Shown: in pieces, positions 1 to 64,000 of the stretch | Numbering within the stretch: position 1 is the stretch's first letter | Layout of the letters: each line of letters begins with the position of its first letter | Source of the DNA: Chryseobacterium gleum | Lineage (GTDB): Bacteria; Bacteroidota; Bacteroidia; Flavobacteriales; Weeksellaceae | Direction: 5' to 3' | DNA: 64,000 nucleotides | NCBI RefSeq assembly: GCF_900636535.1 | Contig: NZ_LR134289.1 | Span: forward strand, 2,666,001-2,730,000 | The notes under the pieces: model-generated | The model's input: only the letters and a program-made list of their open reading frames with translations | What the model was told of the DNA's origin: nothing | Databases searched by the model: none | Made by a program: the position numbers and the translations under genes

Positions 1-1604
1 TGACCAGAAAATACATCTACAGTCTTAAGTTTTTAATCAAAAATAAATGGGTTGCGATAGGAGGTCTTGTAGTAATTACAGCAGCAAGTGTCTTCCTGAT
101 TAAAAAAGCACCATCAGGATTTATTCCTACTGAAGATCAGGGATTTGTATTATATGCGGTAAATACTCCTCCGGGAAGTTCATTGGAAAGAACACACAGA
201 GCGACGGCTCAGATCGACAAGATCATCAATGGTGAAAAGGCAACGAATCACCTTTGGGTAGCCGACGGGATGAACTTTATCAGTAATGCTAACGCTTCTC
301 CATATTCTGCAGGTTTCATTAAACTTAAAGATTATGACAAGCGTGGTGAGATGAAAGATCCTGATCAGATTGCAGGAACTTTAACAGGAAAGGTAAGCCA
401 GGTAAAAGATGCCAATGCATTCTTCTTCAACTTCCCTACTGTACAAGGTTTCGGTAACGTTTCCGGATTTGAGTTCATGCTTCAGGATAAAACAAACAGT
501 TCTTTTGAACAGTTGGGAACAACCACTCAGCAGTTCATTGGTGAGCTGATGAAGCGTCCGGAAATTGCTTTTGCCTTTACCACTTATGCAGCTGGAAATC
601 CTCAGTACACTATTGATGTGGATACGGATAAAGCCAACCAGTTGGGTGTTTCGGTAACAGAACTGATGCAGACCATGCAGATTTATTTCGGAAGTAGCTT
701 TGTATCGGACTTCAACAGATTCGGAAAATATTACAGAGTAATGGCTCAGGCCGATATTCCTTACCGTACAGACATCAATTCACTGGAAGGAATTTATGTT
801 AAAAATCAATCAGGCGAAATGGTTCCTGCAAAAACATTAGTAAAGTTAAAAAGATCTTTCGGACCTGAAACGGTAACAAGAAATAACCTATTCAACGCCG
901 TAACGATCAACGGAACTCCAAAACCGGGATACAGTACCGGAGATGCCATCAAAGCGGTAGAAGAAGTTGCCCAGCAATCACTACCTAGAGGATATGGATA
1001 TGAGTGGACAGGAATTACCCGTGAGGAGATCAAAACGAGCGGACAGACTGCATTTATCTTCTTCTTAAGTATTCTGTTTGTATACTTCCTGCTGGCTGCT
1101 CAGTATGAAAGTTATGTGCTTCCTTTTGCTATTATTCTTACTATTCCAACAGGGATTTTCGGAGTATTTGCCTTCACAGGATTGGCAGGAATTGATAACA
1201 ATATTTATGTTCAGGTAGGATTGATCATGCTTGTCGGACTATTGGCTAAGAATGCCATCCTGATCGTAGAGTTTGCTGTACAGAGAAGAAAAGCAGGAAA
1301 ATCATTAATTGAATCCGCACTTCAGGCATCAAGATTACGTTTAAGACCGATCTTAATGACCTCTTTCGCCTTCATCGTGGGAATGCTTCCATTGATCTGG
1401 ACGCAAGGTGCATCTTCAAAAGGGAACCATTCTATCGGTTATAGTACTGTAGGAGGAATGCTTACCGGAGTACTATTCGGAATTTTCATTATTCCGGTAA
1501 TGTATGTAATATTCCAGTATCTGCATGAAAAAATGCCGAGCAGAAAAAAGAAAAGACTTCTGAAAAAACAAATGGAGGAAGAACTTTTAGCTGCCAGTCA
1601 CTAA
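1..1604 (+). CDS. RND efflux transporter permease (HAE1 type), C-terminal part
   Basis: This is the C-terminal half (about 534 residues) of a proton-driven inner-membrane multidrug pump; the gene starts upstream of the window. The frame is open from base 3. The fragment begins with the segment before the second periplasmic loop and includes the conserved GFIPTEDQG motif. The periplasmic part follows, and then the membrane half from about base 1050, with IFFLSILFVYFLLAAQYES and the conserved GLLAKNAILIVEFA segment. The C-terminus is basic. RND pumps work as trimers with a periplasmic adaptor and a TolC-like channel, and the channel is the next gene downstream (170 bp). The adaptor would lie upstream, outside the window. 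The substrate cannot be read from the sequence. Confidence 0.93.
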   Translation, partial: TRKYIYSLKFLIKNKWVAIGGLVVITAASVFLIKKAPSGFIPTEDQGFVLYAVNTPPGSSLERTHRATAQIDKIINGEKATNHLWVADGMNFISNANASPYSAGFIKLKDYDKRGEMKDPDQIAGTLTGKVSQVKDANAFFFNFPTVQGFGNVSGFEFMLQDKTNSSFEQLGTTTQQFIGELMKRPEIAFAFTTYAAGNPQYTIDVDTDKANQLGVSVTELMQTMQIYFGSSFVSDFNRFGKYYRVMAQADIPYRTDINSLEGIYVKNQSGEMVPAKTLVKLKRSFGPETVTRNNLFNAVTINGTPKPGYSTGDAIKAVEEVAQQSLPRGYGYEWTGITREEIKTSGQTAFIFFLSILFVYFLLAAQYESYVLPFAIILTIPTGIFGVFAFTGLAGIDNNIYVQVGLIMLVGLLAKNAILIVEFAVQRRKAGKSLIESALQASRLRLRPILMTSFAFIVGMLPLIWTQGASSKGNHSIGYSTVGGMLTGVLFGIFIIPVMYVIFQYLHEKMPSRKKKRLLKKQMEEELLAASH

Positions 1605-1612
1605 TAAAAAAT

Positions 1613-1755
1613 GAAATACAAAAACTTAGAGAAAACTTTAAGACTAAAGGGGTTAACTATTCACCTGCCTATTCTTAATGGTTTACAAAAGCTAAAGATT
1701 TTCTCCTACTAAAGACAATTTTGCATCAATAGAAACCTCTCTAAGTTTTGTATTC
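1613..1755. repeat. Inverted repeat between permease and channel genes
   Basis: The arm at 1613-1632 (GAAATACAAAAACTTAGAGA) is repeated inverted at 1738-1755 (TCTCTAAGTTTTGTATTC), with one base difference in the A/T run. It brackets about 105 bp of AT-rich non-coding DNA. It could fold as a long imperfect stem-loop or be a remnant of a small dispersed element. It sits between two genes expected to be co-transcribed. Confidence 0.6.
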
Positions 1756-1774
1756 AATTAAAAGTTTAAAAACT

Positions 1775-3187
1775 ATGAAACGAGTAAAAAATATTATTCT
1801 AACTTTTGCGCTGGCTATAGGCTCTGTATCGTGTGTGTCAAAACTGGCATACACGGAGCCTGATCTGCCGCTTCCGGAAAAGTTTCAGTATACTGCAACT
1901 GCCGACACTGCCAGCATCGCCAACCTGGAGTGGAAACAGTTTTTCAGCGATCCTATTTTACAGGAACTGATTGAAAAAGGAATTAAAAATAATTATGATC
2001 TTCAAATTGCCTTAAAGCAGGTTGCGGCTTCACAGGAAAAACTGAAACAGGCAAAATATATGCAATATCCGGATGTAGGTTTCGGAGTAAGCGGACAGAT
2101 CTCAAGGCCTTCCAAAAACAGCATGAACGGGCAAAGCTTAAATTTATTTTTAGGCTCAAGCCATGTTGAGGATTATAATGCAGCATTCAACCTTTCATGG
2201 GAAGCTGATATCTGGGGAAAAATCAAAAACCAGCAAGAAGTTTCAAGAATGCAGTACCTTCAGACTTATGAAGGTTCAAAAGCAGTCCAGACTCAGGTAG
2301 TAGCAGCCATTGCTCAAGGATATTATAACCTGCTGATGCTTGATAAACAACTGGCTATTGCAAAATCCAATCTGGAACTGACCAGCAATACGCTATTAAT
2401 GACACAAAAAATGTGGGAAAGCGGCGATAATACTTCTTTGGGAGTACAGCAGGCTGCTGCACAAAAACAGGCAACAGAACTTCTGATTGCCCAGCTGGAA
2501 CAGAATATTGCCATTCAGGAAAATGCATTGAGCATTCTGGTGGGAGAACTTCCTAATAAAGTCAACAGAACGCTCGAAATGTCTGATACTTCCTTACCAC
2601 AAAACATTTCTGCCGGACTTCCTGCAGCAATGGTAAGCAGAAGACCGGACGTTCGTCAGCAGGAATTGGTTTTATTAGAATCCAATGCCATGGTAGGAAT
2701 TGCTCAGGCCAATATGTATCCGGCATTAAAAATTACAGCTAACGGAGGAGTGAATTCCTTCAAATTTGATAACTGGTTCCAGATTCCGGCTTCGTTATTC
2801 GGATCGGTTTTAGGAGGAATTACCCAGCCTATTTTCCAGAAAAGACAATTGAAAACAAATCTGGAAGTAGCTAAAATTCAAAGAGAGAAAAATGTTCTTG
2901 CGTTCCGTCAGTCTGTATTGAATGCGGTGGGTGAAGTTGCTGACGCATTGGTTTCCAATGAGAATTTAAAAGTTCAGGAACAGAAAGCTACAGAGCAGGC
3001 CACTACACTGAAAGACGGAATTAAAAGTGCACAGCTTTTATATAAAGGAGGTTCAGCCAATTACCTGGAAGTGATTACAGCACAGGGGAATTTCCTACAG
3101 GCAGAGTTGAATCTGGCTTCCATTAAGAGACAGAGATTAAGCAGCATTGTAGATTTATACAGAGCTTTAGGCGGCGGTTGGAAGTAG
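1775..3187 (+). CDS. TolC-family outer membrane efflux lipoprotein
   Basis: This is the outer-membrane channel of a tripartite efflux system (OprM/NodT type), 470 residues, the usual length. I chose the ATG at 1775 over an upstream TTG at 1748. The ATG gives a clean lipoprotein signal (MKRVKNIILTFALAIGSVSC) with the acylated Cys at about residue 20. Two outer-membrane-efflux repeats follow. The first contains LSWEADIWGKIKNQ and the second begins after the conserved SRRPDVRQQE motif near residue 295. The gene lies directly downstream of the RND permease on the same strand, so the two very likely form one pump. A strong terminator follows at 3212. Confidence 0.93.
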   Translation: MKRVKNIILTFALAIGSVSCVSKLAYTEPDLPLPEKFQYTATADTASIANLEWKQFFSDPILQELIEKGIKNNYDLQIALKQVAASQEKLKQAKYMQYPDVGFGVSGQISRPSKNSMNGQSLNLFLGSSHVEDYNAAFNLSWEADIWGKIKNQQEVSRMQYLQTYEGSKAVQTQVVAAIAQGYYNLLMLDKQLAIAKSNLELTSNTLLMTQKMWESGDNTSLGVQQAAAQKQATELLIAQLEQNIAIQENALSILVGELPNKVNRTLEMSDTSLPQNISAGLPAAMVSRRPDVRQQELVLLESNAMVGIAQANMYPALKITANGGVNSFKFDNWFQIPASLFGSVLGGITQPIFQKRQLKTNLEVAKIQREKNVLAFRQSVLNAVGEVADALVSNENLKVQEQKATEQATTLKDGIKSAQLLYKGGSANYLEVITAQGNFLQAELNLASIKRQRLSSIVDLYRALGGGWK

Positions 3188-3211
3188 TAAATTAAATTAT
3201 ATTTGTTGAAG

Positions 3212-3239
3212 TGCGGTTCTTTTCAGAGCCGCATTTTTT
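3212..3239 (+). terminator. Intrinsic terminator after the efflux operon
   Basis: TGCGGTTCT (3212-3220) pairs with AGAGCCGCA (3225-3233) across a TTTC loop with one G-U pair, followed by six T. It ends the efflux operon. Confidence 0.85.
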
Positions 3240-3273
3240 GTATTGTTTCTGTTTATTACAATGAATATAAACT

Positions 3274-3342
3274 TAGATTCCTACGGAATGACATACTGTA
3301 TGGATAAACTAAGCGTCCAGTTTGTCATTCCGTAGGAATCTA
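3274..3342. repeat. Perfect 20-bp inverted repeat element
   Basis: The arm TAGATTCCTACGGAATGACA at 3274-3293 is perfectly inverted at 3323-3342 around a 29-bp spacer. A diverged relative with the same ends (TGTCATTC...GAATGACA) occurs at 59380-59448, so this looks like a dispersed intergenic family, not a gene-specific regulatory site. It lies between two convergent genes. Confidence 0.75.
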
Positions 3343-3384
3343 TATTTTCAAAGCTTCTAAAGTCATTTAATAATGTAACAGTAT

Positions 3385-4305
3385 TTACTTTTCAAACTGC
3401 TCCTCTATCCATTTCAGCAAATCTTCAAAGTCTTTTTCAGAATATCCCAACTGTAAATAATGAATATCATCTGCCTTTCTGTACCAAGTCAGCTGGCGTT
3501 TCGCATACCTGCGGCTATTCTTTTTAATTTCTGAAACCGCAAAATCAAGCTCCCACTCTCCGTCAAAATATTTGAACAGCTCAGCATAGCCTACTGTATG
3601 TAAAGCCGTCAATCCTTTGAATTTCTCAAGACTTTTCACCTCATCCAGCAATCCGTTTTCCATCATAATATCCACTCTGCGGTTGATTCTGTCATACAGT
3701 TCTTCCCTTGGAGCTTCAATTCCGATTCTGATCACATTAAAATCTCTGGAATCTTGTGACACTGCAATTAATTCAGAATATTTTGTATTGGTTTGCCAGA
3801 TTACGTCAATAGCACGTAGAAGTCTGCGGTGATTGTGAATATCCACCACACTGAAATATTCGGGATTGAGATTTTGTAAAATTTCCTGAAGCTTTTCAAT
3901 TCCTTCCTGCTCCATCATTGTCTGAAGCTTTTCCTGGTTTTCAGCATTGGCTTCCGGCAAATCATGCAGACCTTCTATCACAGCTTTTTCATACATCATA
4001 CTTCCACCGACAAGGATGACAGTGTCATGAGTGGTAAAAAGTTCATTGAGTTTTTGAAGCGCATCTTCTTCATACTGGCCGATAGAGTAATATTCTTCCA
4101 CAGAAAGGTTTCCTATAAAATGATGAGGTGCGGCAGCCAGTTCTTCTTCTGAAGGAGCAGCTGTTCCTATTTTCATTTCTTTAAAAAACTGACGGGAATC
4201 ACAGGAAATAATCTCGGTATTGAAATGTTGGGCCAAATCAATTGCCAACCTCGTTTTACCAATTCCGGTGGGGCCTACTACAGAAATTAAATTTTTCTTT
4301 TTCAC
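3385..4305 (-). CDS. miaA: tRNA dimethylallyltransferase
   Basis: The enzyme adds a dimethylallyl group from DMAPP to A37 of tRNAs that read codons starting with U, the first step to ms2i6A. It has 306 residues, typical of MiaA. Near the N-terminus is the P-loop GPTGIGKT (residues 11-18), then the conserved DSRQFFKEMKIGTA segment, LVGGSMMY, and the C-terminal KRQLTWYRK motif that contacts tRNA. The start is GTG at 4305, directly giving MKKKNLISVVGPTG. It is a single gene, convergent with the efflux operon. Confidence 0.95.
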   Translation of the reverse strand: MKKKNLISVVGPTGIGKTRLAIDLAQHFNTEIISCDSRQFFKEMKIGTAAPSEEELAAAPHHFIGNLSVEEYYSIGQYEEDALQKLNELFTTHDTVILVGGSMMYEKAVIEGLHDLPEANAENQEKLQTMMEQEGIEKLQEILQNLNPEYFSVVDIHNHRRLLRAIDVIWQTNTKYSELIAVSQDSRDFNVIRIGIEAPREELYDRINRRVDIMMENGLLDEVKSLEKFKGLTALHTVGYAELFKYFDGEWELDFAVSEIKKNSRRYAKRQLTWYRKADDIHYLQLGYSEKDFEDLLKWIEEQFEK

Positions 4306-4606
4306 CCCGCTAATTTACGAAAACATGCTTATTTGAATTTTTATTTTTAAATACAAAAAATTTACGAATTGTTTTGAACCATTAAGAACATTTAAGCTGT
4401 TAAGTTTAATTAAGAAGAAAATCCAATAGGTTTTCCTTAAGTATTATGCTAAAAAAGCGAAGCTCATCTTAATATTCTTAACTTCTTTATTCAAAACGTA
4501 ATGGTTTAAATCAATTTAAAATTGAATAATCATATATTTTATGTTGAAGTTTCATGGTATTATAGTATAGACTTAAATGTTTATCTTTGTAGAACAATAA
4601 AAAACT
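4306..4606. repeat. Non-coding gap with dispersed repeat copy
   Basis: This AT-rich intergenic DNA lies between divergent miaA and yicC. It contains ACCATTAAGA near 4379 and AAGCGAAGCTCATCTTAATA at about 4455-4474. The second string reappears in reverse orientation at about 59198-59220, again with a nearby inverted ACCATTAAGA string, so both gaps carry a copy of the same repeat. No ORF is credible here. A possible -7 element TATCTTTG for yicC lies at 4582-4589. Confidence 0.55.
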
Positions 4607-5464
4607 ATGATTTTATCAATGACCGGATTCGGTAGAGCCGAAGATGTTTTTGAAGGAAAAAAAATTACAATTGATATTAAATCTCTGAATAGCAAGAGCT
4701 TTGATTTGAATATAAAAATTCCTTTACGTTACAAAGAAAAAGAATTTGAAATCAGAAAAATTCTTAACGATAGAATTATCCGTGGAAAAGTAGACTGCTA
4801 CGTTAATATTGAGAACCTTGAAGAGTCCAATGATGTAAAAATCAATAAAAATTTAATAGACTCTTATATCAACGAACTTAAAAACATAGCTTCTGACGGT
4901 CCCGATTTTGAATACCTGAAAATGGCAGTAAGACTTCCTGATGCCATTACCTCAAGACCTGATGAACTTACAGAAGGTGAATGGGAAGCGTTGGCTAAAA
5001 TTGTCAATAATGCCGTAGACAGATTTGAAGAATTCAGGAAAACGGAAGGTGGTATTTTACATGAAGAATTAAACAGGAATATTCAGAATATTGATAAGTA
5101 TCTTGGGGAAGTAATTCCTTTTGAGGAGGAAAGAATTGTCAGCGTGAAAGAACGTTATCAGAAATCTTTGAAAGAATTTGAAAATGTTGACGAAACACGT
5201 TTCTATCAGGAAATGGCCTATTTCACTGAAAAGCTCGATATTTCTGAAGAAAAAGTAAGACTTGCCCAGCACTTGAAATATTATAAAGAAGTAATGGACA
5301 ACGAATCTTTCAATGGAAAAAAACTGGGTTTCATCTCTCAGGAAATCGGGAGGGAGATCAATACGCTTGGATCTAAAGCCAATCACGCAGAAATCCAGAA
5401 GTTGGTTGTGATGATGAAAGATGACCTTGAAAAAATTAAAGAACAAACGTTAAACGTATTGTAA
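4607..5464 (+). CDS. YicC/YloC family endoribonuclease
   Basis: This is a 285-residue member of the YicC family. E. coli YicC is known to be an endoribonuclease acting on small RNAs, but the role in Bacteroidota has not been shown to my knowledge. The family signature MILSMTGFGRAE opens the protein, followed by the IKSLNSKSFD segment. The conserved C-terminal DUF1732-type region contains KKLGFISQEIGREINTLGSKANHAEIQ. The middle and C-terminus are rich in charged helices. It probably heads a run with gmk and nadA on the same strand, but repeat-like spacers of about 85 and 104 bp separate the three. Confidence 0.92.
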   Translation: MILSMTGFGRAEDVFEGKKITIDIKSLNSKSFDLNIKIPLRYKEKEFEIRKILNDRIIRGKVDCYVNIENLEESNDVKINKNLIDSYINELKNIASDGPDFEYLKMAVRLPDAITSRPDELTEGEWEALAKIVNNAVDRFEEFRKTEGGILHEELNRNIQNIDKYLGEVIPFEEERIVSVKERYQKSLKEFENVDETRFYQEMAYFTEKLDISEEKVRLAQHLKYYKEVMDNESFNGKKLGFISQEIGREINTLGSKANHAEIQKLVVMMKDDLEKIKEQTLNVL

Positions 5465-5549
5465 AGATAGATACGAGGTACGAGGTGCGTGATTCTTATT
5501 TCTAAGAATGCAACACCAAACTCGAAACCCGTAACCCGAAATCAAAAAA
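5465..5549. repeat. Micro-repeat spacer (CGAGGTACGAGG / ACTCGAAACCCG)
   Basis: The spacer has tandem-like purine units around CGAGGTACGAGGTGCG on the left and loosely complementary units (ACTCGAAACCCGTAACCCG) on the right. It resembles the spacers at 6114-6217 and 45093-45233. It is probably a dispersed low-complexity element and not coding. Confidence 0.5.
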
Positions 5550-6113
5550 ATGGATAAAGTAATTATATTTTCAGCACCATCAGGAAGCGGAAAAACTACA
5601 TTGGTAAAGCATTCACTGGAAACATTTCCAGAACTGGAATTTTCTATTTCATGTACAACAAGACAACCGAGAGGAAGCGAAGTTCATGCGGTAGATTATC
5701 ATTTCCTGACCCCGGATGAGTTCAGACAGAAAATTTCTGAAGATGCTTTTGTGGAATATGAAGAAGTATACACTGATAAATATTACGGTACTTTAAAATC
5801 TGAAGTGGAAAAAATCTGGAATCAGGGAAAAGTTGTTATTTTTGATGTAGATGTAAAAGGAGGTATTTCACTAAAAAAATACTTCGGCGAAAAGGCCTTG
5901 TCTATTTTTATAGAACCACCTTCCATTGAAGAGCTGGAACGAAGATTGATTTCCAGAAATACAGATGATGCAGAAACTATAAAAACCCGTGTAGCGAAGG
6001 CATCAGAAGAAATGACCTACGCCGGCGAGTTTGATAAGATCGTGATCAATGAAGATCTTGATACCGCTAAAAAAGAAATAGAAAGTTTAATAAAAAGTTT
6101 TATCAGTAATTAA
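5550..6113 (+). CDS. gmk: Guanylate kinase
   Basis: The enzyme phosphorylates GMP to GDP with ATP, an essential step of nucleotide metabolism. It has 187 residues, typical of bacterial Gmk. It begins MDKVIIFSAPSGSGKTTLVK, with the P-loop at residues 9-16. Next come the GMP-binding stretch SCTTRQPRGSEVHAVDYHFL and EEVYTDKYYGT, then VIFDVDVKGG and the lid region with RLISRNTDDAETIKTR. It lies downstream of yicC, a pairing (yicC then gmk) common in bacteria. Confidence 0.97.
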   Translation: MDKVIIFSAPSGSGKTTLVKHSLETFPELEFSISCTTRQPRGSEVHAVDYHFLTPDEFRQKISEDAFVEYEEVYTDKYYGTLKSEVEKIWNQGKVVIFDVDVKGGISLKKYFGEKALSIFIEPPSIEELERRLISRNTDDAETIKTRVAKASEEMTYAGEFDKIVINEDLDTAKKEIESLIKSFISN

Positions 6114-6217
6114 TGGCTGGAAGATAGAAGCCAGAAGATGGAAGTAATCAAATACTCTCAAAATCTAACTTCTAATTTCTAACCTCTAGCTTCTGATAAT
6201 AAAAAATTGAGGTTGAT
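6114..6217. repeat. Micro-repeat inverted spacer (GAAG / CTTC units)
   Basis: The left half has GGAAGATAGAAGCCAGAAG units and the right half has CTAACTTCTAATTTCTAACC units, giving a loose inverted repeat about 80 bp long between gmk and nadA. It has no ORF. The architecture is like that of the gaps at 5465 and 45093. Confidence 0.55.
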
Positions 6218-7237
6218 ATGAGTACCGAAACATTAGAAAAAGCTAAATCTGCAATTCCTGTAAGGGGATTTCTGGATATAAAAGATATTGCTATTCCTCA
6301 GGGAGAAGAACTGGTGAAAGCCATTCTTAAGCTTAAAGAGGAAAAGAATGCTGTTATTCTGGCCCATTACTACCAGCCGGGAGAAATTCAGGATATCGCT
6401 GATTTTCTTGGAGATTCTTTACAGCTGGCAAGACAGGCAAAAGACACTAATGCTGATATGATCGTATTCTGCGGAGTACATTTCATGGCAGAAGCCGCTA
6501 AAATTCTGAACCCGACCAAAAAAGTAGTTCTTCCTGACACCATGGCAGGATGCTCACTGGCAGACGGTTGTTCCGGAGAAGGACTGAGAAAAATGCGTGA
6601 GCAACACCCGAATGCTTTAATTGCCACTTACATCAACTGTAATGCGGAAACCAAAGCAGAAAGTGATATTATCGTAACAAGCTCCAATGCGGAAACAGTT
6701 ATTGAGGCCCTTCCGAAAGACAGACCAATTATCTTTGCTCCGGACAAAAACCTGGGAAGATATTTATCTAAAAAAACAGGACGTGATATGATCCTTTGGG
6801 ATGGAAGCTGTGTAGTACACGAAGCTTTTTCAATGGAAAGAATTGCACAGCAATTGGCAGACAATCCGGATGCAAAACTAATTGCCCACCCTGAAAGTGA
6901 AGAAGCTGTTTTAAAGCTGGCTCATTTTATAGGTTCTACTTCTGCCTTGCTGAATTATGTGGAAAAAGACGACTGCCAGAAATTCATTATCGCTACAGAA
7001 GAAGGAATTCTTCACGAAATGAAAAAACGCGCTCCTCACAAGGAATTGATCCCTGCTCTGGTTTTTGACGAAAGCTGCAACTGTTCAGAATGTTTTTACA
7101 TGAAACGTAATACCATGGAAAAATTGTATCTGTGCATGAAGTATGAGCTTCCTGAAATTCTTATCGACGAAGAATTAAGATTAAAAGCATTGAAGCCTAT
7201 TGAAGCCATGCTTGATCTTTCTAAAAGTATAAAATAA
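6218..7237 (+). CDS. nadA: Quinolinate synthase A
   Basis: This [4Fe-4S] enzyme condenses iminoaspartate with dihydroxyacetone phosphate to quinolinate in de novo NAD synthesis. It has 339 residues. Family motifs include AVILAHYYQPGEIQDIADF (substrate-binding His/Tyr), IVFCGVHFMAEAAKIL (first cluster Cys), YINCNAETKA, VTSSNA, and the C-terminal CNCSECFYMKRNT segment carrying further cluster Cys residues. L-aspartate oxidase (nadB) and nadC are not in this window. A bidirectional terminator at 7272 closes the unit. Confidence 0.96.
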   Translation: MSTETLEKAKSAIPVRGFLDIKDIAIPQGEELVKAILKLKEEKNAVILAHYYQPGEIQDIADFLGDSLQLARQAKDTNADMIVFCGVHFMAEAAKILNPTKKVVLPDTMAGCSLADGCSGEGLRKMREQHPNALIATYINCNAETKAESDIIVTSSNAETVIEALPKDRPIIFAPDKNLGRYLSKKTGRDMILWDGSCVVHEAFSMERIAQQLADNPDAKLIAHPESEEAVLKLAHFIGSTSALLNYVEKDDCQKFIIATEEGILHEMKKRAPHKELIPALVFDESCNCSECFYMKRNTMEKLYLCMKYELPEILIDEELRLKALKPIEAMLDLSKSIK

Positions 7238-7271
7238 TTTTTGGTTCATTCCAGACAATTGTTAAAAAAAT

Positions 7272-7300
7272 AAAGCACTGTTCTTCACAGTGCTTTCTTA
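7272..7300. terminator. Bidirectional terminator between nadA and the peptide cluster
   Basis: AAAGCACTGT (7272-7281) pairs perfectly with ACAGTGCTTT (7287-7296) around a 5-base loop. An A-tract lies on the left and a T-rich tail on the right, so it can stop nadA transcription and the convergent peptide genes. Confidence 0.85.
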
Positions 7301-7320
7301 TTATCTTACAAATATTTAGT

Positions 7321-7527
7321 TTAAGATACTCCTCCGTCCACGCATTCTATGCTCACCAGAACACACATCTTACAATAATCAGGAAGTCCCTGATATGCAG
7401 CACAGGAATACTGATACCCCGGACCATCTCCAAATGTAGCATTCTGCGGACATCCTGCACATCTTGACGGGCCGGCTCCGTTTATTCTTTCAAGCTCTTT
7501 TCGGTTTAATTTCTTTATATTTTTCAT
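7321..7527 (-). CDS. Double-glycine-leader Cys-rich peptide A (bacteriocin-like)
   Basis: This is a 68-residue precursor-like peptide. The leader MKNIKKLNRKELERINGA ends in a Gly-Ala processing motif of the kind cut by C39 peptidase-transporters. The core of about 50 residues has six Cys (CAGC, SCAAY, CKMC, IEC). I chose the ATG at 7527 because the leader there aligns with the two neighbouring genes; the open frame extends further upstream but without similarity. The core aligns with peptide C at 7790 (C..C, GPG, SCA.Y..LP, VLVS.EC.D). Function is unknown: it could be a bacteriocin, a signalling peptide or a modified-peptide precursor. No maturase or transporter gene is next to it. Confidence 0.75.
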   Translation of the reverse strand: MKNIKKLNRKELERINGAGPSRCAGCPQNATFGDGPGYQYSCAAYQGLPDYCKMCVLVSIECVDGGVS

Positions 7528-7565
7528 AGTCATTTTAATTTTTAACTGATTTAACATACCAATAC

Positions 7566-7736
7566 TTATAGCATGGGTGCATAACAGGTTCCTCCCGGTT
7601 TCCGCCAGCATCCCCATTGTCCACCTCCGCGGAAACATACAAACTGTTCACCACCACAAGCTTCAATCTGGATATCAGTGAATCCTCCGGTGATACTTTT
7701 CTTTTGTTCACGTGATAATTTTTTAATTGTTTTCAT
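7566..7736 (-). CDS. Double-glycine-leader Cys/Gly-rich peptide B
   Basis: This 56-residue ORF lies between the two similar genes. The leader MKTIKKLSREQKKSITGG is a clear relative of its neighbours' leaders and ends in Gly-Gly. The core is different from the other two. It is about 38 residues, rich in Gly and Trp, with four Cys (EACGGEQFVC, WGCWRKPGG, TCYAPML). The start at 7736 is fixed by the leader match. Spacing to the flanking genes is about 40-55 bp, so the three are probably co-transcribed. The function is unknown, but the conserved leader with variable core is typical of secreted peptide families. Confidence 0.72.
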   Translation of the reverse strand: MKTIKKLSREQKKSITGGFTDIQIEACGGEQFVCFRGGGQWGCWRKPGGTCYAPML

Positions 7737-7789
7737 ACGTTTTAATTTTAAGATTAGAAATAAGATTATTATTGTTTATGGATTAAAAA

Positions 7790-7984
7790 TCAATACGGAT
7801 CAAAACATTCAAAACTAACCAGTACTCTTCCTTTACAGCATGGTGGTAAGGCGTGATAATCTGCACACGACTTTGGTTCACCTGGTCCATATGGCCCCGC
7901 TGGACAATACTCAAAACAATCATTCACATCTCCTCCACTGATAGATTTTAGATTTTTGCGATTCACTTTTTTAAAATTTTTCAT
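7790..7984 (-). CDS. Double-glycine-leader Cys-rich peptide C (bacteriocin-like)
   Basis: This is a 64-residue precursor-like peptide with leader MKNFKKVNRKNLKSISGG (ending Gly-Gly) and a six-Cys core (DCFEYCP, SCADY, PCCKG, FEC). The start at 7984 is preferred to an upstream in-frame ATG at 8032 because it aligns the leader with peptides A and B. The core is homologous to that of peptide A, so A and C are paralogues with B between them. It is the first gene of the minus-strand cluster, and a promoter-like TATATTTG lies about 55 bp upstream. Confidence 0.75.
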   Translation of the reverse strand: MKNFKKVNRKNLKSISGGDVNDCFEYCPAGPYGPGEPKSCADYHALPPCCKGRVLVSFECFDPY

Positions 7985-8038
7985 GGTTACATTTATTATA
8001 GTTAGAATCCTAAATATAAGATTTTTAATCAATTACAA

Positions 8039-8066
8039 CAAATATATCTCTAAAAAAGGAAATAAA
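8039..8066 (-). promoter_or_regulatory. Predicted promoter of the peptide cluster
   Basis: On the minus strand, TATATTTG (8046 to 8039) fits the Bacteroidota -7 consensus TAnnTTTG. A TTT at 8066-8064, 17 bases upstream, is a weak -33. Transcription would start about 50 bases before peptide C. Confidence 0.45.
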
Positions 8067-8084
8067 TTTTATAGTATTAAAAAG

Positions 8085-8114
8085 TTGGCCGTTTCAAAAT
8101 AATTTGTACATTTG
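8085..8114 (+). promoter_or_regulatory. Threonine operon promoter
   Basis: TTG (8085-8087), a spacer of exactly 19 bases and TACATTTG (8107-8114) match the Bacteroidota consensus TTG-N19-TAnnTTTG very well. The expected start point, a few bases after 8114, lies almost at the leader peptide ATG (8125), so the leader mRNA would have a very short or no 5' UTR. Confidence 0.75.
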
Positions 8115-8124
8115 TTCCGTTACA

Positions 8125-8226
8125 ATGAATTTATTAAGAAACATATCTGATATTTCTGCCCTGAAATCGCTTATTTCAGGCATATCTTCTGTTTCTACAT
8201 TCACAACTACAACAACTACCCCATAA
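8125..8226 (+). CDS. Threonine operon leader peptide
   Basis: This is a 33-codon ORF just after the promoter and about 90 bp before thrA. It encodes MNLLRNISDISALKSLISGI, then SSVSTF, then six Thr in a row and a final Pro. Seven of the last nine residues are Thr, and four Ile occur earlier. The composition, position and following hairpins parallel the thrL attenuator peptide of enterobacteria, although the sequence is unrelated. By analogy, slow translation of the Thr codons (8197-8220) when charged tRNA-Thr is scarce would report the need for threonine synthesis. Translation itself is inferred. Confidence 0.75.
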   Translation: MNLLRNISDISALKSLISGISSVSTFTTTTTTP

Positions 8227-8297
8227 CGGGGTAAATTTTCACATATTATTTCCGGTACCCGTACTCTTTTTTCAAAGAGTAACTACTTCTTTTTATC
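8160..8297 (+). promoter_or_regulatory. Putative transcription attenuator of the thr operon
   Basis: Three hairpins follow one another. Hairpin 1 lies inside the leader gene: CCTGAAAT (8160-8167) with ATTTCAGG (8173-8180). Hairpin 2 is TACCCC (8217-8222) with GGGGTA (8228-8233), overlapping the last Thr codons and the stop. Hairpin 3 is TACTCTTT (8262-8269) with AAAGAGTA (8274-8281), followed by a T-rich stretch and so terminator-like. The GGGTA arm of hairpin 2 can instead pair with TACCC at 8256-8260, which gives a possible switch. A ribosome stalled on the Thr codons would cover the left arm of hairpin 2. The structure is predicted by eye. Confidence 0.6.
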
Positions 8298-8317
8298 CAA
8301 CTTCAAATAAATAATTG

Positions 8318-10765
8318 ATGAAAGTTTTAAAATTCGGCGGAACATCAGTCGCTCATTCTCAAAATATCTTACTGGTGGAAAAAATCATAAAAAGTGAATC
8401 TGTAAAAAACAGAGTTGTCGTAATTGTATCAGCGCTTCATGGTGTTACAGATCAATTGATCAAAGCAGCTGAAAATGCTTCTGTAAAAGATGAAAAGTAT
8501 ATTCAGATCATTCAAAACCTTGAGGAAAAACATATTAACTTAGTGAAAGAACTTTTTCCTATTGCAGAACAAAGTTCATGGCTGAGTTTTGTGAAGAAAC
8601 ATTTTAATGATATTGAAGACCTTTGTAACGGAATCTCTGTTCTTGGTGAGCTTACCTGCAGAATCAAAGATAAAATTGCTTCTTACGGAGAATTTCTGTC
8701 TTCCAAAATTATTACCGCAAGACTACAGCATCAAGAACTGGACTGTGTGTGGATGAATTCCGCAGACCTTATCAGAACAGACAGTAATTTCACTCATGCC
8801 AAAGTAGATTTGGGTTGTACTGAAAAGAATATTGTCAGTTTTCTCAATGAAAATCAGAACCGTATCATTGTAGGCCCGGGTTTTATAGCCAGCGATGAAA
8901 AAAATAATGCGACAACACTGGGAAGGGGCGGTTCAGATTACACAGCTTCTATCATTGCAGCTTCTGTTCATGCGGAAGAGCTTCAGATATGGACTGACGT
9001 CAGCGGAATGATGACTGCAGATCCCCGTCTTGCTTCCAATGCCAAGCCTATTTCAGAAATATCTTATCATGAAGCAATGGAGCTGTCCCACTTTGGAGCA
9101 AAAGTGCTTTATCCACCTTCCATTCAGCCTGTTATGGTTAAAAATATTGATCTGATCATCAAAAACACGTTTGATCCTGATGCTCAGGGAACTTTAATTT
9201 CTCATCAGCTTAAATCTTTTGAGAATGAAAGGCAGGTTGCGGTAGGAATTTCAAATATGAACCATATTGCCCTGCTTACCCTGGAAGGCAGCGGAATGGT
9301 TGGAATTCCCGGTATTTCGGCAAAATTATTCCAATGCTTAAGTCAGGAAAAAATAAATATAATTCTGATTACCCAAGGATCTTCAGAACATTCCATTACT
9401 GTCGCCATTGAAGAAAAAGATGCTTTACGGGCTGAATATTCAATCAACAGTTCCTTTGCTGATGATATCAACCTGAAAAGAGTTTTTCCTGTAAAAATTG
9501 AGACCGGTCTTTCCATTGTGGCTTTAGTAGGAGAAAATATGAAAAGCAGAAGCGGAGTCAGCGCAAAGATGTTTGGATGTCTCGGAAATAACGGCATCAA
9601 TATAAGGGCTATTGCACAGGGATCCTCTGAAAGAAATATCAGTATTGTCATTTCAGAAAAAGACAGTAAAAAAGCGGTGAATGTACTTCATGAAGAATTC
9701 TTTGAATCTGAAATCAAGCAGATCCATCTTTATATCTGCGGAACAGGGAATGTAGGTTCAAAACTGGTCCAGCAAATTTATAATCAGAATGATTATTTAA
9801 AGGAAAATTTTTTAATCAATCTGAGAATTGCAGGAATTTCCAACAGTCAACATATGCTATTTGCGGATCAGGGGATATCTGAAGAAAATTACCTTACCTG
9901 GGATCAGCAGGGACAAAAAGCTTCTGCCGGAAAATTTGCTGAAGAAATCATCCGCAGGAATCTGAGGAACTCTGTTTTTGTTGATGTAACGGCAAGTGCT
10001 GATGTTCCGGAAATTTATGAAAGTTTACTGAAGAGAAGTGTGAATATTGTTGCCTGTAATAAAATTGCAGCTTCTTCAGATTTTAAACAATATAAAACAT
10101 TAAAAGACACTGCAAGAAATCACAACTGCAATTTTTATTTTGAAACCAATGTAGGTGCCGGGCTTCCGGTTATAGGAACCATTAACGACCTGATCAAAAG
10201 CGGAGATAAAATCCAATCTATTAAAGCTGTATTAAGTGGAACATTGAATTTTGTCTTTAATGAGTATGACGGCAGCAGAACATTTTCTGAAGTGGTAGCA
10301 CAGGCTCAGAAGGAAGGATACACAGAACCGGATCCGAGACTTGATCTTTCCGGAAAGGATGTGGCAAGAAAAATTTTAATTCTGGCAAGAGAGGCAGGAT
10401 ATCCGCTTCAGTTTGAAGAAATTGAAAATATCAGTTTTCTACCGGAAGAATGCATGGAGGGAAGTGTTGATAATTTTTATGAAAAGCTTACAACGTATGA
10501 AGATCATTTTAAAAACTTACTAAATAACGCCAAAAACGAAGGTAAAATACTAAAATATGTTGCAGAGTTTGAAGATGGAAAAGCTAAGGTGGGATTACAG
10601 CATATTGCTCCCGAAAGTGATCTGTTTCATCTTTATGGTAAAGATAATATTGTCATTTTCAAAACCTTGAGATATTCTGAACAACCATTGGTTGTAAAAG
10701 GAGCAGGTGCCGGAGCTGATGTAACAGCAAGCGGAGTTTTTGCAGATATAATCCGTTCTATTTAA
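8318..10765 (+). CDS. thrA: Bifunctional aspartate kinase / homoserine dehydrogenase I
   Basis: The enzyme catalyses the first and third steps from aspartate to threonine and methionine. The 815 residues give two domains. The N-terminal aspartokinase (KFGGTSVA at 3-10, GRGGSDYTA near 210) is followed by paired ACT regulatory domains (about 310-455), where threonine would bind for feedback inhibition. The C-terminal homoserine dehydrogenase runs from about 465, with nucleotide-binding GTGNVGSK and the catalytic region GLPVIGTINDLI and GYTEPDPRLDLSGKDVARK. I chose the ATG at 8318 over the TTG just before it. It is first in thrABC and lies behind the putative attenuator. Confidence 0.96.
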   Translation: MKVLKFGGTSVAHSQNILLVEKIIKSESVKNRVVVIVSALHGVTDQLIKAAENASVKDEKYIQIIQNLEEKHINLVKELFPIAEQSSWLSFVKKHFNDIEDLCNGISVLGELTCRIKDKIASYGEFLSSKIITARLQHQELDCVWMNSADLIRTDSNFTHAKVDLGCTEKNIVSFLNENQNRIIVGPGFIASDEKNNATTLGRGGSDYTASIIAASVHAEELQIWTDVSGMMTADPRLASNAKPISEISYHEAMELSHFGAKVLYPPSIQPVMVKNIDLIIKNTFDPDAQGTLISHQLKSFENERQVAVGISNMNHIALLTLEGSGMVGIPGISAKLFQCLSQEKINIILITQGSSEHSITVAIEEKDALRAEYSINSSFADDINLKRVFPVKIETGLSIVALVGENMKSRSGVSAKMFGCLGNNGINIRAIAQGSSERNISIVISEKDSKKAVNVLHEEFFESEIKQIHLYICGTGNVGSKLVQQIYNQNDYLKENFLINLRIAGISNSQHMLFADQGISEENYLTWDQQGQKASAGKFAEEIIRRNLRNSVFVDVTASADVPEIYESLLKRSVNIVACNKIAASSDFKQYKTLKDTARNHNCNFYFETNVGAGLPVIGTINDLIKSGDKIQSIKAVLSGTLNFVFNEYDGSRTFSEVVAQAQKEGYTEPDPRLDLSGKDVARKILILAREAGYPLQFEEIENISFLPEECMEGSVDNFYEKLTTYEDHFKNLLNNAKNEGKILKYVAEFEDGKAKVGLQHIAPESDLFHLYGKDNIVIFKTLRYSEQPLVVKGAGAGADVTASGVFADIIRSI

Positions 10766-10774
10766 AATAATACT

Positions 10775-11701
10775 ATGAAAAAAATAAAATTAAAAGTGCC
10801 GGCTACTGTTGCCAATCTGGTTTGCGGATTCGATATTCTTGGAATGGCCGTACATGAACCTTATGATGAGATGGAATTCAGACTGCTGGACACTCCGGAC
10901 ATTATCATAAAACATACCGACGCTTTCGGACTTCCTGAAGAGCCTTCCGGAAATGTTGCGGGAATCGTACTATTAAAAATCCAGGAATATTTTAATCTGA
11001 AAACAGGTTTCGAAGTAATCATCCATAAACACATCAAGCCTGGAAGCGGGCTCGGCTCCAGTGCGGCAAGTGCCGCCGGAGCTGCCTTTGGGGCCAATCT
11101 ACTATTAGGAAACAAGTTAACAAAGGAAGAAATGGTTCATTTTGCCATGTTTGGAGAAGAACTCGCTTCAGGTGTACGACATGCAGATAATATTGCACCC
11201 TGTATTTATGGAGGAATTACCCTGGTAAAATCAACAAACCCGATTGATATTATTCCGCTGAACAGTCCTGATCTGTTTGTAACCGCTGTACATCCCCAGG
11301 TGGAAGTTAAAACTTCAGATGCCAGGCAGATTTTAAAGAAAAATATCACTTTAAAAAGTGCTGTTGAACAATGGGGAAATATAGCAGGACTGATAGCAGG
11401 AATTGAAAAAAACGATATCCCATTAATTGGACGAAGCCTCAATGATGTCATTGTAGAGCCAATCCGTAGTATTCTCATTCCGAAATTTGACCACATCAAA
11501 GAGATGAGTTTACAGCTAGGTGCTTTGGGAGGCGGTATTTCCGGTTCGGGGCCTTCCATTTTCATGCTGTCAGAAAAAAAAGAAACGGCAGAAAAAATGG
11601 CTCAGATGATGAAATCAGTCTATGATGAAATTGAAATAGAAAGTTTTGTATATGTCTCAAAAATAAATCCGGCAGGAATTCAAATCATTGAAGAAAAATA
11701 A
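10775..11701 (+). CDS. thrB: Homoserine kinase
   Basis: This GHMP-family kinase phosphorylates homoserine to O-phosphohomoserine, the substrate of threonine synthase. It has 308 residues, the family length. Visible motifs are the N-terminal KVPATVANLVCGFDILG, the phosphate-binding loop KPGSGLGSSAASAAGAA (about residues 89-105), and the C-terminal LGGGISGSGPSIF. It begins nine bases after the thrA stop and ends six bases before thrC, so it is part of a tight operon. Confidence 0.96.
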   Translation: MKKIKLKVPATVANLVCGFDILGMAVHEPYDEMEFRLLDTPDIIIKHTDAFGLPEEPSGNVAGIVLLKIQEYFNLKTGFEVIIHKHIKPGSGLGSSAASAAGAAFGANLLLGNKLTKEEMVHFAMFGEELASGVRHADNIAPCIYGGITLVKSTNPIDIIPLNSPDLFVTAVHPQVEVKTSDARQILKKNITLKSAVEQWGNIAGLIAGIEKNDIPLIGRSLNDVIVEPIRSILIPKFDHIKEMSLQLGALGGGISGSGPSIFMLSEKKETAEKMAQMMKSVYDEIEIESFVYVSKINPAGIQIIEEK

Positions 11702-11707
11702 AACAAA

Positions 11708-13012
11708 ATGAAATATTATAACTTAAAAGATTCTCTGGAAAAAATAAATTTCAAAGAAGCAACTATAAAAGGCCAGGGAAAAGAAAAAGGATTATTTTTC
11801 CCGGAAAGTATTCCTCAGCTTGACGAAGAATTTATCCGGAATCTTCATCAATATTCTGATGAAGAAATTGCATACAGATGTATGAAAGACTTTGTCGGAA
11901 ACGAGATTCCTTCAGAAATACTCAAACAAATTGTAGCGGAAACTGTCAGTTTTGAGATCCCATTGGTAAAAATCAGTGAGCAGATAGCCATTTTAGAATT
12001 GTTTCATGGGCCTACTCTTGCCTTTAAAGATATTGGAGCAAGATTTATGAGCCGCTGTCTGTCTTATTTTCTGAAAGATGAGCAGAAAAAAGTAACTGTT
12101 CTTGTAGCCACTTCCGGAGATACTGGAGGTGCCGTTGCCAATGGTTTTTATAAAATTCCACAAATCAACGTAGTCATTCTTTATCCTAAAAACAGGGTAA
12201 GTCGTGTTCAGGAAAAACAGTTGACAGCATTAGGAGAAAATATTTCTGCACTGGAAGTAAACGGAAGCTTTGATGACTGTCAGAACCTTGTTAAACAGGC
12301 GTTTTCAGACGAAGAAATCAATAATCAGTTATTTCTGACCTCTGCCAATTCTATCAATGTTGCCAGATGGCTTCCCCAGCAAATTTATTATTTAATTGCT
12401 TTAAAACAGTGGATTCAGCAGTATAAGGAACAGCCCGTAATCTGTGTACCCAGCGGAAACTTCGGAAATATCTGCGCCGGACTTCTGGCTCATTTCAGAG
12501 GGTTGCCTGCCAGCCATTTTATTGCTGCCTGTAATGCTAATCATGTCATTCCTGATTATTTTAAAACTCAGAATTACCAACCACAAAAAACTGTAGCTAC
12601 CCTATCCAATGCTATGGATGTAGGCAACCCAAGCAATTTTGTAAGAATTCTAGAGCTTTTCGGATACCAATTTGAAACCTTAAAAAATAAAATTTCTGCG
12701 TATTCCATTCATGATGACCAAACGATGAATACCATCACAGAAGTTTATCAGAAACATGGATATATTCTGGAACCCCACAGTGCCGTTGCCTATGCTGCCA
12801 TTACACAGTACCTGCAAGAAAATCCGGAACAAAAGGGATTTATCCTCGGGACAGCCCATCCGGTAAAATTCCCTGATGCGGTTGAAAAAGCGATACATAC
12901 CCGGATTGAAATACCGGCGTCGTTGAATGAGTTGATGAAAAAGGAGAAAAAAACTGTAGAAATAAATTCAGATTTTGAAGAATTAAGACGATTTTTGCTT
13001 CATAAAATCTGA
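11708..13012 (+). CDS. thrC: Threonine synthase
   Basis: This PLP enzyme converts O-phosphohomoserine to threonine, the last step of the pathway. It has 434 residues. The PLP-lysine region is GPTLAFKDIGARFM (about residues 97-110), followed by the phosphate/substrate loop ATSGDTGGAVA and a SANSINVARW segment. Later come VPSGNFGNICAG and MDVGNPSNF, typical of the shorter bacterial class. It is the third gene of thrABC; folB begins four bases after its stop. Confidence 0.96.
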   Translation: MKYYNLKDSLEKINFKEATIKGQGKEKGLFFPESIPQLDEEFIRNLHQYSDEEIAYRCMKDFVGNEIPSEILKQIVAETVSFEIPLVKISEQIAILELFHGPTLAFKDIGARFMSRCLSYFLKDEQKKVTVLVATSGDTGGAVANGFYKIPQINVVILYPKNRVSRVQEKQLTALGENISALEVNGSFDDCQNLVKQAFSDEEINNQLFLTSANSINVARWLPQQIYYLIALKQWIQQYKEQPVICVPSGNFGNICAGLLAHFRGLPASHFIAACNANHVIPDYFKTQNYQPQKTVATLSNAMDVGNPSNFVRILELFGYQFETLKNKISAYSIHDDQTMNTITEVYQKHGYILEPHSAVAYAAITQYLQENPEQKGFILGTAHPVKFPDAVEKAIHTRIEIPASLNELMKKEKKTVEINSDFEELRRFLLHKI

Positions 13013-13016
13013 AACA

Positions 13017-13385
13017 ATGAGCAAAATATATCTTGAAGATGTAAAAATATATGCGTACCATGGTGTACTTCCGGAAGAAAATATTATCGGAACGTATTAT
13101 ATTCTGAACGTAGAACTTCATACCGATCTGTGGAAAGCAGCAGAATCCGATGATCTGCATGACACTATAAGCTATGCCGACATCAATGACATCCTTCACA
13201 GCGAAATGAAAATAAAATCCAGATTACTGGAACATGTAGCCGGAAGAATGATTACAAAAATTCACAGCAGCTTTCCACAGGTTGATTATATTAAATTAAA
13301 AATCACCAAAACAGCACCTCCTATGCAGGGAGAAATGAAAGGGGCAAGCATTGAGCTGGAAAAGAGTTTTAAACCGGAAAATTAA
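13017..13385 (+). CDS. folB: Dihydroneopterin aldolase
   Basis: The enzyme splits dihydroneopterin to 6-hydroxymethyl-dihydropterin and glycolaldehyde in folate synthesis. The 122 residues match the compact family fold. Motifs are IYLEDVKIYAYHGVLPEEN with the conserved His-Gly and Glu, then a middle SYADIND segment, LLEHVAGRM with the second conserved Glu, and a C-terminal VKITK-type strand (IKLKITKTAPPM). It lies four bases after thrC and is probably co-transcribed with it, although its pathway is unrelated. Confidence 0.93.
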   Translation: MSKIYLEDVKIYAYHGVLPEENIIGTYYILNVELHTDLWKAAESDDLHDTISYADINDILHSEMKIKSRLLEHVAGRMITKIHSSFPQVDYIKLKITKTAPPMQGEMKGASIELEKSFKPEN

Positions 13386-13421
13386 AATTCTTATTTTCGT
13401 TGATTAAAAAAAACATACAAA

Positions 13422-14786
13422 TTGAAATTTTTCAAAATATTATTTTTAGTAACATGGATCAGCGCTTTTGGTCAGACAGGCGTTGATAACCAGTTGGCGG
13501 CTTACAACTTTCCAAAGATAAAGTCCAGTATCACAATGCCTGTGACCATCCCTCTTTCTGAGTTGAGCAATATGATCAATGCTTCTGTGAAAGATCTTGT
13601 TTATCAGGATGACTCTTATACAGACAATAATAATGATCAGTTTAAGGTAAAAGTCTGGAAAACAAGACCTATCCGCCTGGTAGGTGGAACAAACCAGAAT
13701 TTACTGATTGAGGTTCCTTTAAAAATATGGGCAGAAAAAGGAATTGGTACATTAGGAGTATACACGTATCAGAATACCACTTTTGAAACGGTAATGTCTT
13801 TCAATACAACAGTTACTTTTAAAAATAACTGGACCATTACTACAAACACCCGTCCCAATGGCTTCAGATGGGTAACCAAACCTGTTCTTGATTATGGAAG
13901 AATACAGATTCCTATTACCCCTCTGGTTGAAAAAAGCTTAAAAGAGCAACAGGAGAAATTCTGCAAAACAATAGATCAGCAAATGGCAACACAACTGAAC
14001 TTCCAGCAATACGCCCTAATGGCCTGGAATACTTTTCTGCAGCCTTTCAATATCTCTGAAGAATACAATACATGGCTGAAAGTAAGCCCGGTAGGAGTTA
14101 ATATTACCCCTCTGAAATTTTATGGAAATCAGATCAACGCTACGCTTGGTGTTGATATCTATTCCGAAACTTTCACCGGAAGTAAACCGGCTGCCTCTTC
14201 CCCGGTAACCAGCGTTGCCAATTTTAATACAACACCTGCTGTTGCAGATAAGTTTATCTTGCAGACCACAGCCAATATTCCTTTTACAGAAGCAAGTAAT
14301 ATGGCCAGAAAAACTTTCCTGAACAAAGAATTTGACGTACGTGATTCTAAAGTAAAAGTAACGGACATCAGAGTTTATGGTGTAGATAACAGAGTGGTCA
14401 TTGAAGCTCAAACAGATGGCTACATAAAAGGAACGTCCATTATTTCAGGAATTCCGGTGTATGATGAAACGAAAAGAAAAATTGTTTTATCAGAAACGAA
14501 ATTTAAGCTGAAAACCAACAATATTCTGCAGAAAACGGCTTCTCTTCTGTTCCAGGGAAAAATTGTAAAAATGATTGAGGAAGAATATGGCATCCCAACC
14601 CAGGAATTGGAAGAAAATTCGAAAAAAAGTATCGAAGAAACCTTTAATAAGGAGTATTATAAAGGCTTAAAAATGAATGGCAAAGTTTTCAATCTTAAAC
14701 CTAGTAAAATTTTACTCAGCAATACAGGTATCACTGCCGTTATTGATACGAATGCTTCATTAAAACTCCTCGTCAACGGATTTTAA
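13422..14786 (+). CDS. DUF4403 family secreted protein
   Basis: This is a 454-residue protein with an N-terminal signal peptide (MKFFKILFLVTWISAFG) and the look of the DUF4403 family. It has two similar halves, each with a strand-rich segment beginning IPLSELSNMINAS or IPFTEASNMARKTF. It is rich in beta-strand and lacks membrane segments, so it is probably periplasmic or attached to the outer membrane. The family resembles lipid-binding (SMP/BPI-like) folds; this is general knowledge and a weak guide to function. The start is TTG at 13422, as no ATG would keep the signal peptide. It follows folB by 36 bp. Confidence 0.8.
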   Translation: MKFFKILFLVTWISAFGQTGVDNQLAAYNFPKIKSSITMPVTIPLSELSNMINASVKDLVYQDDSYTDNNNDQFKVKVWKTRPIRLVGGTNQNLLIEVPLKIWAEKGIGTLGVYTYQNTTFETVMSFNTTVTFKNNWTITTNTRPNGFRWVTKPVLDYGRIQIPITPLVEKSLKEQQEKFCKTIDQQMATQLNFQQYALMAWNTFLQPFNISEEYNTWLKVSPVGVNITPLKFYGNQINATLGVDIYSETFTGSKPAASSPVTSVANFNTTPAVADKFILQTTANIPFTEASNMARKTFLNKEFDVRDSKVKVTDIRVYGVDNRVVIEAQTDGYIKGTSIISGIPVYDETKRKIVLSETKFKLKTNNILQKTASLLFQGKIVKMIEEEYGIPTQELEENSKKSIEETFNKEYYKGLKMNGKVFNLKPSKILLSNTGITAVIDTNASLKLLVNGF

Positions 14787-14819
14787 AATTTCAAAAAACT
14801 AAAAACTAATAACATTAAC

Positions 14820-15326
14820 ATGAGAAAATATTTAATTGTTGTTGATAGACATAAAGCGTCTACCGGTACAAGATTTCTTAATTATTTTCTGGATAGGATC
14901 TTTATTCAGTTTATATTTTACACATTCTTCTTCGCCTTTACATTGTTTTATACTATTGTTTTTGGAGAAGTGATTTATGAAGAAGATCTTGATAATGATA
15001 CAAGTGTGGCCATTTCCATTATTATTTCTTACTTTTTTGTCTATTTCTCCTATTTCTTTTTCATGGAATATTATTTGGGAAAGACCGTTGCAAAATATAT
15101 TACCGGAACAAAAGTCATCAGTATAGATGGAAATCCTCCCACACCATTACAAATAGTAGGGCGTATTTTTTACCGAATGGTGCCTTTCAATTCTCTTTCT
15201 TTTTTCGGAGAAAACGGCTGGCACGATAAATGGAGTGAAACAAGAGTAATTAACATAAAAAATTATCAGGCTGAAATTCAAGCAAAAAGAGAAATTGAGG
15301 ATCTTGGAAAGAAAGAAATTGCTTAA
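14820..15326 (+). CDS. RDD family membrane protein
   Basis: This 168-residue integral membrane protein of the RDD family has three hydrophobic segments (about residues 28-55, 65-85 and a re-entrant stretch near 100-115). The defining charged positions are recognisable: STGTRFLNYFLDR at the start, and the GKTVAKYITGTKVIS segment with the following GRIFYRMVPF. The role of RDD proteins is mostly unknown; some are linked to ion or solute transport. It lies 33 bp after the DUF4403 gene. Confidence 0.85.
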   Translation: MRKYLIVVDRHKASTGTRFLNYFLDRIFIQFIFYTFFFAFTLFYTIVFGEVIYEEDLDNDTSVAISIIISYFFVYFSYFFFMEYYLGKTVAKYITGTKVISIDGNPPTPLQIVGRIFYRMVPFNSLSFFGENGWHDKWSETRVINIKNYQAEIQAKREIEDLGKKEIA

Positions 15327-15331
15327 AAGCT

Positions 15332-15361
15332 TTTGTGCATAAAGAAATTTTACTATATTTG
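15332..15361 (+). promoter_or_regulatory. tRNA-Cys promoter
   Basis: TTTG (15332-15335), an 18-base spacer and TATATTTG (15354-15361) give a near-consensus Bacteroidota promoter 22 bases ahead of the tRNA. Confidence 0.7.
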
Positions 15362-15383
15362 CACACCTGAAAATGGTAAAAAT

Positions 15384-15454
15384 GGTACTTTGGCCGAGCG
15401 GCTAGGCAGTGGTCTGCAACACCATCTACAGCGGTTCGAATCCGCTAGGTACCT
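15384..15454 (+). tRNA. tRNA-Cys (GCA)
   Basis: The cloverleaf folds by eye. The acceptor GGTACTT pairs with AGGTACC. A short D arm (GCC/GGC) follows, then the anticodon stem GTGGT/ACCAT with loop CTGCAAC (anticodon GCA) and the T arm AGCGG-TTCGAAT-CCGCT. The discriminator base is T at 15454, the expected U73 identity element for Cys. CCA is not encoded, as usual in this phylum. It has its own promoter and terminator, so it is a single-gene unit. Confidence 0.93.
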
Positions 15455-15460
15455 CAGAAA

Positions 15461-15489
15461 AAACCTCTAAGTTATTTAGAGGTTTTTTT
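15461..15489 (+). terminator. Terminator after tRNA-Cys
   Basis: AAACCTCTAA (15461-15470) pairs perfectly with TTAGAGGTTT (15476-15485) around a 5-base loop, then T-rich. It begins seven bases after the tRNA. Confidence 0.9.
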
Positions 15490-15537
15490 GTTTTCGTCAT
15501 TTTAATATTTAACTCTATTTTTCCCAACAAAACTACT

Positions 15538-15981
15538 ATGAAAAAGTTAATCCTCTTCTTTCTGATTTCTTTTGTCTTGGCAGTTCTTAATGGGTATTTT
15601 TTCAATTATATTAATGACACCTACTTACATTTTGATGTCAATTACAATAAGTCTCAAAATATCTCAAAAAATGAATTAAACTTTATTGCCATATTCATTG
15701 CCCCACTTATTGAAACTTTTATATTTCAGTATCTCCCCTATTTGATTTTAAGCAAATGGATAAGGCTCGACAATAAAGCATTTTGCATCCTTATTATGAG
15801 TACCATTTTCGCATCAATGCATTATTATAACTGGCTCTACATCGTAATGACATTCTTTGGAGGCATTATTTTAAATAACTTTTATATTTATTACCATAAA
15901 CACATTCCTAAATACAGTTTTGTTCTAACGGTACTCTTCCACGCATTATTCAATCTTTATGGCTTTTTATTTATAATGTGA
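15538..15981 (+). CDS. CPBP-like intramembrane protease family protein
   Basis: This 147-residue protein has four to five hydrophobic helices. The start is ATG at 15538, after the tRNA terminator; the open frame reaching back into the tRNA is not coding. CPBP (Abi/CAAX protease-like) landmarks are present: APLIETFIFQYLPYL in place of the usual EExxxR motif, FASMHYYNW (FxxxH) and LFHALFNLYG (HxxxN). The second Glu and the Arg of motif 1 are changed to Thr and Gln, so catalytic activity is uncertain. Its substrate is unknown and there is no linked peptide gene. Confidence 0.65.
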   Translation: MKKLILFFLISFVLAVLNGYFFNYINDTYLHFDVNYNKSQNISKNELNFIAIFIAPLIETFIFQYLPYLILSKWIRLDNKAFCILIMSTIFASMHYYNWLYIVMTFFGGIILNNFYIYYHKHIPKYSFVLTVLFHALFNLYGFLFIM

Positions 15982-16530
15982 ATTTCCCTTATTATTCATA
16001 AAACAAGCTCCTCATTGATCCCGAAGAGCTTGGTAAATAATGCAAAAAGTAATGGTGGATAAAATTATCTTACCCAAAGATAAATGATTTACCAAGGTAC
16101 GTTTATGAGCAAGGTCATAATTAGGACAAAAAAAATCCCCGGAAATTCCGAGGATAAAAACTAATAACCATGAAAACTCAAATTAAACATGAGTTACATT
16201 TCTATATTGAAAAATCGTGCCAAGAATTTCAATTTTAAGAAAAAAAATTCATTTATTTACGAGGCACCATTTTTATCAATTCAGTATTTTAAACCAATTA
16301 TATTGATACTTTAAAAACAGCTTCATAATTACCTATAATAATTTCAGATAAATCTAACGCTCCCGCAAAAGTATTAAAAAAAAAATAATTTACATTTTAA
16401 TAAAATAAAATTTACATTCAGGACATAATTTTTTTCTAAAATAACTTGATCGGCCACAAAAAAATTTTAACTATCAAATTGGCACACTTTTGTTCTTTAA
16501 ATAAATGAACCCTCTTAAAATTAAATCATC
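15982..16530. other. AT-rich non-coding gap
   Basis: I see no credible gene here. There is a 10-bp inverted repeat (CTTGGTAAAT at 16029-16038 with ATTTACCAAG at 16087-16096) and a minus-strand terminator-like hairpin at 16128-16154. After the hairpin, an 18-codon ORF starts at 16170, which is too short to support. Confidence 0.5.
16128..16154 (-). terminator. Orphan minus-strand terminator hairpin 1
   Basis: Read on the minus strand, TCCTCGG pairs with CCGGGGA through one G-U pair and is followed by a run of eight T. On the plus strand the same position is a C-A mismatch with no T tract, so the minus orientation is favoured. No minus-strand gene is recognised just upstream. Confidence 0.6.
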
Positions 16531-16758
16531 ATGGCAGAAAAAATTTTTAATAAAGAAGATTTCACAAAAACCAATGAAAAAGAATATCAGTTGGAATATA
16601 CAATTGGTGAAATAGGAGAAGGAGTTAATCTTATTGTAGAAAAACTGACAGAACAAGGAAAATATGAAGTTGTTCAGGCGCCATTACGAAGATCTGATAA
16701 CAAAATCTATATTGTTTGGGATAGCCCCTTTGATGGCAGACTACTCTTTGATGTATAA
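16531..16758 (+). CDS. Small conserved-looking hypothetical protein
   Basis: This 75-residue soluble acidic protein was not recognised. It starts MAEKIFNKEDFTKTNEKEYQ, has a predicted strand-rich middle (YTIGEIGEGVNLIVEKL) and ends YIVWDSPFDGRLLFDV. It has no signal peptide, Cys or membrane segment. The ATG at 16531 follows a run of AT-rich DNA, and codon use looks normal for the window. It stands alone in a gene-poor region and is followed by hairpin 2 at 16771. Confidence 0.6.
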   Translation: MAEKIFNKEDFTKTNEKEYQLEYTIGEIGEGVNLIVEKLTEQGKYEVVQAPLRRSDNKIYIVWDSPFDGRLLFDV

Positions 16759-16764
16759 ATTAAA

Positions 16765-16790
16765 ATAAAAAGCCCCCAGAAATGGAGGCC
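16765..16790 (-). terminator. Orphan minus-strand terminator hairpin 2
   Basis: On the minus strand GCCTCCA pairs with TGGGGGC through one G-U pair and is followed by TTTTTA. On the plus strand the pair is a C-A mismatch. It lies just behind the 75-residue gene and would stop antisense transcription into it. Confidence 0.55.
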
Positions 16791-17180
16791 TCAAAAAACA
16801 CAAATGATGAAAAAAAATTTTATATCAGAGATAAAAATTATTTTATCTATTAATTCTTTATCAAAGATAAATCAGTCTTTTTTTTAATTTTATGAGTACA
16901 ATCATAAAATTATTATTTCTTTTAAATATAGAATATTCGTTATTTATCAAAAAGAGACAATAATCAAAAGGTGAGATTACCATTCTCATCCTTTTTGATA
17001 GTTTACAAATTTTTCTCCAATACATATCGTATTTTAATTCTTCAAGGATAGATATTCACATATAATAAATGGCTTCTCGGAACAAGAAACCATTTTGATA
17101 AATATGGAACGAAAATGCATGTAGTAAAAATACGTTTTCCGGACCAACATACATATGCGTAGAATCATAAAAGCTATAAA

Positions 17181-17203
17181 AGAAAAGCCTCCCTTAGGAG
17201 GCC
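17181..17203 (-). terminator. Orphan minus-strand terminator hairpin 3
   Basis: GCCTCC and GGAGGC form a perfect stem around a 4-base loop; on the minus strand it is followed by TTTTCTTTTA. It may end transcription from the secreted-protein gene at 17520-17960, about 310 bases upstream on that strand. Confidence 0.55.
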
Positions 17204-17519
17204 TAAAAAACACAAATGATGAAAAAAATCTATTTAGAAAAATCCAAACAGAATATTGTAGAGTCATTGCAACATATCTTTATTATTACATTTTCAAACA
17301 CTGAAAACATATACAATAAGTAAATTGAATGATGAATACTTCTCTAAGAATCCAGACTTCATCCTGAAGAAAATAAATATTATATAAATAAAACGTATTA
17401 GTATTTATTTAATACAAAATATAATTAAATAACACAAATCAATAGTAATTATAAATGAATTAATAATATTCATTTCAAGAACAGGTAAATTTAACTAAAT
17501 ATTTTCGGGTTCACAAGGT

Positions 17520-17960
17520 CTATTCTTCCCAAATGATCGGAATATACACTGTAATATATCCATCCGAATCTACCTGCGCATCCGAAACAGTAGCAACTAC
17601 CGTTCCATACCCTACCCAGCCACCTTGACCCTGCATGGCAGAAAAAGTATAGGTTCCTGCAGGAAGGCCATCATAGTATTGCGGAACCGACTGGAATCCA
17701 CCACTATAATAAGTATCATATACTTCTCCTGTAGCCATATTTTCAGCAAGAAAACTTCCTACGTCATAATTGCCCGAAAGAATTTTAGTACCGCTTTTTG
17801 AAAGAAGTCCATACCGGATTTTATAAGTCTGCGTTTTTGTTGCTGTATCAGATAGTTCTGCACCATTTTTATTATTCTCTACTATTTCCGCGGAGGAAAA
17901 CGAAGTTGCAACAGCCAGCAATCCAATACATGCTGAAACTGTAAAAATTGATTTTTTCAT
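17520..17960 (-). CDS. Small secreted protein of unknown function
   Basis: This is a 146-residue protein exported by a Sec signal peptide (MKKSIFTVSACIGLLAVATS, cleavage about residue 24). I chose the ATG at 17960 over the in-frame ATG at 17993 because it places the signal at the N-terminus. The mature part is rich in Gly, Tyr, Ser and Thr with beta character (YKIRYGLLSKSGTKILSG, PAGTYTFSAMQGQGGW, GYITVYIPIIWEE). There is no Cys in the mature part and no T9SS sorting domain. I do not recognise the family. It is an isolated gene. Confidence 0.65.
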   Translation of the reverse strand: MKKSIFTVSACIGLLAVATSFSSAEIVENNKNGAELSDTATKTQTYKIRYGLLSKSGTKILSGNYDVGSFLAENMATGEVYDTYYSGGFQSVPQYYDGLPAGTYTFSAMQGQGGWVGYGTVVATVSDAQVDSDGYITVYIPIIWEE

Positions 17961-18201
17961 ATTAAAAGTAATTTGGTCTTCAAAAATAATCAACTTATAT
18001 GAATTTAATAAAAACTATCAGTGAATTAAAATTTACAAATAAGCCTTAAACCCTGCATCAATAGTACAAAATCAATTAAATCCATGAAGTATTTCCCTTT
18101 TCCATTCTTAATTTTAACATTCCTTAACTAAAATTTGGCTTCATAATTGAAAATAGAATTAAAATCAAAGTCATTTGACTTTATTGCTTAAAATTTGAAT
18201 T

Positions 18202-18750
18202 ATGAGAAAGATAGTATTAGCAGGTTTTTTATCAGTCTTTTTAATGACAGCCTGCAAGAAAGATGACAGCGTTGCTGAAAAATCACTGGAAGCACAGAAG
18301 CTTGAATTTCAGGCCAGACAGCTGGAAATAGAAAAACAAAAGCTGGCTATTGAAAAAGAAAAAATGGTATATGAAGCTCAGAAAAAAGCAGATAGTATAT
18401 CAGAAAGCAAAGCCAAAGTTGCTGCTGCAAATAATTCAAGACCAAAAGTGATCAGAGAAACACGAACTATATACAGAGACAGAAGTTCAAATTCCGGATC
18501 AGGAGGCAGTAACGGTACTTATGCCAATAACGGAAGTGGCACTTCACAGGGAACTACTCAGAAAAAAGGATGGAGCAAAGCTGCTAAGGGAACCGTCATA
18601 GGGACTGTAGGTGGCGCTGCTGTCGGAGCTCTTGTTGCTAAGAAAAACAGAGGACTAGGTGCTGTAATTGGTGGTGTTGTAGGTGGTGCTACAGGATATA
18701 CTATTGGTAGATCTCAGGATAGAAAAGACGGAAGGGTACAACCTCGTTAA
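18202..18750 (+). CDS. Lipoprotein with coiled coil and glycine-zipper domain
   Basis: This 182-residue protein has a lipoprotein signal (MRKIVLAGFLSVFLMTACKK, lipobox Cys at about 18). A highly charged coiled coil follows (about residues 28-75, with LEIEKQKLAIEKEKMVYE). Next is a Ser/Gly/Asn-rich linker (95-120), and then a YMGG-like glycine zipper (about 128-170, GTVIGTVGGAAVGALVA and GAVIGGVVGGATGYTIG). Glycine-zipper domains often insert in or associate with membranes. The role is unknown, presumably envelope structure. A terminator at 18773 follows. Confidence 0.85.
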   Translation: MRKIVLAGFLSVFLMTACKKDDSVAEKSLEAQKLEFQARQLEIEKQKLAIEKEKMVYEAQKKADSISESKAKVAAANNSRPKVIRETRTIYRDRSSNSGSGGSNGTYANNGSGTSQGTTQKKGWSKAAKGTVIGTVGGAAVGALVAKKNRGLGAVIGGVVGGATGYTIGRSQDRKDGRVQPR

Positions 18751-18772
18751 TAAATATTTTCACAATAAAGAT

Positions 18773-18804
18773 AAAGATTGCTTATTTTTAAGCAATCTTT
18801 TTTT
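18773..18804 (+). terminator. Terminator after the glycine-zipper lipoprotein
   Basis: AAAGATTGCTTA (18773-18784) pairs perfectly with TAAGCAATCTTT (18789-18800) around TTTT and runs into a T tract. It ends exactly one base before the next ATG at 18805, so the next gene must depend on readthrough or have an mRNA starting inside or after the hairpin. Confidence 0.9.
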
Positions 18805-20445
18805 ATGTTACTGATTCTGTTTTCTTCAATTTTCATTATCCCGGTCTTAATGGGCTGGGGGGAAATCATAGAAAATTTATCGGGGATTTTATTTCGTGGA
18901 ATCACCGGTAAAATCCTGTCCGGAATTCTCATAATAAGCCTTACATGGACAATTGTCTCTTTCTTTTTTCCATTGAATGTTTATGTAGAATCAGTTTCAA
19001 TATTCTTTGGGTTATTCATTTTCTTTAGAAATAAACTCTACCTGGAGCTTTATCATTTTTCAAAAAAAGACTTTAGATTGATTGGGATTGCAAGTCTCCT
19101 TACCCTATTTGCCGGTTCCTTTTATCCTTATATATTGGATCATTTTGGATATTATATTCCTACGTTAAAATGGCTCACAGAACATGGACTGATAAAGGGA
19201 ATTTCCAATGTAGACCTCACCTTAGGACAGATGTCTGTCTGGCATATTTTTCAGGCCGGATTTTCAAATTTTTCAGATCCCTTTTTAAGGATTAACACAG
19301 TCCTACTGATCATTTATGTATTGTATATTGTTGAAAGAAAAAACTGGATTCATCTTTGTTTTCTTCCGGTTCTGCTACTGTTTTCACAATCTCCAAGCCC
19401 AGACCTTCCCTGTATTATTTTTTCATTGATTATTTTAAATGAACTCATAGCAGGTAATAAAAATACCACTCTCCTTTTTGCCTTTTCAACATTTGTTTTC
19501 GCAATAAAGCCAACGATGATATGGCTGCCAGTTCTGGTTTTCTTAAGCTCTGTTTTTATTTTTAAGAATAATTTCAAACAGCTTCTTTTAGGCACCCCCA
19601 TTCTTTTTTTATTTTTTCTTAAAAATCTATGGACATTCGGATACCCTATCTTTCCCGTAGCCATAGGTGATTTAGGACTATTCTGGAAACCCAATCCGGA
19701 AGTGTTAAAAATATCTTCAGAATTTGCCGTCATGAAAACCTATGATATGCAATATACTTATAAAGAAATTCAACAATTTTCTACCGTTGATCATATTAAA
19801 AACTGGTTTTCTCTTGACGGGATTAAATCAAAAATCAATATCCTTTTTGTTCTGAGCCTGGTTATTTTCATACTATTTACAGTGATAAAAAAGCGAAAGC
19901 TCATTACCTTCATCTGCATTTCAATATTGATAAAAAGTATTTTTATTTTGGCTTTTTCAGCCCAATACAGATTTTTTCTGGATGTTTTTTTTGTGATATT
20001 CTTTGTCATGTTATACGAATATTTTGATCAAAAAAAATCCATCGTTGTTTTCTCTGCGCTCAGCTTGCTTTTTGTTTCCATCTTATCGTATCCGGAATTT
20101 GTCCGGAAATATATACCAGGTTTCCGGGCCGGAAGTTTTATGGCAGGATTTGAAAAAGAACAGCTTTATAAACCTTTAAACTACAAATACGAAAAGTTTA
20201 ACACCTTTAAAGTAGGGAATTTCAATTTTAATGTCGTCCATAAGTATCCTTATAGTTTTGATACTCCTATTCCAGCTATAACACCTTCTTATCTTTTTGA
20301 TGATGCAAAAGCAGGAATTTTTCCACAGCTTTCAGACAAGAATGATGTTAAGAAAGGATTTATCTGGAAAAAAATGTCTCAAGATGAAAAAAGAGAAGTC
20401 CAAAAGATTATCAATACTATCAAAAACACATATAAACAGAACTAA
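18805..20445 (+). CDS. Polytopic membrane protein (LIC_10190-like)
   Basis: This 546-residue integral membrane protein has about ten or more hydrophobic helices over residues 1-440, and a soluble C-terminal tail of about 110 residues. It resembles the LIC_10190 family of large membrane proteins, which have a glycosyltransferase-C-like layout; this is a recognition call and not certain. The segment YPYILDHFGYYIPTLKWLTEHGL after the third helix resembles a GT-C extracellular loop with Asp. The ATG at 18805 is taken because the earlier in-frame TTG lies inside the terminator hairpin. The function, possibly surface polysaccharide assembly, is inferred weakly. Confidence 0.65.
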   Translation: MLLILFSSIFIIPVLMGWGEIIENLSGILFRGITGKILSGILIISLTWTIVSFFFPLNVYVESVSIFFGLFIFFRNKLYLELYHFSKKDFRLIGIASLLTLFAGSFYPYILDHFGYYIPTLKWLTEHGLIKGISNVDLTLGQMSVWHIFQAGFSNFSDPFLRINTVLLIIYVLYIVERKNWIHLCFLPVLLLFSQSPSPDLPCIIFSLIILNELIAGNKNTTLLFAFSTFVFAIKPTMIWLPVLVFLSSVFIFKNNFKQLLLGTPILFLFFLKNLWTFGYPIFPVAIGDLGLFWKPNPEVLKISSEFAVMKTYDMQYTYKEIQQFSTVDHIKNWFSLDGIKSKINILFVLSLVIFILFTVIKKRKLITFICISILIKSIFILAFSAQYRFFLDVFFVIFFVMLYEYFDQKKSIVVFSALSLLFVSILSYPEFVRKYIPGFRAGSFMAGFEKEQLYKPLNYKYEKFNTFKVGNFNFNVVHKYPYSFDTPIPAITPSYLFDDAKAGIFPQLSDKNDVKKGFIWKKMSQDEKREVQKIINTIKNTYKQN

Positions 20446-20477
20446 TCCCGAAACTTTATTATCTGAATAAAAAACGG

Positions 20478-20485
20478 TAATTTTG
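20478..20485 (+). promoter_or_regulatory. aroC -7 promoter element next to the start codon
   Basis: TAATTTTG (20478-20485) fits TAnnTTTG and lies only four bases before the aroC ATG (20490), with a weak TTT at about 20455. The mRNA would be leaderless or nearly so. Confidence 0.5.
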
Positions 20486-20489
20486 TATC

Positions 20490-21560
20490 ATGTTCAATAC
20501 ATTAGGTAATCTTCTTAGTCTTACAACATTTGGAGAAAGTCACGGAGTGGCTTATGGCGGTATCATCAATAATTTTCCGGCAGGTTTAACGGTAGATCTC
20601 GATAAGGTTCAATATGAACTGAACCGAAGAAAACCCGGCCAGTCAGCAATTGTTACACAAAGAAAAGAAAGTGACACAGTAAAGTTTCTTTCAGGAATCT
20701 TTGATGGGAAAACAACAGGTACTCCAATCGGTTTTATCATTGAAAATGAAAATCAGAAATCAAAGGATTATGACCATATTGCAGGTGCATATCGTCCAAG
20801 TCATGCTGATTTTACTTATGATCAGAAATTTGGTTTCAGAGACCATCGCGGCGGAGGAAAATCTTCTGCCAGAGAAACCATGAACTGGGTAGTTGCTGGA
20901 GCTCTTGCCAAGCAGCTTTTACCAGATATTGAGATCAACGCTTACGTTTCTTCCGTAGGAGATATTTTCTGTGAAAAACCTTATCAGGCATTAGATTTTT
21001 CTCAGACAGAAAGCAATGATGTCCGTTGCCCGGATGCTGAAACGGCGGAAAAGATGATTGCAAGAATCAAAGAGATTAAAAAAGAAGGGAATACTATCGG
21101 AGGAACAATTACATGTGTAATTAAAAATGTTCCTGTCGGAATCGGTGAACCTATCTTTTCAAAACTTCAGGCCGAACTGGCAAAAGCAATGCTGAACATC
21201 AATGCCTGCAAAGGTTTTGAATATGGAAGCGGCTTCTGCGGAGCTAAAATGACAGGTAAGGAACATAATGATGCCTTCAATACAGATTTTACTACAAAAT
21301 CTAACCTTTCAGGAGGGATCCAGGGTGGAATTTCCAACGGAATGGATATCTACTTCCGTGTAGCCTTCAAACCTGTAGCCACGATTCTGAGACCTCAGGA
21401 CAGTATCGACAAGGATGGAAATCCTGTAGTGGTAGAAGGAAAAGGACGTCACGATCCTTGTGTAGTTCCAAGAGCGGTACCTGTGGTGGAAAGCCTTGCG
21501 GCTTTTGTATTGGCAGATCTGTTCCTGATCAACAAAACAAGAAATATCAATAATTTTTAA
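20490..21560 (+). CDS. aroC: Chorismate synthase
   Basis: This FMN-dependent enzyme makes chorismate from EPSP, the last common step to aromatic amino acids. It has 356 residues. Motifs are [14 protein letters not shown] at the N-terminus, the RRKPGQ region with Arg and Gln, [24 protein letters not shown] in the middle, and near the C-terminus [17 protein letters not shown]. All match the family closely. The start codon follows its promoter element at once. A thioredoxin-fold gene begins 17 bp downstream. Confidence 0.97.
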
Positions 21561-21577
21561 CATAAATCTTTTTGGTA

Positions 21578-22141
21578 ATGAAAAATTACTGGGATAAAGG
21601 AATTTCTTTTGAAGAATATCTTCAGATTGCAAAAGAAAGATTAGAGCATCCTGCCAACCAACAGGAAGCTGACTATAAACAATACTATGAACTGGGTCTT
21701 CAAAGAATGGACAGAACAGTAAAAAAATACGTTCCGGATGAAGATCAGCTGAAAGAACTTGCTGCCAAAAACTTTGACGGAAAGATTTTAATCATTTCCG
21801 AAGCATGGTGTGGAGATGCAAGCGCAACCGTTCCGGCTGTTTTCAGATTTTTTGAAGGGCATAATGAAGTAAGGGTTTTTCTTAGAGACAGCGATAAGAG
21901 TTTAATCAATCAGTTTCTGACCAATGGCACGGAATCTATTCCTAAAGTCCTTATCCTGGATAAAGACCTGAATGTAAAAAATTCATGGGGGCCACGTCCA
22001 AAATACGGATATGAACTTTTGATGAAATATAAAGCTGATCCTGAAGCATATCCAAAAGACACGTTCTATAATGATCTGCAGATATATTACGCTAAAAACA
22101 GAGGAAAAGATGCTGTTCAGGAAATTTTAGATCTGCTATAA
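21578..22141 (+). CDS. Thioredoxin-fold protein with a single active-site Cys
   Basis: This 187-residue cytoplasmic protein of the Thioredoxin_9 type has no signal peptide. A helical N-terminus (KNYWDKGISFEEYLQIAKERL) is followed by the thioredoxin fold from about residue 65. The active-site loop reads EAWCGDASATVPAVF, with Cys-Gly-Asp-Ala in place of Cys-x-x-Cys, so a dithiol redox cycle within this motif is not possible. A cis-Pro segment (TESIPKVLIL) is present. The ATG at 21578 is preferred to a TTG six bases earlier. The substrate is unknown. It is followed ten bases later by a TlpA-like gene. Confidence 0.8.
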   Translation: MKNYWDKGISFEEYLQIAKERLEHPANQQEADYKQYYELGLQRMDRTVKKYVPDEDQLKELAAKNFDGKILIISEAWCGDASATVPAVFRFFEGHNEVRVFLRDSDKSLINQFLTNGTESIPKVLILDKDLNVKNSWGPRPKYGYELLMKYKADPEAYPKDTFYNDLQIYYAKNRGKDAVQEILDLL

Positions 22142-22151
22142 AAAAAGAGAT

Positions 22152-22691
22152 ATGAAAAAAAATATCATTTATCTTGTATTAATCGTCGTTATCGCCGGTA
22201 TTGCTTTAATACCCGGAGTAAGAAATTTTCTAAAGGATACATTCTTTCCCGTTGCAACTATTGAAAATGCAGTACATATAAGTGAAGAAGATTATGATAT
22301 AGAGCTCAAAGGCATTAATGCACCCAGCACAAACCTGAAAAACTTTAAAGACAAAGGTATATTCCTTAACTTCTGGGGAACCTGGTGTCCGCCCTGCAGA
22401 AAAGAGTGGCCTTCTATTCAGAAATTGTATAACTCCAGAAAAGATCATGTAGATTTTGTACTGATTGCGATGAATGATAAAGAAGAAGATGTAAGAAAAT
22501 TTTTGAAAGAAAATAATTATACTGTTCCTGTATATATTGCACAAAGCCCGATTTCTGAGAAAATTCTTCCTAAGGTGTTTCCTACCACTTTCCTGCTGGA
22601 TAAGCATGGAAGAATCCTTATTAAGGAGGATGCTACAAAAGATTGGGACACAGAGACTGTGCATCAGTTCATTGACAATATTATCAAATAA
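22152..22691 (+). CDS. TlpA-like membrane-anchored thiol-disulfide oxidoreductase
   Basis: This 179-residue protein has an N-terminal membrane anchor (residues 5-24, IIYLVLIVVIAGIALIPG) and a periplasmic thioredoxin domain. The active site is FWGTWCPPCRKEWPSI (Cys-Pro-Pro-Cys, near residue 78) and a cis-Pro appears in VFPTTFLLDKHG. TlpA/ResA proteins reduce disulfides of exported proteins, often in cytochrome c maturation, but no cytochrome gene is nearby. It is probably co-transcribed with the preceding thioredoxin-fold gene. Confidence 0.9.
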   Translation: MKKNIIYLVLIVVIAGIALIPGVRNFLKDTFFPVATIENAVHISEEDYDIELKGINAPSTNLKNFKDKGIFLNFWGTWCPPCRKEWPSIQKLYNSRKDHVDFVLIAMNDKEEDVRKFLKENNYTVPVYIAQSPISEKILPKVFPTTFLLDKHGRILIKEDATKDWDTETVHQFIDNIIK

Positions 22692-22774
22692 TACTTTAAC
22701 TAAATTTTATAATTTGTTGGTACAGGATTTGTGAAATTTATAGCGTTGAAAAATTTATTAAATCCAAACACAAA

Positions 22775-23116
22775 ATGAAGTATTCAAAATTAAATCTTGC
22801 AAAGGAAGCTATCAACCACAAGGGTTTTGTAAAAAAAATCCCTGATATTTTCAGAATGGTCAGAATGTGGAGAAAAGGAATTTATCCCATGAAATCCATA
22901 GACATTATTCTTCCCTTACTAGGAATTTTATACGTCATCTCTCCTATCGACCTGCTTCCTGAATTTGCCATACCGGTACTTGGCGTAATGGACGATCTGG
23001 CAGTATTGTCACTTACCATTCCCAAGCTCATCAAAGAGGTTGACAAGTTTTTGTTATGGGAAGCCGAGCAAAAATACAGAGGCACTCAAGTTATTGATGC
23101 CGAAATCATAAAATAA
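22775..23116 (+). CDS. DUF1232 (YkvA-like) membrane protein
   Basis: This 113-residue protein has the DUF1232 core DIILPLLGILYVISPIDLLPE (about residues 47-67), a hydrophobic hairpin ending in the conserved Pro-Asp-Leu-Leu-Pro. A second hydrophobic stretch follows (IPVLGVMDDLAVLSLTIPKL). Basic residues precede the core. The family function is not established. A terminator follows at 23137. Confidence 0.87.
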   Translation: MKYSKLNLAKEAINHKGFVKKIPDIFRMVRMWRKGIYPMKSIDIILPLLGILYVISPIDLLPEFAIPVLGVMDDLAVLSLTIPKLIKEVDKFLLWEAEQKYRGTQVIDAEIIK

Positions 23117-23136
23117 TAGTTTATTATATTTTTCAC

Positions 23137-23166
23137 ACCATCCTGATACATTCGGGATGGTTTTTT
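23137..23166 (+). terminator. Terminator after the DUF1232 gene
   Basis: ACCATCCTGA (23137-23146) pairs with TCGGGATGGT-type sequence (23152-23161, one G-U) around TACAT, then TTTTT. Confidence 0.85.
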
Positions 23167-23237
23167 ATTTACAAATGAGTGATAAATTTTTAAGCCTTAT
23201 TTCAATTCCTTAAATTTGCAACATCTAATAAAAAATA

Positions 23238-24617
23238 ATGGAAAGTAAAAAAGAATTCTTCTTAGAGTGCTACAAACTAGGCATCATCAAATTCGGAAGG
23301 TTTACCTTAAAAAGTGGTATTGAAAGTCCTTTTTATGTAGACCTGAGACCTTTGGCTTCAGATCCTAAAATTTTAAAAAATCTTGCGAATTATTTATTGG
23401 AAATGCTTCCGTTAGATAATTTTGATTTAATCTGTGGAGTTCCTTATGCTGCTCTTCCTATGGCTACTGCAATGTCGCTGGAAAGCTATATTCCATTAAT
23501 TATTAAAAGAAAAGAGGCTAAAAGCTATGGTACAAAAAAACTGATTGAAGGTATTTATCAGAAAGGGCAAAACTGTCTGCTGGTAGAAGATGTCATCACT
23601 TCAGGAAAATCTTTACTGGAAACCATTCCTGAAATAGAACAGGAAGATCTTAAGGTTTCAGATATTGTTGTGGTACTGGACAGAGAGCAGGGAGGAAAAC
23701 AACTATTGGAAAGCAAAGGATACAGAGTACATACGCTTTTCAATATTTCAGAAGTATGCACTATTCTTCAGGAAACCGGAGAATTGTCGGATGAAGAAGT
23801 AAAAAGAATCCAGGACTTCCTTCAGGGTAACCATATCCAGTTCGAAGAAGAAACCAGATCTTCCTATGAGCAGAAACTTCAGGCTGCACAGCATTCAGTT
23901 TCAAAAAAATTACTGCAAACAGCTTTGGCGAAAAAATCAAATCTTATTGCTTCTGCTGACGTTACTACAACCCAGGAGCTATTGGAGTTTGCTGAAAAAG
24001 TAGGCCCGCATGTTATTGCTTTAAAAACACATATCGATATTATTTCTGATTTCGAATATGAAAAAACAATTACTCCTTTGAAAGCAATTGCTGCCAAGCA
24101 CCAGTTTTTACTGATGGAAGACAGAAAATTTGCTGATATCGGAAATACACAGGAGCTTCAGTTTACAAGCGGAGTTTTTAAAATAACAGATTGGGCAGAT
24201 TTTGTCACATCTCAGGTTATCGGAGGTTTTGAATCTTTAGACTGTTTCAAAAATGTGGGAGTGGTAGCTATTATTGGAATGTCTTCCAAAGGAACATTAA
24301 CAACAGCAAGCTATCGTGAAGAGGCTTTAAAAGTAGCTTTATCTCATCCTAATGTAATTGGCGGCGTATCTCAGAATAAACTTCCTGAAGAACTTTTATT
24401 ATTCACTCCAGGTATAAATCTTGCAGATTCCGGAGATGGAAAGGGACAGCAGTATAACACTCCTGAACATGTTTTCAAAACACTTCATACTGATTTTATT
24501 ATCGTAGGAAGAGGAATTTACAAATCTGATGATCCTGAAGCCTCTGCGATCACCTATAAGACAGAGGGATGGAACGCATATATTAATTCTTTGGAAAAAA
24601 AAGCAATTCAGGGTTAA
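23238..24617 (+). CDS. pyrF: Bifunctional orotate phosphoribosyltransferase / OMP decarboxylase (UMP synthase)
   Basis: This 459-residue fusion carries out the last two steps of UMP synthesis. The N-terminal OPRT (about 1-195) has GRFTLKSGIESPFYVDLRPL, the PRPP site LLVEDVITSGKSLLE (near 115-130) and LDREQGG. The C-terminal orotidine-5'-phosphate decarboxylase (about 220-455) has the catalytic charge network LLMEDRKFADIGNT and ALKTHIDII, and ends with IIVGRGIYKSDDP. The OPRT-then-ODC order is that of animal and plant UMPS. A -7-like TAAATTTG lies at 23211-23218. It has its own promoter region and appears monocistronic. Confidence 0.94.
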   Translation: MESKKEFFLECYKLGIIKFGRFTLKSGIESPFYVDLRPLASDPKILKNLANYLLEMLPLDNFDLICGVPYAALPMATAMSLESYIPLIIKRKEAKSYGTKKLIEGIYQKGQNCLLVEDVITSGKSLLETIPEIEQEDLKVSDIVVVLDREQGGKQLLESKGYRVHTLFNISEVCTILQETGELSDEEVKRIQDFLQGNHIQFEEETRSSYEQKLQAAQHSVSKKLLQTALAKKSNLIASADVTTTQELLEFAEKVGPHVIALKTHIDIISDFEYEKTITPLKAIAAKHQFLLMEDRKFADIGNTQELQFTSGVFKITDWADFVTSQVIGGFESLDCFKNVGVVAIIGMSSKGTLTTASYREEALKVALSHPNVIGGVSQNKLPEELLLFTPGINLADSGDGKGQQYNTPEHVFKTLHTDFIIVGRGIYKSDDPEASAITYKTEGWNAYINSLEKKAIQG

Positions 24618-24670
24618 AATCCTATAAAGTATATACAAAATAAGTTATATTTGGGCTTTATCACGAATAT

Positions 24671-26278
24671 TTGAAAAAGATCAGCATTTGCCTTATTTTG
24701 TTATGGGGAGTTGTACAGGTTTCTGCGCAGACAGACAGTATATACATTGAAGCTAAACTGTCTCCTGACAAAAAGAACCTTGAAGTCAGCCAGGAAATTG
24801 TTTATTACAATCATTCCGGAAAAGACCTGCAAACCATAAAACTTCTGAATTGGGTTTCCGCGTACAATAAACGCGGCACCTCTTTAGTCTACAGAAAACT
24901 GGAAGACCGTAATAATGATTTGCATTTTGCAAAGAGCAGTCAATTAGGGAAACTACTTGAACTGAATATTAAAGATTCAGAAAATGAAGTGACACCTGTC
25001 AATACGCTCTCAGATGAAAACATTTTTATTCCTCTGAAAAGTGCATTAAAACCTGGTGAAAATGTTTCTTTAAAGCTGCAGTACAAAATGCAGCTTCCCG
25101 ATAAAACTTTTACGGGATACGGAACTTCCGCTCAGAATACTTTATTAAAATATTTCTTTATTGTTCCGGATCATTTTGATCCGGACAATATTTCCAAAAG
25201 AAACTACCATGATATTGAAGAGCAGGTAAGTTTCAATACTTTCTGGACCATCAACTTTGATATTCCTGTTAATAATTTTGTAGAAGGTAATCTTCCACAG
25301 GTTCAGATGAATTCATTTAAGGGATACCTTGATTCAGACCCTGAATTTTTGGTTTCCACAACAGCCTTTCCTTCTATAAAAACCAATGTTGACGGAGAGG
25401 AAATAGATATCAAATTTGGATATAACCTGAGACCGGAGGAAAAACAAAACCTGGAATTTTATCTTCCTTTGCAATTAAAGTTCATTAAAGAACGCATAGG
25501 ATTCCTTCCGAAAAGTATTTTTATTTCAGATAAATTCAGAGCCAAAGAAGATTTTTTCGGAAATAATGATATTACTTTCTGGAAATTCAGATTCCGTCTA
25601 TTTACTGATACAGAAAATACAGATCTGGATTATTTTGGGATCATGGCCAAGAAAGTTTTGGATGAAAAAGTAATTGCAGATAAAGAAAAAGATCACTGGT
25701 TTAAAAATGGTTTAAAATCTTACCTGGAAATTCAGTATCTCAAAAAATTCTATGCTGATACTAAACTTCTCGGCACACTTCCTGAGACCAGAATATTTGG
25801 CCTTAAACCTTTAAAGCTATTCCATGCTTCCAAGGTGAAGCTTCTTGATCGTTACGGACTTTCTTATCAGTATATCATGCTGCAGAATCTTGATCAGAAG
25901 ATCGATGAGCATTTTCCTGTTTTGAGTAATTTCAATGATATGGCTGTCAGCAGCTTTGAAACCGGAAGTCTTTTCAACTATTCGGCTGATAAAATGGGAT
26001 ATGACACTTTTAATGAAATTATAAAAAATTATATCTCTGAAAACTCGGGAAAGAAAATCAATCCTGAAGAGTTTCTGACGGATCTTTCTGAAAAAAATAA
26101 ATCATCGGCTTATCTTTCCGGCTTTTTCAAACAGAAAAACAGGGTTGATTTTAAATTGAAAAATATCAGAAAAGAAAATGATTCCCTGCAAATAAGAATT
26201 GTAAAAAACACGGATATCTCTATTCCGGTAAAACTACAGACAGAAACCAGAGAAGGAGAAAAAAGGAATACTGGATAG
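24671..26278 (+). CDS. M1-like (gluzincin-type) peptidase protein, N-terminal part before frameshift
   Basis: The first 535 residues of a larger exported protein. The start is TTG with signal peptide MKKISICLILLWGVVQVSAQ. An aminopeptidase N-like beta-sandwich follows (about 25-260; SLKLQYKMQLPDKTFTGYG), then a helical catalytic-like domain with DHWFKNGLKSYLEIQYLKKF, the place where M1 enzymes have their second zinc-binding Glu helix. No HExxH zinc motif is visible, so peptidase activity is doubtful. The frame ends early at TAG (26276-26278) because of a missing base in an A run; the downstream ORF continues the same protein. Confidence 0.75.
   Translation: MKKISICLILLWGVVQVSAQTDSIYIEAKLSPDKKNLEVSQEIVYYNHSGKDLQTIKLLNWVSAYNKRGTSLVYRKLEDRNNDLHFAKSSQLGKLLELNIKDSENEVTPVNTLSDENIFIPLKSALKPGENVSLKLQYKMQLPDKTFTGYGTSAQNTLLKYFFIVPDHFDPDNISKRNYHDIEEQVSFNTFWTINFDIPVNNFVEGNLPQVQMNSFKGYLDSDPEFLVSTTAFPSIKTNVDGEEIDIKFGYNLRPEEKQNLEFYLPLQLKFIKERIGFLPKSIFISDKFRAKEDFFGNNDITFWKFRFRLFTDTENTDLDYFGIMAKKVLDEKVIADKEKDHWFKNGLKSYLEIQYLKKFYADTKLLGTLPETRIFGLKPLKLFHASKVKLLDRYGLSYQYIMLQNLDQKIDEHFPVLSNFNDMAVSSFETGSLFNYSADKMGYDTFNEIIKNYISENSGKKINPEEFLTDLSEKNKSSAYLSGFFKQKNRVDFKLKNIRKENDSLQIRIVKNTDISIPVKLQTETREGEKRNTG
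26259..26264 (+). other. Frameshift site in an A6 run
   Basis: The run GAGAAAAAAGG has six A. With seven A the frame would continue EGEKKEYWIDTEENERTS and stay open to 27492. The shift is therefore a one-base deletion, or a sequencing or assembly error, or a slippery site. Confidence 0.8.
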
Positions 26279-27492
26279 ACACTGAAGAAAATGAACGTAC
26301 TTCCATTTTATCTCTGCCTGCTTCAGAAAACATCTATAAGATTACTTTAAATAACGGTTATATTTTTCCTGAATCCAATTACAGGGATAACTTTCTTTAT
26401 GCAAAGGGATTGTTTTCCAATGCAAAAAAAATTAAACTTAAATTATTAAAAGATATTCCTAACCCGGAATACAATGAAATTTACATCAGCCCAAGAGTAC
26501 GTTTCAACAATACTTATGATAAGTTCCTTTTGGGAATTAATTTAAAAAATCAGTCTCTGTTTGATCAGAAATTTCTGTACTCCGTTACACCAACCTACAG
26601 TACCGGAACAGGAAAATTAACGGGATCCGGAGCTGTATCCTACTCTTTTCTGCCAGCTGAAAGCATCATCCGGAGTCTGACATTCGGTGTTTCCGGTTCA
26701 TACTTTCATTATGATTATGATCTGGCGTATAGAAAAACATCCATATCTTCCTCTATCAGTTTCAGAAAGAATCCTAGAAGTACGGTAAGCAGAAGTATCG
26801 GAATTTCCTATAATTATTTTGAAAGAGATCTGAGCCCCGAAATGATTGTTAATAATGACTATAGCAAATACAATCTCTGGAGTATCGGATATGGCTATAG
26901 TGACAGCCAGATGATTCATGAAAAAAGTTTTAGCCTGAGTGCCCAGGGAATGGAAGATTTCAACAAAATAACAGCTGAAGGCTTCTACAGATGGGAATTT
27001 GCTCCTAAACAAAAGCTCAGTTTACGTTTGTTTGCCGGATATTTCCTAAGAAACGATACCCGCAATAACCTTTTCAATTATGGAATATCCAGGGTTTCCA
27101 ACTATTCCTTCTCTTATACTCTTTTAGGAGAAAGTGCCAGCAGCGGTCTTCTTTCACAGCAGTTTATACTTGCTGATGGCGGTTTTAAATCTTTTCTGCC
27201 GGGATCGGTAAACCAATGGATTACCTCTGCCAACGTGGATTCTAGTGTATGGAAAATATTCCATGTATATGCAGATGCGGGAGTTTATAAAAATAAAGAT
27301 CTTCCGGCTAAATTTATATGGGACACCGGAGTTAAAGTAAGGATCATTCCGGATTTTCTGGAAGTATATTTTCCGATACAATCTTCTTTAGGATTTGAAC
27401 CTTCATTCAAAGATTATGGAAAACGTATCAGATATACATTGATTCTCAATCTTGGTTCCATTATTAACGCAGCAAGAAGAGGTTGGTATTAA
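26279..27492 (+). CDS. M1-like protein, C-terminal outer-membrane barrel part (after frameshift)
   Basis: This is the continuation of the gene beginning at 24671, in another frame; the reading frame is open from about 26265. The text after the shift (WIDTEENERTS, KITLNNGYIFPESNYRDN) completes the peptidase-like part. From about 26500 it becomes a strand-rich outer-membrane barrel (SVTPTYSTGTGKLTGSGAVSYSF, GISYNYFERDLSP, LSLRLFAGYFLRN), ending NLGSIINAARRGWY. The full protein would be about 940 residues, a peptidase-like domain on a barrel. A shorter start at TTG 26410 is possible but has no signal peptide and would not be exported. Confidence 0.7.
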
Positions 27493-27552
27493 CAGTAAAT
27501 TATTGCTGATTCTGTTTGTGCATTCAATGGACAGAAAACACGTATATAAAAT

Positions 27553-27587
27553 AAAAGAACAGCTTATCAATATTTGCTGTTCTTTTT
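27553..27587. terminator. Bidirectional terminator
   Basis: AAAAGAACAGC (27553-27563) pairs with GCTGTTCTTTT (27576-27586), A-rich before and T-rich after. It serves the barrel gene and the convergent T9SS gene. Confidence 0.85.
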
Positions 27588-27595
27588 ATTAAAAA

Positions 27596-28405
27596 CTAAT
27601 CTTTTATAATTTTCTGTGAAATCGGAATATCGTTAATGGTTCCTGTGACGATGTAAGTTCCTTTTGGAAGCTCTGCAATATCAAGTGATGAAGCCAGCTT
27701 CGTCGGTGACTTTTTTACGACCCGCCTGAATGTATCATATACTTTTACGTCTTTTACCTCAGTTCCGAACACTACTTTACTGTCTTTGATAAAAGGATTC
27801 TGTACAAATCCCGATTTTACGCTTCCTTCAAGGGAAAAGTCTGCCATATTATCATCATTTCCTAACAGGCTTCTTTTAATAGCAGTGGTAGCAGTAGGGG
27901 AAGGAGCCGGCCCATCTCCTTTAAACTGATCTGCATTTGCTCCATATCCCACAAAATCCAGTACATTGGATGCAGAAGGCCCTGTTACCTGTACTATATT
28001 TCCGGCCAAAGCAATTTTCCCTGATACACTGGAAATTCTCAGCCCGGAAGATTTATTGGGAGTTCCGTCAAAATTTGTAATTGTGGTTGCAATAAAATCA
28101 GGTGTCGGAAGATTCTCCACTCCTCCATCAATCGCGGACTCCTGAATCAAATAAGTTTCATCAGGTCCCAGCGTAAGGTCCGGCAAAGTATGATATTCGG
28201 AAAAAGGACCTATCGCCGGTGCGTATTGAATACTGGCACCCGTAAGAGAAACCAGTGTATTTCCGATATTTTTAAGGACAATATAATTATTTTTCAATAC
28301 AGCACCAGAGCTTGCATTCCCACCATAGATCTCGTTGATCACAATCTGGGCATTTGAAAAAGAAGTCAATAATGTAAGTCCAAACAGAGTAAAGATTTTT
28401 TTCAT
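27596..28405 (-). CDS. Lamin-tail domain protein with T9SS sorting domain
   Basis: This 269-residue secreted protein has signal peptide MKKIFTLFGLTLLTSFSNAQ. A lamin-tail-like domain follows (about 21-175; IVINEIYGGNASSGAVLKNNYIVLKN, VLDFVGYGANADQF). The C-terminal 75 residues form a type A T9SS sorting domain (GTEVKDVKVYDTFRRVVKK, LPKGTYIVTG, QKIIKD). Such domains direct passage through the outer membrane by the Por/Spr machinery, followed by cleavage or surface attachment. The biological role of the lamin-tail domain here is unknown. Confidence 0.87.
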   Translation of the reverse strand: MKKIFTLFGLTLLTSFSNAQIVINEIYGGNASSGAVLKNNYIVLKNIGNTLVSLTGASIQYAPAIGPFSEYHTLPDLTLGPDETYLIQESAIDGGVENLPTPDFIATTITNFDGTPNKSSGLRISSVSGKIALAGNIVQVTGPSASNVLDFVGYGANADQFKGDGPAPSPTATTAIKRSLLGNDDNMADFSLEGSVKSGFVQNPFIKDSKVVFGTEVKDVKVYDTFRRVVKKSPTKLASSLDIAELPKGTYIVTGTINDIPISQKIIKD

Positions 28406-28505
28406 CGTTATTATTTTTAGAATGGGTAATCATAAAACATCAAAAACAGTACCACCAAATTAAGAAATATGCATCATATAAAAATCTAAAAATCAGAATA
28501 CTCAT

Positions 28506-28545
28506 AAAAAAAACAGCCACTTTATTGGAGTGGCTGTTTTTATTT
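28506..28545. terminator. Terminator between two T9SS cargo genes
   Basis: AAAACAGCCACT (28510-28521) pairs perfectly with AGTGGCTGTTTT (28529-28540); A-rich and T-rich flanks allow use on either strand. It ends the 28560-29333 gene. Confidence 0.88.
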
Positions 28546-28559
28546 TTATCTGAAAGAAA

Positions 28560-29333
28560 TTAGTCTTTAAGAACTTTCTGAGAAACCGGCTGGTTGTTTA
28601 CTGTACCTGTTATGATATAGTTTCCTTTTGCCAATTCAGCAACGCTTACCGCTTCGTTCTGTTTTACAGAAGCTTCTTTTACAAGCTGTCCGAACATATT
28701 GAACACTTTTACGTCTTTTACATCAGATCCGAAAACAATTTCGTTGTTTTTAACGAAAGAGTTTTTTACAAAGTTGGCTGATTTTACGTTTTTAGTATCA
28801 AGAACAGCAAGGGTTCCTGTGCTTACAATAATATCATCAATAAAGAATCTGTTATTGGCAGCTGCAGATCCTTCAAATGTAAGAGTTACAGCTCCGGTAG
28901 CGCCTGTAATATTTACGGTATAGTTAGAAAAAGCTCCTTTTACAATAGTTACGCTTGCCTGATCTAGAGTAGCACCTGTTGCAGATATATTTAAAGTAGT
29001 TTTTTCACTAGCTCCATCCCATGCACCTGCTCTGAATGTTAGGGTAGCTGATCCTGTTAAGTTAAAAGTTGGAGTAGTAATTGACCCTTTTAGACTACTT
29101 GTACCTGCCTTAAGACATCCGTTTCCTTTATAAATTTTAGTAAAAGTCCAGTTTCCGCCAGTTGTATAAGAGCTGGATCCATCAGCAAATCCGCTTGATG
29201 CAATACCTCCACTCCAAGCACCATCATTTCCTCCTGTTCCTGTTACATCATCAAATGTAGCACTGAAGACTGTTTGCGCAAAAATTCCACTTGCTAACAT
29301 TACTGTAGCAAATAACGAATAAAGTTTTTTCAT
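28560..29333 (-). CDS. Secreted T9SS cargo protein with jelly-roll-like domain
   Basis: This 257-residue exported protein has signal peptide MKKLYSLFATVMLASGIFAQ. The mature region of about 150 residues is beta-rich (FSATFDDVTGTGGNDGAWSGG, LTFRAGAWDGASEKTTLNIS, NNRFFIDDIIVSTG), in the style of carbohydrate-binding or cleaved-adhesin jelly rolls. A type A T9SS sorting domain follows (GSDVKDVKVFNMFGQLVKE, LAKGNYIITG, QKVLKD). Its tail is very similar to that of the neighbouring 27596-28405 gene, so the two probably share an ancestor for that domain. The ligand is unknown. Confidence 0.85.
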   Translation of the reverse strand: MKKLYSLFATVMLASGIFAQTVFSATFDDVTGTGGNDGAWSGGIASSGFADGSSSYTTGGNWTFTKIYKGNGCLKAGTSSLKGSITTPTFNLTGSATLTFRAGAWDGASEKTTLNISATGATLDQASVTIVKGAFSNYTVNITGATGAVTLTFEGSAAANNRFFIDDIIVSTGTLAVLDTKNVKSANFVKNSFVKNNEIVFGSDVKDVKVFNMFGQLVKEASVKQNEAVSVAELAKGNYIITGTVNNQPVSQKVLKD

Positions 29334-29486
29334 GATTTAAATTTTTTGTTGTTAATAATTTACTTACATAACAAAACTACATCTAATTTTTGATTTGGGG
29401 CAATAAAGAGGTTAAGTTTTTGTTAATTATAGTTAACCTCTTAATGTTAACATTTTTTAATTATTTTTACGAATTATTTTTAAAAG

Positions 29487-32400
29487 TTGCGGAATTTTGT
29501 CATTCTATTCGTTGTATTCTTTTTAGGCATATTTTCAGGAAATGCTCAGGTATTTTCATGGAAAAATCCCAATGTCCCTGAAGACAGCATCAAAAGAGAC
29601 AGTATTCTTGCTGCAAAACTGGAACAGGATATCTTCGCAAAAGACACCCTGGATTTCATAAGAACACATAACAAGATCGTTATTGATGAAGCCGTACTCG
29701 CCAAGAATGATAAAAAGAGATTTTTAGGAGAGCTTAATTCAAAAGGTTCTATTATCCGTGGTATTACTTTTGGTAACAACCAGGGACAGTCTGTACAGAG
29801 CTCCATGGACCTTCAGATTTCAGGACGATTATCAAAAGACGTTACCATCTTAGCAAGTATTTCAGACCATAACCTTCCTATTCAGGCTGATGGTTATACC
29901 CAAACTTTAGAGGAGTTTGATAAAATATACATGCAGCTTAATATTAAGGAAAAGTCTATCCTCAGAGCTGGCCACCTTGATCTTATAGAAGCTAAGAATT
30001 ATTTTGCCAAATACCAGAGAAGGAGTATGGGACTTCAGTTTCAGACAGAATTTGGGAAAGAAAACAAGACTTTGGTAGATATTTCCGCAGGAGTTGCCCG
30101 AAGTGAATTCCACAGAATCCGTTTTCAAGGGGTTGAAGGTAACCAGGGGCCATACCGTCTGACAGGTAAAAACGGTGAACAGTTTATCACTCTGATCTCC
30201 GGATCCGAACAGGTTTTCATAGATGGTATTCTAATGAAGCGTGGTGAAAACCAGGATTATATTATCAACTACAACACCGGTGAAGTTACTTTTACCAGTT
30301 TCCGTCCTATTTTCCAGCAGAATTTCATCACTATTTCCTATAACTATGCCAACAGAAATTATTCAAGATACCTGTTTACAGGAAAACTGGAACATCAGAG
30401 AGAAAAATTCAAAGTAGGATTAAACTGGTTCATGGAAAATGACAATAAGAATGCTCCTCTTTCTTTAAATCTTTCTAAAGAAGACGAGCAGATTCTTGCT
30501 GAGGCTGGAAATAATCCTGACCTGATGTATGCCCCTTCAGGAGTGGTTACCGAATATGATGTCAATAAAATTTTATATAAACTAAACTCTGCCGGAAATT
30601 TCTATGAATACTCTACTGATTCAAGCTTAACACTTTATCAGGTTTCTTTTACTTATTTCGGAGCTAATCTGGGGGATTATAAAATAGCACAAACCACAAA
30701 TAACGGACGTGTTTTTCAATATGTAGGGCCTAACGCCGGAGATTACAGAGCGGTAAGAAAACTTCCTTCTCCTCAGAAATCACAGGTATACTCTGTGAAT
30801 TCTGAATATTTATTGAATGAAGGTAAAATAGGAGCAGATATTTCCCTGAGTAATTATGATGTCAATTTATTTTCGTCAAAAGATTCTGATCAGAACATAG
30901 GATATGCATGGCGTATTTTTGGGAATAAAAGTTTCAAAAAGAATACATGGAAAGGGACGCCTAGTTTTGAATACCAATACATAGACAGACAGTTTCATAT
31001 CCTCGACCGAATTAATGATGTGGAATTCTCCAGGGATTTCAACCTTACACAGGAGTTCAATAACAGAACCCAAAACAGATTTATTTTCAGCTTCCTGAAT
31101 AAATGGAATAACAAGTCTACACTAAATTATCGTATCAATTATCTGAATGAACAGGATTCTTACAAAGGGATTAAAAATGACCTGGATTTCGGATGGATTA
31201 CAGGAAAGTTTTTTACCAAGGGGAATTTGTCTTATCTGAGTACCAATGCTACCCTTCAGGATACAAAATTCATCCGTGGAGGAGTTTCTACGGAGTTCAC
31301 CGGTAAGAAAGGCAGCTGGGCCATCGGTGGAAGTATGGAGCATAACGAGAAGAAGTATAACGATACCCAGCTTATGGATGTCACGAGCTTTAGCTGGAAG
31401 GAAATCTTTTTGCAAAAGAAAATCGGAGACAGCACCAGAACCAAATTATTGACAAAAGTATACATGAGGGATAATGACTCGGTACGTGACAACAGACTTC
31501 AGAATATGAACAATATTCTGGGAATCATGGCTGAAAGTCAGATCATCAAAACAGAAAGAACCACTTTAAATACTTTAATTCATTACCGAAAGTTTTTCTA
31601 CTCGGGTGCAGAAGGTGAAGTAACCAGAAATAATGATTTCGTAGTTGGAAACATCTTATACAACCAGCAGCTTTTCAGAAACGGAATGCGCCTTCAGGCT
31701 TTCTATGAACTTGGAAACGGACAGGAAGCACAGAGAGAATTCCAATACATTAAAGTAACTGATGGACAGGGTGTTTATAAATGGACCGATTACAACGGAG
31801 ATGGCGTTCAGCAGCTGGACGAATTTGAAATTGCCGAATATTCCGACCTTGCACAATATATCCGGGTGTATACAAATTCTGTGAGGTACCTGCCGTCTAA
31901 TAAAAATAAATTACAGCTGGCATTATTTGTGAATCCAGCCATTGTTTTTAATTCAGAAAACGGATTTTTAAAGCGGTGGAATTTTAATATTTCATTAAAT
32001 TCCCAAAACTCATTCTATAAAAAGGATAAGGTTCTCGTCCTGAATCCTTTTGAGAAGAACAGTGACCAGATTCTTAAAAACCAGAATATTCTTGCTTCCG
32101 TACAGTTTAATCCAACTGAAAAATCAGGCTGGAATGGAAATTACAGGTTTATTACCAACGATAATCTCATCAATGCCAATTTCAGTAATGAAGAACGCGA
32201 GCAGACTTCTCACTTCCTGAATATCGGATATTGGTTCAATAAAGAATTCAGGGTAGATTGGGAAAACTCGGTTCATGATATTAAAAACTCTTCACAATTA
32301 TTTACAACGAGAGATTACCGTTTGAATAACTTTGAAACCAAGCCTAAGGCAACTTATAAATTCACAGACGCCATTCAGGCTGAACTATCATCTGCCTTCC

Positions 32401-32714
32401 GTCAAAAACAGAGATTGGACGGAGAAGAGCTTCTTAAAGCTTTTGATGTTACAGGAACCATCCAATGGGAACGCAGAAAGACTTCAATCCGCGGAAACTT
32501 CTCATTTATCAGCAATAATTTTACAGGAAACAATTTCAGTATTGTAGGAAACCAGATGCTGGATGGTTTGAAGTCTGGAAAAAACCAGGTATGGAGTGTA
32601 TTTATTCAGCAGGCTATCAACTCATTTATCCAGTTGAACCTTAATTACGAAGGAAGAAATTCTGGTGACCGTACGATTCATATCGGAAGTATGCAGGTAA
32701 AAGCAAGCTTCTAA
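29487..32714 (+). CDS. Large outer-membrane beta-barrel protein of unknown function
   Basis: This 1075-residue exported protein starts at TTG 29487, which gives a proper signal peptide (MRNFVILFVVFFLGIFSGNA). After about 80 residues comes RGITFGNNQGQSVQSSMDLQ and ISGRLSKDVTILASISDHNL with PIQADGYTQTLEEFDKIYMQ, a block that resembles part of the SprA-type gliding/secretion proteins of Bacteroidota. The rest is a long series of amphipathic strands typical of a barrel, ending in HIGSMQVKASF. An Asp/Gly segment DYNGDGVQQLDEFE looks like a calcium loop. It is not SprA itself, which is over twice as long. The function is unknown. Confidence 0.75.
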   Translation: MRNFVILFVVFFLGIFSGNAQVFSWKNPNVPEDSIKRDSILAAKLEQDIFAKDTLDFIRTHNKIVIDEAVLAKNDKKRFLGELNSKGSIIRGITFGNNQGQSVQSSMDLQISGRLSKDVTILASISDHNLPIQADGYTQTLEEFDKIYMQLNIKEKSILRAGHLDLIEAKNYFAKYQRRSMGLQFQTEFGKENKTLVDISAGVARSEFHRIRFQGVEGNQGPYRLTGKNGEQFITLISGSEQVFIDGILMKRGENQDYIINYNTGEVTFTSFRPIFQQNFITISYNYANRNYSRYLFTGKLEHQREKFKVGLNWFMENDNKNAPLSLNLSKEDEQILAEAGNNPDLMYAPSGVVTEYDVNKILYKLNSAGNFYEYSTDSSLTLYQVSFTYFGANLGDYKIAQTTNNGRVFQYVGPNAGDYRAVRKLPSPQKSQVYSVNSEYLLNEGKIGADISLSNYDVNLFSSKDSDQNIGYAWRIFGNKSFKKNTWKGTPSFEYQYIDRQFHILDRINDVEFSRDFNLTQEFNNRTQNRFIFSFLNKWNNKSTLNYRINYLNEQDSYKGIKNDLDFGWITGKFFTKGNLSYLSTNATLQDTKFIRGGVSTEFTGKKGSWAIGGSMEHNEKKYNDTQLMDVTSFSWKEIFLQKKIGDSTRTKLLTKVYMRDNDSVRDNRLQNMNNILGIMAESQIIKTERTTLNTLIHYRKFFYSGAEGEVTRNNDFVVGNILYNQQLFRNGMRLQAFYELGNGQEAQREFQYIKVTDGQGVYKWTDYNGDGVQQLDEFEIAEYSDLAQYIRVYTNSVRYLPSNKNKLQLALFVNPAIVFNSENGFLKRWNFNISLNSQNSFYKKDKVLVLNPFEKNSDQILKNQNILASVQFNPTEKSGWNGNYRFITNDNLINANFSNEEREQTSHFLNIGYWFNKEFRVDWENSVHDIKNSSQLFTTRDYRLNNFETKPKATYKFTDAIQAELSSAFRQKQRLDGEELLKAFDVTGTIQWERRKTSIRGNFSFISNNFTGNNFSIVGNQMLDGLKSGKNQVWSVFIQQAINSFIQLNLNYEGRNSGDRTIHIGSMQVKASF

Positions 32715-32737
32715 TAGTAATGATGATCTTCAAAATA

Positions 32738-32775
32738 AAAAATCCCCGATATCACTATCAGGGATTATTTTTTGG
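32738..32775. terminator. Bidirectional terminator
   Basis: TCCCCGATA pairs with TATCAGGGA (C-A mismatch on plus, G-U pair on minus) around TCAC, followed by a T run on plus and AATCCCC plus T run on minus. It lies between convergent 29487-32714 and 32790-34760. Confidence 0.75.
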
Positions 32776-32789
32776 TAATAAGCTCAATA

Positions 32790-34760
32790 TTATTTTTTAA
32801 TAATTTTCAGGGACTGTGATCCTTTTTCTCCATTCACTTTTAGAATGTAAATACCTGCAGGAGACCGTCTCATGTCGACAGTGCCTTTTTCAGCATTAAT
32901 TGTTTCACTAAGAATTCTTTGTCCTGAAACATTATATACTTCAACATCTTTGATTCTGCTGTCATTATTGATATAAAGGTAATCTGTAACAGGGTTTGGA
33001 TACACATTAACCGTATTCTTTTTCGCAGCTTCATTCACTGCCAATACAGTTGCTGTAAATTCAAAGCTTCCAAGATCAGGTGTTACCGCATTCCTTGTAT
33101 TGCCATCAGCATCCAATGTTACTTCTGCTACCGGAGTTCCCTTATTGTCAAGAGCGGCATTTCCTGTAGCGGACAAATGGAAATCAGTGGCTGATACAAA
33201 TACAGGTAGTATATTCAGTGAGTTTATATTTCCTCCGAATCCTGCCTGGATATCTGCAAGGGTAGCTTTTGCTGCTCCTCCTATATAGCCAAGATTTGTA
33301 CCGGTAGAATAGAAATTGTTATAGTTAATGGTAGAGAAAACACTGCTGGCGGCTCCTGCGTAAATAGCATATCTGTCTCCCGCCTGAGTTTGAGTATTGA
33401 CAAAAATATTATTTCTCACATCAATACCTCCGGCACCGGTTACTCCGCTTGTAATATTTAAAGCAGATGGTCTTCCTGCTACAGTCTGGCTGACATTCAT
33501 TACAACAGTATTATAATAAAGCTTGTATCCGCCTCCTGAAGCAATAACAATTCCGTTTCCGTTATCATTCACTCCTCCGGTTGTTGCATATCCATAACCT
33601 GCTACACCACTCACAACATTATTGGCAACTAATGTATTGGAAGCAAGACTTGTTGTTGCAAGATAAATACCCTGGGCGCCATATCCTGATACGTTGGTAT
33701 TTTTAATCCCGTTTATCTTATTGTTACTGATGGTCATACCTGACGTCAAGGTACCTCCTGCATAAATTCCGGCAAAAAGACTTCCCGTTCCACTGGAAGT
33801 AAAATTGGAAATCGTATTTCCGCTTACATTAATATTAGCCACTGCAGAAGCTCCTGTATTACCGGAGGTTATCGTTATCCCTGAAGCTCCGCCGGCACCA
33901 GTTCCCGAATAACCTAGATTAGTAATGGTATTGGAAGTAATGGAAGAATTTACGGTTGCAGTTGCAAACCAGACTCCCCTCTTAATCTCAGCATTTGTAG
34001 TTTCAAAATTGCCAATTGTGTTATTACTTACAGTTACTCCGTCTGCTCCCTGCACATAAATTCCACAAAGACGAACGGCATCTGCTCCGGTAGCACTCAC
34101 ATCATTTCCTGTCACCAGAGTGTTACCGCCGTTACCTGCAGCTGCAGCTGCAAATAAATACATTCCTATATAGGCTTTCTTCACAGAATTATTCTGGATG
34201 GTCACATTATTAAAGAAGCCCCCTGTAGGAGTTGCAGCTCCATCATACATAATAAATGCGGAAGAGGTATTGATACCGTTTACGATATTCAGGTTTTTAA
34301 CCGTGATATTTGTATTGGCGGCAGCAGCTGAAGCTGCTATAAAAGTTAATACCTGTGGTGCTGTAACAGAAGTATTGGTAAGGGTAAGGTCTCTTGTGGT
34401 TCCTGAAGCTGTGTTGCTTCCATCTAAGGTGATATTACTTCCCTGAATTCTCACTAAAGGTCCATTGGCAATATCACCTGAAATTGTGGCCGTAACTCCC
34501 GTCGCAGGCTTTATAGCAACTGACGTATAATTTACTGCTCCTCCGCTGGCATTCAGACTGGCGGTTGCTGTTTCGGTTGTATTTGCTGTAATACTGATTG
34601 TAATGGCACCCTGGTGTGTTCCTGCGTTAATAGCATCAAATGCTCCCTTTAACGTAGTATAAGTTCCTGTGGCTGTTCCCGCCGTAGCAGAAATATTGAC
34701 TTGTGAATAAAAAGTTGATGAAACCAAAATTGCCATCAAACAAAATAGAATTTTTCTCAT
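32790..34760 (-). CDS. Secreted right-handed beta-helix protein with T9SS sorting domain
   Basis: This 656-residue protein has a signal peptide (MRKILFCLMAILVSSTFYSQ). The long middle consists of parallel beta-helix repeats (recurring NNTI, NITVKNLNIVNG, VSNNTIGNFETTN, NISGNTISNF-like turns from about 95 to 500). A type A T9SS domain closes the protein with VYPNPVTDYLYINNDSRIKD and GIYILKVNGEKGSQSLKIIKK. Beta-helices often bind or cut polysaccharides, but no catalytic motif was seen, so it is better called a surface protein or adhesin-like. It is monocistronic. Confidence 0.87.
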   Translation of the reverse strand: MRKILFCLMAILVSSTFYSQVNISATAGTATGTYTTLKGAFDAINAGTHQGAITISITANTTETATASLNASGGAVNYTSVAIKPATGVTATISGDIANGPLVRIQGSNITLDGSNTASGTTRDLTLTNTSVTAPQVLTFIAASAAAANTNITVKNLNIVNGINTSSAFIMYDGAATPTGGFFNNVTIQNNSVKKAYIGMYLFAAAAAGNGGNTLVTGNDVSATGADAVRLCGIYVQGADGVTVSNNTIGNFETTNAEIKRGVWFATATVNSSITSNTITNLGYSGTGAGGASGITITSGNTGASAVANINVSGNTISNFTSSGTGSLFAGIYAGGTLTSGMTISNNKINGIKNTNVSGYGAQGIYLATTSLASNTLVANNVVSGVAGYGYATTGGVNDNGNGIVIASGGGYKLYYNTVVMNVSQTVAGRPSALNITSGVTGAGGIDVRNNIFVNTQTQAGDRYAIYAGAASSVFSTINYNNFYSTGTNLGYIGGAAKATLADIQAGFGGNINSLNILPVFVSATDFHLSATGNAALDNKGTPVAEVTLDADGNTRNAVTPDLGSFEFTATVLAVNEAAKKNTVNVYPNPVTDYLYINNDSRIKDVEVYNVSGQRILSETINAEKGTVDMRRSPAGIYILKVNGEKGSQSLKIIKK

Positions 34761-34926
34761 GACATTAATTTTTATTATACTAAATATAAAAAATAATTAT
34801 TAATAAAATTCAACAAATACTGATAATCAATTAAATATATTTGATAAAAACTAAACAAAATATCATAAAATACCTTAAACACAACAACACAAGCAAAACA
34901 TAGTACCACATCTTACTTATAAAAAT

Positions 34927-34954
34927 TTTGTTTTTTAAGAATTTCGTAAATTTG
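34927..34954 (+). promoter_or_regulatory. dusB promoter, nearly leaderless
   Basis: TTTG (34927-34930) and TAAATTTG (34947-34954) are 16 bases apart. The ATG at 34959 is only four bases after the -7 element, so the mRNA is predicted to be leaderless or nearly so. Confidence 0.55.
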
Positions 34955-34958
34955 CACC

Positions 34959-35954
34959 ATGATAAAAATAGGCAACATAGAACTGCCGGAATTTCCACTT
35001 TTGCTGGCTCCGATGGAAGACGTAAGTGATCCTCCGTTCAGACGTTTGTGTAAGATGCATGGCGCAGATTTAATGTATTCGGAATTTATTTCTTCTGAAG
35101 GCTTAATTCGTGATGCTATCAAGAGCCGTAAAAAGCTTGATATTTTCGATTATGAAAGACCGGTCGGAATACAGATTTTCGGTGGAGATGAAGAAGCTAT
35201 GGCCATGTCTGCAAGAATTGTTGAAACGGTAAATCCGGATCTTGTAGATATTAATTTCGGATGCCCTGTAAAAAAAGTAGTGTGCAAAGGTGCAGGAGCT
35301 GGTGTTTTGAAAGATATCGACCTGATGGTCCGTCTTACAAAAGCCGTGGTAAGCTCTACTCACCTTTCGGTAACGGTAAAGACCCGTTTAGGATGGGACA
35401 GCACCAGCATTAATATTGATGAAGTGGCAGAACGTCTGCAGGAAACAGGAATCAAAGCTCTTACGATACATGCCAGAACACGTGCCCAGATGTATAAGGG
35501 TGAAGCTGACTGGGAGCATATTTCAAGAATCAAGCAAAATCCGAATATTGAGATTCCGATCTTCGGAAATGGTGATATAGACTCTGCTGAAAAAGCATTA
35601 GAATATAAACAAAAGTATGCATGCGACGGTATCATGATCGGGCGTGCAGCTATCGGATATCCATGGATATTTAACGAAATCAAGCATTTCTTTAAAACCG
35701 GGGAACACTTACCTGAACCGACAATTTCAGACAGATTATTAGCGGTTCGTCAACACGCAGAATGGAGTGCTGAATGGAAGGGAGAAAGATTAGGCTTGGT
35801 AGAAATGAGACAACATTACAGCAACTATTTCAGAGGTATTCCTCATTTTAAGGAGTTCAGAAAAAAATTCCTTGAAGTTTTCACCATGGAAGGAATGGAC
35901 AGCCTGATCAAAGAAACCCAACAATTCTACGAAGAATATCAGGCACAGCTATAA
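34959..35954 (+). CDS. dusB: tRNA-dihydrouridine synthase
   Basis: This FMN enzyme reduces uridine to dihydrouridine in the tRNA D-loop. It has 331 residues. It starts with IGNIELPEFPLLLAPMEDVS (flavin site), then VDINFGCPVKKVVCKGAGAG with the catalytic Cys, KTRLGWD, ALTIHARTRAQMYKG, FGNGDIDSAE and IMIGRAAIGYPWIF. All are typical of DusB. The C-terminal helical domain includes RQHYSNYFRGIPHFKEFRKK. It lies convergent to deoC with a shared terminator. Confidence 0.95.
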   Translation: MIKIGNIELPEFPLLLAPMEDVSDPPFRRLCKMHGADLMYSEFISSEGLIRDAIKSRKKLDIFDYERPVGIQIFGGDEEAMAMSARIVETVNPDLVDINFGCPVKKVVCKGAGAGVLKDIDLMVRLTKAVVSSTHLSVTVKTRLGWDSTSINIDEVAERLQETGIKALTIHARTRAQMYKGEADWEHISRIKQNPNIEIPIFGNGDIDSAEKALEYKQKYACDGIMIGRAAIGYPWIFNEIKHFFKTGEHLPEPTISDRLLAVRQHAEWSAEWKGERLGLVEMRQHYSNYFRGIPHFKEFRKKFLEVFTMEGMDSLIKETQQFYEEYQAQL

Positions 35955-35960
35955 AAATAA

Positions 35961-35989
35961 AAAAACCATCAGCAAAACTGATGGTTTTT
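35961..35989. terminator. Bidirectional terminator between dusB and deoC
   Basis: AAAAACCATCAG (35961-35972) pairs perfectly with CTGATGGTTTTT (35978-35989) around CAAAA, with A and T tracts on the two sides. Confidence 0.92.
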
Positions 35990-36007
35990 ATTTTATTAGG
36001 ATTTATA

Positions 36008-36751
36008 TTAATATCCTTCTGATGAAGTTTCATTTTTAATTAGTGCCAATGCTGAAGAGGTTCCGATTCTCTTTACTCCCATATTGATCATTTTCTCAGC
36101 ATCTTCAGGAGTTCTTACTCCTCCAGCTGCTTTTACAGGAAGCTTACCGGCGTTATTGAGCATAATTGCTATTCCTTCAAAGGTCGCTCCGTTAGGTTTT
36201 CCTTCAGCAGTCTTGTAGAATCCTGTTGATGACTTTACAAAAATTTTCGACAGTTCGTTTTCAGAGAAATTCTCTTCTGCCCAGGTAGAAATATTTTTAG
36301 TAAGATCTGCAATTTGTGCATCAGTCAAAGCTGCGATTTCTATAATCCATTTTGCAATTTTATGATGCTCTAGACATAGTTTAGTACATTGTACAAATTC
36401 CTCTTTTACCAGTGTTATATTTCCCTGCAGGTATGCAGTGTAGTTAATCACAAAATCCAGTTCATCGGCTCCATCCTCTATTGCTTTTGAAGCTTCTGCA
36501 AGCTTCTCTTCAATAGAATAAGTACCTTCATGAAAGCCTATTACAGTTCCTACTGCAACATTTGAATTTCTTTCCTGAATATATTTCTTGATCTCAGATA
36601 CATAATCCGGACGAATCATCACGGCAAAGATTCCATTATCTATGGCTTCCTGCGCAAGTTGTTTATCTTTTTGAAGTGTTTCCTCGTGGGATATACCTGA
36701 TTGCTCTGGTGTTTTCAGGTAAGTAGAATCCAAATATTGGGCTATGTTCAT
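36008..36751 (-). CDS. deoC: Deoxyribose-phosphate aldolase
   Basis: The enzyme cleaves 2-deoxyribose 5-phosphate to glyceraldehyde 3-phosphate and acetaldehyde in deoxynucleoside breakdown. It has 247 residues. Motifs are LDSTYLKTPEQ at the N-terminus, TVIGFHEGTYS, the ELDFVINYTAYLQG region, the Schiff-base lysine in FVKSSTGFYKTAEGK, and VKAAGGVRTPEDAE near the C-terminus. It starts four bases after the stop of an Lrp-type regulator, and an exonuclease-family gene precedes that, so the three form an operon. Confidence 0.94.
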   Translation of the reverse strand: MNIAQYLDSTYLKTPEQSGISHEETLQKDKQLAQEAIDNGIFAVMIRPDYVSEIKKYIQERNSNVAVGTVIGFHEGTYSIEEKLAEASKAIEDGADELDFVINYTAYLQGNITLVKEEFVQCTKLCLEHHKIAKWIIEIAALTDAQIADLTKNISTWAEENFSENELSKIFVKSSTGFYKTAEGKPNGATFEGIAIMLNNAGKLPVKAAGGVRTPEDAEKMINMGVKRIGTSSALALIKNETSSEGY

Positions 36752-36755
36752 GTCG

Positions 36756-37226
36756 TTATACTTTCAATTGTCTGTAAATACCTTGTTCCAAAGATATAAA
36801 AGTTTCTGTTCTTGTTACTCCCTTCAGCTTTTGAAGTTTGCTAAGGATCTGCATTAGATGATCATTATCTTTACAAAGAACTTTCAGGAATATGGTATAG
36901 TTCCCTGTAGTATAGTGGGCCTCCACTACTTCGTTGATATCATGCAAAGACTTTACCACTTCCGGATAGTGGCTTGGCTGATCCAAAAATACACCAATGT
37001 AGGAAATCACCTTATATCCAATTTTCTTAGGATTAAGGAACGAAATTGAATTTTCAATAACTCCTGCATGTTCGAGTTTTTTGATTCTTTGATGCACTGC
37101 AGTGGTGGAAATTCCGACATTTTTTGAAATGTGGGCTAAAGAAGTTTTAGCATTATCCATCAGCATGTAGATAATTTCCTTGTCAATAGAATCCAAATGA
37201 TAGCTTGTGTTGCTCGAATTTTTCAT
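36756..37226 (-). CDS. Lrp/AsnC family transcriptional regulator
   Basis: This 156-residue DNA-binding regulator has an N-terminal winged helix (TSLAHISKNVGISTTAVHQRIKKLEHAGVI, about residues 28-57) and a C-terminal RAM effector domain (VISYIGVFLDQ, EVVEAHYTTGNYTIFLKVLCKD). Lrp/AsnC members respond to amino acids or similar small molecules and bind as octamers or dimers. It lies directly before deoC in the same transcript, so it may regulate that operon or act elsewhere. The effector is unknown. Confidence 0.92.
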   Translation of the reverse strand: MKNSSNTSYHLDSIDKEIIYMLMDNAKTSLAHISKNVGISTTAVHQRIKKLEHAGVIENSISFLNPKKIGYKVISYIGVFLDQPSHYPEVVKSLHDINEVVEAHYTTGNYTIFLKVLCKDNDHLMQILSKLQKLKGVTRTETFISLEQGIYRQLKV

Positions 37227-37254
37227 TTTCTACTTTTTTTATTATTTATGTTTT

Positions 37255-38190
37255 TTACTGTAAATTTTTAAATTTTACAAAAACCGGAAAGTGATCACTG
37301 TATCCGCCCAAATACCGTGTACCGGCATAAGTACGGAAAGGCCGTCCTTCAAAATTCCTGGTCCGGCTGCGGATTTTTTCAGAATTAAATATATGAGCAT
37401 CCTGAAAAGCCAGCGTCTTATTATCAAGAAGAGATCTTGACATAATGATCTGATCATACAGCAATCCAGATTTATAATGAAAAGTAGAATAATTTCTTGT
37501 AGAAAACAATTGTTGAAAAGGGTTCACTAAAACCTTCTCATGCTCATTGTCATAGAGAATCTGTACTAAATTTTCATCATCCGGGTTTTCGTTAAAATCA
37601 CCACACAATATGACATGCTCTTTATCAGCATCCACTATTTTCATAATCCGTTGCCGGATTTCATTTAATATAAAGGCTCTTTTAGGCTTATTAATATCTT
37701 TTTCGCGTTTAGAGGGAAGATGCGCGATAAATACATTAATAATTTCCCCTTTATATTTAATTTTTGAAAAAAGTACGTCTCTTGTCGTGTCGTAATTTTC
37801 TGTGTTTTTATTTACTATTTCAAAAAAGAAAGTAATGGTTTCTGAATCTATTACCTCTACTTTATTTTTATCATATAACATGGCTACATCCACTTTTCTT
37901 TCGTCCATGGAATTATAATGTACAATTCCATATTCCGAATTAAAGGGCTCCATCTCCACAAGATCTTCCAAAACTTTCCTTCCGGAAACTTCAGACAATC
38001 CTATCATAAATGGCAGAACACCATTATCCTCCTTCATCAGCTGAAATACGTGGGAGATTTTGAAAAGCTTATTTCTATATCTCTTTTCATCCCAATTCCT
38101 TAATCCTGACCGGGTAGGATCTAATTTATGGACAGGTTTCGGATCGGGTAAAAATAAATTTTCAACATTATAAAAAGAGAACAGCTCCAT
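37255..38190 (-). CDS. Endonuclease/exonuclease/phosphatase family protein
   Basis: This 311-residue protein has the exonuclease III/DNase I fold. It begins ELFSFYNVENLF (Asn of the fold), with GLSEVSGRKVLEDLVE (metal-ligand Glu), VFIAHLPSKREKD (His), VILCGDFNENPDDE (Asp-Asn) and a C-terminal YSDHFPVFVKFK (catalytic Asp-His). It lacks a signal peptide, so it is probably cytoplasmic. The substrate could be nucleic acid or a phosphoester. It stands 28 bp ahead of the Lrp-type gene, probably the first gene of that operon. Confidence 0.88.
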   Translation of the reverse strand: MELFSFYNVENLFLPDPKPVHKLDPTRSGLRNWDEKRYRNKLFKISHVFQLMKEDNGVLPFMIGLSEVSGRKVLEDLVEMEPFNSEYGIVHYNSMDERKVDVAMLYDKNKVEVIDSETITFFFEIVNKNTENYDTTRDVLFSKIKYKGEIINVFIAHLPSKREKDINKPKRAFILNEIRQRIMKIVDADKEHVILCGDFNENPDDENLVQILYDNEHEKVLVNPFQQLFSTRNYSTFHYKSGLLYDQIIMSRSLLDNKTLAFQDAHIFNSEKIRSRTRNFEGRPFRTYAGTRYLGGYSDHFPVFVKFKNLQ

Positions 38191-38567
38191 CTACACTAAT
38201 TTCTAAACTTTTAATTATTATGTTCTTTTTCTTTTGCAATGTAAATTTATTATTTTTTTTCAAATTTTCTTTGATTTATTTCGAAGCGAGCAAATCAATT
38301 TCCAATAAAAAACAGTCCAAATATAGTAAAAAATACCAATGAAATCAGCTATAATAAATTAATTTTTCAACTATTGATGAGTTTTTATACATTAATCAAA
38401 ATTGAGACAATATATAAAATCCGAAATAATAGAAATAAAATTTCAATTTAAAATTAGAAATATTAATATTTTTCGCACTTATTAAATTAATAACAAATAT
38501 TATTCCATTTATAATTAACAAATGGAATTAAATACATAATTAAAAATTGGATAATTCTGACGATCGC
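38191..38567. other. Very AT-rich non-coding gap
   Basis: There is no ORF. It contains an inverted repeat, ATTCCATTT (38502-38510) with AAATGGAAT (38520-38528), about 35 bases beyond the trmD stop. On the minus strand it could end trmD transcription only poorly, as there is no T tract. The rest is A/T-rich DNA with no pattern that I can name. Confidence 0.5.
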
Positions 38568-39239
38568 TTACAGTAAATCAGGACGTTTTTCTCTGGTAAT
38601 TCTTACAGCCTCATCATGACGCCATTCTTCAATCTTCCCGAAATTTCCGCTTAAGAGGATTTTAGGAACGTCCAGACCTTTATAGCTCTCAGGCCGGGTA
38701 TAAATTGGCGGTGAAAGAAGGTCATCCTGAAAACTGTCTGTTAAAGCACTTTGTTCATCATTTAAAACTCCGGGAAGCAATCTGATCACCGAATCTGCAA
38801 GCACACAGGCAGCAAGTTCTCCTCCGGTAAGCACATAGTCTCCAATGGAAATCTCTTTAGTGATATGGAGATCCCGCACTCTCTGATCTATTCCTTTATA
38901 ATGTCCGCAGAGAAAGATCAGATTCTCCTTAATGGAAAGCGTATTGGCAATTTTTTGGTTTAAAGTAACGCCATCCGGTGTCAGATAAATTACTTCGTCA
39001 TAACTTCTTTGAGATTTAAGCTCAGAAATACATTTATCCAATGGCTCAACCATCATGACCATTCCCGCTCCGCCTCCGTAAGGCTCATCATCAATCTGTC
39101 TGTGTTTATTGGTAGCCCAGTCTCTCAAATGATGAAAATGTACTTCCACCAGTCCCTTATCCATAGCTCTTTTCAAAATAGAAGTTTTGAAAGGACTTTC
39201 CATCAATTCCGGAAGTACGCTTATTATGTCAATTCTCAT
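38568..39239 (-). CDS. trmD: tRNA (guanine-N1)-methyltransferase
   Basis: This SPOUT methyltransferase makes m1G37 in tRNA, preventing frameshifts. It has 223 residues. Motifs are [49 protein letters not shown] (knot region) and [15 protein letters not shown] with the SAM loop, plus the C-terminal [13 protein letters not shown]. It overlaps the end of the upstream NADH dehydrogenase gene by four bases (ATGA), so the two are translationally coupled. Confidence 0.96.
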
Positions 39240-40498
39240 TGTAATGTTCCGTTTTTCTTAGTCGGTATAATAATTAATCTTAAAGAAGAATCTTTGTTGA
39301 TATAGCTCCACATCCAGTTAAAGAATATGGCCAGCTTATTTCGAACGCTCAAAATTAGCATTAAATGGAGAAACATCCAGAAATACCACGCCAGAAATCC
39401 CTGAAATTTTATAAACGGCAGATCGACAACGGCTCTGTGCTTTCCAATAGTCGCCAGAGAGCCTTTATCATCATACTCATATTCTTTCCATTCCTGCTGA
39501 TTCTTCTTTAATAAATTTTTACCTAAATTTTTTGCCTGATTAATGGCTACATTCGCTACCTGAGGATGCCCTTGGGGATATTTTGGGGTTTCCATATAGG
39601 CAATGTCCCCGATAGCGTAAATGTTATCGTAACCTTTTATTTTGTTATATCGGTCTACAATATATCTGTTCCTTATTAATTTTTCCTCCGGAAAACCTCC
39701 TACAACATTTCCTGTAACTCCTGCTGCCCAGATCACATTATTGGATGGAATTTCCTTACCACTTCTGAGATGTACTTTATCACCGTCATAATCTGTTACC
39801 ACTTCCCCACTCAAAAAAGTTACACCAAGGTCTTTAAGGTATTTTTCAGATTTTTCCTGCGCCTCGCTGCTCATTACTGCAAGCGGCTTTTCTGTAGAGC
39901 TTACCAGAATAATCTTCAGATGATCAAAATTCATATAAGGATAATCTCTTGGAAGGATATCTTTTTTCATTTCAGCAAAAGCACCTGCCAATTCTACCCC
40001 CGTCGGCCCGCTTCCCACAATAACGATATTCCAGTTACCATCGTCGCTTCGGCTTTTTTCAATAATCAGTTTTTCAAAGGTCATCAGAACATGGTTTCTG
40101 ATGCTGATGGCTTCCTGGGTATTTTTCATTCCGAAAGCTTTTCCTTCCAGTTCTTTGTTACCGAAAAAATTAGTTTTACAGCCCGTTGCAATGATGAGTT
40201 TATCGTAAGTAAATTCTGCTTCGTCGGTAATCACCTTATGGTTAGCAGGATCAATTTCTTTCACCTCTGTCATACGGAACTGTGTGTTTCTGGACTGCTG
40301 AAAAATCTTTCTGAAGGGAAAAGAAATGTTGGAAGGTTCTATCCTTCCTGAGGCTACCTGATAAAAAAGCGGCTGAAACATATGGTGGTTCATCCGGTCA
40401 AGAACAATGACCTTTTTATTCTTGTTATTCAATGTTTTTGCAAGCTGCAGCCCCGCAAATCCTCCTCCTATAATGATGATTTTTTCGCGTGTTTCCAT
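39236..40498 (-). CDS. NAD(P)/FAD-dependent oxidoreductase (type II NADH dehydrogenase-like)
   Basis: This 420-residue protein has an N-terminal FAD Rossmann fold ([17 protein letters not shown], residues 5-21) and a second one for NADH ([20 protein letters not shown], about 160-180). The family segment [18 protein letters not shown], the AIGDIAY motif and a C-terminal hydrophobic stretch ([16 protein letters not shown]) suit membrane-bound NDH-2. It probably passes electrons from NADH to menaquinone without pumping. The start is ATG 40498, three codons inside the longest frame. It is coupled to trmD, an unusual partner. Confidence 0.9.
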
Positions 40499-40563
40499 AA
40501 TACACAAATTTACTGATTTTATTTAGCATTTAGCAGTGAAAAAAGTTAGTTTTGCAAAACTTT

Positions 40564-41427
40564 ATGACACCGAGAAAGTACACCAAAAAAACTGCCAAAC
40601 GAGTCCACAAATCCCGACGGAAGAAGTATTTTTTCCGGAGGTGGGTGATATTGGCAATATTAATTATAGCACTGATAGGAACCGGTTTTTATTTAAAACA
40701 GACCGTTAGTTATTATTATGCCCTGTACTTTAATAAATTTAAGCATAAAAAACTTCATAACAGTGAAAAGGAAGCGGCAAGAATCCAGAGAATCTTAGCG
40801 AGTAACCTTGATAAAACCTATGGCTTTGACGTTTCCCACTATCAGAACAGGGAGGATATCAAATGGGACAGCCTAAGCATTGGAAATAAAACAATTCCAC
40901 TGGAGTTTGTGGTGATGCGTGCAACCATGGGAAACCGAAGTGCCGACAAGCATTTTGATGAGTTCTGGGAAAGCGCTAAAAAACACGATCTTATCCGTGG
41001 AGCTTACCATTTTTACAGAGCGGATGAAGATCCTGTGATCCAGGCCAATAATTTTTTAGAAAATGTAAAACTTGAAAGCGGAGACCTTCCTCCGATTCTT
41101 GATATTGAAAAAATCCCGAAACGTAAAACCAACAAAAAGCTGGTTGAAGACCTGAAGGTGTGGTGCAAAATTATAGAAGATGCCTATGGTGAAAAACCTA
41201 TCATCTACACGTACTATCATTACTATAAAGATTTTCTGAAAGGTGAATTTGACGGCTATCCCTTATGGCTGGCCAATTATAATGATGTTCCCTCCCCTTC
41301 TCCAGATGACCAGTGGGACTTCTGGCAATTTACAGAAAACGGAATTGTACACGGCATCAATGCAAAAGTGGATCTCGATATTTACAATGGCAGTTCATGG
41401 TCGTTGAAAAGACTGACACTGGATTAG
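40564..41427 (+). CDS. GH25 family lysozyme, membrane-anchored
   Basis: This is a 287-residue muramidase-like protein. A basic N-terminus (KYTKKTAKRVHKSRRKKY) precedes a single membrane helix (about 29-49, WVILAILIIALIGTGFYL), and the GH25 domain follows from about residue 87. It contains YGFDVSHYQ (Asp), GAYHFYRADEDP, the catalytic-type LPPILDIEKIP (Asp-x-Glu) and WQFTENGIVHGI. GH25 enzymes cleave the sugar backbone of peptidoglycan, so a role in cell-wall remodelling is likely. The ATG at 40564 is preferred over the TTG at 40552. Confidence 0.9.
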   Translation: MTPRKYTKKTAKRVHKSRRKKYFFRRWVILAILIIALIGTGFYLKQTVSYYYALYFNKFKHKKLHNSEKEAARIQRILASNLDKTYGFDVSHYQNREDIKWDSLSIGNKTIPLEFVVMRATMGNRSADKHFDEFWESAKKHDLIRGAYHFYRADEDPVIQANNFLENVKLESGDLPPILDIEKIPKRKTNKKLVEDLKVWCKIIEDAYGEKPIIYTYYHYYKDFLKGEFDGYPLWLANYNDVPSPSPDDQWDFWQFTENGIVHGINAKVDLDIYNGSSWSLKRLTLD

Positions 41428-41486
41428 GATGAAAAATGTATGTTGAATCGGCTGATCGGTTTTTCAGCTGCTCAGGTACACCAGCA

Positions 41487-42344
41487 TTAATCATTTTCAT
41501 TCTGATTATTGCTGTCGTTGTTATCCATTTTCACATCAATATTAATGGCTGGTGCAGCAATGGTCATTTTCTGCCAGTCACCATAAAACTCTCTTATAAA
41601 TCCTGTTCTGAACAAAGCTGCGCTTATTTTGATCCTGCCGTCAAATGCTTTTAAAAACTGTATACCAATAAAGAATTTTCCCTGCACCCAGATATTACGA
41701 TCATTCACATCCAGAGTATATGTTCCGTCTTTGATCATATCTTCAGTGAGCTCAACTGTAATTTCTTCGTCAAGAATATTCTTATCCGGAAATCCATTTT
41801 TTTCACTATAAATACTATATCTCATCAAGACAGGCTGTGCAGAAACATAACTGGCGATATTCAGATTGATATTTTTAATTTTTGATCTTTTTTTAGCATT
41901 GAATTCTAAAGCTGTTTCTCCGAGAAAACTTTTCATATCAAATTCCGGATTTACGGAATAAATAACACTTTTCGTCTTTGTATTAACTCCCCAATTTTTA
42001 TCAACCAGTTTTTTCGGCTTAATGGTAACCTCTTTAATATTTTTAGTTTTTTCTGTTAAAAATATTTTTTGCTGATGATGTTGTTTAAAACTCTGAACGG
42101 TTTCATGATAAAGATCATAGCCAGGCACCTCTATTTTGATGGTCTGCAGGGGATCAACACTGGAAAGATCTATTGAAAAATTTCCTTTTTCATCAGAGAT
42201 TGTACCGGTTGAACTCTTTTCTATCCCAACTTTCACATAGGGAATCGGCTTATTTTCATTTTTGGCAATAACGGTTCCGGAAATAACCTGTGCTTTAAGG
42301 GCAATGACAGGAATAAGAAAAAACAGAGTATGGAATATTTTCAT
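41487..42344 (-). CDS. Carboxypeptidase-regulatory-like domain protein, exported
   Basis: This 285-residue protein has a signal peptide (MKIFHTLFFLIPVIALKAQ). A CarboxypepD_reg-like beta-sandwich follows (about 20-95: VISGTVIAKNENKPIPYVKVG, GTISDEKGNFSID), of the type found at the N-terminus of TonB-dependent receptors. The rest (about 100-285) is not recognised and has strand-rich segments. It lacks a plug or barrel, so it is a stand-alone envelope protein. The start is ATG 42344, six codons inside the longest frame, to put the signal first. Confidence 0.8.
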   Translation of the reverse strand: MKIFHTLFFLIPVIALKAQVISGTVIAKNENKPIPYVKVGIEKSSTGTISDEKGNFSIDLSSVDPLQTIKIEVPGYDLYHETVQSFKQHHQQKIFLTEKTKNIKEVTIKPKKLVDKNWGVNTKTKSVIYSVNPEFDMKSFLGETALEFNAKKRSKIKNINLNIASYVSAQPVLMRYSIYSEKNGFPDKNILDEEITVELTEDMIKDGTYTLDVNDRNIWVQGKFFIGIQFLKAFDGRIKISAALFRTGFIREFYGDWQKMTIAAPAINIDVKMDNNDSNNQNEND

Positions 42345-42472
42345 GTTAAAAGTTTGACGCAAACTTATTTATTTTGAACATTCTGAGCTCCCAATACTTT
42401 CTTAAATTTATCCTGTCTTTAGTTAAAATTATTTTAAAAATTCCCAGAATTTATATGATTTAATCCTTAGAG

Positions 42473-42985
42473 TTAAAGGATACTCATAATTTCTTCCCAG
42501 GAGTGAACCCTTTTGTAAGTATCATTTTCGATCAACTCATTATGAGGCTGGGTGAAAATTAATCTCTGACCGGAAAAATGATCTAAGTTTTTAGGATAAT
42601 CATCAATCATGACATCTCCGGAGACTACTTTTTTGCTTCCACAAAGAACAATCTGTTCCCATGTAATGAATGGAAAATGTTCCGCGAGCCAGTCGTATTT
42701 TTCTCTTAAGCTGTTGGGAAATTCCATTCCGGCTGACACAATATAAAGTTCATATTTACTGTTCAGATATTCTATTGCTTCACGGCTGCCCTTCATTACC
42801 GGTAAAGTTCTGAAAAAACCTACTTCATTAACGTGTTTTTTTCCGTTTGGAAAGGCTTCTATCTCCGGCTTTCCTACTAAATCATTGATATTAACTTCTC
42901 TTCCGGTATCTCTTTTTTCAAATTGCACCAGCTGATGATACACATCTGCCATTACCCCATCCATGTCAACAATTACTTTTTTCAT
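42473..42985 (-). CDS. 5'(3')-deoxyribonucleotidase-like HAD phosphatase
   Basis: This 170-residue HAD-fold enzyme of the NT5C type has the nucleophile motif VDMDGVMAD (residues 5-13), IVSAG (second motif), and the DVMIDDYPKNL motif carrying the C-terminal acidic pair. The family removes phosphate from deoxynucleoside 5'- or 3'-monophosphates and helps control dNTP pools. The start is ATG 42985. No partner gene is evident. Confidence 0.87.
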   Translation of the reverse strand: MKKVIVDMDGVMADVYHQLVQFEKRDTGREVNINDLVGKPEIEAFPNGKKHVNEVGFFRTLPVMKGSREAIEYLNSKYELYIVSAGMEFPNSLREKYDWLAEHFPFITWEQIVLCGSKKVVSGDVMIDDYPKNLDHFSGQRLIFTQPHNELIENDTYKRVHSWEEIMSIL

Positions 42986-43193
42986 TACTTCAATCAGATT
43001 TTGTATTATTATTTTTTTAAGAACTATTTACATTGCAGCCAATCAAATTTACTGAATAGTTTTTTCAGTACTTCCCTCAGGTTTATTAAAAAATTATAAA
43101 TATTGATTTATAAAAGAGGTTGCAGAAAATTTCAGGTACATTTTCGTATTTTTGCGGTTCAATTCCAAATTAAAATCAAACCATTAATTCCCA

Positions 43194-45086
43194 ATGAATT
43201 ACGTTTCTGCAGAAAATCTTACCAAATCTTATGGCATCAAGGTTTTGTTTAAAAACATTTCTTTTCACATCAATGAAGGAGATAAAATAGCTATTGTTGC
43301 CAAAAACGGGAGTGGAAAATCTACGCTTCTGAAAATATTAATGGGTAAAGAAATTGCAGACAGCGGAACTGCGATCATTAATAAAGATATCCAGGTGGTA
43401 TTATTTGACCAGGAAATCGATTATGATCCTAATCTCAGCATTGAGGAATTTATGATGACTCTTGATTCAGAGCCTATTCTGGCACTTAAGAATTATCATC
43501 AGTCACTGCATTCCACAGATAATGATTTTATTGAAAAGGCTTTGGTTGATATGGAAGTTCATAAAGCCTGGGATCTGGAGAATGAAATGAAGCAGATTCT
43601 TTCACAGCTTAAAATCACAGATCTTGAGGCGAAAATGGGAACTCTTTCCGGAGGACAGATCAAACGTGTAGCGTTAGCTAAACTCTTAACAGAGACAAGA
43701 GCTGAGCACAGGCATACCCTTCTTATCATGGACGAACCTACCAACCACCTTGATGTGGACATGGTAGAATGGCTTGAAAATTACCTGAACAAAGCAAAAA
43801 TAACCTTATTGCTTGTAACGCACGACCGGTATTTCCTGGACAGCGTCTGTGATATTATCTGGGAAATGGAAGATCAGAATCTTTATGTTCATAACGGCTC
43901 GTACGCCACTTATCTTGAGAACAAAATGATTCGGGAAGAAAACCTTAATGCTACGATTGATAAAGCCAACAACCTTTACAGAAAGGAACTGGAATGGATG
44001 CGAAGACAGCCCAAAGCCAGAACTACAAAATCAAAAAGCCGAATTGATGCATTCTACGAAACTGAAAAAGTAGCCAAAACTGACACCAGAAAAGACGGGC
44101 TGGAACTGGATTTTGAAATGAAACGTTTAGGAAATAAAATTCTTGAACTTAAGCATATTGATAAAAGCTTTGGTCCTAAAGTTCTTTTAAAAGATTTCAG
44201 CTATCAGTTTCAACGCGGAGAAAAAGTAGGAATTGTTGGGAAAAATGGTGCCGGAAAATCTACCTTGCTTAATATTATTCAAGGTTATGAAAAAGCTGAT
44301 AAAGGAGAAATTGAAACAGGAGAGACAATTTCTTTCGGTTATTTTTCACAAAAAGGACTTACCTATAAAGAGGATGAGCGCGTGATTGATTTCATCAAGG
44401 AAATTGCTGAGTTTTATCCTTTAGCCAATGGTAAAAGCTTATCTGCTTCACAGTTCCTGAGATTGTTCTTATTTGATGACCAAACTCAATATTCTCCCAT
44501 TTCAAAGCTTTCAGGAGGTGAAAAAAGAAGACTTCACCTGATGTATATTTTGTATCAGAATCCAAACTTTTTGATTTTTGATGAGCCTACGAATGATCTT
44601 GACCTTCCGACATTAACGGTTCTGGAAAACTTCCTTCAGCAGTTTCAGGGATCTTTGATTATTGTTTCCCACGACAGATATTTCATGGACAGAATTGTAG
44701 ATCATGTTCTGGCATTTGAAGGAAATGGGAAAATCAGGGATTTTGTAGGAAACTTCTCAGAATACCGAGAAGCCAGAAGCCGTGAAGAAGCATTGGAAAA
44801 AAATACAGCTACGAAGCCTGAACCTGTTAAAGAACCTGTTTCCACAGTGCAAAGTACAGGACCTTCAAATACAAAACGAAAATTAACTTTCAAAGAACAG
44901 AGAGAGCTGGAAACCATTGAAAAAGAAATGCCTGAACTGGAAGAACAGCGTGCTAAAATTCTGGATAAACTCAACAATGAAGCAGATTATGAGAAGATAG
45001 CCAAACTTTCTTCAGAGCTGGAAACCGTTTCAGAAAAACTGGAGAACCATGAAATGAGATGGCTGGAGCTACAGGAGCTACTTTAA
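43194..45086 (+). CDS. ABC-F family ATPase (Uup-like)
   Basis: This 630-residue soluble protein has two ABC domains and no membrane segment. Domain 1 has Walker A AKNGSGKST (about 37-45), signature LSGGQIKR and Walker B LLIMDEPTNHLD. Domain 2 has GKNGAGKST, LSGGEKRR and FLIFDEPTNDLD. The linker between them is basic and helical (RKELEWMRRQPKARTTKSKS). The C-terminus is a coiled coil (KEQRELETIEKEMPELEEQR), as in Uup. ABC-F proteins act on the ribosome; this one may resolve stalled or aberrant complexes. A resistance role is possible but not indicated. Confidence 0.92.
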   Translation: MNYVSAENLTKSYGIKVLFKNISFHINEGDKIAIVAKNGSGKSTLLKILMGKEIADSGTAIINKDIQVVLFDQEIDYDPNLSIEEFMMTLDSEPILALKNYHQSLHSTDNDFIEKALVDMEVHKAWDLENEMKQILSQLKITDLEAKMGTLSGGQIKRVALAKLLTETRAEHRHTLLIMDEPTNHLDVDMVEWLENYLNKAKITLLLVTHDRYFLDSVCDIIWEMEDQNLYVHNGSYATYLENKMIREENLNATIDKANNLYRKELEWMRRQPKARTTKSKSRIDAFYETEKVAKTDTRKDGLELDFEMKRLGNKILELKHIDKSFGPKVLLKDFSYQFQRGEKVGIVGKNGAGKSTLLNIIQGYEKADKGEIETGETISFGYFSQKGLTYKEDERVIDFIKEIAEFYPLANGKSLSASQFLRLFLFDDQTQYSPISKLSGGEKRRLHLMYILYQNPNFLIFDEPTNDLDLPTLTVLENFLQQFQGSLIIVSHDRYFMDRIVDHVLAFEGNGKIRDFVGNFSEYREARSREEALEKNTATKPEPVKEPVSTVQSTGPSNTKRKLTFKEQRELETIEKEMPELEEQRAKILDKLNNEADYEKIAKLSSELETVSEKLENHEMRWLELQELL

Positions 45087-45092
45087 TAATTA

Positions 45093-45233
45093 TTATGAAT
45101 TATGAATGAGTCGGAGCGTTTGAGTGTTTTAGGGTTTGAGTGTAAATGAGTTGAAAATTTCTAATCATAACTATGATCAACCTGAACCTTTAAACCTTGA
45201 ACCTGAAATTTTGAATTCATTCATAATTCATAA
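45093..45233. repeat. Inverted repeat with micro-repeat arms
   Basis: TTATGAATTATGAATGA (45093-45109) is perfectly inverted at 45217-45233. Between them lie GTTTGAGTGTTTTAGGGTTTG-like units on the left and CCTGAACCTTTAAACCTTG-like units on the right. The construction matches the spacers at 5465 and 6114. It lies between convergent genes. Confidence 0.7.
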
Positions 45234-45241
45234 CGCATCAT

Positions 45242-46297
45242 TTATAATTTGATTATTCTTTCTTCTTTTGCACTTTCCAAAGAAGCATCAATGATTTTCA
45301 TATTCTGAATAACTTCTTTTCCGGGAGATGGTAAGGCATACCCGAAGACAATATGTTCATAGATCTTCTGATAGTAATCCATATAATTTCCGGCTTCACT
45401 TGAGGTAAGAATTCTTTCTGTTTCAGAATCACCATTCAGGTAGTTTAAAATTCCATCCGGAGCATTCAAAGGCTGTGTCCATTCTTTTCCATATTCAGGA
45501 ACAGCACCTGCTACCAGTTCATTTTCCTGGTTATCGGTTCTTTCCTGCAGGAAAGTTCCTCTATCTCCATGAACAGTGTAAGCATAGTGACCCTCTTTAC
45601 TGAAAACCGAAGATTTCAGTCTTATTCTGAGATCATTTTTATAGAATAAAAGAATCTCAAAATAATCATTTGCAAATTCTTTTCCTTTCATAGAAAATAC
45701 ATCTGCAAACAATTTTTCAGGATATCCAAAATACTGTACAGCCTGATCTACAAGATGTGCTCCAAGATCATGAAGCGATCCAGCTCCCAGCTGATCAGGA
45801 CTTTCTTTATGCTGCTTTCCGCTGGGAGTGGTACGGAATCTGTCAAAGCGGATCTCAACCTCTTTGATATTTCCCAATTTCCCTTCTTCCAACACTTTTT
45901 GAACCTGTAAAAAATCACGGTCAAATCTTCTGTTTTGATATACGCTCAGGAACAATCCTTTTTCTTCAGCCAGCTTTACCAGTTCTTCCGCTTCAGAAAC
46001 ATTTACCGTAAAAGGTTTTTCCACGATAATGTTTTTGCCCGCTTCCAATGCTTTTTTGGCATACTCATAATGAGTCTGAACGGGAGTATTGATGATCACC
46101 AGTTCTATATCTGCCTGCTGAAGCATCTCTTCTACGGAACGGTAAATTGTTGCTTCCGGATACTTTTCCTTCGACTCTTCCTTACTTCTTTCTACCACCG
46201 CAGAAATAAAAAATCCCGGATGCTCCTTTAAAAACGGTGCATGGAAAACTTTTCCACTCATTCCAAAGGCACAAAGCCCTGCTTTTACCAATTGCAT
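45242..46297 (-). CDS. Gfo/Idh/MocA family oxidoreductase
   Basis: This 351-residue NAD(P)-dependent sugar-type dehydrogenase has an N-terminal Rossmann fold (KAGLCAFGMSGKVFHAPFL, where Gly-x-Gly is partly altered to Ala-Phe-Gly) and the family motif IIVEKPFTVNVSEAEEL (Glu-Lys-Pro, about 90-95). The C-terminal substrate domain follows, with GSLHDLGAHLVDQAVQYFG containing the conserved His. The substrate is unknown. The ATG at 46297 is used because the longest frame adds eight unlike residues. Confidence 0.9.
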   Translation of the reverse strand: MQLVKAGLCAFGMSGKVFHAPFLKEHPGFFISAVVERSKEESKEKYPEATIYRSVEEMLQQADIELVIINTPVQTHYEYAKKALEAGKNIIVEKPFTVNVSEAEELVKLAEEKGLFLSVYQNRRFDRDFLQVQKVLEEGKLGNIKEVEIRFDRFRTTPSGKQHKESPDQLGAGSLHDLGAHLVDQAVQYFGYPEKLFADVFSMKGKEFANDYFEILLFYKNDLRIRLKSSVFSKEGHYAYTVHGDRGTFLQERTDNQENELVAGAVPEYGKEWTQPLNAPDGILNYLNGDSETERILTSSEAGNYMDYYQKIYEHIVFGYALPSPGKEVIQNMKIIDASLESAKEERIIKL

Positions 46298-46630
46298 ATT
46301 ATAATTTTTAACAAATATCATAAAAACTCTTCAATATTATCAAAAGCTTGTGACAAAGTCAAAGTTGAAATTCTACATTTTCGACCATTTCTCTTTCAAA
46401 TACATATTAAAATGCGTACAAATACCCATTTTATCCTATTTTACAACAAGGGTGTTTAAACGTAAAAACCTAAATTTCAAAACATTAATAAAAAATGTTT
46501 AACTGATAAAATACGCCAAAATAGGAATTTTTAAAATACCATCCCAAAAACCCTTTATTTAAAGGAAAATTTGATAAATGTTGAAAACTTTTTAAAAAAA
46601 ATCACAAACGTTTTATTAACTTTGAGATAC
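46298..46630. other. AT-rich non-coding gap
   Basis: I see no gene. Its right end holds the -7 element TAACTTTG (46617-46624) for the small peptide unit that follows. A weak CTTTTT about 24 bases upstream is the only -33 candidate. Confidence 0.5.
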
Positions 46631-46662
46631 AAATAAACTCGAGCGCTAACTCGAGTTTATTT
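46631..46662 (+). promoter_or_regulatory. 5' stem-loop of the small-peptide transcript
   Basis: AAATAAACTCGAG (46631-46643) pairs perfectly over 13 bp with CTCGAGTTTATTT (46650-46662) around CGCTAA. It lies seven bases after the -7 element at 46617-46624, so it would form the very 5' end of the mRNA, 12 bases before the peptide ATG. It could protect the mRNA or hide its ribosome site. Confidence 0.7.
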
Positions 46663-46674
46663 TGAAATTCCAAA

Positions 46675-46764
46675 ATGGAAAATATTAATTCGTTTCTGGA
46701 ACTTATAGTAGTTCTTATTCAACTTTTCAAGGAGATCAAACCTTTAATAAAGAAGAAGCAATAA
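46675..46764 (+). CDS. 29-residue single-helix membrane peptide
   Basis: This tiny ORF starts with ATG at 46675. It begins MENINSFLELIVVLIQLF and ends KEIKPLIKKKQ. That gives one hydrophobic helix (about residues 7-18) with a Lys-rich C-terminal tail, the layout of small membrane-active toxins and of regulatory micro-peptides. The unit is compact: a -7 element (46617), a 13-bp 5' hairpin (46631-46662), the ORF and a terminator (46783). I found no antisense RNA promoter by eye, so a type I toxin-antitoxin role is only a possibility. Confidence 0.5.
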   Translation: MENINSFLELIVVLIQLFKEIKPLIKKKQ

Positions 46765-46782
46765 GATCTGTTCTAGTAAAAG

Positions 46783-46806
46783 CCTCCTACTTTAGGAGGT
46801 TTTTTT
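46783..46806 (+). terminator. Terminator of the small-peptide unit
   Basis: CCTCCTA (46783-46789) pairs with TAGGAGG (46793-46799) around CTT, followed by seven T. A short perfect stem with a strong T tract. Confidence 0.82.
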
Positions 46807-47131
46807 AATTAATTTGTTGTTTTGTTGAGACAACAAATTGATATAACAAATTTATAAAATTTTGTTACATAACAAAATTTTTATATCATCATTTAATGTT
46901 TCTGCATTATCTACAATATTTAAGACCGCTTAAAACATCTCAACCATAGTTAACAATAATCTTTGGGATCTATAGAAAAAGTTACCTCGCTATTTACATA
47001 AAACTCAAAGATATGCTTTTCCTTTCTTAAGATATAATCTATCTTACTATTTTTTAGCTATCCAAAAAACTATTATACTGCTTCTTTGCTTTCAAAAGTA
47101 TAGAAATAATCCATCTCATTAACTCATTAAA

Positions 47132-47147
47132 TATGATTTAAATCATA
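47132..47147. promoter_or_regulatory. Perfect 16-bp palindrome upstream of the receptor promoter
   Basis: TATGATTTAAATCATA is its own reverse complement. It sits about 32 bases before the -7 element TACATTTG (47179-47186) and 73 bases before the receptor ATG, where an operator would be expected. A metal- or iron-responsive regulator is plausible from the gene it faces, but the site is not a clear Fur box. Confidence 0.55.
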
Positions 47148-47178
47148 AAATTATTTTTATCTATTCTAAACAAATACT

Positions 47179-47186
47179 TACATTTG
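47179..47186 (+). promoter_or_regulatory. -7 element of the siderophore receptor promoter
   Basis: TACATTTG fits TAnnTTTG and lies 34 bases before the ATG at 47221. The -33 region (ATTTTTA, about 47153-47159) is T-rich but not a full match. Confidence 0.6.
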
Positions 47187-47220
47187 CGCCTTATTTAAAA
47201 CTGTTCTACATAAAAATAAA

Positions 47221-49458
47221 ATGAAAAGACAATTACTTTCTTTAGGTCTTCTATTTATCGCTGTTTCGGCAAGTTCACAGTTGAAAAACGCTGAAGCAGA
47301 CACTATCAGAACTCAAACTATTGAGGATATCAATCTTCATAAAACCGGAAATCCTAACCAGGCAAGGACATTATCGACAAAGTCAAATCTGACGGTAATG
47401 GAAAATCCTCAGCCGATTGCTATTGTTACCCATGAAATCATTGAGCAACAGCAGGCAAAACAGTTGAGTGATGTTCTTCAGAATGTAAACGGATTGTATA
47501 TCACGTCATCCAGAGGAAATTCTCAAGACAGCTTTGGTGGCCGTGGTTTCATTCTAGGAAATGATAATATTTTTAAAAATGGTTCAAGAGTAAACAGTGG
47601 TGTTTTCCCTGAGGTAAGCGGCCTGGAAAGAGTAGAAGTTTTAAAGGGAGCAAATGCCATGCTTTTTGGTAATACTGCAGCTGGTGGTGTTATCAATATG
47701 ATTACAAAAAAACCTAAATTCAATTTTGGTGGAAGCATGGGATTAAATGGTGGAAGCTGGAATTCTTATAAGCCAACAGTTGATATTTATGGTCCTTTAT
47801 CTAAAAATATTGCTTTCAGAGTAAACGGAGCCTATGAATATGCGGAAAGCTTCAGGGATGTTGTAGAATCGGAAAAATATTACTTCAATCCATCATTCCT
47901 TTTCAATTTAAGTTCAAAATCACAATTGATCGTTGAAGCGGATTATCTTAAAAATAATTTCACTCCTGATTTTGGTCTTGGATCCATCACTAATCCTGAT
48001 GGAAGTTATAGAATAAACGACATTCTTCCTAAAAATGCTTTCTTAGGTGCTGACTGGCAATATCAAAATGTGGAACAAGTTTCTACCAACATAACTTTTA
48101 ATCACCAGTTTACAGACAGATGGTCATTAAATGCCGTTGCTTCTTATCAGAACTACACCAAGGACTATTATTCTACTGAAAGAGTACAGTGGGGATATGA
48201 AAAGGATACAAATCGTCTTTTCTGGCAAAGACCTTTAAATAAAACATTTAATGAACAAAACTATACTTCATTACAAGTTAATATTAATGGAGAGTTCAAT
48301 ACTGGAAAAATCAATCACAAGGTTTTAATTGGTACTGATGGAGATTATGGTGTTCAAAATAATTATACTTACACCAATCCGACTGTTTATGGAACTAATG
48401 GTAACACCGCTGCCATAAATAACAACCTTTATTTAGATGATCCATCAAGTTGGGCCAGCGGAAAAATACCTGACGCTTCCCTAAAAGACAGAACAAGAAT
48501 TCCCACTCAAAGATTTGGTATTTATATTCAGGACTTCATAAGCCTTACCAAGCAGTTAAAAGTAATCGCTGGTTTAAGATGGTCTTATTTAGAAACAATG
48601 ACCAATACTAAAAATACATTTTCAAACGACCTTGGAGATGTTGATCAAAAAAATACAGCTATATCAGACAGAGCATTTTCACCAAAAGCCGGTTTAGTAT
48701 ATATGCCAAATGATAACCTTTCCGTATTTGCAACTTACACCAATTCTTTTGCTCAAAATACAGGAAAAGATATTTATGAGCAAGCATTAAAGCCTACTAC
48801 CATCGATCAATATGAGGCAGGTGTAAAAAAGAATTTCTGGAATAATGCTTTAGCTGTAAACCTAACAGTATATCAGATTATTTATAATAATTACTATCAG
48901 ACCGCACCTCAATTGGCAAACGGGCAAGCGAATTCAGACTCATTCTATAAAGAATTTGCAGGAAAAATGAGAAGCCGCGGTATTGAGTTGGATATCACTG
49001 GAAATCCAACAGAAAACTTATCAATTATCGGAGGATTCTCTTATAATAACTCTGTGTATCTTGATACACCAGATGGTTTTGGATATGTTGAAAATCAGAG
49101 ATTAGTCAGGACACCAGCCACAACAGCCAATGCATCTGTATTTTATAAATTCACTCGTTTTGCAAAAGGACTGAAAGTAGGTGCAGGTGCTTACTTCATC
49201 GGTGATAGGTTAGCTGGATGGAATGACACAAAAAATGGCTCTACAGGGTTGGGTGCAAGAAATGGAATCAGTAGATCATTTGCATTAAAAGATTACACTA
49301 CAGTAATGGTATCTGTAGGCTACGAGTGGAAAAAATTCTCTATCCAGGGGAAAGTTGGGAACCTGTTTGATGTCGTGAATTACAATGTTCACGAAAATTA
49401 CTCAGTGAATCCGATCACTCCAAGAAACTACTATTTTACATTGACATACAAACTCTAG
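47221..49458 (+). CDS. TonB-dependent siderophore receptor
   Basis: This 745-residue outer-membrane receptor imports a ferric siderophore using TonB energy. It has a signal peptide (MKRQLLSLGLLFIAVSASSQ). The plug domain (about 60-175) has IAIVTHEIIEQQQAKQLSDV, SFGGRGFILGNDN, and the signature GLERVEVLKGANAMLFGNTA followed by AGGVINMITKKP. The barrel ends with the conserved NYYFTLTYKL. The siderophore is unknown. It is followed 85 bp later by a PepSY-type membrane protein, and a palindromic operator candidate lies upstream. Confidence 0.93.
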   Translation: MKRQLLSLGLLFIAVSASSQLKNAEADTIRTQTIEDINLHKTGNPNQARTLSTKSNLTVMENPQPIAIVTHEIIEQQQAKQLSDVLQNVNGLYITSSRGNSQDSFGGRGFILGNDNIFKNGSRVNSGVFPEVSGLERVEVLKGANAMLFGNTAAGGVINMITKKPKFNFGGSMGLNGGSWNSYKPTVDIYGPLSKNIAFRVNGAYEYAESFRDVVESEKYYFNPSFLFNLSSKSQLIVEADYLKNNFTPDFGLGSITNPDGSYRINDILPKNAFLGADWQYQNVEQVSTNITFNHQFTDRWSLNAVASYQNYTKDYYSTERVQWGYEKDTNRLFWQRPLNKTFNEQNYTSLQVNINGEFNTGKINHKVLIGTDGDYGVQNNYTYTNPTVYGTNGNTAAINNNLYLDDPSSWASGKIPDASLKDRTRIPTQRFGIYIQDFISLTKQLKVIAGLRWSYLETMTNTKNTFSNDLGDVDQKNTAISDRAFSPKAGLVYMPNDNLSVFATYTNSFAQNTGKDIYEQALKPTTIDQYEAGVKKNFWNNALAVNLTVYQIIYNNYYQTAPQLANGQANSDSFYKEFAGKMRSRGIELDITGNPTENLSIIGGFSYNNSVYLDTPDGFGYVENQRLVRTPATTANASVFYKFTRFAKGLKVGAGAYFIGDRLAGWNDTKNGSTGLGARNGISRSFALKDYTTVMVSVGYEWKKFSIQGKVGNLFDVVNYNVHENYSVNPITPRNYYFTLTYKL

Positions 49459-49543
49459 AGTTTATATAATTCTTTCATGAAAGTGGAAATTGCATTGTTG
49501 CAGTTTCCACTTTTGAAATTTTAAAATAAAAACAAAACAAGAT

Positions 49544-50059
49544 ATGGATAAGATTAAAGACACAAGAAGTTTTATGAGAGTTACACACCGCTATCTGGGG
49601 TATTTCCTTGCTGGAATTATGGCGGTATACTCAATAAGCGGAATCCTTCTGGTATACAGAGATACTGATTTCCTTAAGAGCGAAAAGAAATATGAAAAAA
49701 ACATCGCTGCCAATCTTTCTGAAAAAGAACTGAAAAAGGAACTTAAGATGAAAGGCCTTGAGGTTGAAAAAACAGAAGGAAGTATCCTTTATTTTAAACA
49801 AGGAACTTATGACAGTGCAACCGGAAAAGCGAAGTACACCAAAAAAGAATTACCATTCGTATTAGACAAAATGGTTTCTCTCCACAAATCTCAATCTAAA
49901 GATGCCATATCGCCCCTGAGTGTATTCTTCGGAGTTTCACTTTTCTTTTTCGTGATCTCAAGTTTCTGGATGTTTAATCCCAAAACAAAGGCTTTCAAAC
50001 GCGGAATCAGGTTTACCATTGCCGGACTCATTATTTCTATCATTCTTCTATTTATTTAA
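49544..50059 (+). CDS. PepSY-associated membrane protein
   Basis: This 171-residue protein has an N-terminal basic region and helix (THRYLGYFLAGIMAVYSISGILLVY), with the His/Tyr pattern of PepSY_TM helices. A soluble loop (about 40-115) follows, with charged residues like a PepSY domain (ELKKELKMKGLEVEKTEGS). Two further helices end the protein (SVFFGVSLFFFVISSFWM, FTIAGLIISIILLFI). In many genomes PepSY_TM proteins lie next to siderophore receptors and are thought to reduce or release siderophore iron at the inner membrane; that role is inferred here from the position. Confidence 0.82.
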   Translation: MDKIKDTRSFMRVTHRYLGYFLAGIMAVYSISGILLVYRDTDFLKSEKKYEKNIAANLSEKELKKELKMKGLEVEKTEGSILYFKQGTYDSATGKAKYTKKELPFVLDKMVSLHKSQSKDAISPLSVFFGVSLFFFVISSFWMFNPKTKAFKRGIRFTIAGLIISIILLFI

Positions 50060-50303
50060 GAAACTATACGTTTATGCAATTAATGATCTGCCACCTATTC
50101 TTACCATTTTCATTTTAAAAACCTTATTTCATTATCTTTATCATTATCATATCTTCAACTAATATGTTAAAAAGATAAAATATATCTCACTGACAATCTT
50201 AACGTTTATTTAGAAAAATTACGTAAAATTAAGAGTATGGCACATTTATTGTTTTTTCTATAATTCGTGAATAATAAACATTTAATTATTAAAATAATAA
50301 ATT

Positions 50304-50894
50304 ATGAAAAGACTTATTTTAACAGGGATATTAGCCGTAGCAGGTTTAACAGCAACTGCAAACGCTCAGATTCAGAAAGGTAATTGGATGGTAGGGGGTA
50401 ACCTTGCAGGTGCCAACTTCGGTTTAAACAAAGGAGGAGGCTATGATTTTAATATTCAACCGAAAGGAGCTTATTTTATTGAGGATAACATTGCATTGGG
50501 AGGATATGTGGATTTAGGTTTCAAAGGGGCTAAAGATGCACCAACTACTTTCACATATAACGTAGGTGCTTTAGGACGTTACTATCTTAACCCGGGAGAG
50601 CAGGGAGTAAACAATTTGCTTCACCACGGAAGATGGTTCTTCGAAGGTAACGTTGGTATTGGTGGAACGTCTATTTCAAAAGGAGGTTCTTCTTCTAACG
50701 GTCTTAACTTCGGATTCGGACCTGGTTATTCTTACTTCATCACTCCAAACATTGGATTGGAAGGTTTAGTAAAATATGATGCAAACGCAGGTTTCGGAAG
50801 CGGTGGATATACTAACAAAATTACTTTTGGTTTAGGTTTCCAGATTTATCTTCCAACATCTAAAGCTAAGCAGATCATCAACGACGTTAAGTAA
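50304..50894 (+). CDS. Small outer-membrane beta-barrel protein
   Basis: This 196-residue protein has signal peptide MKRLILTGILAVAGLTATANA and an eight-strand-style barrel (GNWMVGGNLAGANFGL, FIEDNIALGGYVDLGF, RWFFEGNVGIGGTS, YFITPNIGLEGLVKYDANAG, KITFGLGFQIYL). It resembles the OMP_b-brl/porin-like families abundant in Bacteroidota. The function is unknown. It stands 244 bp from the preceding gene and ends before a long GC-rich hairpin at 50920. Confidence 0.87.
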   Translation: MKRLILTGILAVAGLTATANAQIQKGNWMVGGNLAGANFGLNKGGGYDFNIQPKGAYFIEDNIALGGYVDLGFKGAKDAPTTFTYNVGALGRYYLNPGEQGVNNLLHHGRWFFEGNVGIGGTSISKGGSSSNGLNFGFGPGYSYFITPNIGLEGLVKYDANAGFGSGGYTNKITFGLGFQIYLPTSKAKQIINDVK

Positions 50895-50919
50895 TCACTG
50901 AAATACTTATAAAAAAATG

Positions 50920-50954
50920 AAAGCGCCCCGGAAATTTTATTTCTGGGGCGCTTT
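50920..50954 (+). terminator. Terminator after the barrel gene
   Basis: AAAGCGCCCCGGAAA (50920-50934) pairs with TTTCTGGGGCGCTTT (50940-50954), one G-U, loop TTTTA. The stem is unusually long and GC-rich for this window. Confidence 0.85.
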
Positions 50955-50993
50955 TCGTACAAATTAAAACTAAACTATAAAAAATCAAATAAA

Positions 50994-51629
50994 TCATGTA
51001 TTAGGTTGTGGTGTGTAACGTAAATACGGTTTTATTTCCGTTACACCTTTGGGGAATATTTTCCGTGCTTCTTCTGTTGAGATAGTGGGAGGAATAATAA
51101 CATCCTCTCCATTTTCCCAGTTTACAGGTGTTGCCACCCGATAATTATCTACCAATTGTAAAGAATCCAGCACTCTAAGGATTTCTTCAAAATTTCTTCC
51201 TGTAGAGGCCGGATAGGTAATAATCAGTCTCACTTTTTTGGAAGGGTCAATAATCAGAAGCGAGCGTACAGTAGCTGTAGCCGAAGCATTAGGATGGATA
51301 AAATCATACAGCTCCGAAACTTTTCTGTCTTTGTCTGCAATAATAGGAAACTGCACATGCGTATTCTGAGTTTCATTAATATCTTTTACCCAATTCTGAT
51401 GATCTTCTACCCCATCTACACTCAGAGCAATCACCTTCGTATTTCTGGCATCAAATTCAGACTTCAGCTTTGCTGTATATCCCAGTTCTGTAGTGCATAC
51501 CGGCGTATAATCTGCAGGGTGCGAAAATAGAATTCCCCAGGAATCTCCCAGATAGTTATAAAAATTAATATCACCTACTGATGATTCTGCCTGAAAGTTG
51601 GGGGCTGTATCTCCTAATTTGATTGACAT
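50994..51629 (-). CDS. Peroxiredoxin (1-Cys/Prx6 type)
   Basis: This 211-residue thiol peroxidase reduces hydrogen peroxide and organic peroxides. The active-site loop is FSHPADYTPVCTTELG, with the peroxidatic Cys near residue 45. A Prx6-type C-terminal extension includes VATPVNWENGEDVIIPPT and IFPKGVTEIKPYLRYTPQP. A near-perfect promoter lies just upstream, and an MscS channel gene is divergent. Confidence 0.95.
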   Translation of the reverse strand: MSIKLGDTAPNFQAESSVGDINFYNYLGDSWGILFSHPADYTPVCTTELGYTAKLKSEFDARNTKVIALSVDGVEDHQNWVKDINETQNTHVQFPIIADKDRKVSELYDFIHPNASATATVRSLLIIDPSKKVRLIITYPASTGRNFEEILRVLDSLQLVDNYRVATPVNWENGEDVIIPPTISTEEARKIFPKGVTEIKPYLRYTPQPNT

Positions 51630-51651
51630 AATATTCCGTTTTTATAGTCTA

Positions 51652-51681
51652 CAAATTTAGTAGACTTTTTGGAACTGGCAA
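51652..51681 (-). promoter_or_regulatory. Peroxiredoxin promoter
   Basis: On the minus strand, TTG (51681-51679), 19 bases and TAAATTTG (51659-51652) match the consensus exactly. Transcription starts about 20 bases before the ATG at 51629. Confidence 0.75.
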
Positions 51682-51723
51682 ATTTTTTGATGAAAATTTA
51701 TATATTTAACTAAAATTTTACTC

Positions 51724-52611
51724 ATGGAGAAAACCGGACTCAGGTATGTAGATGTTGTGTATAAAGTATTGGAAAATTGGTATGTGACCTTTGCCGAGCT
51801 AACCCCAAAACTGATTGTCGGAATTCTGGTATTTACCTTTTTCCTTATCAGCAGTAAATATTTAAGCAAAGGAGCAGTAAAATTATTTCATAAATTTTTC
51901 CCGAAAAGCCAGAAAGAGAGTTCATTGGTTACACTGATCAGTATTTTCAGATTTCTGATTATGCTGATGGGTACTTTTATTTCTCTTGAAATTATGGGCT
52001 TCAGTAGCTTCTTATGGAAATTTATAGGAAGTTTGGGAGTAGCCGGGGTTATTGCCGGGGTTGCACTAAAAGATCTTGTTTCAAGTATTTTCTCAGGAAT
52101 GCTGATAGGAATTGATAAAGCATTTAAAGTAGGAGATTATATTACCATCGGAACCCATTCCGGAACGGTTCAGGAAATCGGTTTTCTAACTACGAAAATT
52201 CTTACCGATGACGGGAAGAAAGCTTATATTCCCAACCAGGTTGTTTTCAATGCTCCGTTTTACAATATTACAGCTTCTCCACAGCGCAGGATTATTTTAA
52301 ATTTTGAGATTCCTGCAGACGAAGATATCAGTAAAGCACAAAAAGGAATTTTGGATGTGATAAAAAACCTTGACAATGTAGATAAGTTGGATACTGCAGA
52401 AGTTATTTTCACCGATCTGAAGCAGGGTTCATTCAACCTTCAGGTTAAATTCTGGATCAAGGTTGGAGCCAATCTTGCACAGGTGAGAAGTAAAGCTTAC
52501 TTAAATATTAAAGAACGTTTTGATACAGACAAAATTCAGCTGGTAACGCCAACCAGTATCAGTATTACAAGTGGAGAAACCAATTTTCCCGAAAACCATC
52601 AGGATAAGTAA
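51724..52611 (+). CDS. MscS-family mechanosensitive channel
   Basis: This 295-residue inner-membrane channel relieves osmotic pressure. Three helices (about 32-50, 75-95 and the pore helix 100-125) are followed by the MscS beta domain. The third helix shows the Gly/Ala-rich pattern GSLGVAGVIAGVALKDLVSSIFSGML. Next comes FKVGDYITIGTHSGTVQEIG, typical of the family. The C-terminal alpha/beta part is present (ERFDTDKIQLVTP). It is divergent from the peroxiredoxin, with a terminator behind it at 52628. Confidence 0.93.
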   Translation: MEKTGLRYVDVVYKVLENWYVTFAELTPKLIVGILVFTFFLISSKYLSKGAVKLFHKFFPKSQKESSLVTLISIFRFLIMLMGTFISLEIMGFSSFLWKFIGSLGVAGVIAGVALKDLVSSIFSGMLIGIDKAFKVGDYITIGTHSGTVQEIGFLTTKILTDDGKKAYIPNQVVFNAPFYNITASPQRRIILNFEIPADEDISKAQKGILDVIKNLDNVDKLDTAEVIFTDLKQGSFNLQVKFWIKVGANLAQVRSKAYLNIKERFDTDKIQLVTPTSISITSGETNFPENHQDK

Positions 52612-52627
52612 CAAAACAATTAAAAAT

Positions 52628-52656
52628 AAAACACCTTAAAAACCGGGTGTTTTTTT
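52628..52656 (+). terminator. Terminator after the MscS gene
   Basis: AAAACACC (52628-52635) pairs with GGTGTTTT (52646-52653), with a T run to 52656. Confidence 0.8.
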
Positions 52657-52672
52657 ATGAGGATTACCAAGA

Positions 52673-52705
52673 AAACCTAACAGGTTTTTGAAACCTGTTA
52701 GGTTT
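52673..52705. repeat. Perfect 15-bp hairpin element (AACCTGTTAGGTT family)
   Basis: AAACCTAACAGGTTT (52673-52687) and AAACCTGTTAGGTTT (52691-52705) form a perfect hairpin with a TTG loop. Elements with the AACCTGTTAGGTT core are known as scattered repeats in Bacteroidota genomes. No second copy was found by eye here. Confidence 0.7.
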
Positions 52706-52819
52706 AAGCCGTATCAAATGAAACAATATTTGTAGGTAATACCGCAAGAATTTATATAAAAAAAAAAATTGCGTACTTGTGGCAAAGAATTATCAACCAA
52801 TCATCGTACTTTTAACAAA

Positions 52820-53089
52820 TTATTTTGTACTGTGATTGTGAACTACTGCGCTATCTTTTTTAGGAATTTTAGCAATTGTATCATTGTCTATAACAGCCTT
52901 CCCCATAACATAATCTTTGTTGGTAACTGTAGAATCTTCTTCTATTACATCTACAAATCCTGTTGTCATACAAACCTCTTCTTTAGGTTTTGAACAGCCT
53001 GTTAAAAATAAAACTAAAGAAAATAGTGTGAGTACTATTTTATTATTCTGAAAATAAGAGGGGATGTACCTAAAGAAGCTTTCCTTCAT
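52820..53089 (-). CDS. Small lipoprotein
   Basis: This is an 89-residue protein with a lipoprotein signal. The hydrophobic stretch KIVLTLFSLVLFLTGC ends with the acylated Cys near residue 32, after a rather long basic N-terminus. The mature part is short and polar (KEEVCMTTGFVDVIEEDS). I do not recognise the family. Its start overlaps the stop of the upstream CSACNKC gene by four bases (ATGA), so the pair are coupled. Confidence 0.7.
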   Translation of the reverse strand: MKESFFRYIPSYFQNNKIVLTLFSLVLFLTGCSKPKEEVCMTTGFVDVIEEDSTVTNKDYVMGKAVIDNDTIAKIPKKDSAVVHNHSTK

Positions 53090-53307
53090 TTTTCAGACTG
53101 ATCAGGCATTTTCAACTGATGATTATAAAATCTTCCGCAGATCTGTTTTTCTTTCTTCTCCGTTATAATTTGCAGAATCTCTTTAGGTTCTTTTTGAGTA
53201 AAATCAATAACACATTTATTACAGGCAGAGCAAAACCTGCCTTTTTCGTGTGGAGACATCGATTCCCAATCTTCAGAACATGGTTCCGGAATATATAAGT
53301 TTTTCAT
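53086..53307 (-). CDS. Small Cys-rich domain protein (CSACNKCVIDF type)
   Basis: This 73-residue protein has MKNLYIPEPCSEDWESMSPH and then KGRFCSACNKCVIDFTQKEP. The PC-x2-W-x2-M...GRFC-x2-C-x2-CVxDF pattern is familiar as the N-terminal domain of many Bacteroidota proteins of unknown role, and is probably metal binding (zinc or iron). Here it stands alone and is coupled to a lipoprotein gene. Confidence 0.75.
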   Translation of the reverse strand: MKNLYIPEPCSEDWESMSPHEKGRFCSACNKCVIDFTQKEPKEILQIITEKKEKQICGRFYNHQLKMPDQSEK

Positions 53308-53330
53308 GAATATTGTTTCTCATACATTAA

Positions 53331-53358
53331 AAAACCGTTCCAAAATTGGAACGGTTTT
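53331..53358. terminator. Bidirectional terminator between sucC and the small Cys-rich gene
   Basis: AAAACCGTTCC (53331-53341) pairs perfectly with GGAACGGTTTT (53348-53358) around six bases. It ends sucC transcription on the minus strand, with a T-rich tail there. Confidence 0.88.
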
Positions 53359-53381
53359 CTATTTTATTTAAAAATTTCAGC

Positions 53382-54572
53382 TTATGCTAAAACTTCTTTT
53401 ACTTTATTTGCAGCTTCTTCTAAAGTAATTGCAGAGTGAACCGGAAGACCAGACTCGTCAATTAATTTTTTAGCTTCTACAGCGTTAGTTCCCTGTAATC
53501 TTACGATCAATGGAACCGGAAGGCTTCCCATAGCTTTGTAAGCGTCTACAACCCCTTGAGCAACTCTGTCACATCTTACAATACCTCCGAAGATGTTGAT
53601 CAAAATAGCTTTTACGTTCGGATCTCTCAAGATGATTCCGAAAGCAGTCTGTACTCTCTGAGCATCTGCAGTACCTCCAACGTCAAGGAAGTTAGCTGGG
53701 TTACCACCTGATAATTTGATGATATCCATAGTTGCCATAGCAAGACCAGCTCCGTTTACCATACAAGCAACGTTACCGTCTAATTTAACGAAGTTAAGAC
53801 CAGCTTCACCAGCTTCTACATCCATTGGATCTTCTTCTCTTGTATCTCTTAATTCAGCTAAGTCTTTGTGACGGAATAATGAGTTGTCATCTAAAGTTAC
53901 TTTAGCATCTACAGCGATAATTTTGTTATCAGAAGTTTTCAACACCGGGTTGATTTCGAAAAGAGAAGCATCAATACCTGTGTAAGCATTGTAAAGTGAA
54001 CCGATGAATTTTACGAATTCTTTGAAAGCATTTCCTTCAAGACCTAAGTTGAAAGCAATTTTTCTAGCCTGAAACCCTTGAAGACCTAAAGCAGGATCAA
54101 TGATTTCTTTGTGGATCAGGTGAGGAGTTACTTCAGCAACGTGCTCAATATCCATACCTCCTTCAGTAGAATATACGATGGTATTTTTTCCTTCAGCTCT
54201 GTCTAAAAGAATAGAAACATAAAATTCTTTAGTTTCTGTTTCACCTGGATAATATACATCCTCTGCAATCAAAACAGAATTTACTTTTTTACCTTCAGCA
54301 GAAGTTTGTGGAGTTACCAGCTGCATTCCGATGATGTTCTGAGCGTTTTCTTTAAGTTTATCCATGTTTGGAGAGAACTTTACACCACCACCTTTACCAC
54401 GACCACCTGCGTGGATCTGAGCTTTTACTACCCACCCTTGAGCGCCAGTTTCAGCAGTTAGTTTTTCTGCAGCAGCTACAGCTTCGTCTACGTTGTTTGC
54501 AACGAAACCACGTTGGATAGCCACTCCGTACTTTGATAAAATCTCTTTTGATTGATACTCGTGAAGATTCAT
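53382..54572 (-). CDS. sucC: Succinyl-CoA ligase [ADP-forming] subunit beta
   Basis: This TCA-cycle enzyme subunit couples succinyl-CoA cleavage to nucleotide phosphorylation. It has 396 residues with an ATP-grasp N-terminal domain (MNLHEYQSKEILSKYGVAIQ, WVVKAQIHAGGRGKGGGVK), LFEINPVLKT (metal and nucleotide ligands), and the C-terminal phosphohistidine-facing domain (CMVNGAGLAMATMD, FLDVGGTADAQRV, INIFGGIVRCD). The alpha subunit gene (sucD) is not next to it, which is common in this phylum. It has a perfect promoter at 54611. Confidence 0.97.
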   Translation of the reverse strand: MNLHEYQSKEILSKYGVAIQRGFVANNVDEAVAAAEKLTAETGAQGWVVKAQIHAGGRGKGGGVKFSPNMDKLKENAQNIIGMQLVTPQTSAEGKKVNSVLIAEDVYYPGETETKEFYVSILLDRAEGKNTIVYSTEGGMDIEHVAEVTPHLIHKEIIDPALGLQGFQARKIAFNLGLEGNAFKEFVKFIGSLYNAYTGIDASLFEINPVLKTSDNKIIAVDAKVTLDDNSLFRHKDLAELRDTREEDPMDVEAGEAGLNFVKLDGNVACMVNGAGLAMATMDIIKLSGGNPANFLDVGGTADAQRVQTAFGIILRDPNVKAILINIFGGIVRCDRVAQGVVDAYKAMGSLPVPLIVRLQGTNAVEAKKLIDESGLPVHSAITLEEAANKVKEVLA

Positions 54573-54610
54573 ATTATTTTTATTATTTTATTTAAAAATT
54601 TAAAGGTTGA

Positions 54611-54640
54611 CAAATTTACTAAAAAGACACGGAAGTTCAA
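54611..54640 (-). promoter_or_regulatory. sucC promoter
   Basis: On the minus strand TTG (54640-54638), 19 bases and TAAATTTG (54618-54611) match the consensus exactly. The 5' UTR is about 35 bases. Confidence 0.8.
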
Positions 54641-54773
54641 GTTTATTGACTTAAAATTTAAAGACTGGCTGACTTGATTTTTAACATATCCTTCCTTTTT
54701 CTCTTATTCTTCCGCTAATTTCTCAGACAGAAGAGTTTGAATGGTCGTATGAACTGTCTTTTTTTTCTCAATC

Positions 54774-55160
54774 TTAAATTCTGTTTTTAACAAAATATAA
54801 GATCAGCATTCCCCAGCTTAAGATCATCATCAGACCTCCAAGCGGAGTAATAGGTCCCAAGAATTTAAGATTCATTCCCAGATAATCCTGCATGCTCAGA
54901 AAATAAATGCTTACAGAGAATAAAAATGTTCCTGCAATCATCAGAATGGAGGTCCATTTTTCAGCTGAAGTCTCAAATTTTAAAATATACCCGATGATCA
55001 GCAGGAAAAAAGCGGCATACATCTGATATCTTACTCCTGTTTCAAAACTTTCCAGCCTTTCCACAGCCAATATTTTCTTTAAAGCATGTGCTCCGAATGC
55101 ACCCAGGATCACAGATACCATACCGTAAACTGCGCCAAATACTAATGTGATTGTTTTCAT
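54774..55160 (-). CDS. DUF423 family membrane protein
   Basis: This 128-residue protein has about four hydrophobic helices, with the family opening GAVYGMVSVILGAFGAHALK and the closing LGPITPLGGLMMILSWGML. The YgdD/DUF423 family is widespread but functionally unknown. It starts one base after the stop of the preceding gene, so it is the last member of the operon headed by HMG-CoA reductase. Confidence 0.87.
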   Translation of the reverse strand: MKTITLVFGAVYGMVSVILGAFGAHALKKILAVERLESFETGVRYQMYAAFFLLIIGYILKFETSAEKWTSILMIAGTFLFSVSIYFLSMQDYLGMNLKFLGPITPLGGLMMILSWGMLILYFVKNRI

Positions 55161-55161
55161 T

Positions 55162-56232
55162 TTATAACTCTTCTAATTCTAAGGTTAAATATTTTTTTGT
55201 TTTATAATCCTGCCAGGTTCCGATGATTTTCTTTCCCTGCAAATCAGCCTCTACTAATGCTTTGAAAACCCATTGATGGGCTTCTTCGCTGTAATAATCG
55301 TTTTCTATGATAGAGATATGATTGCCTTTTATCTTCCCATTCCACTCAATCAGCTTTTTATTTTTATCATACCAGTATTTTGCAGAAAAAGAGCCGTCAT
55401 CATATACCTGATCGATCAAAACGGTGATGGAATACTTTCCGTCAATCTTACCATGATACAGTTTATTATTAAGACTGGTTATCTCTGTTTTTTCAGAACC
55501 GGAAATTAAATTTTTTGCATAAGAACTCCAGTATTTTTCCAATTCTTTGTAAGTGAATTCTATCTCATGGCTGCCGAGTTCATCCAGTGCTCTCATAGCA
55601 TGATTGGAACATCTTCCAGCTACAAAAGTCAGTTTATCTTTTCCAAAGAAGTATTTGACACTTCCCAAAGTATGCTCTGTAAAGCAATCTTCGTAAAGTG
55701 CAATCTGATCTTCAGTTTCTTCTTCAGGATTTTTTTCAGCTTTCAGTTTGACAAGAAAATCAGAAATTCTTTTTTTTACTCGTTTCTGAATGATCCCATC
55801 TACAATTTTTACTGAACCGGGTTGAAATAAATCTGCAGCATTAATAAAGTTTCCTGTTCTCAAGTCAAAGTTCTTCCAGTCCGCAAATTCTTCCGGATAT
55901 GCTCCCGAAGCTTCACCATGAATACCTATCGTTAAAATATTTTGAGGAGTTTCCAATTTCTCCCAATCATAGAAATAAAGGTAGTTGGAGTAAGAATTGG
56001 TAGCTGTAGAAGCCAGTTTAAAAGGGTTTCCACCAGAACCCGGCACATATTCAAGTTCATCAACCTGAAGAAATGTATTGATCTTATTAGCAGCCGTTTG
56101 ATTTTCCGGATAAGTAACTACAGGAAACACATAGTTTTCAGATTTTGGCTGCAGATCATTGATCTTTAAACTTTTCTGCTGCGAAAAACTTAAACCGGAA
56201 ATCAATAAGAAAAATACAATGCTCTTTTTCAC
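55162..56232 (-). CDS. Exported DUF3298-like protein
   Basis: This 356-residue protein has a signal peptide (MKKSIVFFLLISGLSFSQ), starting with GTG at 56232. The middle region resembles DUF3298 and DUF4163 proteins, as in the RsiV-type lysozyme inhibitor and sensor folds (LTIGIHGEASGAYPEEFADW, NFDLRTGNFINAADLF, GRCSNHAMRALDELGSHEIE). The C-terminal part (about 265-355; LYHGKIDGKYSITVLIDQVY) looks like an added domain. The GTG overlaps the stop of the small membrane gene upstream by one base, so it is translationally coupled to it. Confidence 0.7.
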   Translation of the reverse strand: MKKSIVFFLLISGLSFSQQKSLKINDLQPKSENYVFPVVTYPENQTAANKINTFLQVDELEYVPGSGGNPFKLASTATNSYSNYLYFYDWEKLETPQNILTIGIHGEASGAYPEEFADWKNFDLRTGNFINAADLFQPGSVKIVDGIIQKRVKKRISDFLVKLKAEKNPEEETEDQIALYEDCFTEHTLGSVKYFFGKDKLTFVAGRCSNHAMRALDELGSHEIEFTYKELEKYWSSYAKNLISGSEKTEITSLNNKLYHGKIDGKYSITVLIDQVYDDGSFSAKYWYDKNKKLIEWNGKIKGNHISIIENDYYSEEAHQWVFKALVEADLQGKKIIGTWQDYKTKKYLTLELEEL

Positions 56233-56399
56233 TATTTTGATTTTATATACATTAAAATAAACTTGGCAACCAGTGTAGAAATTCCCAGGATGATAAACAT
56301 ATTGGCAAATCTCTTGGAACTCCTGAAACCTTCGTTATTTGTTTTCTTCAGAAAAAAACCAAAGAGAAGGAATATAATAGGCAAAATGATCTGTAACAT
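56232..56399 (-). CDS. Small double-helix membrane protein, missed as too short
   Basis: This 55-residue ORF fills exactly the gap between HMG-CoA reductase and the DUF3298-like gene. It reads MLQIILPIIFLLFGFFLKKT, then a basic turn (NNEGFRSSKRF), then ANMFIILGISTLVAKFILMY, giving two membrane helices. Its ATG overlaps the reductase stop by one base (TAATG), and its stop overlaps the next GTG by one base (TAGTG). Such exact coupling on both sides strongly supports translation. I do not recognise the family. Confidence 0.72.
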   Translation of the reverse strand: MLQIILPIIFLLFGFFLKKTNNEGFRSSKRFANMFIILGISTLVAKFILMYIKSK

Positions 56400-57727
56400 T
56401 AGTTTCCTCTCATTCTGTTAAACTCGTTGATCACCTCATGATGGCTTACTGTCTTGTCTTTAAAATACGTCACAAAGTGCTGTTTTTCCTCTTCGGTAGC
56501 CCCCAATTGGTTCAGAATATTCAATAAATGCATCTTCATATGTCCTTTCTGGATTCCTGTGGTTACCAGAGAACGTAATGCACCGAAGTTCTGTGCAAGC
56601 CCCGAAACTGCCAGAATGCTCATCAATTCCTGTGCAGAAGGTTTTCCAAGAAGTGCTAAGGAAAATTTTACCAGCGGGTGAAGATTTGTAAGCCCTCCTA
56701 CTACTCCAACAGAAATTGGTAAATCGATCCAGAATCTGAATACTCCGTTATCTGTTGTACAGTGAGTCAGGGATCTGTATTGTCCGTCTCTTGCAGCATA
56801 GGTATGCGCACAGGCTTCCGTTGCCCTGAAATCATTTCCTGTAGCAATCACAACTGCATCTACTCCGTTCATGATTCCTTTATTGTGAGTCGTGGCACGG
56901 TAAGGTTCAATTTCCGCAATGGTCACAGCCTGCTTGAATTTTGAAGCAAATTCTTCAGGAGAAATTCCGCTGTCATCTTTTAAATCTTCCATTTTACATG
57001 AAACCTCAGCTCTCACGATACAGTCAGGCGTGAAATTGGAAAGAATATTCATCACAATCTGCAGTGAATTCTTTTCTTCCTGAGTAAAATCTTCACTGGT
57101 AGCTACTTCCTGTCTCAATGTTTTCCCGAACTGCTCAAGACATGAGTTGATAAAGTTAGCCCCCATTGAATCTACCGTATCAAAGCTTGCTTTCAGCTGG
57201 TAATAGTTGGGCATTTCTGCTGTTTTATCCACCAGACTGATATTTAAAATACCACCGCCGCGTTTTCTCATATTGGCAGTGATATCTTCAGTGGCTTCAA
57301 ATAGTTTTTTCTTTAAACTGAAATTAAAAAAGTGTAACAGTTTATGAGGTTCTACATTAAAAATAAAATGGGTATGCCCCAGTTTTTCAGTATTGATAAT
57401 GGTTGTTTTAAAACCACCTTTATCGATCCAGAATTTCGCTGCTTTGGAAGCAGCCGCTACTACTGAACTTTCTTCAACAGCCATTGGTAGTGCCAACAGT
57501 TTTCCATCGATTAAAAAGTTCGGAGCTATTCCGTAAGGCATATAGAAATTGGAGATGGTATTTTCAGAAAATTCCTCGTGAAGTTTCTGAAGATCTGCAT
57601 CATCATTCCAGTATTGTTGTAATATATTTTGATATTCCTGGTTACCTTCAAGATATTCGTTTACGAGCCAGTCGATTTTCCCCTGCTTTGGAAGCTTGGA
57701 AAAACCTTCGATTGGTTTATGATTCAT
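56399..57727 (-). CDS. mvaA: HMG-CoA reductase, class II (degradative type)
   Basis: The enzyme interconverts HMG-CoA and mevalonate with NAD(P)H. It has 442 residues, the length of class II enzymes, with MAVEESSVVAAASKAAKFW, VDSMGANFINSCLEQ, THNKGIMNGVDAVVIATGND (catalytic Lys/Asn-Asp region) and KGHMKMHLLNILNQLG (catalytic His). In Flavobacteriia class II reductases are associated with the mevalonate route to isoprenoids, but the other pathway genes are not in the window. It is the first gene of an operon of four tightly coupled genes. Confidence 0.93.
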   Translation of the reverse strand: MNHKPIEGFSKLPKQGKIDWLVNEYLEGNQEYQNILQQYWNDDADLQKLHEEFSENTISNFYMPYGIAPNFLIDGKLLALPMAVEESSVVAAASKAAKFWIDKGGFKTTIINTEKLGHTHFIFNVEPHKLLHFFNFSLKKKLFEATEDITANMRKRGGGILNISLVDKTAEMPNYYQLKASFDTVDSMGANFINSCLEQFGKTLRQEVATSEDFTQEEKNSLQIVMNILSNFTPDCIVRAEVSCKMEDLKDDSGISPEEFASKFKQAVTIAEIEPYRATTHNKGIMNGVDAVVIATGNDFRATEACAHTYAARDGQYRSLTHCTTDNGVFRFWIDLPISVGVVGGLTNLHPLVKFSLALLGKPSAQELMSILAVSGLAQNFGALRSLVTTGIQKGHMKMHLLNILNQLGATEEEKQHFVTYFKDKTVSHHEVINEFNRMRGN

Positions 57728-57801
57728 GATATAAACTTTAATGAGCCGTAAATATAATGATTTTGAGGCTCTTTTTTGTTGATAACTTCTATGAAAAAAG
57801 G

Positions 57802-57832
57802 TTGACTTTTATCAATTTTGGAACTAAATTTG
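57802..57832 (+). promoter_or_regulatory. Promoter of the radical SAM gene
   Basis: TTG (57802-57804), 20 bases and TAAATTTG (57825-57832) form a good consensus match about 50 bases before the ATG at 57883. Confidence 0.7.
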
Positions 57833-57882
57833 AACAATATTAAAAATTACATTGATACAAATAATATCAAATCACTAAAAGA

Positions 57883-59142
57883 ATGAATTTTGACCGCCTT
57901 AAAGAAAAGCTCGAAATCCTTGCTGATGCAGCGAAATATGACGTTTCCTGCTCATCAAGCGGAGGCACGAGAAAGAATAAAAAAGGGGCTTTGGGCGACA
58001 GTTCTGCAAGTGGGATTTGCCACACCTATACGGAAGACGGAAGATGTGTTTCCCTGCTTAAAATTCTGTTGACCAACCATTGCATCTACGATTGTGCTTA
58101 CTGTGTTTCCAGAAGTTCGAATGATATCAAAAGAGCTGCTTTTACCGTAGAAGAAGTAGTAGATCTTACCATCAATTTTTACCGCAGGAATTATATTGAA
58201 GGTTTATTTCTGAGCTCAGGAATTTTTAAGAATGCAGATACAACGATGGAGCGTCTTGTAAGAGTGGCTAAAAAGCTTCGTCTGGAAGAAAATTTCAACG
58301 GTTATATTCATCTGAAATCTATTCCGGGAGCAAGTGATGATCTGATGCAGGAAGCGGCGTTGTATGCTGACCGTTTATCTGTTAATATTGAAATTCCTAC
58401 GGAAAGCGGATTGAAATTATTGGCGCCTGAAAAGAACAGACAGGATATGATCAGCCCGATGCGGTATATTCAGAAAGGTATCATTCAATATAAAGATGAA
58501 AAGAAAATCCTTAAAAAAGTTCCGAAGTTTGCTCCTGCAGGACAGTCTACCCAAATGATTGTGGGAGCAACCAATGAAAATGATCTGCAGATCATTAAGG
58601 TAGCGGACCACTTTTATAAAAATTTTAATCTGAAAAGAGTGTATTATTCCGGGTATGTTCCGGTGCTGGAAGATCAAAGGCTGCCCTCTTTAACCACAGA
58701 AGTACCTATGCTTCGCGAAAACAGGCTTTATCAGTCGGACTGGCTGATGAGATTTTATGGTTTTAAAGCGGAAGAAATTTTAGATCCGAATGTTCCTTTT
58801 CTCGATCTGGAAATGGACCCGAAATTAAGCTGGGCATTGCGAAACTTAGATCAGTTCCCGGTGAATCTTCAAACTGCCGAATACCGGACGATTTTAAGGG
58901 TTCCGGGAATTGGCGTAAAAACAGCTCAGAAAATTATAAGTGCCAGACGTTTCCAGATTTTAACGATGGATCATTTGAAAAAACTGGGAGCGGCTGTCAA
59001 CCGTGCAAAATATTTTATTGATTTTACTGCGGGAAATGCTTACCTGAAATACTTAACGGACAAAAACTTGAGAAAGCTGCTGATTGGTGGAAGCTCTTCC
59101 AAATTCCATAACCAGTTTTCGCAACAGCTGACTTTGTTTTAA
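57883..59142 (+). CDS. Putative DNA modification/repair radical SAM protein (TIGR03916-like)
   Basis: This 419-residue protein has the radical SAM cluster motif LTNHCIYDCAYCVSRSS (Cys-x3-Cys-x2-Cys, about residues 65-80) and a TIM-barrel body (LSSGIFKNADTTMERLVRVA, SVNIEIPTESGLKLLAPEKN). A C-terminal helix-hairpin-helix of the DNA-binding type follows (RVPGIGVKTAQKIISARR). It matches the family annotated as a putative DNA modification/repair protein and is normally paired with the DUF4130 gene found 334 bp downstream. The chemistry is unknown. Confidence 0.88.
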   Translation: MNFDRLKEKLEILADAAKYDVSCSSSGGTRKNKKGALGDSSASGICHTYTEDGRCVSLLKILLTNHCIYDCAYCVSRSSNDIKRAAFTVEEVVDLTINFYRRNYIEGLFLSSGIFKNADTTMERLVRVAKKLRLEENFNGYIHLKSIPGASDDLMQEAALYADRLSVNIEIPTESGLKLLAPEKNRQDMISPMRYIQKGIIQYKDEKKILKKVPKFAPAGQSTQMIVGATNENDLQIIKVADHFYKNFNLKRVYYSGYVPVLEDQRLPSLTTEVPMLRENRLYQSDWLMRFYGFKAEEILDPNVPFLDLEMDPKLSWALRNLDQFPVNLQTAEYRTILRVPGIGVKTAQKIISARRFQILTMDHLKKLGAAVNRAKYFIDFTAGNAYLKYLTDKNLRKLLIGGSSSKFHNQFSQQLTLF

Positions 59143-59475
59143 TGATCTGTTTAAATGTTTATTTTTTGAAACATTAAGATTCTATTAAGGTGCTGAGAGT
59201 ATTAAGATGAGCTTCGCTTTAAGCTTAAAAATCAGAATGATTTATCTTAACTTTACTTTATTTCTTAAATCATTCTTAATGGTTTTAATATTTTTGAACA
59301 GTTTCAATAAACACAAATGACACTAATGTTTTTCACAAATGATCACAAATTTCTTATTATAAAAATGTAACAGCATTATTGTCATTCTGACGAAGGAAGA
59401 ATCTCTTCAATAAACCGGATTCTTCATTTTATTTCATTTAGAATGACAGGCACAAATAAATTTTAAACTCAACAC
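59143..59475. repeat. Non-coding gap with two dispersed repeats
   Basis: The left part (about 59170-59300) contains ATTAAGATGAGCTTCGCTT, the inverse of a string in the 4306-4606 gap. The right part has an inverted repeat: TGTCATTCT (59380-59388) with AGAATGACA (59440-59448), and an inner GAAGAATC (59396-59403) with GATTCTTC (59418-59425). Its ends match the element at 3274-3342. No gene. Confidence 0.6.
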
Positions 59476-60234
59476 ATGACAACCTTACTCTACGATGGAA
59501 GTTTTGACGGTCTTTTCACAGCAGTATTTGAAGTTTTTGAATACCGTTATAAAGATGTAGAGATCGTAAGCAGAGAAAATTTTCATCAGGAGAATATTTT
59601 TGCAGAAATTCATAAAGTCATTACGCAGCCGGAGAAATCCGAAAGAGTTCTCAATAAACTGGAGCAAAACATTGGAAAGCCCGGAATTCATCAACTCTTA
59701 AAAGTATTTTTATCTGAAGATCCCGAGCTGGAAAATTTAATTTTGTCAGCTGTAAAACAGTCCATCAAGCATCCCGGACAAAATATTCTTGAAAACTTTG
59801 CCGATTCTGATATCTTAAAAATTTCAAAGATCTGCAAATCTGTGGACCGGGAAAGACATAGAATGACAGCCTTTGTACGTTTTGAAAAAATGCAGGATGG
59901 TGTTTTTTTCTCCAAAATCGATCCTGATTTCAATGTTCTTCCTTTGATCAGAAAACATTTTCATAACCGCTACCAGAACCAAAAATGGATGATCTATGAC
60001 CTTCGGAGAAACTACGGCCTTCTATATGACCTTAACGATTCTGAATTTTTCTACCCTGATGAAAAAATTGATTTAAATCATTATCAGCAAAAATTCCATG
60101 ATGAAGAAAAAAATTACCAGGTACTCTGGCAGCGATATTTTACCAAAACCAATATTGTTGAACGAAAAAATATGAAACTCCATATTCAGCACGTCCCGAA
60201 AAGATATTGGAAATACCTAACTGAAAAATGGTAA
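59476..60234 (+). CDS. TIGR03915 / DUF4130 family putative DNA repair protein
   Basis: This 252-residue protein has the family opening LLYDGSFDGLFTAVFEVFE. The C-terminal DUF4130 part carries RHRMTAFVRFEKMQDGVFFS, QKWMIYDLRRNYGLLYDL and the tail HVPKRYWKYLTEKW. In other bacteria this domain is fused to uracil-DNA glycosylase-like UdgX, and the separate gene accompanies a TIGR03916 radical SAM protein, as here. A shared role in nucleic acid repair or modification is inferred from that link. Confidence 0.88.
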   Translation: MTTLLYDGSFDGLFTAVFEVFEYRYKDVEIVSRENFHQENIFAEIHKVITQPEKSERVLNKLEQNIGKPGIHQLLKVFLSEDPELENLILSAVKQSIKHPGQNILENFADSDILKISKICKSVDRERHRMTAFVRFEKMQDGVFFSKIDPDFNVLPLIRKHFHNRYQNQKWMIYDLRRNYGLLYDLNDSEFFYPDEKIDLNHYQQKFHDEEKNYQVLWQRYFTKTNIVERKNMKLHIQHVPKRYWKYLTEKW

Positions 60235-60556
60235 TTAAAATTCCATATTGTGGATAACTTTTTATTTTGGCCAAAAAAGACAACATTTCAAGCGTTTTTA
60301 CAAGCTAATTATTTAACCTGTTAATTTATTGACAGATAGAATCCACATTAATAGAAAACTCATATTGTGGATAACTTTTTTACAGTTAACATACCGTTAA
60401 CATTGAAAATAATTTCAACCTTGCTTTTGTGTAAAGAATGAGTTAATAAAGCCACTCCCAAAGAAAAAGGGAGATAAAAAATGTATGTAAATGTCTATAA
60501 ATCTGCAATCTATAAAACGCAACAGCACTTTCACATGTCAATTTTGTGGATAACTC
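60235..60556. other. Candidate replication origin: AT-rich gap with three DnaA boxes
   Basis: Three perfect copies of TGTGGATAA, the complement of the DnaA box TTATCCACA, lie at 60249-60257, 60366-60374 and 60545-60553, all in the same orientation and each followed by C and T-rich sequence. The gap is AT-rich and holds a direct repeat GTTAACAT (around 60386-60403) and a small inverted repeat near 60450. Genes to the left mostly run leftward and those to the right mostly rightward. dnaA is not in the window, so this is a candidate only. Confidence 0.4.
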
Positions 60557-61357
60557 TTATTTTTTTATCGTTCTTAAAGCCTTTTTAACGATATACTGCG
60601 TTTCTTTTGTCGGACTTTCCCTGAGCCATTCGTCACAGATTTCCACTACAAATTCGGGTTGTGATTTACTGGCATCATTCAGCCAGTTGCCGACACTGTT
60701 CTGTACATATCTGGATAAATCTGATCGTAAAGGTTCCAGAATTTCCAGTCCAAGTCCCGGATTTTGTTTTAAAGCATCAATATGCTCACACCAAACACCC
60801 CTTGGTCTTGTGGATTCACTGGCAAAACGTCTCACGTTCTCATTATCATGTGTTGTCCACATTGATAAAATGGCTAAGCTTTCCTCAAGATTTCTGGCGA
60901 TATCCAGACGTACTGTCATCCAGCAGATTTCCCTTACTCCAAAATGAGAGTCGGAAGCAAATGACTGAATTTTATCTAATTTTTCTTTCAGTTTTAAATC
61001 ATTATTTCTTCCAATGGTATATGCTGCCCAGCAACGTACAAGGTCTGCAGGATGAGTTGAGAGCTTCAGCAGAAATTCATCATCTTTATTTTTTACTGCA
61101 AGAGTAAGCAAACCAATTCCTATCGTTTCATTAATCGAATTGACGGTTTGTTTTTTCAGCCGGTTTATATTTTCTAAAACTGGCATCAGATATTCTTTAC
61201 GATCATTCTGCAAAAGCAGATTTTCCAGCAACAATTTTTGATCTACCGCCAGCCATTCCGTAAGATTGGCAGTTTCAATTTCTCCTCTGTTCAACTGTTC
61301 CAAAATATCCGGTGGAATATCTTTGATAGAGCGGGCACCTTTCCTTTTTTCTGTCAT
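60557..61357 (-). CDS. DNA alkylation repair (AlkD-like) HEAT-repeat protein
   Basis: This 266-residue all-helical protein belongs to the AlkD-like family, which excises bulky or alkylated bases by wrapping around DNA. Helix pairs repeat through the protein (HPADLVRCWAAYTIGRNND, FASDSHFGVREICWMTVRLD, DNENVRRFASESTRPRGVW, SDLSRYVQNSVGNWLNDAS). The basic start MTEKRKGARSIKDIP suits nucleic-acid contact. The stop lies three bases after a DnaA box. It is the only minus gene in the 57.9-64 kb block. Confidence 0.88.
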   Translation of the reverse strand: MTEKRKGARSIKDIPPDILEQLNRGEIETANLTEWLAVDQKLLLENLLLQNDRKEYLMPVLENINRLKKQTVNSINETIGIGLLTLAVKNKDDEFLLKLSTHPADLVRCWAAYTIGRNNDLKLKEKLDKIQSFASDSHFGVREICWMTVRLDIARNLEESLAILSMWTTHDNENVRRFASESTRPRGVWCEHIDALKQNPGLGLEILEPLRSDLSRYVQNSVGNWLNDASKSQPEFVVEICDEWLRESPTKETQYIVKKALRTIKK

Positions 61358-61452
61358 GCTGTTTTAATGATTATCTTTACAAAAGTCTTAAACTAGGCGG
61401 ACAAAAACAATACCGCACATTTTTCACCCATAGGGATAAAAAAGTCAATTTT

Positions 61453-61794
61453 ATGGAAACAAAGGGAAGAGCTGAAGAAAATAAAATTTGTCCATTGGAA
61501 GTCGCCGTCAATACCATCAGTGGAAAATGGAAAATTCCTATTGTCTGGCAGATTAATGAAGGGAAAAAACGCCCCAGTGAATTTCTACGTGGGATTGCTA
61601 AAGTAGACCGCAGAGTTTTAAATCAACAGCTGACTGAAATGGTAGATGATGGCATTTTAACAAAACAATCCTTTAATGAACTTCCTCCAAGGGTTGAATA
61701 TACTTTGACAGAACTTGGTGAAAAACTTGTGGAAATCCTTTGGCAATTGAATGATTGGGGAAAGTTGCTGATTCCGGAAAAAGAAGAAGTATAA
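61453..61794 (+). CDS. HxlR family transcriptional regulator
   Basis: This 113-residue MarR-like winged-helix protein of the HxlR type begins with the usual CPLEVAVNTISGKWKIPIVW (N-terminal Cys and Gly-Lys-Trp). The recognition-helix region LRGIAKVDRRVLNQQLTEM and the wing LPPRVEYTLTELGEKLVEIL follow. Members sense redox-active or toxic small molecules, and the conserved Cys may take part. It is divergent from the AlkD-like gene, which may be a target. The ligand is unknown. Confidence 0.93.
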   Translation: METKGRAEENKICPLEVAVNTISGKWKIPIVWQINEGKKRPSEFLRGIAKVDRRVLNQQLTEMVDDGILTKQSFNELPPRVEYTLTELGEKLVEILWQLNDWGKLLIPEKEEV

Positions 61795-61868
61795 CAGGTT
61801 TAATGTGATTTCAAAATCTTTATTGGAGACACATAAAAAAAGGGGATATTTGTGTTAACTAAGAACGC

Positions 61869-62747
61869 ATGAAAAAAGTTATTACAGGAATTACAGTTAT
61901 TTTCATTTGCACTGGTTGCACAAAAGAAAAATTCTCAGACCGTTTACTGCCCGAACCGGATAAGAATGAGCATTTAATTGCAGTAAATGCTTTAAAAATC
62001 AATAAGAATAAAAATACCATTCGTCAAAGATTTTCTGCTCCTGATGGTTATGAATGGGTTAAAGAAAAACCTGGTTCTTTCGGATACTTTATTGAAAATT
62101 TTAAACTGAAGCCTTATGGGAGCCAGATTGTAAAATATGATGGAACTCCAATTTCTACCCAGCATCTGCATGAAGCTGTTTTCGACATTGATACAGGAAA
62201 TAAAGATCTTCAGCAATGCGCGGATGCTGTTATCCGCATGAGAGCCGAATATCTTTATAAAGCAAAAAAATTTGACGAAATTAAATTTCATTTTACAAGT
62301 GGCGACCTTTTAAGCTGGAATGATTATAAAAACGGAATGAGAGCTTTTGTCAGTGGAAATTCAGTCAGCTTCAGAAAAGTTGCAGCTCCTGATGATTCTT
62401 ATCAAAGCTTCAGAAATTACCTGGATCTGATTTTCAATTATGCAGGAACAATTTCATTACATAAAGAGACAAAACCGGTAACAAAAAATTCTGATCTTAA
62501 AACGGGAGATATTCTGATTACACCAGGCAGTCCGGGGCATATTGCTTTTATATCAGGAGTCTGCAAGAATCAGAAAGGAAAAAGATTGTACTTATTAAGT
62601 GAAGGTTTCACGCCTGCACAATCCGTTCATGTGATTTCAAATCCTTTTAACCCGTATTTTACGCCCTGGTATGATCTTGACATCCATGCTGCTGAAACAA
62701 AAACGGCAAGATATTTTTTTAAACCTACAAACTTCAGAAGCTTTTAA
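61869..62747 (+). CDS. DUF4846 family lipoprotein
   Basis: This 292-residue lipoprotein has the signal MKKVITGITVIFICTGC, with Cys at about 17. The mature part matches the DUF4846 family, with QCADAVIRMRAEYLYKAKKF, GDLLSWNDYKNGMRAFVSGN and the C-terminal GDILITPGSPGHIAFISGV and PYFTPWYDLDIH. The GSPGHIA motif with a later acidic/His part recalls NlpC/P60-like folds, but a catalytic Cys is not evident. The function is unknown. Confidence 0.8.
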   Translation: MKKVITGITVIFICTGCTKEKFSDRLLPEPDKNEHLIAVNALKINKNKNTIRQRFSAPDGYEWVKEKPGSFGYFIENFKLKPYGSQIVKYDGTPISTQHLHEAVFDIDTGNKDLQQCADAVIRMRAEYLYKAKKFDEIKFHFTSGDLLSWNDYKNGMRAFVSGNSVSFRKVAAPDDSYQSFRNYLDLIFNYAGTISLHKETKPVTKNSDLKTGDILITPGSPGHIAFISGVCKNQKGKRLYLLSEGFTPAQSVHVISNPFNPYFTPWYDLDIHAAETKTARYFFKPTNFRSF

Positions 62748-62802
62748 TAATTTATATTCAAAACTATTGGAAAGTTACTACGATAATCTGAACTTGTTTT
62801 TG

Positions 62803-62810
62803 TAAATTTG
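62803..62810 (+). promoter_or_regulatory. -7 element of the pfkA promoter
   Basis: TAAATTTG fits TAnnTTTG and lies 20 bases before the pfkA ATG at 62831. The -33 is not clear. Confidence 0.5.
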
Positions 62811-62830
62811 TGTTCGAAATTTTTTTCTTG

Positions 62831-63817
62831 ATGAAAGAGAGTGTTGTTAAAAAAATTGCAGTTCTTACGTCAGGAGGTGACTCTCCGGGTATGAATGCGG
62901 CATTAAGAGCGGTAGTAAGAACCGCCAATTACTATAATATCGAATGCTACGGGGTGAGAGAAGGTTACAACGGCCTTATCAACAATGATTTCCTGAAAAT
63001 GGGAGCCCGTTCCGTAAAAAATATAATCAACCAGGGTGGAACGATTCTAAAGTCTGCCAGATCTGCTGAGTTCAGAACTAAAGAAGGCCGTCAGAAAGCT
63101 TATGACAACTGCGTAAAGCTTGGAATAGACGGATTGGTTTGTATTGGTGGAGACGGAACTTTCACAGGTGCGAAAATCTTTAATGAAGAATTCGGGATCA
63201 GGGTAATCGGTATCCCGGGAACTATCGACAATGATATTTTCGGAACTGATAACACCATCGGATACGACACTGCTTTGAATACTGCAATGGATGCCATTGA
63301 CAAGATCCGTGATACAGCCACTTCCCACAACAGGGTTTTCTTTGTGGAAGTAATGGGTCGTGATGCCGGTTTTATTGCGTTAAACAGTGGATTGGCAACA
63401 GGAGCTCTGGATATTTTAATTCCTGAGAAAAAAGACAGTATTGATGAGCTTTTCGCGAAATTCAGAGATGCTGAAAAAACAGGAAAAGCATCAAGCATTG
63501 TTGTGGTAGCGGAAGGTGAAAAATTAGCCAACGTATATGAACTTGCCGAAAAAACAAAACAGACATTCCCTGATTATGACATTCGTGTAGCTATTCTGGG
63601 ACATATGCAGAGAGGAGGTTCTCCAAGCTGTGCAGACAGAGTTCTGGCAAGCCGTCTGGGGTATGGAGCTGTAACAGGGCTGATGGAAGGACAAACCAAT
63701 GTAATGGCAGGAATGCGTTCTAATGATCTGACGTATACTCCTATTGAAGAAGCCATTAAAAAACATAATGAAATCAATAAAGACCTTTTACTGATTTCAA
63801 AAATTTTAGCAATCTAA
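62831..63817 (+). CDS. pfkA: 6-phosphofructokinase
   Basis: This glycolytic enzyme phosphorylates fructose 6-phosphate with ATP. It has 328 residues. Motifs are IAVLTSGGDSPGMNAALRAV (ATP site), GIDGLVCIGGDGTFTGAKIF, IGIPGTIDNDIFGTDNTIGYD (catalytic Asp), VEVMGRDAGFIALN and LGHMQRGGSPSCADRVLASR. I chose the ATG at 62831 because the longest frame would add seven residues that run into the promoter. gapA starts 29 bp downstream, so the two glycolytic genes are likely one unit. Confidence 0.97.
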   Translation: MKESVVKKIAVLTSGGDSPGMNAALRAVVRTANYYNIECYGVREGYNGLINNDFLKMGARSVKNIINQGGTILKSARSAEFRTKEGRQKAYDNCVKLGIDGLVCIGGDGTFTGAKIFNEEFGIRVIGIPGTIDNDIFGTDNTIGYDTALNTAMDAIDKIRDTATSHNRVFFVEVMGRDAGFIALNSGLATGALDILIPEKKDSIDELFAKFRDAEKTGKASSIVVVAEGEKLANVYELAEKTKQTFPDYDIRVAILGHMQRGGSPSCADRVLASRLGYGAVTGLMEGQTNVMAGMRSNDLTYTPIEEAIKKHNEINKDLLLISKILAI

Positions 63818-63834
63818 TTTTTATAATCTAATAA

Positions 63835-64000
<166 letters not shown>

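Follow-up and report, generated by a model that had tools for sequence, protein, structure and literature searches.

Three cysteine-rich double-glycine peptides beside nadA in Chryseobacterium gleum and a candidate maturation hub elsewhere in the genome

Three precursor genes between nadA and thrA

A cluster of tiny genes in Chryseobacterium gleum, read in a first-pass annotation as three exported or modified peptides with no visible maturation genes, raises the question of which machinery could mature such products and what they might do. The window, the whole 64,000-nucleotide stretch of DNA that was analysed, spans positions 2,666,001-2,730,000 of the 5.6-Mb single-contig genome. As proposed, three consecutive small genes are present, in the form of minus-strand ORFs that follow one another directly in the order C, B, A within the nadA-thrA interval. 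The gene names nadA, thrA, thrB and gmk are our own readings of the sequences rather than tool annotations. In window coordinates, the features are:

6218-7237, plus strand: nadA, read from the sequence
7272..7296, both strands: terminator-like hairpin of 10 pairs, from a hairpin scan
7321..7527, minus strand: peptide A precursor, 68 aa (18-aa GA leader and 50-aa core)
7566..7736, minus strand: peptide B precursor, 56 aa (18-aa GG leader and 38-aa core)
7790..7984, minus strand: peptide C precursor, 64 aa (18-aa GG leader and 46-aa core)
7985..8104, minus strand: upstream region of peptide C, alike in orthologous loci
ATG at 8318, plus strand: thrA, read from the sequence

With gaps of 53 bp from C to B and 38 bp from B to A, the three genes probably form one small operon, presumably read as a single transcript, for precursors of secreted disulfide-bonded peptides. 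The hairpin at 7272-7296, with a T-run after its minus-strand stem, separates the 3' ends of nadA and of the peptide genes, and the region 7985..8104 is the probable promoter region of peptide C. Comparison by eye revealed a TAnnTTTG box, which we take to be a promoter-region motif, beginning at -61/-62 in six of 11 upstream regions, the other five lacking it. No Rfam element reached its gathering score between positions 5500 and 11000.

On the plus strand just upstream of thrA, a Thr-rich leader-peptide ORF (8125-8226) ends in TTTTTTP, and a hairpin flagged on the minus strand (8216-8234) lies near its end. A similar Thr-rich ORF was found upstream of thrA in 40 of 41 loci. The ORF is perhaps a threonine attenuator, one without an Rfam match.

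The leader family and a distant exporter-oxidase operon

The ORFs and leader-matrix scores both bore out the proposed common leader, which has 18 residues and ends in GG (B and C) or GA (A). Trained on 20 leaders from elsewhere in the genome, with the window genes excluded, a matrix gave scores of 38.2, 34.1 and 32.1 for the three window leaders and 2.1 for the next window ORF; the best score in 20 mononucleotide shuffles of the window, for which the window leaders were part of the matrix, was 7.4. The NCBIfam model NF047798 (NF047798.1 leader_Chryseo, "bacteriocin-like protein") matched all three precursors over its 18 positions. Peptides C (30.2 bits) and B (27.9 bits) are clear members, above the cut-off of 23.5, and A is a borderline one, scoring 23.2 bits as a protein, 0.3 under the cut-off, and 24.5 bits in a six-frame search. 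The precursor type, having a curated NCBIfam domain as its leader, is already catalogued.

Leader relatives, for which the first-pass annotation had suggested a genome-wide search, were found: NF047798 gave 40 matches at E up to 1, 24 of them above the cut-off, two of these 24 counting only together with neighbouring residues. We examined 21 stretches of the genome, the window included; this set leaves out three weakly matching places (3-kb loci) and all but one of the last ten of the 40 matches. Twenty-five precursors scored above 18 with the leader matrix, 20 of whose leaders had been used to build it. Two stretches (L049 and L052) held no precursor by the matrix, though the place in L049 exceeds the NF047798 cut-off. 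Because the 18-residue matrix overlooks relatives of A and C with 15-residue or shifted leaders, all peptide counts given here are lower bounds; cysteine counts cover matrix-positive precursors.

Two other sets of leader-bearing precursors in this genome differ in appearance. The same leader stands on a 94-aa Gly/Val-rich precursor with four cysteines near its end, unlike the other cores (L040:5031-5315), and three tandem leader peptides (L041:5354-5972) have a C-C-CC-C-C spacing that resembles that of knottins.

The claim that maturation genes are missing was correct locally but not genome-wide. Peptidase C39 is absent from the window and occurs at two places in the genome, both more than 1.5 Mb away. 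One of them is an operon at 4.23-4.24 Mb, 1.56 Mb from A, B and C, that encodes a 504-aa VKOR-thioredoxin fusion, a C39 peptidase/ABC exporter, a leader peptide (NF047798 score 20.8 bits, under the cut-off) and a HlyD-type adaptor; we refer to this operon as the hub. The other, at 4.36 Mb (L034:5628-11476), lies beside a radical SAM/SPASM enzyme (best model TIGR04463, under its cut-off) and four small ORFs that contain cysteines and carry a leader of another type (MKNKKL...). Both marks of a double-glycine C39 substrate, a leader ending in GG or GA and a C39 exporter in the genome, are therefore present, which supports the proposal of exported double-glycine peptides; that proposal had been said to fall if leader relatives and C39 exporters were lacking, and relatives and two such exporters exist. 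The hub is favoured because its leader is shared with A, B and C, and the second exporter could be an alternative.

Exporter loci drawn from genomes of the same genus revealed close linkage of leader and hub, a complete locus being one with VKOR, C39 and HlyD genes on one stretch. Leader peptides were contained in 49 of the 55 complete loci (that of C. gleum included), and six had none. All 129 leader peptides inside them lay on the operon strand, 81 between the VKOR and C39 genes and 48 between the C39 and HlyD genes. Identity to the C. gleum hub was 87-99% for the exporter and 59-96% for the VKOR fusion; the count leaves aside one locus whose VKOR protein is only 23% identical (L108) and the hubs of two genomes (G033 and G018) that are split over contigs.

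Leader and hub also co-occur. At E 0.001 the leader was detected in 56 of 60 same-genus genomes, and a VKOR orthologue (at least 59% identity) in 57 of 60, interrupted in G038. The orthologue was present in 56 of 56 genomes with the leader and in one of four without it (Fisher p 1.2e-4). Among 120 genomes of the family, 21 had both, two the leader only (one weak match each), six any VKOR match only and 91 neither (p 5e-16, or 6e-8 without the own genus); these Fisher tests ignore relatedness, and G115, counted among the 21, combines one leader match with a VKOR match of only 25%. Three of the leaderless same-genus genomes (G011, G053 and G057) lack the VKOR orthologue. The fourth, G029, keeps the hub (VKOR 60%, C39 87%, HlyD 81%) with no leader match above the cut-off and, at a laxer limit, two weak matches under it (E 0.008 and 0.09). 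G053 keeps the C39 and HlyD orthologues with neither leader nor VKOR orthologue. Hub and leader peptides are thus not inseparable, as G029, G053 and the six empty hubs indicate. In G053, a different double-glycine peptide adjoins a distant VKOR paralogue near the C39 and HlyD orthologues (L108:9350-11094).

Homology, linkage and co-occurrence together suggest that the hub recognizes the leader and carries out cleavage, export and oxidation, a maturation route that we consider likely; export in trans, as first proposed, is probably right. The shared leader would be read by the C39 domain of this single exporter, which is predicted to cut after Gly-Gly or Gly-Ala and to export the core through the inner membrane. 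Disulfide formation would fall to the neighbouring VKOR-thioredoxin fusion, and transfer of the peptide to an outer-membrane channel to the HlyD adaptor. By this mechanism, one hub could serve the approximately 25 precursors of the genome.

Core families, selection and the nest beside nadA

The cores of A and C have six cysteines each, spaced C-x2-C ... CxxC-x6-C in A and C-x3-C ... CC-x9-C in C, and that of B is rich in Gly and Trp with four. Iterated profile searches grouped A and C, first proposed to be paralogous, in one family and B in another: the A/C family comprised 79 unique precursors, all with six cysteines, and the B family 31, all with four, and no precursor was common to both. 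With named genomes included, all 112 unique A/C cores had six cysteines, 58 with the spacing of A and 54 with that of C; this count excludes A/C relatives with 15-residue or shifted leaders, some of which have other cysteine spacings. A/C relatives with 15-residue leaders (MKKLSR...) occur in nadA-thrA intervals, for example at L063:3643-4098 and L061:5037-5496.

An even number of cysteines is thus kept in both families (112 of 112 and 31 of 31), and the same tendency was found among all loci examined, most of which were picked for peptide C relatives or for the hub and so are not a random sample: the 321 precursors gave 308 unique cores, of which 299 had a non-zero even number, eight an odd number and one none. 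Clustering at 55% likeness left 96 clusters (91 even, four odd, one none), and all 25 precursors of C. gleum were even. This parity and the VKOR-thioredoxin protein in the linked operon are the main evidence pointing to disulfides.

Peptides A, B and C had no Pfam match up to E 1, and the A/C and B core profiles no match among PDB sequences up to E 10. A structure model of the A/C core, of moderate confidence, matched no PDB fold. Without a match in the libraries searched, both cores may represent new scaffolds of Gram-negative origin.

The pattern of conserved leader and diverging core that the first-pass annotation emphasized applies between paralogues; between the orthologues compared, cores are well conserved. 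For hand-picked orthologues of equal length from close relatives, core pN/pS (uncorrected, and rough because pS reaches 0.76 in some pairs) was 0.09-0.18 for C (six comparisons), 0-0.20 for B (seven) and 0.05 for A (one). Leader values were 0-0.25 with two exceptions: a B leader gave 0.97 on a single synonymous change, and a C leader had no synonymous change at all. The cores of A, B and C are under purifying selection, which indicates that the genes are real and translated and that their cores are kept.

The surroundings of nadA form a nest of such genes across the genus. The 55 loci sampled (the window and 54 same-genus genomes, 49 chosen by the best peptide C match of the genome and five by thrB) held at least 158 leader peptides by the matrix, from zero to eight per locus and none in three. 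At least 44 were of type A, 33 of type B, 36 of type C and 45 of other types. In the 49 genomes, about 3 kb at most separated the best C match from nadA, except in L092, where the contig ends and the match adjoins thrA. In three genomes (G017, G026 and G027) the best C match listed was located elsewhere, two (G021 and G041) had weak C matches only, and five (G011, G029, G031, G053 and G057) had none at E 0.01. Relatives of B were found at 35 or more named loci, all titled Chryseobacterium; among the matches listed, nadA adjoins B in 34 of 35 loci, the remaining one being a partial match at 45%.

Both nadA and thrA flanked 40 intervals, of which 37 held a total of 124 peptides, 108 encoded on the strand opposite nadA and 16 on the same strand. 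Nest content differs between genomes, and an obligate three-peptide system was rejected, since the 55 loci carried ABC (19), A (11), BC (6), AC (6), C (5), B (3), AB (2) or none (3), counts that overlook relatives with shorter leaders. ORFs of at least 90 aa were present in three of the 40 intervals. Among 77 non-peptide ORFs of at least 40 aa, the 25 with the widest distribution comprised 20 missed A/C relatives and five that we read as antisense to the Thr-rich leader ORF, and among these 25 no widely shared immunity-like ORF was seen. The nests of two genomes (L062 and L071) contain a 574-aa ORF, which looks like an acetolactate synthase, and a 93-aa ORF within the nadA-thrA interval.

A wider, more tentative reading is that a large set of secreted disulfide peptides is maintained in Chryseobacterium and some of its relatives. 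Dozens of different short peptides per genome, encoded all over the chromosome, would carry one 18-residue label and depend for folding and export on one VKOR-thioredoxin/C39/HlyD hub, with the A/C core as a new disulfide fold and the nadA site as a conserved nest with gene turnover.

Possible functions and comparison with known systems

We propose that A, B and C are bacteroidetocin-like, disulfide-bonded secreted peptides with antibacterial activity that are matured in trans by the hub, a composite reading to which we give about even odds. Given the maturation route, antibacterial use is reasonably likely, a judgement that follows from the likeness to bacteroidetocins; the mature peptides would most plausibly inhibit other bacteria and, like bacteroidetocins, have no immunity gene next to them.

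A less likely but substantial alternative is that peptides matured by the same route serve as signals or have some other extracellular role, such as inhibiting proteases or acting against eukaryotic grazers. The low pN/pS of B and C cores among orthologues (0-0.20), the failure to see a widely shared immunity-like ORF in the interval and the 25 or so different precursors in one genome are consistent with such roles, and the high conservation of core B would be unusual for an arms-race weapon. Against them, nest content varies between genomes as weapon repertoires do, and bacteroidetocins, too, kill without an evident immunity gene (PMC6671954). A pheromone role, one of those first suggested, found no direct evidence here and is not supported.

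It is improbable that the cysteines bind metal or carry modifications made in trans by RiPP enzymes instead of simple disulfides. An MNIO enzyme that could act on the peptides in trans is encoded once (PF05114; G000:C1:301964-302596, at 0.30 Mb), MNIO-modified RiPPs occur in Chryseobacterium according to the accessible parts of PMC10214503 and PMC12636315, and the radical SAM/SPASM enzyme adjoins the second C39 exporter. Set against this, the MNIO gene lies about 36 kb from the nearest leader match above the NF047798 cut-off, the leaders at the SPASM locus are of another type, and the excess of even cysteine numbers and the linkage of the leader to the VKOR-thioredoxin operon favour disulfides. 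LANC-like modifying enzymes were rejected, with none found in the genome at E 0.001, and the enzyme-modified role suggested initially gained no direct support. That the ORFs are spurious or decayed and untranslated is extremely improbable and was rejected on core pN/pS far below 1, with relatives of constant cysteine number across the genus outweighing the protein-scan score of A just under the NCBIfam cut-off.

Several known groups invite comparison with the proposed antibacterial, hub-matured peptides. The CCPGW family of putative bacteriocins (NF047792) has the same leader, and one further C. gleum precursor belongs to it in full (98.6 bits). Membership of A, B and C was rejected: where 80 bits are required they reach 12.7-13.9, aligning over the leader part or a few residues past it. 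Text matches to CCPGW in the literature concern, by title, cone snails, toxins for structure determination and lottery spending. Actifensins are a divergent bacteriocin family called defensin-like in the accessible part of PMC6989792; they come from Actinomyces, the A/C model matches no PDB fold, and the likeness is by description only. A listed defence-system protein was also rejected, PADLOC giving no match for the three peptides or the VKOR fusion. No description of the hub arrangement and the two core families was found in a literature search that left most subscription journals outside its reach.

A close parallel is with bacteroidetocins, the proposed class IIf bacteriocins of Bacteroidetes, which kill Bacteroidales and target BamA according to the accessible part of PMC8546649. 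Parts of the Chryseobacterium system resemble their operons, a likeness that rests on gene content and leader and not on a comparison of core sequences. In the accessible part of PMC6671954, toxin activity was weaker once the gene for the TM protein, the oxidoreductase or the peptide had been deleted, and synthetic bacteroidetocins made without disulfide formation remained potent, so that disulfides need not be functional in them. Bacteroidetocin genes occur four together, including one for a TM protein, and their leaders have 15-16 aa; here, in contrast, precursors are scattered and many per genome, the leaders of A, B and C have 18 aa, and the hub includes a HlyD adaptor. The bacteroidetocin arrangement of oxidoreductase and C39 exporter near the peptide does not hold for A, B and C, which are 1.56 Mb away, but other peptides with the same leader do sit inside the oxidoreductase/C39 operon.

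The phrase "undescribed system" in the first-pass annotation is therefore too strong, since the leader is a curated NCBIfam domain and parts of the system resemble bacteroidetocin operons. NF047798 itself is restricted to the leader and specifies neither a core nor an exporter, an oxidase or a function; our analysis turns this leader-only entry into a testable pathway, in which one exporter-oxidase operon is predicted to mature about 25 peptides in one strain. If this reading of the hub is true, loss of a single gene would reveal a whole class of secreted peptides by subtraction.
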